Shown: positions 1 through 16,903 of the stretch, piece by piece
How the letters are laid out: every line of letters begins with the position of its first letter
How positions within the stretch are numbered: position 1 is the stretch's first letter
The notes under the pieces: generated by a model
Seen by the model: the letters and a program-made list of their open reading frames with translations, nothing else
Database searches by the model: none
What the model was told of the DNA's origin: nothing
NCBI GenBank assembly: GCA_902826945.1
Contig: CADEGS010000081.1
Span: forward strand, 1-16,903
Direction of reading: 5' to 3'
Length of the DNA: 16,903 nucleotides
Source of the DNA: an uncultured bacterium
Lineage (GTDB): Bacteria > Planctomycetota > UBA1135 > GCA-002686595
Program-made: the position numbers and the translations under genes

Positions 1-1
1 G

Positions 2-22
2 AACGAGGCCCCCGTCTTCTAG
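2..22 (+). CDS. 3' end of a gene entering from the left edge (tentative)
   Basis: Six codons ending NEAPVF followed by TAG lie immediately upstream of the next plus-strand start, two bases away. All six sense codons end in G or C, as the real genes here do. The piece is too short to identify. It is reported because it suggests that the plus-strand gene run begins outside the window. Confidence 0.3.
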   Translation, partial: NEAPVF

Positions 23-24
23 GG

Positions 25-591
25 ATGGCGAAGAGTCTCGCGACTACGTTCAGCCTGAGCTCGATCTCGTTCGACCCCTGCTCCCGCAACGATGACGGCG
101 CGATCCGCCGGCCGAGCCGAGCGTCGCTCGGCATGCAGACCTCCGGCGGCAGGCCGGCGGACCTCGGCGCCTTCGCGGCCAAGACCGCTGGCGAGGTCCT
201 GCTCGTCACGATCCGGCCGCTCACCGACGACGGGCAGGAGGAGCTCGCGGCCTGGTCGGGCTACGCCCGCCTCGCCGGGTGCCGGTTCGCGCCCCCGCTC
301 GGCGAGGACACGAACCCCCGCGTGCACGCGCGCCTCGTGGTGCACGCCGAGACGCCCGCGAACGGCGGCGGGGTGGAGTCGGTCGACTCGATCACCGACC
401 TCGTCGTGCTGCGCGCCGCGATGGCCGCGACGGGCGTCGTGGCCGCCACGGTCGAGCTGCGCCAGCACCAGCCCGGGCTCGGGTTCGACGAGGGGCGAGA
501 GGCCGCGGCCGAGCCCGCGCCCGAGGAGCCCGCCGAGCCGACCGCGCGGCGCCGCGGTGGCCGGGCCAAGGGCCCGAGGGGGGTCGCGTGA
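25..591 (+). CDS. Unrecognised 188-aa protein, first complete gene of the plus-strand run
   Basis: I do not recognise a family. Third codon positions are strongly G/C from the first codons onward, which supports the ATG at 25 over the internal ATG at 133, although there is no good ribosome binding site before 25. Residues about 40-150 look like a compact mixed alpha/beta domain, with hydrophobic strand-like stretches near 58-64 (EVLLVTI) and 102-107 (ARLVVH). The C-terminal 40 residues are low complexity: first Ala/Glu/Pro-rich and acidic, then strongly basic (ARRRGGRAKGPRG), which could contact nucleic acid. The stop overlaps the GTG of the next gene by 4 nt, so the two are probably translationally coupled. 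In a Mu-like phage this position would suit early or middle accessory genes, but that is inference from layout only. Confidence 0.65.
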   Translation: MAKSLATTFSLSSISFDPCSRNDDGAIRRPSRASLGMQTSGGRPADLGAFAAKTAGEVLLVTIRPLTDDGQEELAAWSGYARLAGCRFAPPLGEDTNPRVHARLVVHAETPANGGGVESVDSITDLVVLRAAMAATGVVAATVELRQHQPGLGFDEGREAAAEPAPEEPAEPTARRRGGRAKGPRGVA

Positions 592-905
592 GGCTCACCG
601 AAGACCTGGCCATCGACGATGGCCACGTGCGGCGCATGGCCGAGCGCGCGGCGGAGAGCGAGCGCAGGCACCGGTTCTGGCGAAAGGCCGGCGTGGTCGG
701 AATGCTCTTCGACCTCGTGGTCGGCGCCTTCGTCCTGCTCTGCGCCGTCAGCCTGGTCGACGAGGTCCGCGATCTCAGGCGCGAGGTCGCGCGCGTCGAG
801 CGCGAGACCCTGCGCGAGCTCGCCGACCTGCGGATGCGCCTCGAGGTCCTCGAGACGCCCCGCGGCGAGCTCGGGAACCGCGGGTTCCCGCCGAGGGATC
901 GGTGA
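588..905 (+). CDS. Small membrane-anchored coiled-coil protein, 105 aa
   Basis: The start is GTG inside the GTGA that also contains the previous stop. A charged N-terminal segment (residues 1-34, rich in Arg/Glu) is followed by one clear membrane segment at about 35-57, around the stretch GMLFDLVVGAFVLLCAVSL. A heptad-like amphipathic helix follows at about 58-92, made of alternating Leu/Val and Arg/Glu, and the tail is short and Gly/Pro-rich. The architecture is a one-pass protein with a coiled coil, which could oligomerise at the inner membrane. No named family is recognised. A role in exclusion, lysis timing or an i-spanin-like function are all possible and none is shown. It ends in a further 4-nt overlap with the zinc-ribbon gene. 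Confidence 0.62.
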   Translation: MRLTEDLAIDDGHVRRMAERAAESERRHRFWRKAGVVGMLFDLVVGAFVLLCAVSLVDEVRDLRREVARVERETLRELADLRMRLEVLETPRGELGNRGFPPRDR

Positions 906-1135
906 GCGAGGGCGCGCGCTTCAAGGTCCCGAGCTACGCGCGCCGCGGGTTCTGCGAGGCCTGCGGCGCGCCGCTCGCGTACGTGCGCACGCGCGCGGAG
1001 CGCGAGATGCCGGTCGACCTGCGCACCAAGCGCGAGGAGCCCTCCGCGGACCTCTTCGGGGAGAAGGTCGAGACGGCGGTCTCGCACTTCGCGACCTGCC
1101 CCCAGGCCGACCGGTTCCGGCGGGGGCACTCGTGA
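902..1135 (+). CDS. Small zinc-ribbon-like phage protein, 77 aa
   Basis: The GTG start overlaps the previous TGA (GTGA). The protein has a Cys-X2-Cys pair at 18 and 21 in the segment FCEACGAPLAYV and a second His/Cys cluster at 62-66 (SHFATC). Together these make a likely four-ligand zinc site (C18, C21, H62, C66). The pattern CGAP...MPVD...SHFATCP resembles small zinc-ribbon proteins that recur among phage early or accessory genes. Their biochemical role is generally unassigned, and a nucleic-acid or protein contact is a guess. The downstream GTG at 1132 again overlaps by 4 nt, so this gene belongs to the same translationally coupled run. Confidence 0.68.
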   Translation: MSEGARFKVPSYARRGFCEACGAPLAYVRTRAEREMPVDLRTKREEPSADLFGEKVETAVSHFATCPQADRFRRGHS

Positions 1136-1336
1136 CGGCGCCTCTGCGCGCGCGCGTCGCCGCGGCCGCGGAGGAGGCGCTCGAGGCCGCCCAGGAGCGC
1201 GCGCCGCTGGCCGACTGCCCCGTGATTGGCGCGGCCCGCACCGGCGCGTGGGCTGGTGGTCGTCGCGTGCGGCGAGGCGGCCCGGACGCTCGAGCGCGCG
1301 CTCGCCGGCGAGCCCGAGGAACCGGCCTCGGGCTAG
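1132..1336 (+). pseudogene. Short gene with an apparent one-base frameshift near 1249
   Basis: A GTG start overlaps the zinc-ribbon stop. The frame reads MTAPLRARVAAAAEEALEAA and onward with G/C third positions until about 1248. From there G/C-ending codons switch to the next frame (CTG GTG GTC GTC GCG...), which encodes LVVVACGEAARTLERAL and ends at TAG 1334-1336. The original frame stays open but its third positions collapse to T and A. Skipping one base, for example T1249, would give a continuous protein of about 67 aa. This could be a real frameshift mutation, a sequencing error or recoding. The stop coincides with the stop of the convergent gene, which argues that the second frame is the genuine gene end. 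Function unknown. Confidence 0.45.
1333..1336. other. CTAG serving as stop codon for two converging genes
   Basis: The tetranucleotide reads TAG at 1334-1336 on the plus strand and TAG at 1335-1333 on the minus strand. It therefore ends both the last plus-strand gene and the last late gene. No U-tract terminator is visible at this junction. Two overlapping perfect palindromes of 14 nt (1291-1304 and 1300-1313) lie just inside the plus-strand gene end. Confidence 0.55.
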
Positions 1337-1764
1337 TCGCAGCCGAGCTCGCGCCGCACGATCGCGGCCGTCTTCTCGGCGCGCGCGAGGCAGGCGGCCG
1401 CGCTCTCGCCCGGCGCGCAGAGCTCGCAGACGTTCAGGGAGACGCCGCCCTCGCAGCCCGTGAGCTCGACGCATTGGTAGCGCGCGGCGGGCGTCGGGCC
1501 GCCGCGCACGAGCTCCACGATCCGCCGCGCCCAGGCCGCGTCCGTCTCGGTCTCCCCGCGGTAGTAGCGCGCCTCGCGGCCGTCCTTCCACCGCACCCGC
1601 ACGTAGCTCCTCTCGCCCTGCTCGCGCTCCATGATCGCCCGACTCCGGTCGTGGTCCCGCTCGATCCGGTCCTGCCGCCGCTCGAGACGGTACGCGAAGA
1701 GCCCGGCGAGCAGGAAGAGCACGAGGGAGAGGCCGAGGACGAGCCGGGAGGCGGGGCCGCGCAT
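1333..1764 (-). CDS. Membrane-anchored Cys-rich protein at the end of the late operon (spanin-like candidate)
   Basis: The product is 143 aa. The start ATG at 1764 lies 13 nt after the previous stop. One N-terminal hydrophobic segment at residues 8-25 (LVLGLSLVLFLLAGLFAY) follows Arg-containing residues, giving a signal anchor with N-in orientation. Next come a very charged helix (26-52) and a soluble domain with six cysteines at 98, 104, 113, 116, 125 and 142. The even cysteine count in a predicted periplasmic domain suggests disulphides. Its place after the tail fibre, with two other membrane proteins, suits a lysis accessory gene such as a spanin, but there is no lipobox and no embedded o-spanin frame that I can support. 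The TAG stop shares the palindrome CTAG with the plus-strand run. Confidence 0.6.
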   Translation of the reverse strand: MRGPASRLVLGLSLVLFLLAGLFAYRLERRQDRIERDHDRSRAIMEREQGERSYVRVRWKDGREARYYRGETETDAAWARRIVELVRGGPTPAARYQCVELTGCEGGVSLNVCELCAPGESAAACLARAEKTAAIVRRELGCD

Positions 1765-1777
1765 CGCGCGGGAAAGG

Positions 1778-2170
1778 CTAGTCCCAGGGGGTGCGGGGCA
1801 GGAGCACGGTCGGGTTGCGATCCCCGAAGTCTTCCAAGAACCGGGACAGGTCCTTGTTCCGCACCGTCTCGAGCCGGTCGCGGGCGATCTCGACGCGGAG
1901 GTCCTCGATCGAGCGCCGGAGGTCCGCGATCGCGGACGAGGTCGCCGCGGCCTGCGCCGCGCGAGACTTCTCGCGCTCGACCTCCACCGCGTCGGCGCGG
2001 TCCTGCCGCCCCTCCTGGCGCAGGCCCCACACGATGAAGCCGAGCAGCATCGCGAAGATCGAGGCGACGTTGCCGGCCGGGATCAGCGCGCGCCGCCCGT
2101 CGAGGACGACCCCGCCCGGCTCGACGCCGGGCGTCACGCCCGCCCCGCCGCCTTCGACGCCGGGCGTCAC
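1778..2170 (-). CDS. One-pass membrane protein with coiled coil, 130 aa (lysis-module candidate)
   Basis: The GTG start at 2170 lies in a GTGA shared with the previous stop. Residues 1-33 are Gly/Pro-rich and contain the heptapeptide VTPGVEG/VTPGVEP repeated at DNA level. Residues 34-50 (NVASIFAMLLGFIVWGL) are a single membrane segment. Residues 52-105 form a long charged amphipathic helix with heptad-like spacing, probably a coiled coil, followed by a short tail ending RTPWD. One TM plus a coiled coil after the tail fibre resembles some inner-membrane spanin subunits and small phage holin-associated proteins, but no family motif confirms this. An in-frame internal GTG in the second repeat copy, 11 codons in, could serve as an alternative start. 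Confidence 0.6.
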   Translation of the reverse strand: MTPGVEGGGAGVTPGVEPGGVVLDGRRALIPAGNVASIFAMLLGFIVWGLRQEGRQDRADAVEVEREKSRAAQAAATSSAIADLRRSIEDLRVEIARDRLETVRNKDLSRFLEDFGDRNPTVLLPRTPWD

Positions 2171-2182
2171 GCCCGCCCCGCC
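2121..2182. repeat. Exact 29-bp direct repeat (33-bp period) spanning a gene start
   Basis: Identical 29-bp copies lie at 2121-2149 and 2154-2182. The 33-bp period is 11 codons, so the repeat stays in frame in the minus-strand gene starting at 2170 and encodes the duplicated TPGVE segment. The copy at 2154-2182 includes the overlapping GTGA stop/start junction and the last codons of the upstream membrane protein gene. The other copy carries an equivalent in-frame GTG. Confidence 0.85.
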
Positions 2183-2511
2183 TCGCTCCGCGGGTGGCAC
2201 AGGATCCAGGCCCCGACGACCTGCAGCGCGGTGAGCGCGACGGGGATCAGCCCGCGGTCGAGGAAGTCGTAGAGCGCCGCGGCCTCCGCCACGCGCTGGT
2301 TCGCGAAGCCGAGCACCCCAAGCCGCCGCGCGAACATGAGCGCGACCGCCGCGAGCCACCATGCCCAGCCGCTCGCGGCGACGTCGCCGCGCGCGCGCGC
2401 GCGGCGCCAGAGCTGCCACACGAGCACCCCGAGCCAGGCCTGCCCGGCGAGCTGCACGCCGACGACGAGCGCGAACGTCGCCGGCCGGTAGTCGAGGAGG
2501 AACGGCCCCAA
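2167..2511 (-). CDS. Small three-TM membrane protein, holin candidate, 114 aa
   Basis: I chose TTG at 2511 because the frame has no ATG or GTG between the upstream tail-fibre stop (2517) and the first membrane segment, and TTG sits 5 nt after that stop. A weak GAG overlaps the fibre stop codon. Three hydrophobic segments are visible at about 11-34, 49-68 and 87-105, separated by an Arg-rich loop (RRARARG) and a short linker; the tail ends HPRSEAGRA. Size, three-TM topology and position next to two other membrane proteins after the tail genes fit a class I-like holin, though sequence alone does not prove it. Its stop overlaps the next GTG by 4 nt. Confidence 0.6.
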   Translation of the reverse strand: MGPFLLDYRPATFALVVGVQLAGQAWLGVLVWQLWRRARARGDVAASGWAWWLAAVALMFARRLGVLGFANQRVAEAAALYDFLDRGLIPVALTALQVVGAWILCHPRSEAGRA

Positions 2512-2516
2512 CGGTC

Positions 2517-3740
2517 TCAGAGCTCCGCGCTGGCCGTGAACTGCCCCTGCATCACCGAGACCACCGACGCGGTCCCGGTCGCGCCCTGCGTCGGCCGGCC
2601 GGTCGAGCTCCGGCTCGGGAGCACGGTCGAGGCGACCGCGCGGGAGGTGTCGGCGCCGCTCGACACTACGTGCTCGTTCAGCGCGTTCGCGGCGCCGCTC
2701 ACCGGGTTGTACCAGGTGACGGTCGGCGTCCCGCGCTTCTCGACGCGGAAGCGCGTGGCGAGCTCCTGGTAGAGCGAGACGCCGGAGCCGTTGAACGGCA
2801 CGGCGCGCGCGATCTCGCCGGCGTGCGTCGCCGTGCCCGGCGCCGTCGCGATCTCGTAGCTCTTCTCGAAGAACCGCATGCACCGCTGCTCCTCGAACGC
2901 CGGAGGCGGCAGCACGTAGGAGCTCGCCACGCCGCCCGGCTCGAGCAGGAAGGCCGTCCCGCGGAACTGGAACGTGACGAAGGGGGGGAAGATCAGCGCG
3001 ACCTCGAGGTAGGAGTCGGGCCCGATCGTCTTCGACTCGACGCTCGGGAGGTCCGCGACGAAGGCGACGCGCTGCCACAGGCCCGTGTTCTGGATCACGG
3101 CGGCCGCCGGCGTCGGCGTCACGACCACCGAGGCAGAACCGCCGGAGCCGAAGACCTGGCGCAGCGCGATCGAGCAGAGCAGCGGCGCCGGGGCGCCGGT
3201 CGGGAGCCGCGCCGCGAACGAGAAGACCGCGCGGCGGCCGGCCAAGGTCGTCACGCCCTCGATCTTCTGCGAGAGGATCGGCGTGTTTCCGCTGCTCGCG
3301 TCCGCCGCGACCGTCTGGTCGAAGCGGAGCTGCGTCCCGGGGATCGGGTCGAACTGCTGGAGCAGGAAGGCGTCGGCGACGGTGTCGGTCAGCCCGAGCG
3401 AGACGGTCGCGGCGCCGTTGTCGCCGGCGGACGCGAGCCAGCGGTCGGCGGTGTAGACGAAGGGGAGCGCGACGGCGATCGACGTGCCGCGCTGCCAGAG
3501 CAGCGCCGAGCTGTTGACGAGCCGGTTTCTCGTGAAGCCGGTCCCCGCGAGGATCGCTTTCGAGAGCTGGAACAGGTCCGCTGGGTTGAGCGCCTGGCCC
3601 GAGGCCTCGACGGCGTGCGCGAGCTCCTCCTGCCAGGTGTTCAGGTCCGAGGCGGTGACGATCGTGGGGGCCTGGCCGGCCGAGTCGTCGGAATCCGCGA
3701 AGAGGTTCGCGGCGTGGTGCGGGGATGTCGTGCGCTTCAC
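2517..3740 (-). CDS. Tail fibre / receptor-binding protein with jelly-roll domain
   Basis: The product is 407 aa. GTG start at 3740 with GAGG at 3749-3752 overlapping the gp48 stop. The N-terminal region (about 10-65) has the phage tail-fibre pattern VTASDLNTWQEELAHAVEASG followed by LNPADLFQLSKAI, which usually forms the baseplate-proximal part. From about 75 to 300 the pattern LLWQRGTS...YTADRWLAS...ENxRC-like FEEQRCMRFFEKSYE is typical of the beta-sandwich carbohydrate-binding domain common in phage and prophage fibres. The C-terminal 100 residues are Ser/Thr/Gly-rich and probably form the distal tip or trimerising part. It would contact a host surface glycan. It follows gp48 as Mu S does, but no tail-fibre assembly chaperone gene follows it in the window. 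Confidence 0.78.
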   Translation of the reverse strand: MKRTTSPHHAANLFADSDDSAGQAPTIVTASDLNTWQEELAHAVEASGQALNPADLFQLSKAILAGTGFTRNRLVNSSALLWQRGTSIAVALPFVYTADRWLASAGDNGAATVSLGLTDTVADAFLLQQFDPIPGTQLRFDQTVAADASSGNTPILSQKIEGVTTLAGRRAVFSFAARLPTGAPAPLLCSIALRQVFGSGGSASVVVTPTPAAAVIQNTGLWQRVAFVADLPSVESKTIGPDSYLEVALIFPPFVTFQFRGTAFLLEPGGVASSYVLPPPAFEEQRCMRFFEKSYEIATAPGTATHAGEIARAVPFNGSGVSLYQELATRFRVEKRGTPTVTWYNPVSGAANALNEHVVSSGADTSRAVASTVLPSRSSTGRPTQGATGTASVVSVMQGQFTASAEL

Positions 3741-3748
3741 GGTCGAGG

Positions 3749-3752
3749 CCTC
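3749..3752 (-). promoter_or_regulatory. Ribosome binding site GAGG deciding a GTG start
   Basis: GAGG on the minus strand sits 8 nt before the GTG at 3740 and overlaps the TGA of the gp48-like gene (TGAGG). It supports this GTG as the fibre start and suggests re-initiation after gp48. Confidence 0.5.
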
Positions 3753-4458
3753 ACAGGGAACCGAAGATCACGACGAGCCCGGGGGGGACGTCGAAGACGA
3801 GCTCGTGCGGGGGCGGGTAGAGCTCGCTCCAGGGACCAGGCGCGCTCGGCGCGAGGTCGTAGACCACGAACGAGCGCGTGTGCGCGGGGCGCCACGAGGC
3901 GAGCTCGCACTCGAGGAGCTCGTTCGACCAGTCGGTGATGCGCTGGCCGCACACGGCGTCGCCGGCGTCGGCGTAGAACGGCGACGCCGCCGGCGCGTGC
4001 ACGTAGAAGGTCCAGACCGACTCCTCGCCCCACAGCCCGTCGCCGCACGCGGAGATCCCGCACCGGAACGGCCGCGGCTCGAAGAGCTCGACCTCGAAGC
4101 CGAGCGAGAGCGCGAGCGCGACGAAGTCGGAGGACGACTGCTCGACCGAGCGCCGCAGGCGGGCGAGGATCGCGACGCGCCGCAGCGAGAGGTTCAGGAG
4201 GGGCGCGGGCAGGCACTCGCCTGGCAGGCCGAGCGCGCGCTCCCACTCCCCGACGAGCTCGAAGGTCGAGCGGGGGTCGGCCTCGTCCACGAGGTCGAGC
4301 ACGCGCAGCTCGACGTCGGCGAAGGCCGCCGCGAGCGCCTCGAGCAGCCGCTCGAGGTTCGACCCGGGGACCGGTCGCAGCAGGCGGCCGCTCGGGAGCA
4401 GGTGCCCGAGCACGCGCGCGCTGCTCTCGACGTCGGCCTCGGTGCGGAGCCTGGTCAT
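3751..4458 (-). CDS. Mu gp48-like baseplate protein (DUF2313 family), 235 aa
   Basis: Start ATG at 4458 overlaps the baseplate-J stop by 4 nt (ATGA). The N-terminal half has the gp48/YmfQ-like arrangement: LGHLLPSGRLLRPVPGSNLERLLEALAAA is the initial helical region (LLP.G.....GS.L..LL.ALA), followed by a VDEADPRSTFELVGEWERALGLP segment, which matches the family signature DP.T...LL..WE...GLP. The protein caps the baseplate wedge next to gp46 and gp47 and probably links to the tail fibres, in line with the fibre gene immediately downstream. The C-terminal part contains cysteines around FRCGISACGDGLWG and CGQRITDWSNELLECEL, as in family members. Length is close to the family norm. Confidence 0.85.
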   Translation of the reverse strand: MTRLRTEADVESSARVLGHLLPSGRLLRPVPGSNLERLLEALAAAFADVELRVLDLVDEADPRSTFELVGEWERALGLPGECLPAPLLNLSLRRVAILARLRRSVEQSSSDFVALALSLGFEVELFEPRPFRCGISACGDGLWGEESVWTFYVHAPAASPFYADAGDAVCGQRITDWSNELLECELASWRPAHTRSFVVYDLAPSAPGPWSELYPPPHELVFDVPPGLVVIFGSL

Positions 4459-5516
4459 AGCGCGGAGAACGTCGGCGTGCCGAGCACGTGCAGCTCGCCC
4501 GTCGCGGCCGTCACGTCGGCCGCGGGGACGGAGAGGTCGTGGTCGAACTCCCCGAAGGCGTTCGAGATCGCCGCGCGCACGTGCGAGAGCAGCACGGTGC
4601 GGCCGGGGCCGCCCTCGGCGCGCAGCAGGTCGACCAGCGCGTCCTCGATCGCCTGGCGCACGTCGAGCGTGTCGGGCGAGATCGCGACCTCGGGGTCGAG
4701 CGGGAGCGCGGTCGGCGCGAAGACGTGCAGCACGACACCGACCGGGCGACGCGCCTCGACGTAGGCCTCGACCTCGTCCACCTTCGCGCCGCCGGGGATC
4801 GGCCCGCCGGGGTCGTCGTCCACCGCGAAGGACAGCCCCACGTGGCCGAGCTGCCCGAGGTAGACCGGGTGCGCCCACGCGCGCGTCACGCCGGGGACCT
4901 CGAGCGCCCACTGGACGTAGACCTCCGCGCCCTGGGGGGGCGCGCGCAGGCGCCGCAGCACGCGCTCGCGCAGCTCCTCGTCGCTCTCGGCGTCGGCCCC
5001 GAGGTCGAACCCCCCGGCCCCGGCCTCGGCGGCCGAGGTGAGCCCGAGCGATGGGGGGTTCAGCGTCAGCGCCGTCCCGCCGTCCACGTTGGCGGCCGCG
5101 CCGGGCTCGACCGCCTGCGCCGCGACCTCCGCCTGCAGGCTCGGCAGCGTCACGGTGCCGCTCGCCGTGGTCTCGTACTCGACGCCGTCGGCGCGCCGCG
5201 CGCGCAGGCCCACGGGCACGACGGCGCCCTCGGTCCCGCCCACCACGATGGTGCCGACCGCGCGCGCCGCGGGCTTGCGCAGGATCCCGTAGCGGTCGGC
5301 CGCGCGCTCGAGATAGACCTGGTCCGCGCTCTCGGGGAAGAGCTGGTCCGCGATCGTGACGAGGTGCCCGTGCAGGTGGTGCGTGAGCGCCCCCTGCGCC
5401 TGCGCCAGGGCCCCGACGAGCGAGCGGGGGAGCAGCGGGCCGGCGCCGATGCGCTGCTCGACCTCGAGCAGGGCGCGGGCGCGGAGGTCGGCGAGGCTCG
5501 GGCGAACGAAGGACAT
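4455..5516 (-). CDS. Baseplate J-like wedge protein (Mu gp47)
   Basis: The product is 353 aa, the usual size for Mu gp47/P2 J. Start ATG at 5516 with GAGGG about 8 nt upstream, overlapping the end of gp46. The N-terminal helix segment (about 1-75) includes the ADQLFPESADQVYLERAADRYGI pattern, which matches the family signature (.P..A...YLER.A...GI). A beta-rich core (85-150) has VPVGLRARRADGVEYETT and PGAAANVDGGTALTL, then ESDEELRERVLRRLRAPPQG and a domain beginning VPGVTRAWAHPVYLGQLG. These are hallmarks of the baseplate J family, which forms the wedge around the hub. The stop overlaps gp48 by 4 nt. Confidence 0.92.
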   Translation of the reverse strand: MSFVRPSLADLRARALLEVEQRIGAGPLLPRSLVGALAQAQGALTHHLHGHLVTIADQLFPESADQVYLERAADRYGILRKPAARAVGTIVVGGTEGAVVPVGLRARRADGVEYETTASGTVTLPSLQAEVAAQAVEPGAAANVDGGTALTLNPPSLGLTSAAEAGAGGFDLGADAESDEELRERVLRRLRAPPQGAEVYVQWALEVPGVTRAWAHPVYLGQLGHVGLSFAVDDDPGGPIPGGAKVDEVEAYVEARRPVGVVLHVFAPTALPLDPEVAISPDTLDVRQAIEDALVDLLRAEGGPGRTVLLSHVRAAISNAFGEFDHDLSVPAADVTAATGELHVLGTPTFSAL

Positions 5517-5529
5517 CGGGCAGGCCCTC

Positions 5530-5997
5530 TCAGCCGAAGAAGACGCGCAGGCGCGCGCCGGGGACGGAGTAGTCGCGGGCGGCCGCCGCGCGCCATGCCG
5601 CGTCGTAGCCGCGCGCGGTGCCGCGCACGATGCGCACCCCGAGCTCGAGGCGCGAGCCCTCGCGGAGCAGGACCTCGACCTCGACCGAGGAGGCGATCCG
5701 CCTCGTGACGAGCCAGCGGAGCGCGTCCTCGACGTGCCGGCGGTACTCGGCCGCTACCGGCGCCGAGAGGCCCCGGTTCTCGAGCAGCCAGCCCTTCGAC
5801 CCCCAGCGGTCGCCGGGCCGGTCGGCCCACCAGCCCCGCACGTTCCCGCCCTCGCCGACCTCGCCCAGGTCGGCGCGCGCGTCGGTGAAGAGCGAGAGCA
5901 GGACCGCCGTCTCGAGCCCGTCGTCGCGGCCCAGGTCGCCCCCCACGAGCTCGAGGTCGAGGCCCGCCGCGCCGTTCACCAGGGAGAGGTCCGTCAT
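5530..5997 (-). CDS. Mu gp46-like baseplate wedge protein, 155 aa
   Basis: Start ATG at 5997 overlaps the PAAR gene stop by 4 nt. The sequence has the GP46 family signature GLETAVLLSLFTDARAD, then a Trp-rich GGNVRGWWADRPGD....GSKGWLL segment, then an amphipathic C-terminal half (AEYRRHVEDALRWLVTRRIASSVEVEV) comparable to gp25-like wedge proteins. In Mu, gp46 sits between spike gp45 and wedge gp47 and helps assemble the baseplate; the gene order here is the same apart from the inserted PAAR gene. Length is normal for the family. Confidence 0.88.
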   Translation of the reverse strand: MTDLSLVNGAAGLDLELVGGDLGRDDGLETAVLLSLFTDARADLGEVGEGGNVRGWWADRPGDRWGSKGWLLENRGLSAPVAAEYRRHVEDALRWLVTRRIASSVEVEVLLREGSRLELGVRIVRGTARGYDAAWRAAAARDYSVPGARLRVFFG

Positions 5998-6275
5998 GGG
6001 AAAGCCGCGCGGAGGAGCGTAGCGGAACCGCTCGCGACATGCCCGCAGGAGGCGGCCGCGCCGGCGACGCACACGGGCACCCCCGCGGTGCGCAGGAGGG
6101 ACGTCCCCTCGACGATCACCGCCGCGTCGTGGCCCCCCGAGCCGTGGTCGGCGACCGCGTCCCCGACCTGCGCGAGCGGCACCCCGAGGACGCGCAGGAG
6201 CGTGCTCCCCGGCCCGGTGATGATCCCGCCGCCGACCAGGTCCACCCCGACCAGGGAGCCAGCCGCGGCGGCCAT
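5994..6275 (-). CDS. PAAR-motif spike-tip protein, 93 aa
   Basis: Start ATG at 6275 shares its A with the TGA of gp45 (TGATG). The protein consists almost entirely of PAAR-type glycine turns: GDAVADHGSGGH at about 38-49, AAVIVEGTSLLRTAGVPV at 51-68, then ASCGHVASGSATLLRA at 75-90. H44 (or H49), C77 and H79 are candidate metal ligands for the cone-shaped tip that PAAR proteins place on VgrG or phage spikes. The N-terminal stretch GSTLLRVLGVPLAQVGD resembles the second half, an internal repeat. Encoded directly after the spike, it most likely caps gp45 and sharpens the puncturing device. It carries no effector extension, so a purely structural tip is expected. Confidence 0.82.
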   Translation of the reverse strand: MAAAAGSLVGVDLVGGGIITGPGSTLLRVLGVPLAQVGDAVADHGSGGHDAAVIVEGTSLLRTAGVPVCVAGAAASCGHVASGSATLLRAAFP

Positions 6276-6949
6276 CAGTCGAGGTCCAGCCCGGCCGCCC
6301 CGAAGGAGGCGTCGACGCCCGAGGTCGAGATCGTCGCGTCGGCGCCCGAGACCTGGACCGAGCCGGAGGCCTCGAGCTCCGCCGAGGCGTCGTCCAGGCC
6401 GAGCCGCGTCGAGCCCTTGAGGAGCTCGAGGGAGTCCGAGTCGCCGAGCACGCGAGTCGTGGAGCCCGCGCGCAGGTCGAGCAGCGAGGAGCCGAGGAGC
6501 TGCATGTTCTGGCCCGTCACGACCAGGCCGCTCGGGCCGAGCGTCAGCGTCGAGTCGGGCGTCACGACCTCGAGGCGGTCGCACTCGATCCGCACGACGC
6601 GCCCGGCCTTGAGCGTCACGCGCGCGCCGGCGTCGTTGTAGAGCGTGACCTCGCCGGGCCCGAGGTCCCGCGGCCGGAAGCGGCGGTCCTCACTCGCGAT
6701 CGCGACCACGTGCTCGCGCCCCGCCCCGTCGAGCGCCGCGTACACGAACTCCGCACCCGGGCGCGCGCGGCCGGTGAAGCCGTAGTGCGAGAACTCCTCG
6801 ACCCCGTTCAGGAGCTCGCCGGCGAGCGCCTCGAGCTGGAGCTCGCGGGCGAGCCCGGTCTCGCGCACGGCGCGCACGATCGCGCGGCCGACCATGCCGA
6901 GCACGCGCCGGCGGAGCGGCGCGATCCAGCGCTCGAGCGCGCGCACCAT
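6275..6949 (-). CDS. Mu gp45-like baseplate spike protein (baseplate assembly protein V)
   Basis: The product is 224 aa from ATG 6949; an in-frame GTG at 6961, two bases after the gp44 stop, would add four residues. The N-terminal helix (1-35) is followed by the gp45 OB-fold signature: LAGELLNGVEEFSHYGFTGR, PGAEFVYAALDG.GREHVVAIASEDRR and GPGEVTLYNDAGARVTLKAG. From about 118 to 224 the chain becomes repetitive beta structure rich in Ser/Thr/Asp/Gly/Leu, consistent with a trimeric beta-helix needle. The only histidines are H55 and H80, both in the OB region, so the C-terminal HxH metal site known from the Mu spike tip is absent. The PAAR gene immediately downstream may supply the tip. Confidence 0.88.
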   Translation of the reverse strand: MVRALERWIAPLRRRVLGMVGRAIVRAVRETGLARELQLEALAGELLNGVEEFSHYGFTGRARPGAEFVYAALDGAGREHVVAIASEDRRFRPRDLGPGEVTLYNDAGARVTLKAGRVVRIECDRLEVVTPDSTLTLGPSGLVVTGQNMQLLGSSLLDLRAGSTTRVLGDSDSLELLKGSTRLGLDDASAELEASGSVQVSGADATISTSGVDASFGAAGLDLD

Positions 6950-6963
6950 GCGGGCGTCCACCG

Positions 6964-8166
6964 CTACCCGTCCCCCTGCCCGAGGTCCTCGAGCTCGCCG
7001 GTCCCGACCAGGCCCTCGGCGTCGCCCGCCTTCCACTCCTCGAGCAGGCCCTCGAGCGCGCGGTCCGCCTCGGTCAGCTCGGCGAGCCGGTCGAGCGCGT
7101 CGGGGGGCACGAGCGAGAGCCGCACGGTGTAGCCCTGGTCTGGGTCGATGAGGTACTGCGCCGCCTGGACGAGGAAGCGCCCCGAGAGGTTCCAGGGCGC
7201 CAGGTCGACGCGGGGCGTCACGTTGACCCGCCAGAGCTTCCCCGCCCTGGGGTCGGTGTGCCAGCCCGCGAGCTCGACCTCGACGCCCGTCCCCCGCGAG
7301 CGCCGCACGACCGCCTCCCACTCGGCGAGGTCGCGCGCGCTTTGCAGGTCGACCGGCCGCTGCGCGACGACGAGGAGCGGCCGGTAGCGCCGCACGGAGG
7401 GGTCGGCGGCCTCGCCCTCGACGTGCGCCACCGCCTCGCCCCAGGCGAGGTCGTCGCCGGGTCCCTGCCCGCGCACCACCACGCGCGAGAAGCGGTCGAC
7501 CTGGGAGAGCCGCAGGCGTGAGCCGACGACGTTCGAGGGGGGCTCGCCGTAGAGGTCCAGGATGCGCGCGCCGGGGTCGCCGCCGAGCCCCCCGACGGTC
7601 AGCTCGAGGGCGCCGTCGCCGCGCCCGTGGAGCAGCACGCCGCGCTGGCGCGCCAGGCGGTCGAGGGCTTCCCACGAGCTCTCGCCCGGCTGCACGCGGA
7701 AGAGCCGGAACCGCTCGTTCAGGTGGTAGGCGGGCCCGAGCTGGCGGGCGTTGAGCTCGTCGACGAGCTCGATCCCGTGCGGCGCGAGCAGCGCGCGCGC
7801 GATGTCGGGGAGCGCCTCGTCCCGGAACTCGCTCGGGGCGTCGAGCGGGGAACAATCGACCAGGTCGCCCGTCATGGAGCGCCCCTCGAGGACGACGGTC
7901 GTCCCCTGCCGCAGGTCCGAGGAGCCCTCGAGCGTCTCCACGTGCCCGCGCGCGAGGAGCTCGCGGCCGACGCGCAGCGAGACCTCCTGGCCGAGCTCGA
8001 AGGGGAAGGGCCGCGGGGGGACGAGCTCGAGCCGGAACGTCACCGAGCCCGCGTCGAGCGAGTCGAGGACGCTCGCGCGCAGGAAGCGCCGGAAGGTGAG
8101 CCCGCCGACCTCGAGCACGAGGTCGAGGGGCGAGAGGCCGAGGTCGGGCTCGCGGGTGAGGCTCAC
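6964..8166 (-). CDS. Baseplate hub protein, Mu gpP/gp44-like
   Basis: The product is 400 aa. GTG start at 8166, 4-nt overlap (GTGA) with the upstream N-like gene. The N-terminal beta domain (about 10-110) contains VLEVGGLTFRRFLRASVLDSLDAGSVTFRLEL and LGQEVSLRVGRELLARGHVE, as in gp44/gpD-type hub proteins. Then come RSMTGDLVDCSPLD (the R..T..LVDCS signature of this family), a helical SWEALDRLARQRGVLLHGRGDGALEL segment, and a final domain with WRVNVTPRVDLAPWNLSGRFLVQA. The trimeric hub sits under the tail tube and carries the spike encoded next. The C-terminal Glu/Gly-rich tail beyond about 370 has no visible domain. Confidence 0.88.
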   Translation of the reverse strand: MSLTREPDLGLSPLDLVLEVGGLTFRRFLRASVLDSLDAGSVTFRLELVPPRPFPFELGQEVSLRVGRELLARGHVETLEGSSDLRQGTTVVLEGRSMTGDLVDCSPLDAPSEFRDEALPDIARALLAPHGIELVDELNARQLGPAYHLNERFRLFRVQPGESSWEALDRLARQRGVLLHGRGDGALELTVGGLGGDPGARILDLYGEPPSNVVGSRLRLSQVDRFSRVVVRGQGPGDDLAWGEAVAHVEGEAADPSVRRYRPLLVVAQRPVDLQSARDLAEWEAVVRRSRGTGVEVELAGWHTDPRAGKLWRVNVTPRVDLAPWNLSGRFLVQAAQYLIDPDQGYTVRLSLVPPDALDRLAELTEADRALEGLLEEWKAGDAEGLVGTGELEDLGQGDG

Positions 8167-9386
8167 GAGCGGCCGCCGGTCAAGACCTGCAGCACGGCGG
8201 GCAGGCGGGCGGGGTTCACGGCGCCGTTCCGCTCGGCGAGGTCCTCCTCGAGGCCGAGGTCGTCGAAGAGCCGATAGGCGACGACCACGGCGGGCAGGCT
8301 CTCGCCCAGGTCCACGACCTCGAGGCGCGGCAGGTCCTCGAGCGGCGGGGGGACCGACGCGCGCAGCGCGGCGGAGAGCCCCTGCAGGCCGTCGAAGGTC
8401 GCCGGGTCGGCGCGCGCGGCGATCTCGTCCACGCGCTCGAGCAGCTCGTCGCGCGCGGCCTGCGCGTCCTCGAGCGTCTCCCAGGGAACGTCGGCGGCCG
8501 CGACCACGGCGCCGGCGGCGCAGGCGGCCCCGAAGAGGTCGTCGACCAGCGTCGCGTTCCGGTGCGCGGCGCGCGACTCCGCGCCGCGCCCGGCCGGCAC
8601 GAGCGCGCGCGCCTCGGCGAGGAGCGTGGTGTACGCGCGCCAGGCCTCGAGGGGCGAGCTCGCGGCGTTGCGCACGCCGCGCGCGAGCTCGAGGACCGAG
8701 CTCGCCAGGTTCGCGGGCGCGAGCGCGAGCTCCTCGACCAGCCCGATCGTGCTCGTCGCCTGGAACTCGAGCAGCTCGACCTTCGCCTGCGCGCCGTGCA
8801 GGGAGTGCAGGACCGAGCGCACCGACCCGACCACGCCCGAGAGCGCGCCGCGCGAGGCCTCGCGCAGGCTCTCGGGCCCCTCGACCGCGAGCCCCTCCTC
8901 GAGGTCGGCCGCCCCGGCGGCCTCGAGCGCCGCGGCCGCGGCGGATGGCTGCGCGGAGGTCCCGCGCGTCTGGTCCGCCTCGACGCTCGAGGCCTCCTCG
9001 GGGACCTCGACCAGGCGGAGCTCGAAGCGGGCCATGCGCGTGGCGCGCGAGTCCTCGGCGAGCCGCCAGCCCTCGACCAGCACGCGCCGCACCCCGAGCC
9101 AGGGGTGCCGCAGGATGAGCCCCAGGCGGAAGGGCGCCCCGACGCTGCGCTTGCCGAGCGCCGCGGTGAGCCGGTCGCGCTGCAGGTCGTAGTCGGGCCC
9201 GAGCACGTACGCCGAGAGCGCGTGGCGCACGGCGCGCCGGCCGAGCTCCTCGGCCTGGGGCAGGTCGCGCGAGGGGAACTCGTGCACGACCACGGTCCGG
9301 CCGCCCTCGAGCTCGTAGCGGTCGGACAGGAACGCCACGCCGGCGATCTGCGCCGGGAGCAGCCGCTCGCGCCAGGGTTCAGCCAC
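8163..9386 (-). CDS. DNA circularisation N-terminal domain protein, Mu gpN-like
   Basis: The product is 407 aa. GTG start at 9386 overlaps the tape measure stop by 8 nt. Residues 1-125 carry the DNA_circ_N pattern: WRERLLPAQIAGVAFLSDRYELEGGRTVVVHEFP, AYVLGPDYDLQRDRLTAAL and HPWLGVRRVLVEGWRLAEDSRATRMARFELRLVE, which resembles a LysM/T4 gp53-like tail-end domain. The rest (about 135-400) is Ala/Leu/Glu-rich and helical without a clear family motif. Despite the family name, proteins at this position are baseplate or tail-tip components that link tube, tape measure and hub. The position between tape measure and hub matches Mu N exactly. Confidence 0.87.
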   Translation of the reverse strand: MAEPWRERLLPAQIAGVAFLSDRYELEGGRTVVVHEFPSRDLPQAEELGRRAVRHALSAYVLGPDYDLQRDRLTAALGKRSVGAPFRLGLILRHPWLGVRRVLVEGWRLAEDSRATRMARFELRLVEVPEEASSVEADQTRGTSAQPSAAAAALEAAGAADLEEGLAVEGPESLREASRGALSGVVGSVRSVLHSLHGAQAKVELLEFQATSTIGLVEELALAPANLASSVLELARGVRNAASSPLEAWRAYTTLLAEARALVPAGRGAESRAAHRNATLVDDLFGAACAAGAVVAAADVPWETLEDAQAARDELLERVDEIAARADPATFDGLQGLSAALRASVPPPLEDLPRLEVVDLGESLPAVVVAYRLFDDLGLEEDLAERNGAVNPARLPAVLQVLTGGRS

Positions 9387-11181
9387 CGGCGCCCACCCCC
9401 GCGAGCGAGACCCCGGCGTCGAGCTCGACCGGGGCGCCGCCGGCGTAGTCGTAGCGGCTCACGCGCGACCCGGCGGGGAGGTTCGGGAGCTCGATCCGCA
9501 CCGTCGAGCTCGGCGCGGCGAGCGGGCCGGAGCGGGAGAACTCGGCGCGCCGCGCCGCCACGGCCGCGGCGTCCCCGCCGAGGACAACCCGCGAGAGGTT
9601 GGTGCCGCGTCGCGGCGGACCGACGCCGCCCAGGCCGAGAACCGCGTCCTGCACGAGCGTGCTATGCCCGCCCCCGACCACGCGCTCGGCCGCGCGCGCG
9701 ACCCGGTCCGCGACCGACTCGGCGCCCTCGGCGATCGCCGCCCAGGTGCGCCCGAGGAAGCCCCGGAGGTCGTCCCAGCGCGTGTAGATCACCGCGGCGA
9801 GCGAGCCGAGCGCGCCGACGACGAGGAGGACCTGCCCGAATGGATTCGTGAGCAGGAAGGGGAGCACACCGAGCAGGCCGCGCGCGAGGCCGGGCAGCCC
9901 CGTGACGACGAGCCAGGACACGGGGCCCCGCAGGTAGCGCAGGACCGACCACAGGCCCCCGAACGCGACCGTGAGCTGCCCGACGGTGAAGATCAGGGGC
10001 CCCGCGACCGCCGCGGCGAGGCCCAGGTTCGCGACGAGGCGCAGCGTGCCGGGCGAGGTGTCGCCCAGGCGCTCGACGACGCCGGTCAGCCCGCGCACGA
10101 GCTTGGTCCACTCCTCGAAGAGGCCGGAGCGCTGCACGAAGCGGATCTGCAGCGTCTCGAGCGCGCCGCCCAGGTTCTCGAGCGCGCCGGTCGCGCCGCC
10201 CATGCGCGCCGCGGCGATCTCGGCCGCGCGCCCGATGCCCTGCTGGTCGTCGTCCCCGAGCCGGCGCGCGAGGTCGCGGATCTCGGGCACGTGCTCGACC
10301 GCCTGCAGGACCGCGCGGCCGGCCTCCTGCCCGAAGATCCGCAGGACCTGCCCCGAGCTCGCGCCGCGCGAGCGCAGGAGCTCGAGCAGCCCGACGAAGC
10401 TGCGCAGGTTGCCGCGGTCGTCGAGGACCTGGTCACGCGCGATGCCGAGCTCGGTGAAGGCCTTCGCCGCGTCGGGCGTCACCTTGAGGATGCCCGCCAC
10501 CGCGGCCGCGTACGCGCGGCCGCCGCGCGAGCCCTCGAAGCCGCGCTCGCCGACGACGGCGAGCAGGGCCGCCGTCTCGGTGAAGGGCTGGCGCTGCTGC
10601 GACGCGAGGCCGCCCGCGTAGGAGAAGGCCTCGCCGAGGCCCTCGATCGTGACTTTCGCGCGCGTCGCCGCGCCGGCGAGCACGTTCGCGACGAAGATCG
10701 ACTCGCCGGCCTCGAGGCCGTAGCCCTTGAGGACCTCTGTCAAGATCCCCGCCGCGCTCTCGGCGTCGGTGAACGCGGCCGCCGCGGTCGCGACCACGCC
10801 GGGCGTCGCCGCGAGGATCTGGTTCACGCGGTAGCCGGCGAGCGCGAGCTTGGTCTGCGCGCCCGCGACCTGCGTCGCGGAGAAGATCGACGCGGCGCCG
10901 AGGTCGAGCGCCTGGCCCTCGAGCGCGGCGTACTCCTCGCGCGTGGCGCGCGCGACGACGCTCGAGCGGATGAGCTGGCCCTCGAGCTGCGCGGCCGAGC
11001 GCAGCGCGAGGCCCCCAGCCGCGACGAGCGGCGCGGTGACGCCGAACGTGAGGTTGCGGCCGACGCCGGCGATCTTCGCGCCGACCCGCGAGAAGGCGGA
11101 GTCGACCCTGCCCACCGTCGCGAGCAGCCCGCGGTCGGCCGCGGTGAAGACGACCTGCAGGGGGAACGTCCCGAGCGCCAT
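9379..11181 (-). CDS. Tail tape measure protein, 600 aa
   Basis: The N-terminal 350 residues match the TP901-type tape measure core: KIAGVGRNLTFGVTAPLVAAGG, then AAQLEGQLIRSSVVARATREEY, VAGAQTKLALAGY, EVLKGYGLEAGESIFVANVLAGAA, TIEGLGEAFSYAGGLA and RGGRAYAAAVAGILKVTPDAAKAF. Hydrophobic segments at about 395-420 and 435-475 resemble the membrane-inserting regions of other tape measures. The C-terminal 120 residues are Gly/Ala/Arg-rich and end GVSLAGVGAGG. It sits inside the tail tube and sets tail length; at the usual rule of about 1.5 angstrom per residue, 600 residues predict a tail near 90 nm. ATG 11181 has no strong ribosome binding site and follows a 119-nt structured leader. Confidence 0.92.
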   Translation of the reverse strand: MALGTFPLQVVFTAADRGLLATVGRVDSAFSRVGAKIAGVGRNLTFGVTAPLVAAGGLALRSAAQLEGQLIRSSVVARATREEYAALEGQALDLGAASIFSATQVAGAQTKLALAGYRVNQILAATPGVVATAAAAFTDAESAAGILTEVLKGYGLEAGESIFVANVLAGAATRAKVTIEGLGEAFSYAGGLASQQRQPFTETAALLAVVGERGFEGSRGGRAYAAAVAGILKVTPDAAKAFTELGIARDQVLDDRGNLRSFVGLLELLRSRGASSGQVLRIFGQEAGRAVLQAVEHVPEIRDLARRLGDDDQQGIGRAAEIAAARMGGATGALENLGGALETLQIRFVQRSGLFEEWTKLVRGLTGVVERLGDTSPGTLRLVANLGLAAAVAGPLIFTVGQLTVAFGGLWSVLRYLRGPVSWLVVTGLPGLARGLLGVLPFLLTNPFGQVLLVVGALGSLAAVIYTRWDDLRGFLGRTWAAIAEGAESVADRVARAAERVVGGGHSTLVQDAVLGLGGVGPPRRGTNLSRVVLGGDAAAVAARRAEFSRSGPLAAPSSTVRIELPNLPAGSRVSRYDYAGGAPVELDAGVSLAGVGAGG

Positions 11182-11198
11182 CGCCGGCCAAGCCTAGC

Positions 11199-11232
11199 GG
11201 CCGGGGAGCGCTGGACCGAGCGCGCCCCGGCC
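11199..11232 (-). promoter_or_regulatory. GC-rich hairpin in the leader of the tape measure gene
   Basis: Arms 11199-11211 and 11220-11232 form an 8-bp stem (GGCCGGGG with CCCCGGCC), one A/G mismatch, then a 4-bp GCGC stem and an 8-nt loop. On the late transcript it forms just before the tape measure start (11181). Its 11220-11232 arm overlaps the arm used by the longer inverted repeat 11216-11289, so the two structures exclude each other. No U-tract follows. Confidence 0.6.
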
Positions 11233-11289
11233 TTCGCCGATGTCGTGGCCGGGGTTCAGGAGGACCCGATCCAGCCGGGGCGCGCTCGG
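11216..11289 (-). promoter_or_regulatory. 16-bp inverted repeat competing with the downstream hairpin
   Basis: Positions 11216-11231 and 11274-11289 are perfect reverse complements (16 bp) with 42 nt between them. In transcript order this arm pair would form first, and the arm at 11199-11211 could then displace it. This 1:2 versus 2:3 pairing is the layout of an attenuator or translation switch. Function is inferred, not shown. Confidence 0.6.
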
Positions 11290-11300
11290 CGGGGGCGATC

Positions 11301-11830
11301 CTACCCGTCTTCCGCGGCGCGGAGCTTGTCCAGCCGCTCGAGCACGGCGACCCACCCGGCCAGGTCCTCGAAGTCCCGCTCGAGCCACCAGCCGAGGCCG
11401 CCCCCCAGGCGCTCGGCCAGCGAGGCGACGATCAGCCGCCAATCACTCGGGAGCGCTGCAAAAAATAGGTCGCGAGCGCGGCCACGCGGCCGACGTCCCC
11501 CTCCTCCAGGCGGTTCAGGAGCGAGAGCGGCTGCCCGACCATCGTCGAGGCGACTTGGAAGAGCAGGCCGAAGTCGAGACCGCGGCCGAAGGGGAAGGCC
11601 GCGACGTGCGAGGGCCGCACGCGGGCGGGCCACTCGAGCTCGGCGAGCATGGGGGCGCCGTTCGAGTCGCGCACCGGGAACTCGAGGCGCAGGAGGCGCT
11701 TCGCCGGGTCGTAGTAGGTCGCGAGCGAGGGCTCGGCCTCGCACAGGCGGGCGAGGGCCGGGTCGGCCGGGGAGTCCTCGACGGGGACGGCGTCGGGGTG
11801 CGAGCTCGGGTCGGGGGCGGGCGTCTTCAT
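11301..11830 (-). CDS. Tail assembly chaperone, frameshifted long form (about 176 aa)
   Basis: This product shares the first 124 codons with the short chaperone, then shifts -1 at T TTT TTG (11465-11459) and continues 52 codons to TAG 11301-11303. The -1 frame reads AALPSDWRLIVASLAERL, then GGGLGWWLERDFEDLAGWVAVLERLDKLRAAEDG. This is protein-like, Trp-rich and helical, and similar in size and character to the small T-domains of tail chaperones. Long-tailed phages conserve a short chaperone G and a frameshifted G-T fusion between the tube and tape measure genes; the fusion binds tape measure protein and tube subunits during tail assembly. This is exactly that position. Confidence 0.78.
11432..11830 (-). 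CDS. Tail assembly chaperone, unshifted short form (Mu gp41-like), 132 aa
   Basis: Starts at ATG 11830, ending TGA 11432. Residues 1-30 are acidic and disordered-looking (PDPSSHPDAVPVEDSPADPA). The core at about 45-110 has RLLRLEFPVRDSNGAPMLAELEWPARVRPSHV and a helical LLFQVASTMVGQPLSLLNRLEEGDV segment typical of the Mu-like tail assembly protein family (strand pair with a charged turn, then helices around a conserved LxxLxxxDV). It should keep tube or tape measure protein soluble before tail assembly. There is no purine-rich ribosome binding site, and the start follows the strong hairpin at 11871-11906. Nearly all ribosomes end here; the remainder shift to give the long form. Confidence 0.82.
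   Translation of the reverse strand: MKTPAPDPSSHPDAVPVEDSPADPALARLCEAEPSLATYYDPAKRLLRLEFPVRDSNGAPMLAELEWPARVRPSHVAAFPFGRGLDFGLLFQVASTMVGQPLSLLNRLEEGDVGRVAALATYFLQRSRVIGG
11459..11465 (-). promoter_or_regulatory. Programmed -1 ribosomal frameshift site T TTT TTG
   Basis: Read 5'-3' on the minus strand the in-frame codons are TAT TTT TTG, giving the X XXY YYZ heptamer with X=Y=T and Z=G. The zero frame stops 9 codons later (11432) while the -1 frame stays open for 52 codons. The run of six A (plus strand 11460-11465) is the longest A/T homopolymer I see in this GC-rich window. Downstream on the transcript GGCGG...TCGCC can form a small 5-bp hairpin about 18 nt past the heptamer. Upstream, GGAGGAGGGGG lies about 30 nt away. 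Confidence 0.8.
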
Positions 11831-11870
11831 GGTCGCGAGGGTGCACTCTGCCCGGCCAGGTCGAAGGAAG

Positions 11871-11906
11871 GCGCGCGCCGCCCGGCCGGGAGCGGGCGGC
11901 GCGCGC
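11871..11906 (-). promoter_or_regulatory. Strong hairpin just after the tail tube stop
   Basis: Perfect 14-bp inverted repeat: arms 11871-11884 and 11893-11906, loop of 8 nt at 11885-11892. It begins 6 nt after the tail tube stop codon (11913-11915). On the minus strand the stem is followed by CTTCCTTCGA, only a weak pyrimidine tract. It may trim readthrough or protect the 3' end of the tube message. Confidence 0.7.
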
Positions 11907-11912
11907 GCCTGG

Positions 11913-12284
11913 TCACGCGGCGAGCCGCTGGATCGATGTGCCGCAGAACTTGACCGTGTACGTGCCATTCGACGAGTCGTACTCGCCGCTGCCGGCCTGC
12001 CAGGCGTCGCGCATGCTGGCGGTGACGCCGTTCGCGAGCTCGGCCGTGACCTGGAGCCCGGTGCCCTCGAGGATCGCCTGCACGTCGAGGCTCGGGTCGT
12101 CCACGAAGGCGCCCTCGATCGAGGGCTCGCCCGGCTGCTCGGAGAAGCCGTGGATCGCGTCGGGCCCCTTGACCGTCTCGCGCTGGGGCGAGCCCCACGT
12201 GATCTTCCACGTGCCGAAGCACCGCATCACCTCGCCGTTCACCTTGACGAAGAGACGCCCGCCGACTCGGTTGTTTGCTGCCAT
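11913..12284 (-). CDS. Tail tube protein, Mu gpM-like, 123 aa
   Basis: The N-terminal pattern RVGGRLFVKVNGEVMRCFGTWKI is the classic start of the Mu/P2-like tail tube family, followed by RETVKGPDAIHGFSEQPGEPSIEGAF, DLDVQAIL-like SLDVQAILEGTGLQVTAELANG and DAWQAGSGEYDSSNGTYTVKF. These match the family strands and the conserved ELANG...RDAW.AG turn. Hexameric rings of this protein form the inner tube of the contractile tail. ATG at 12284 follows the sheath stop by 35 nt and has only a weak GGAAA ribosome site. It is followed by a hairpin, like other high-copy proteins in this operon. Confidence 0.93.
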   Translation of the reverse strand: MAANNRVGGRLFVKVNGEVMRCFGTWKITWGSPQRETVKGPDAIHGFSEQPGEPSIEGAFVDDPSLDVQAILEGTGLQVTAELANGVTASMRDAWQAGSGEYDSSNGTYTVKFCGTSIQRLAA

Positions 12285-12319
12285 TGGAGAGGGTTTCCGG
12301 GGGGACGGGGGGCGCCGGC

Positions 12320-13780
12320 CTACAGCACGAAGTTGACCTTGGCGCCGAGAATGAGGAACTGGTTCACGAGGTTGGGCTCGAGCACGACGTCGAGCCGGCT
12401 CGGGTTGGTCGCGTTGCGCTCGACGAGCAGCGCCGCCTTGAAGGCGTCGAGGTCCTCGAGGAGCCCCTGCCGCTGCCACTCGGCCGCCAGCGAGATCACG
12501 AGCCCGCGCGCCTCCGCCGGCGTGACGACGACCTGCCCCGGCCCGAACGCGGCCGAGCTGTTGGCGAGCTTCGCGCGGGGGTAGCGCAGCGCGAACTCCT
12601 GGCGCAGGTCGTAGCGGAACCGCGAGAGCGTGTAGAGCGTGGCGACGTCGAGAAAACTCGCGTCGTCCGCGCCCGCGGGGGACGTCTGGTAGGTCGTGAT
12701 GACGCGCTCGAGCTGCACGACGCCCGCCACGACGGTGAAGGTCGAGATCCCGTCGAAGAGCAGCGCGTCGCGCTCGGCGTACGTGAAGGCGTCGCGCTGC
12801 ACCGGGCCGAGCAGCCCCGGCACCGGGAGGCGGGCGAAGCCGCGCGCCGGGTCCGCGCTCGCGGCCGCGGCGACCTGCGCGGCGACGCCGGCGGCCCACT
12901 CCCAGGGCGGCGCCGGCGAGAGGTCGTGCCCCATGACCGAGACGTGCCGGCTGTTTTTGGCCGCGCCGTAGGTGAGGAGCGCCGACTGCGTCGCGCGCCG
13001 CGCGAGGATCGCGACGCCCTCGATCTGGCGGTCCGCGCGGAAGCGGCTCGCGAGCTCGAGGTCGAGGGCCGCGTGCGTCGCGTCGTCCGAGTAGCCGACG
13101 GCCAGCGTGTTGAACTGCTCGTCCCCGAGCACCGCGAAGACCGCCGCCACGTCGGGGTTCGCGCTGCCGCCGCTCATCGCGGTGACGGTGGCGGAGAGGC
13201 CGATCGGCAGGAACTCGTCCGCGAAGAGGTTCAGGCGGAGGTCGAGGCCGTTGCCCTCGCTGCCCTTGTTGCGCGCCGTGAGGTTGACCGAGCCGGCGAC
13301 GCCGGCGGCGGTCGCGTAGCGGTCGGGGTCGGCCTGGATCGCCGCGGCGACCGCGGTCGCGACCTGCGTCGCGGTGAGCCCCGCCGTCACGGCGACGCGG
13401 TAGCGCCGGCCGCCGACGTAGAGCGCGACCGTGCCCGCCTGCGAGGGGCTGCCGGAGAAGGCGACGCTGCCGGTCGCGGCGACCGAGCCCGCGGCGTCGT
13501 CCTGCGCGATGAACGTGACCGGCGTGTTCCGGTTCCCGAGGAACCAGAGTTTCGCCATGCCGTGGATCACGGAGCCGCGCCCGAAGAACGCCGCGACCTC
13601 GTCGGCCGTCGTCGCCGTGCGCGGGAGCAGCTCGGCGACCTGCCCCGTCGAGAGGCGGTTGCCGACCACGAGCACGCGGTGCGGCTGCACGCCCGAGTCG
13701 AGCGCCGCGCGCGTCGCGTCGAACTCGACGGAGAAGAACGGGACCCGGCTCGCGACCGGGATCTCATTGAAGTCAACCAT
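12320..13780 (-). CDS. Contractile tail sheath protein, Mu gpL-like, 486 aa
   Basis: The protein starts MVDFNEIPVASRVPFFSVEFD, the recognisable beginning of Mu-type sheath proteins (I......RVPG...EFD), followed by HRVLVVGNRLSTGQVA and TADEVAAFFGRGSVIHGMA. A central variable beta domain (about 105-200) contains VGGRRYRVAVTAGLTATQVATAVAAAI. The conserved C-terminal part has ATLYTLSRFRYDLRQEFALRYPRAKLAN and ARGLVISLAAEWQRQGLLED, typical of sheath subunits, with the last strand (LGAKVNFVL) likely used for subunit linking. ATG at 13780 overlaps DUF2635 by 8 nt and has AGGAG 8 nt upstream. Length is close to Mu L (about 495 aa). Confidence 0.94.
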   Translation of the reverse strand: MVDFNEIPVASRVPFFSVEFDATRAALDSGVQPHRVLVVGNRLSTGQVAELLPRTATTADEVAAFFGRGSVIHGMAKLWFLGNRNTPVTFIAQDDAAGSVAATGSVAFSGSPSQAGTVALYVGGRRYRVAVTAGLTATQVATAVAAAIQADPDRYATAAGVAGSVNLTARNKGSEGNGLDLRLNLFADEFLPIGLSATVTAMSGGSANPDVAAVFAVLGDEQFNTLAVGYSDDATHAALDLELASRFRADRQIEGVAILARRATQSALLTYGAAKNSRHVSVMGHDLSPAPPWEWAAGVAAQVAAAASADPARGFARLPVPGLLGPVQRDAFTYAERDALLFDGISTFTVVAGVVQLERVITTYQTSPAGADDASFLDVATLYTLSRFRYDLRQEFALRYPRAKLANSSAAFGPGQVVVTPAEARGLVISLAAEWQRQGLLEDLDAFKAALLVERNATNPSRLDVVLEPNLVNQFLILGAKVNFVL

Positions 13781-14024
13781 CGTCGCGGCTCCTGCGCTTC
13801 TCGGCGCGCTCCGCGCGCTCCTCGGGGACGATCTCGACGTCGCCGGCGTTCAGGCGCCGGCGCCAGTACGTGGAGAGCTGGACGAGCTCGCCGTCCTCGC
13901 TCAGGTAGCGCCCGCGCTGCGCGGGGTGCGCGACGCGCAGGCGCTGGTGCCGCGCGCCGGCGAGGTCGGTCCAGGGCTCGCACGCGCGCGGGCGGAGCCG
14001 GACCTGTTCGGGCATGGTGGTCAT
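13773..14024 (-). CDS. DUF2635 family protein (Mu gp38 position), 83 aa
   Basis: ATG at 14024 lies in the ATGA shared with the terminator stop; ATG at codon 4 is an alternative. The C-terminal half RYLSEDGELVQLSTYWRRRLNAGDVEIV carries the DUF2635 signature (G..V.....YW.RRL..GDV). Members sit directly before the tail sheath gene in Mu-like phages and have no firm function, so a tail-assembly role is assumed from position. The C-terminal tail is highly charged (EERAERAEKRRSRDDG), and the ribosome site for the sheath gene lies within it. Confidence 0.82.
   Translation of the reverse strand: MTTMPEQVRLRPRACEPWTDLAGARHQRLRVAHPAQRGRYLSEDGELVQLSTYWRRRLNAGDVEIVPEERAERAEKRRSRDDG
13789..13793 (-). promoter_or_regulatory. 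Ribosome binding site AGGAG for the sheath gene
   Basis: AGGAG on the minus strand lies 8 nt before the sheath ATG (13780), inside the end of the DUF2635 gene. It is among the best Shine-Dalgarno matches in the late operon, fitting a high-copy structural protein. Confidence 0.6.
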
Positions 14025-14593
14025 GGGTCGAGCTCGATTGTGGTCTCGAAGCCGGGGGGAGGGAAGTCGAACGCGAAGCCGAGCTCGCGCAGAGCGCTCG
14101 CCTGGTCGTCGAGCGCCTCGTCGGTCTGCGGGTCGAGGTAGGCGACCGACCAGCGCAGGCGGCCCCACCCGAGGAGCGGCTCCCCCTGCGCGTCGCGGTC
14201 GGCGTCGAAGCCGGCGGGCCCCGTGCGCTCGTCGTCCTGGATCTCGACCGCGCCGATGAGGCGAGGCAGGAGGCGGTGCCGGCGCAGGACCTGGCGGGCC
14301 TGCTCGAGCACGTCGTCGACGAGGTCCTGGTGCCGCAGTCCCGCGGCGAGCTGGTCCTCGTTCAACGGGTCCGCGACGACCTCGATCCCGAACTCGGCGA
14401 CGGCGAGGTAGACGAGCGGCGAGTCGACCACGGCCGCGGGGGGCTGCTCGCCGAGCACGTAGACGCACAGCGCGGGAAGCTGGCGCACGTGCACGCGCTC
14501 GGCGCGGTCGTCGAAGACGCGGTCCTCGCAGTAGGTCGCGCCGGTCAGGAGGTTGACGAGCTCCTTTCGGATCGCCTTGCGCGCGAGGCTCAC
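14021..14593 (-). CDS. Tail terminator-like protein (lambda gpU / Mu gp37 position), 190 aa
   Basis: GTG start at 14593 overlaps the preceding stop by 4 nt. The sequence follows the gpU-like layout: RKAIRKELVNLLTGAT, then VFDDRAERVHVRQLPALCVYVLGEQP, a Ser/Pro turn (VVDSPLVYLAVAEFGIEVV) with the IEV strand, a helix with DDVLEQARQVLRR, and a late W..AYL strand (LRWSVAYLD). Proteins of this fold form the ring that stops tail tube growth and joins tail to head. At 190 aa it is longer than lambda gpU (131 aa), mainly through an insertion of about 40 residues around AVEIQDDERTG and a C-terminal tail. Its position before gp38 and sheath matches Mu K. Confidence 0.72.
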   Translation of the reverse strand: MSLARKAIRKELVNLLTGATYCEDRVFDDRAERVHVRQLPALCVYVLGEQPPAAVVDSPLVYLAVAEFGIEVVADPLNEDQLAAGLRHQDLVDDVLEQARQVLRRHRLLPRLIGAVEIQDDERTGPAGFDADRDAQGEPLLGWGRLRWSVAYLDPQTDEALDDQASALRELGFAFDFPPPGFETTIELDP

Positions 14594-14952
14594 GGCGCGG
14601 CGCCCTCGAGCTGGCCGACGAGCCGCACCATGCCGTCGCCGTCGTGCTCGACGTCGGACACGCGGTAGCGGTTCCCGCGCGCGACGAAGCGCCAGGCGCG
14701 GCGCCCGTCGTGCATCCGGTAGAGCTCCTCGGCGTCGACGGGCAGGTCCGCGAGCCGCACGAGCAGGCGGGGCTTCGCGACCGCGACCGAGACGTCTCCG
14801 CCGGAGGGGAAGAACGAGTCCTCGCGCTCGGTGAAGATCCCCGCGACCTCGAGCGGCGCGGTGCCGTCGGCGGGCTCGAGCGTGGCGGGCTCCGCGAGGT
14901 CGGAGCCCGCCACGGCGTCGTTGAGCGAGCGCATCATGTCGTCCCAGCTCAC
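14590..14952 (-). CDS. Head completion / head-tail joining protein (lambda FII-like, Mu gp36 position), 120 aa
   Basis: GTG start at 14952 with no clear ribosome site, after a hairpin-containing gap. The protein starts with a short helix (MSWDDMMRSLNDAVAG), followed by LEVAGIFTEREDSFFPSGGDVSVAVAKPRLLVRLADLP and GRRAWRFVARGNRYRVSDVEHDGDGMVRLVGQLE. This strand order (short helix, GIF.... then SV....P.L.VR..D, then Y.V.....DG.G...L.L) is that of lambda FII-type adaptors that prepare filled heads for tail joining. Overall identity to FII is low, so the call rests on pattern plus gene order between the cement and terminator genes. Confidence 0.68.
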   Translation of the reverse strand: MSWDDMMRSLNDAVAGSDLAEPATLEPADGTAPLEVAGIFTEREDSFFPSGGDVSVAVAKPRLLVRLADLPVDAEELYRMHDGRRAWRFVARGNRYRVSDVEHDGDGMVRLVGQLEGAAP

Positions 14953-14960
14953 GGCAGGAG

Positions 14961-14994
14961 CCGGGGGCCGCGCCGCGAGGCGCGCGCGCCCCGG
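14961..14994 (-). promoter_or_regulatory. Hairpin after the capsid cement gene
   Basis: Outer arms 14961-14966 (CCGGGG) and 14989-14994 (CCCCGG) and inner arms 14969-14974 and 14979-14984 (CGCGCC with GGCGCG) form 6+6 bp with a 2x4 internal loop and a 4-nt loop. It starts 10 nt after the cement stop (15005-15007) and precedes the head completion GTG (14952). No U-tract follows. Confidence 0.55.
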
Positions 14995-15004
14995 CGGCGC
15001 GGTC

Positions 15005-15337
15005 TTAGAACGAGCTCCGCATGCGCACGGTGCAGGTCGCGACGCCGTTCGCCTTCGCCTGCGTGAAGACCCCGGCGTCGACGTTGGCGCCCGCCGTGGT
15101 CGTCATGCGGCGGTTCCCGACGTCCCAGTAGGCCTTCGCGCCCTGCGCGGGCGTGTCGGTCGAGAGAGCGGCGAACTGGAACTCGCCGCCGACGACCAGG
15201 ACGCACCCGGTGTCGCCGCTCGCGTAGTCCTGGAGCGCGACGCCGACGGTCACGCCGATGAGCAGCGGCTCGCCGCCGTGGATCGTCGCGCCGGCGGTGA
15301 AGAGGATTCGGTCGCCGCTCGAGCGGAAGTTTTGCAT
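15005..15337 (-). CDS. Capsid cement / decoration protein (DUF2190 family), 110 aa
   Basis: ATG at 15337 with GAGGA about 9 nt upstream. The segments GDRILFTAGATIHGGEPLLIGVTVGVALQDYASGDTGCVLVVGGEFQFA and DTPAQGAKAYWDVGNRRMTTT match the DUF2190 pattern (AG..I..G.........GVA......G......G.......A.....GA..YWD......T). Family members coat the capsid as trimers at expansion and stabilise it; the small all-beta size and the position right after the major capsid gene agree. The chain ends VRMRSSF. It is expected in hundreds of copies, and its gene is bracketed by hairpins on both sides. Confidence 0.85.
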   Translation of the reverse strand: MQNFRSSGDRILFTAGATIHGGEPLLIGVTVGVALQDYASGDTGCVLVVGGEFQFAALSTDTPAQGAKAYWDVGNRRMTTTAGANVDAGVFTQAKANGVATCTVRMRSSF

Positions 15338-15381
15338 GGGTTCAGGTCCTCGGGCCGGCGCAGGTGGTCGTGGGTCGGGTG

Positions 15382-15426
15382 GCGGGCCGCCGCGCGCGCT
15401 GCGCCACTCGGCGCGCGGCGGCCCGC
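15382..15426 (-). promoter_or_regulatory. 16-bp perfect hairpin just after the major capsid stop
   Basis: Arms 15382-15397 and 15411-15426 are perfect reverse complements (16 bp, all G/C) around a 13-nt loop at 15398-15410. The stem begins 7 nt after the capsid stop codon (15434-15436). The minus strand after the stem reads CACCCGACCC, so it lacks the T-run of an intrinsic terminator. mRNA 3'-end protection or partial attenuation is more likely. Confidence 0.72.
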
Positions 15427-15433
15427 GGGGAGA

Positions 15434-16903
15434 TCAGGAGCCGGTCGAGCGGTACCAGGCGACGAACTCGGTCACGGCGAGCGCGACTTCGTGGATCGCC
15501 CGGAACTCCATGCCGAGGACCTCCCAGCCCTCGCGCATGGAGAGCTGCGGCCCCTCCTGGCCGTTCAGGTAGGCCCGCTCGAAGACCGAGACCTGCGAGG
15601 GGTTGGCGGTGCCGTACCACTGGACGGCCGAGGCCGCCTGCAGGCGCGCCTCGGAGATCACGCCCATGATCGACGAGCGCAGCGGGTTGGTGTGCGTCGG
15701 CGAGTCGGGGACGAGCGCCTCGAGCATCTGGCGCGCGACGACCTCGAGCGAGGGGGGCACGACGAGATACCCCATGTCGAGGTTGATGAACTCGCCGGCG
15801 AGGCCGGTCTGGTTGCGCATCGTCGAGAGCCACAGGTCGAGGCCCGTCGCGGCCGTGCCGATCGTGATTGCACCCGTCCCGACGTTCTTGTGCGTCGCGT
15901 GGAAGAGCGTGACGCCGTCGCCCAGGACGACGTTCCCGGTGACGAGACCCCAGGCGAGGTCCGACTCGAGGCGCGAGCTCGCGTTCCCGAACCGGCGGTT
16001 CACGTCGGACAGCGCCTCGAGGTCGTCGTTCACCATCGCTTGGCGGGTGAACGGCAGGATCCGCGAGTAGGTGCCGATCGCGTACGTCTCGGCCGAGTCG
16101 GGCAGGCTCCCGCGCGTAATCTCCGCGCCCTCGGGCACGAGCAGGAGGCTCGGGGCGTTGGCGAGCTGCACGCGCGTCATGGGCTTGAAGTCGCGCGCGA
16201 CGCGGGGCGTCACGAGCGGCTCGAAGGTCCGGCGCGACTCGTCGTAGCCCTGGCGCATGCTCTTGTTGGCGACGTTCGCGAGCAGCGCGGAGAAGTCGCT
16301 CGTGGCGATCCCCCCGCCGCTGCGCACGCCGACGTTGAGCGAGCGCGAGGCGCCGCCGACCAGGTCGACGCCCTGGTAGGTGCGCGAGAGCGCGGCCTCG
16401 AGGATGTCCTCGACGCCCATCTGCGCGGTGCGCACGCCGCGCGCCTGCAGGCAGCGCTCGGCGACCTCGACCAGGCGGCGGCCGACGAAGGCGCGGGAGT
16501 CTTCGCTCGGGCGCACGCGAGCGCCGAGCGCGCCCTCCGCGGTCCGCGAGCGCACGCCGCAGCGCACGTCGAAGGCCGCGTCGATCGCGCGCCAGAGCTT
16601 CTCCTCCTCCGCGGCGACGACGGTCGTCTGCGCGCGCACGGGCTGCGTCGCCTGGCGGGCGACCACGTGCTCGACCGCGGCCGCGCGAGCGGCGTCGAGG
16701 CTCGTGCCCTGCGCGATCAGGTTCGCGACCGTGTCGTCGGGGAGCTGCCACGAGCGCCCGAGCTCCTGGATCCCGAGCACGCGCGCGCGCTCGGCGCGGA
16801 TCCCCGCGACGTCGGGCGCCGTCGCCGTGGCGGCCGGCGCCGCCGGCGCGGCCGCGGCCGGCTGGCGCTGCGCCGCGCGCGCGGCCGCGGGCTCCGCCGG
16901 GGG
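15434..16903 (-). CDS. Major capsid protein, C-terminal part of a prohead protease/capsid fusion (partial at right edge)
   Basis: The frame is open to the window edge, so the gene starts outside. An internal GTG at 16780 is not the true start, because coding continues upstream as a Pro/Ala-rich linker and then GIRAERARVLGIQELGR. This linker plus ERARV..I..LGR motif is typical of proteins in which an HK97-type prohead protease is fused to the capsid protein. The capsid domain shows DFSALLANVANKSMRQGYDES, VPEGAEITRGSLPDSAETYAIGTYSRI and FTRQAMVNDDLEALSDV. Then come RRFGNASSRLESDLAWGLVTGN and VTLFHATHKNVG, and near the end VVPPSLEVVARQMLEALV. All are HK97-fold/Mu gpT-like signatures. After protease cleavage it would form the head shell. 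489 residues are visible. Confidence 0.88.
   Translation of the reverse strand, partial: PPAEPAAARAAQRQPAAAAPAAPAATATAPDVAGIRAERARVLGIQELGRSWQLPDDTVANLIAQGTSLDAARAAAVEHVVARQATQPVRAQTTVVAAEEEKLWRAIDAAFDVRCGVRSRTAEGALGARVRPSEDSRAFVGRRLVEVAERCLQARGVRTAQMGVEDILEAALSRTYQGVDLVGGASRSLNVGVRSGGGIATSDFSALLANVANKSMRQGYDESRRTFEPLVTPRVARDFKPMTRVQLANAPSLLLVPEGAEITRGSLPDSAETYAIGTYSRILPFTRQAMVNDDLEALSDVNRRFGNASSRLESDLAWGLVTGNVVLGDGVTLFHATHKNVGTGAITIGTAATGLDLWLSTMRNQTGLAGEFINLDMGYLVVPPSLEVVARQMLEALVPDSPTHTNPLRSSIMGVISEARLQAASAVQWYGTANPSQVSVFERAYLNGQEGPQLSMREGWEVLGMEFRAIHEVALAVTEFVAWYRSTGS

What the first reader, a model, noticed from the sequence alone, without database searches (positions are those of the whole stretch)
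11301..11830. Programmed -1 frameshift (T TTT TTG) in the tail assembly chaperone gene
Seen: an in-frame T TTT TTG heptamer at 11465-11459, zero-frame stop 9 codons later, and a -1 frame open for 52 protein-like codons to 11301, between the tube and tape measure genes. Established: long-tailed phages conserve a G/G-T frameshift at this position; G GGA AAG (lambda) is the best known, and Mu itself has been reported to use a -2 shift. Inference: this Mu-like phage uses an ordinary -1 shift on an all-T slippery site, in a genome where six A/T in a row is exceptional.
Basis: partly seen in the sequence, partly recalled or inferred. Interest (0 to 1): 0.72.

Follow-up and report, generated by a model that had tools for sequence, protein, structure and literature searches.

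The report
P2-style frameshift in Mu-like phage
This phage gene carries a run of six T's at which some ribosomes probably slip back by one base and make a longer tail-assembly helper protein; phage P2 is reported to use the same signal, so this is a well-supported new example of a known trick.

Summary
Confirmed, and ordinary in kind. On the minus strand, between tail tube (12284-11913) and tape measure (11181-9379), an ORF from ATG 11830 carries T TTT TTG (11465-11459) in the slippery phase. Frame 0 stops after 8 more codons; frame -1 runs 52 codons to 11301. It is the only run of six or more A/T in the 75% GC window. Third-base G+C moves from frame 0 to frame -1 at the site. Profiles built without the window find the chaperone in frame 0 (E 5e-7) and a P2 GpE-like domain in frame -1, starting right after the heptamer (E 5e-4). 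Of 150 loci classified, 75, window and P2 included, carry an in-phase T6 with an open -1 frame. P2 is reported to shift at TTTTTTG (PMC3091744, passages). So this Mu-like tail carries the P2 E/E+E' kind of chaperone, not Mu gp41. Side result: 30 of the 150 carry a Mu-type -2 site, and a sheath tree needs 10 changes of direction. Slippage itself was not tested; no stimulatory RNA structure was found.

The parts
11432..11830 (-). Frame-0 tail assembly chaperone (G/E-like), 132 aa
   Evidence: profile of 93 relatives without the window E 5.2e-7, best of 212 window ORFs; no Pfam hit of its own
11459..11465 (-). Slippery heptamer T TTT TTG, in phase
   Evidence: conserved in relatives
11301..11459 (-). 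Frame -1 extension (T/E'-like), 52 codons and stop; no ATG, GTG or TTG in its first 20 codons
   Evidence: profile without the window E 5.1e-4; codon usage; no Pfam hit of its own
11913..12284 (-). Tail tube protein
   Evidence: PF10618 E 2.7e-27
9379..11181 (-). Tape measure protein, 600 aa
   Evidence: PF10145 E 1.4e-28; phrog_1533 E 3e-62
12320..13780 (-). Tail sheath, anchor for finding relatives
   Evidence: PF04984 E 2.7e-22; phrog_165 E 5.1e-153

Best explanation
A programmed -1 ribosomal frameshift of the P2 E/E+E' kind. From the sequence: ribosomes that stay in frame make 132 aa and stop at TGA 11434-11432; a ribosome whose tRNAs sit on TTT TTG can re-pair one base back on TTT TTT and read 52 more codons, giving a 176-aa fusion ending in a P2 GpE-like T domain. 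Inferred from lambda G/GT: the short form binds the tape measure protein, the rarer fusion brings tail tube subunits to it, and their ratio matters for tail assembly.
For: In-phase heptamer and open -1 frame; change of coding frame at the site by third-base G+C and codon usage; both domains found by profiles that leave the window out; 75 of 150 classified loci have in-phase T6 with an open -1 frame, median 51 codons past the heptamer; 61 of 114 non-redundant ORFs against a shuffle maximum of 15; relatives match PF10109 in 46 of 50 and PF06528 in 31 of 49; the five nearest sheaths on the tree are all T6; same heptamer in P2. A passage of PMC3711429 reports 6 and 7% frameshifting for two genes of another phage tail-chaperone cluster.
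Against: No expression data. The window's own frame-0 protein, -1 piece and typed fusion have no significant Pfam hit, and the T match is weak (E 5.1e-4) with the usual FHF.PSEL motif degraded. Downstream folding is no better than shuffles (z -0.41 and -1.28); the only Shine-Dalgarno-like stretch (GGAGGAG 11507-11501) lies about 35 bases upstream. 49 of 144 loci lacked the strict heptamer rule with an open frame; these mostly have other sites.
Confidence: 0.93

Rival explanations
1. RNA polymerase, not the ribosome, slips on the T run and makes the fusion from an altered mRNA.
For: A homopolymer is present.
Against: A passage of PMC3711429 gives T runs longer than 8 for transcriptional slippage; here it is 6. 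T6 is kept in one codon phase in 61 ORFs against 10 and 0 in the others, which slippage by polymerase would not need; some relatives use mixed heptamers such as GGGAAAG.
Confidence: 0.03
2. The T domain is made on its own, or as part of a long -1 frame ORF, without frameshifting.
For: Frame -1 is open back to 11912, with a GTG at 11846; 30 of 75 T6 loci have a start codon in the first 20 codons of the extension.
Against: Upstream of the site frame -1 has third-base G+C of 0.37-0.60, unlike a coding frame here. The window and 44 other T6 loci have no ATG, GTG or TTG in those 20 codons.
Confidence: 0.02
3. Sequencing or assembly error: a wrong length of the T run splits one ordinary ORF.
For: Homopolymer in a single contig; the protein search lists one contig and one sequence for this gene.
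Against: The same arrangement stands in 75 of 150 loci, P2 among them.
Confidence: 0.02

Closest known systems
Phage P2 E / E+E' (PF10109 Phage_TAC_7, PF06528 Phage_P2_GpE)
   Same: Same heptamer in the same phase; same order tube, chaperone, tape measure; extension of similar length; relatives of the window match both Pfam families; no downstream hairpin reported in P2 (PMC3091744, passages) and none beyond shuffles here.
   Different: Sits in a Mu-type sheath/tube/baseplate region; the window's own protein is too diverged to hit the families alone; 75% GC.
Bordetella phage vB_BbrM_PBb002 (L161)
   Same: Closest annotated phage by sheath (46.7%) with GA[T TTT TTG] and a T domain in frame -1.
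   Different: Annotated as a plain chaperone CDS without a frameshift.
Phage Mu gp41 and its -2 frameshift (PF23746)
   Same: Same place between tube and tape measure; frame-0 chaperones are remotely alike (hhalign probability 92).
   Different: Site CGG GGG CGA, frame -2.
PaMx73 and D3112-like Pseudomonas phages
   Same: T TTT TTC and -1 proposed in PMC4378225 (passages).
   Different: Siphophages; heptamer far from the frame-0 stop (43 codons as printed).
Lambda G/GT
   Same: Working principle: two products of one gene in a set ratio (PMC5009743, passages).
   Different: Heptamer G GGA AAG as in the finding; not compared by sequence here.

Membership tests
Frameshifted tail assembly chaperones of long-tailed phages (G/G-T) | Gene between tube and tape measure | tested here: met
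Frameshifted tail assembly chaperones of long-tailed phages (G/G-T) | In-phase slippery site near the 3' end with an open shifted frame carrying a T domain | tested here: met
   T-domain match weak (E 5.1e-4)
Frameshifted tail assembly chaperones of long-tailed phages (G/G-T) | Both products made in a fixed ratio and needed for tails | not testable with these tools
   no expression data
P2 E/E+E' subtype | T TTT TTG, -1 | tested here: met
P2 E/E+E' subtype | PF10109 in frame 0 and PF06528 in frame -1 | tested here: inconclusive
   window alone: no hit; its aligned relatives 46 of 50 and 31 of 49 (window counted in both totals); leave-window-out profiles hit
Mu gp41 subtype | -2 shift at a G5C site into an open -2 frame | tested here: not met
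   frame -2 meets TGA at 11445-11443 and scores -104.9 bits; no PF23746 hit

The most novel reading that the evidence does not exclude
In Mu-type tails the frameshift is an exchangeable part: under related sheaths and tubes lie P2-type chaperones that shift -1 on T6, Mu-type ones that shift -2 on G5C, and forms that shift -1 on GGGGGAA; direction changed about ten times on the sheath tree, partly by swapping the gene and partly in place between homologous chaperones, so Mu's -2 is a recurrent solution and not an oddity. That different tailed phages use -1, -2 or +1 is already in print (PMC5009743, passages); the mixture within one tail lineage is the new claim.
Probability: 0.5. Interest if true: 0.5.

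Novelty: new member of a known kind. Interest (0 to 1): 0.3.

Why it matters
It adds a two-product gene that annotation tends to miss, shows the P2 signal kept in a 75% GC window with no other run of six A/T, and gives a set of relatives in which sites of both directions can be compared under the same tail genes.

Tried and rejected
Close relatives of the window's chaperone: one search found only itself. Single-protein scans of viral contigs with the window's sheath, its tube and P0003 confirmed none. P0003, the nearest sheath (72%), was not reached as DNA. No whole genome is held for the window.

In-frame fusion of L142 and L151, suggested, was rejected: my ORF rule had taken the wrong start; from the ATG both are T TTT TTC, -1. 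L028 was likewise corrected to the Mu type. The -1 label of L020 may rest on an indel in an assembled genome. Four of 150 loci stay unclassified by rule: L010 and L104 look like -2 variants, L152 like CTG GGG GAA cut by a contig end, L003 is unclear. The -2 labels rest on site, open frame and, for 21 of 30, PF23746; the T profile from the -1 loci matched in the -2 frame of only 17 loci, often weakly (E up to 2.6), and 14 loci gave no match.

Paper searches for the spaced heptamer, for the Mu-type site and for chaperones of Mu-like phages gave nothing beyond the papers cited (one search read my term without its underscores; only listings seen there). PMC3483164 (passage) holds GGGGGCGA only inside table entries for ribosome-binding sites.

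Full report
The observation. The minus strand has an ATG at 11830, codons TAT TTT TTG at 11467-11459 and a TGA at 11434-11432 after eight more codons. Frame -1 from the heptamer runs 52 codons to a TAG at 11303-11301. The neighbours are a Mu-type sheath (phrog_165), a tail tube protein (PF10618) and a tape measure protein (PF10145).

Evidence inside the window. T6 is the only run of six or more A/T in a window of 75% GC. TTT, TTG and TAT are rare in six other ORFs: TTT 1 of 69 Phe codons, TAT 1 of 33 Tyr codons, TTG 2 of 2,253 codons. Third-base G+C is 0.97-1.00 in frame 0 over the first seven 90-base steps, is mixed around the site and is 1.00 in frame -1 at 11440; codon usage over 11459-11304 scores +22.5 bits in frame -1 against -37.1 and -104.9 in frames 0 and -2. 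This places the change of coding frame at the heptamer without homology.

Relatives. The chaperone has no close relative, so I anchored on the sheath. One search found 1,392 sheath proteins (only the 7,997 candidates sharing most words were scored), listed 120, and I aligned 39, one being the window's own (A1). Of these 160, 158 had a tube gene; five ended before a chaperone ORF, two had no suitable ORF (L052, L092) and eight were duplicates. With the window this leaves 144.

Site conservation. Of 144 ORFs, 95 (window included) have an in-phase X XXY YYZ with Y = A or T and frame -1 open for at least 25 codons; T TTT TTG is the commonest, 44. After clustering at 60% identity, 61 of 114 ORFs hold TTTTTT in the slippery phase, 10 in phase 0, none in phase 1; 200 synonymous shuffles give mean 8.2 and maximum 15; the last 330 bases of the tube genes hold one TTTTTT in 37,620 bases. 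Loci were gathered by sheath similarity, not by the site. My rule for the frame-0 ORF erred in at least three loci (corrected); one search was run before that.

Domains. Profiles from 93 relatives without the window find its frame-0 ORF (E 5.2e-7) and its -1 ORF (E 5.1e-4), each the best of 212 window ORFs, the second starting at the first codon after the heptamer. Members of the alignments match PF10109 in 46 of 50 for frame 0 and PF06528, Phage P2 GpE, in 31 of 49 for frame -1; the window itself matches neither. P2's record marks a -1 site in E, with T TTT TTG in phase. PMC3091744 (passages) says that P2 shifts -1 at TTTTTTG and that P2 lacks downstream structure; here folding is no better than shuffles.

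Comparison with Mu. With six annotated records (PBb002, Mu, B23, phiKM1, PG1, P2) there are 150 loci: T6 75, other X XXY YYZ 25, GGGGGAA type 9 (six of them CTG GGG GAA), relaxed T sites 7, Mu-type G5C with an open -2 frame 30, unclassified 4 (corrections included). All 21 of the 30 -2 chaperones that I aligned match PF23746 Gp41_Mu. On a FastTree tree of 149 sheaths the direction needs 10 changes (seven rows left out of that count: five then unclassified, L028 among them, plus L142 and L151); the window lies in a starred set of 12, 11 T6 and one relaxed T site. Some changes look like gene swaps: L036 (T6) and L133 (-2) share 78% of the sheath but blastp finds no chaperone match at E 10 or below. 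Others look in place: L021 and L022 (-1) match L106 and L131 (-2) at E 1e-12 to 3e-11, and L020 (-1) is 58-59% identical to L106 and L045 (-2), though L020 could be an assembly indel. PMC4378225 (passages) proposes T TTT TTC and -1 for PaMx73 and calls Mu's -2 exceptional; PMC2628397 (passages) reports no site in KS10; PMC5009743 (passages) says tailed phages variously use -1, -2 or +1.

Verdict. A conserved P2-type -1 frameshift signal: a new member of a known kind. Expression was not tested.

Noticed in passing
L021, L022, L020, L106, L131, L045 (chaperone genes): Homologous chaperones with -1 sites (GGGGGAA) and -2 sites (GGGGGCG): a possible in-place switch of frameshift direction.
   Followed up: partly
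L036 against L133 and L048: Sheaths 71-78% identical but a T6 -1 chaperone in one and Mu-type -2 chaperones in the others, with no blastp match between them: a likely gene swap.
   Followed up: partly
L161:4965-5234: Bordetella phage PBb002 has GA[T TTT TTG] and a T domain in frame -1, but the record annotates only the short chaperone.
   Followed up: partly
L013, L034, L051, L099, L108, L122, L086: Seven loci keep a T domain in frame -1 but have only relaxed T-rich sites such as TCT TTT or GAT TTT CGG, without X XXY YYZ.
   Followed up: no
window 3751-16780, minus strand: The rest of the window looks like a Mu-like morphogenesis region: capsid (PF25209), cement (PF09956), head-tail attachment (PF05354), DUF2635, DNA_circ_N, GpP-like hub, Gp45, Gp48.
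   Followed up: no
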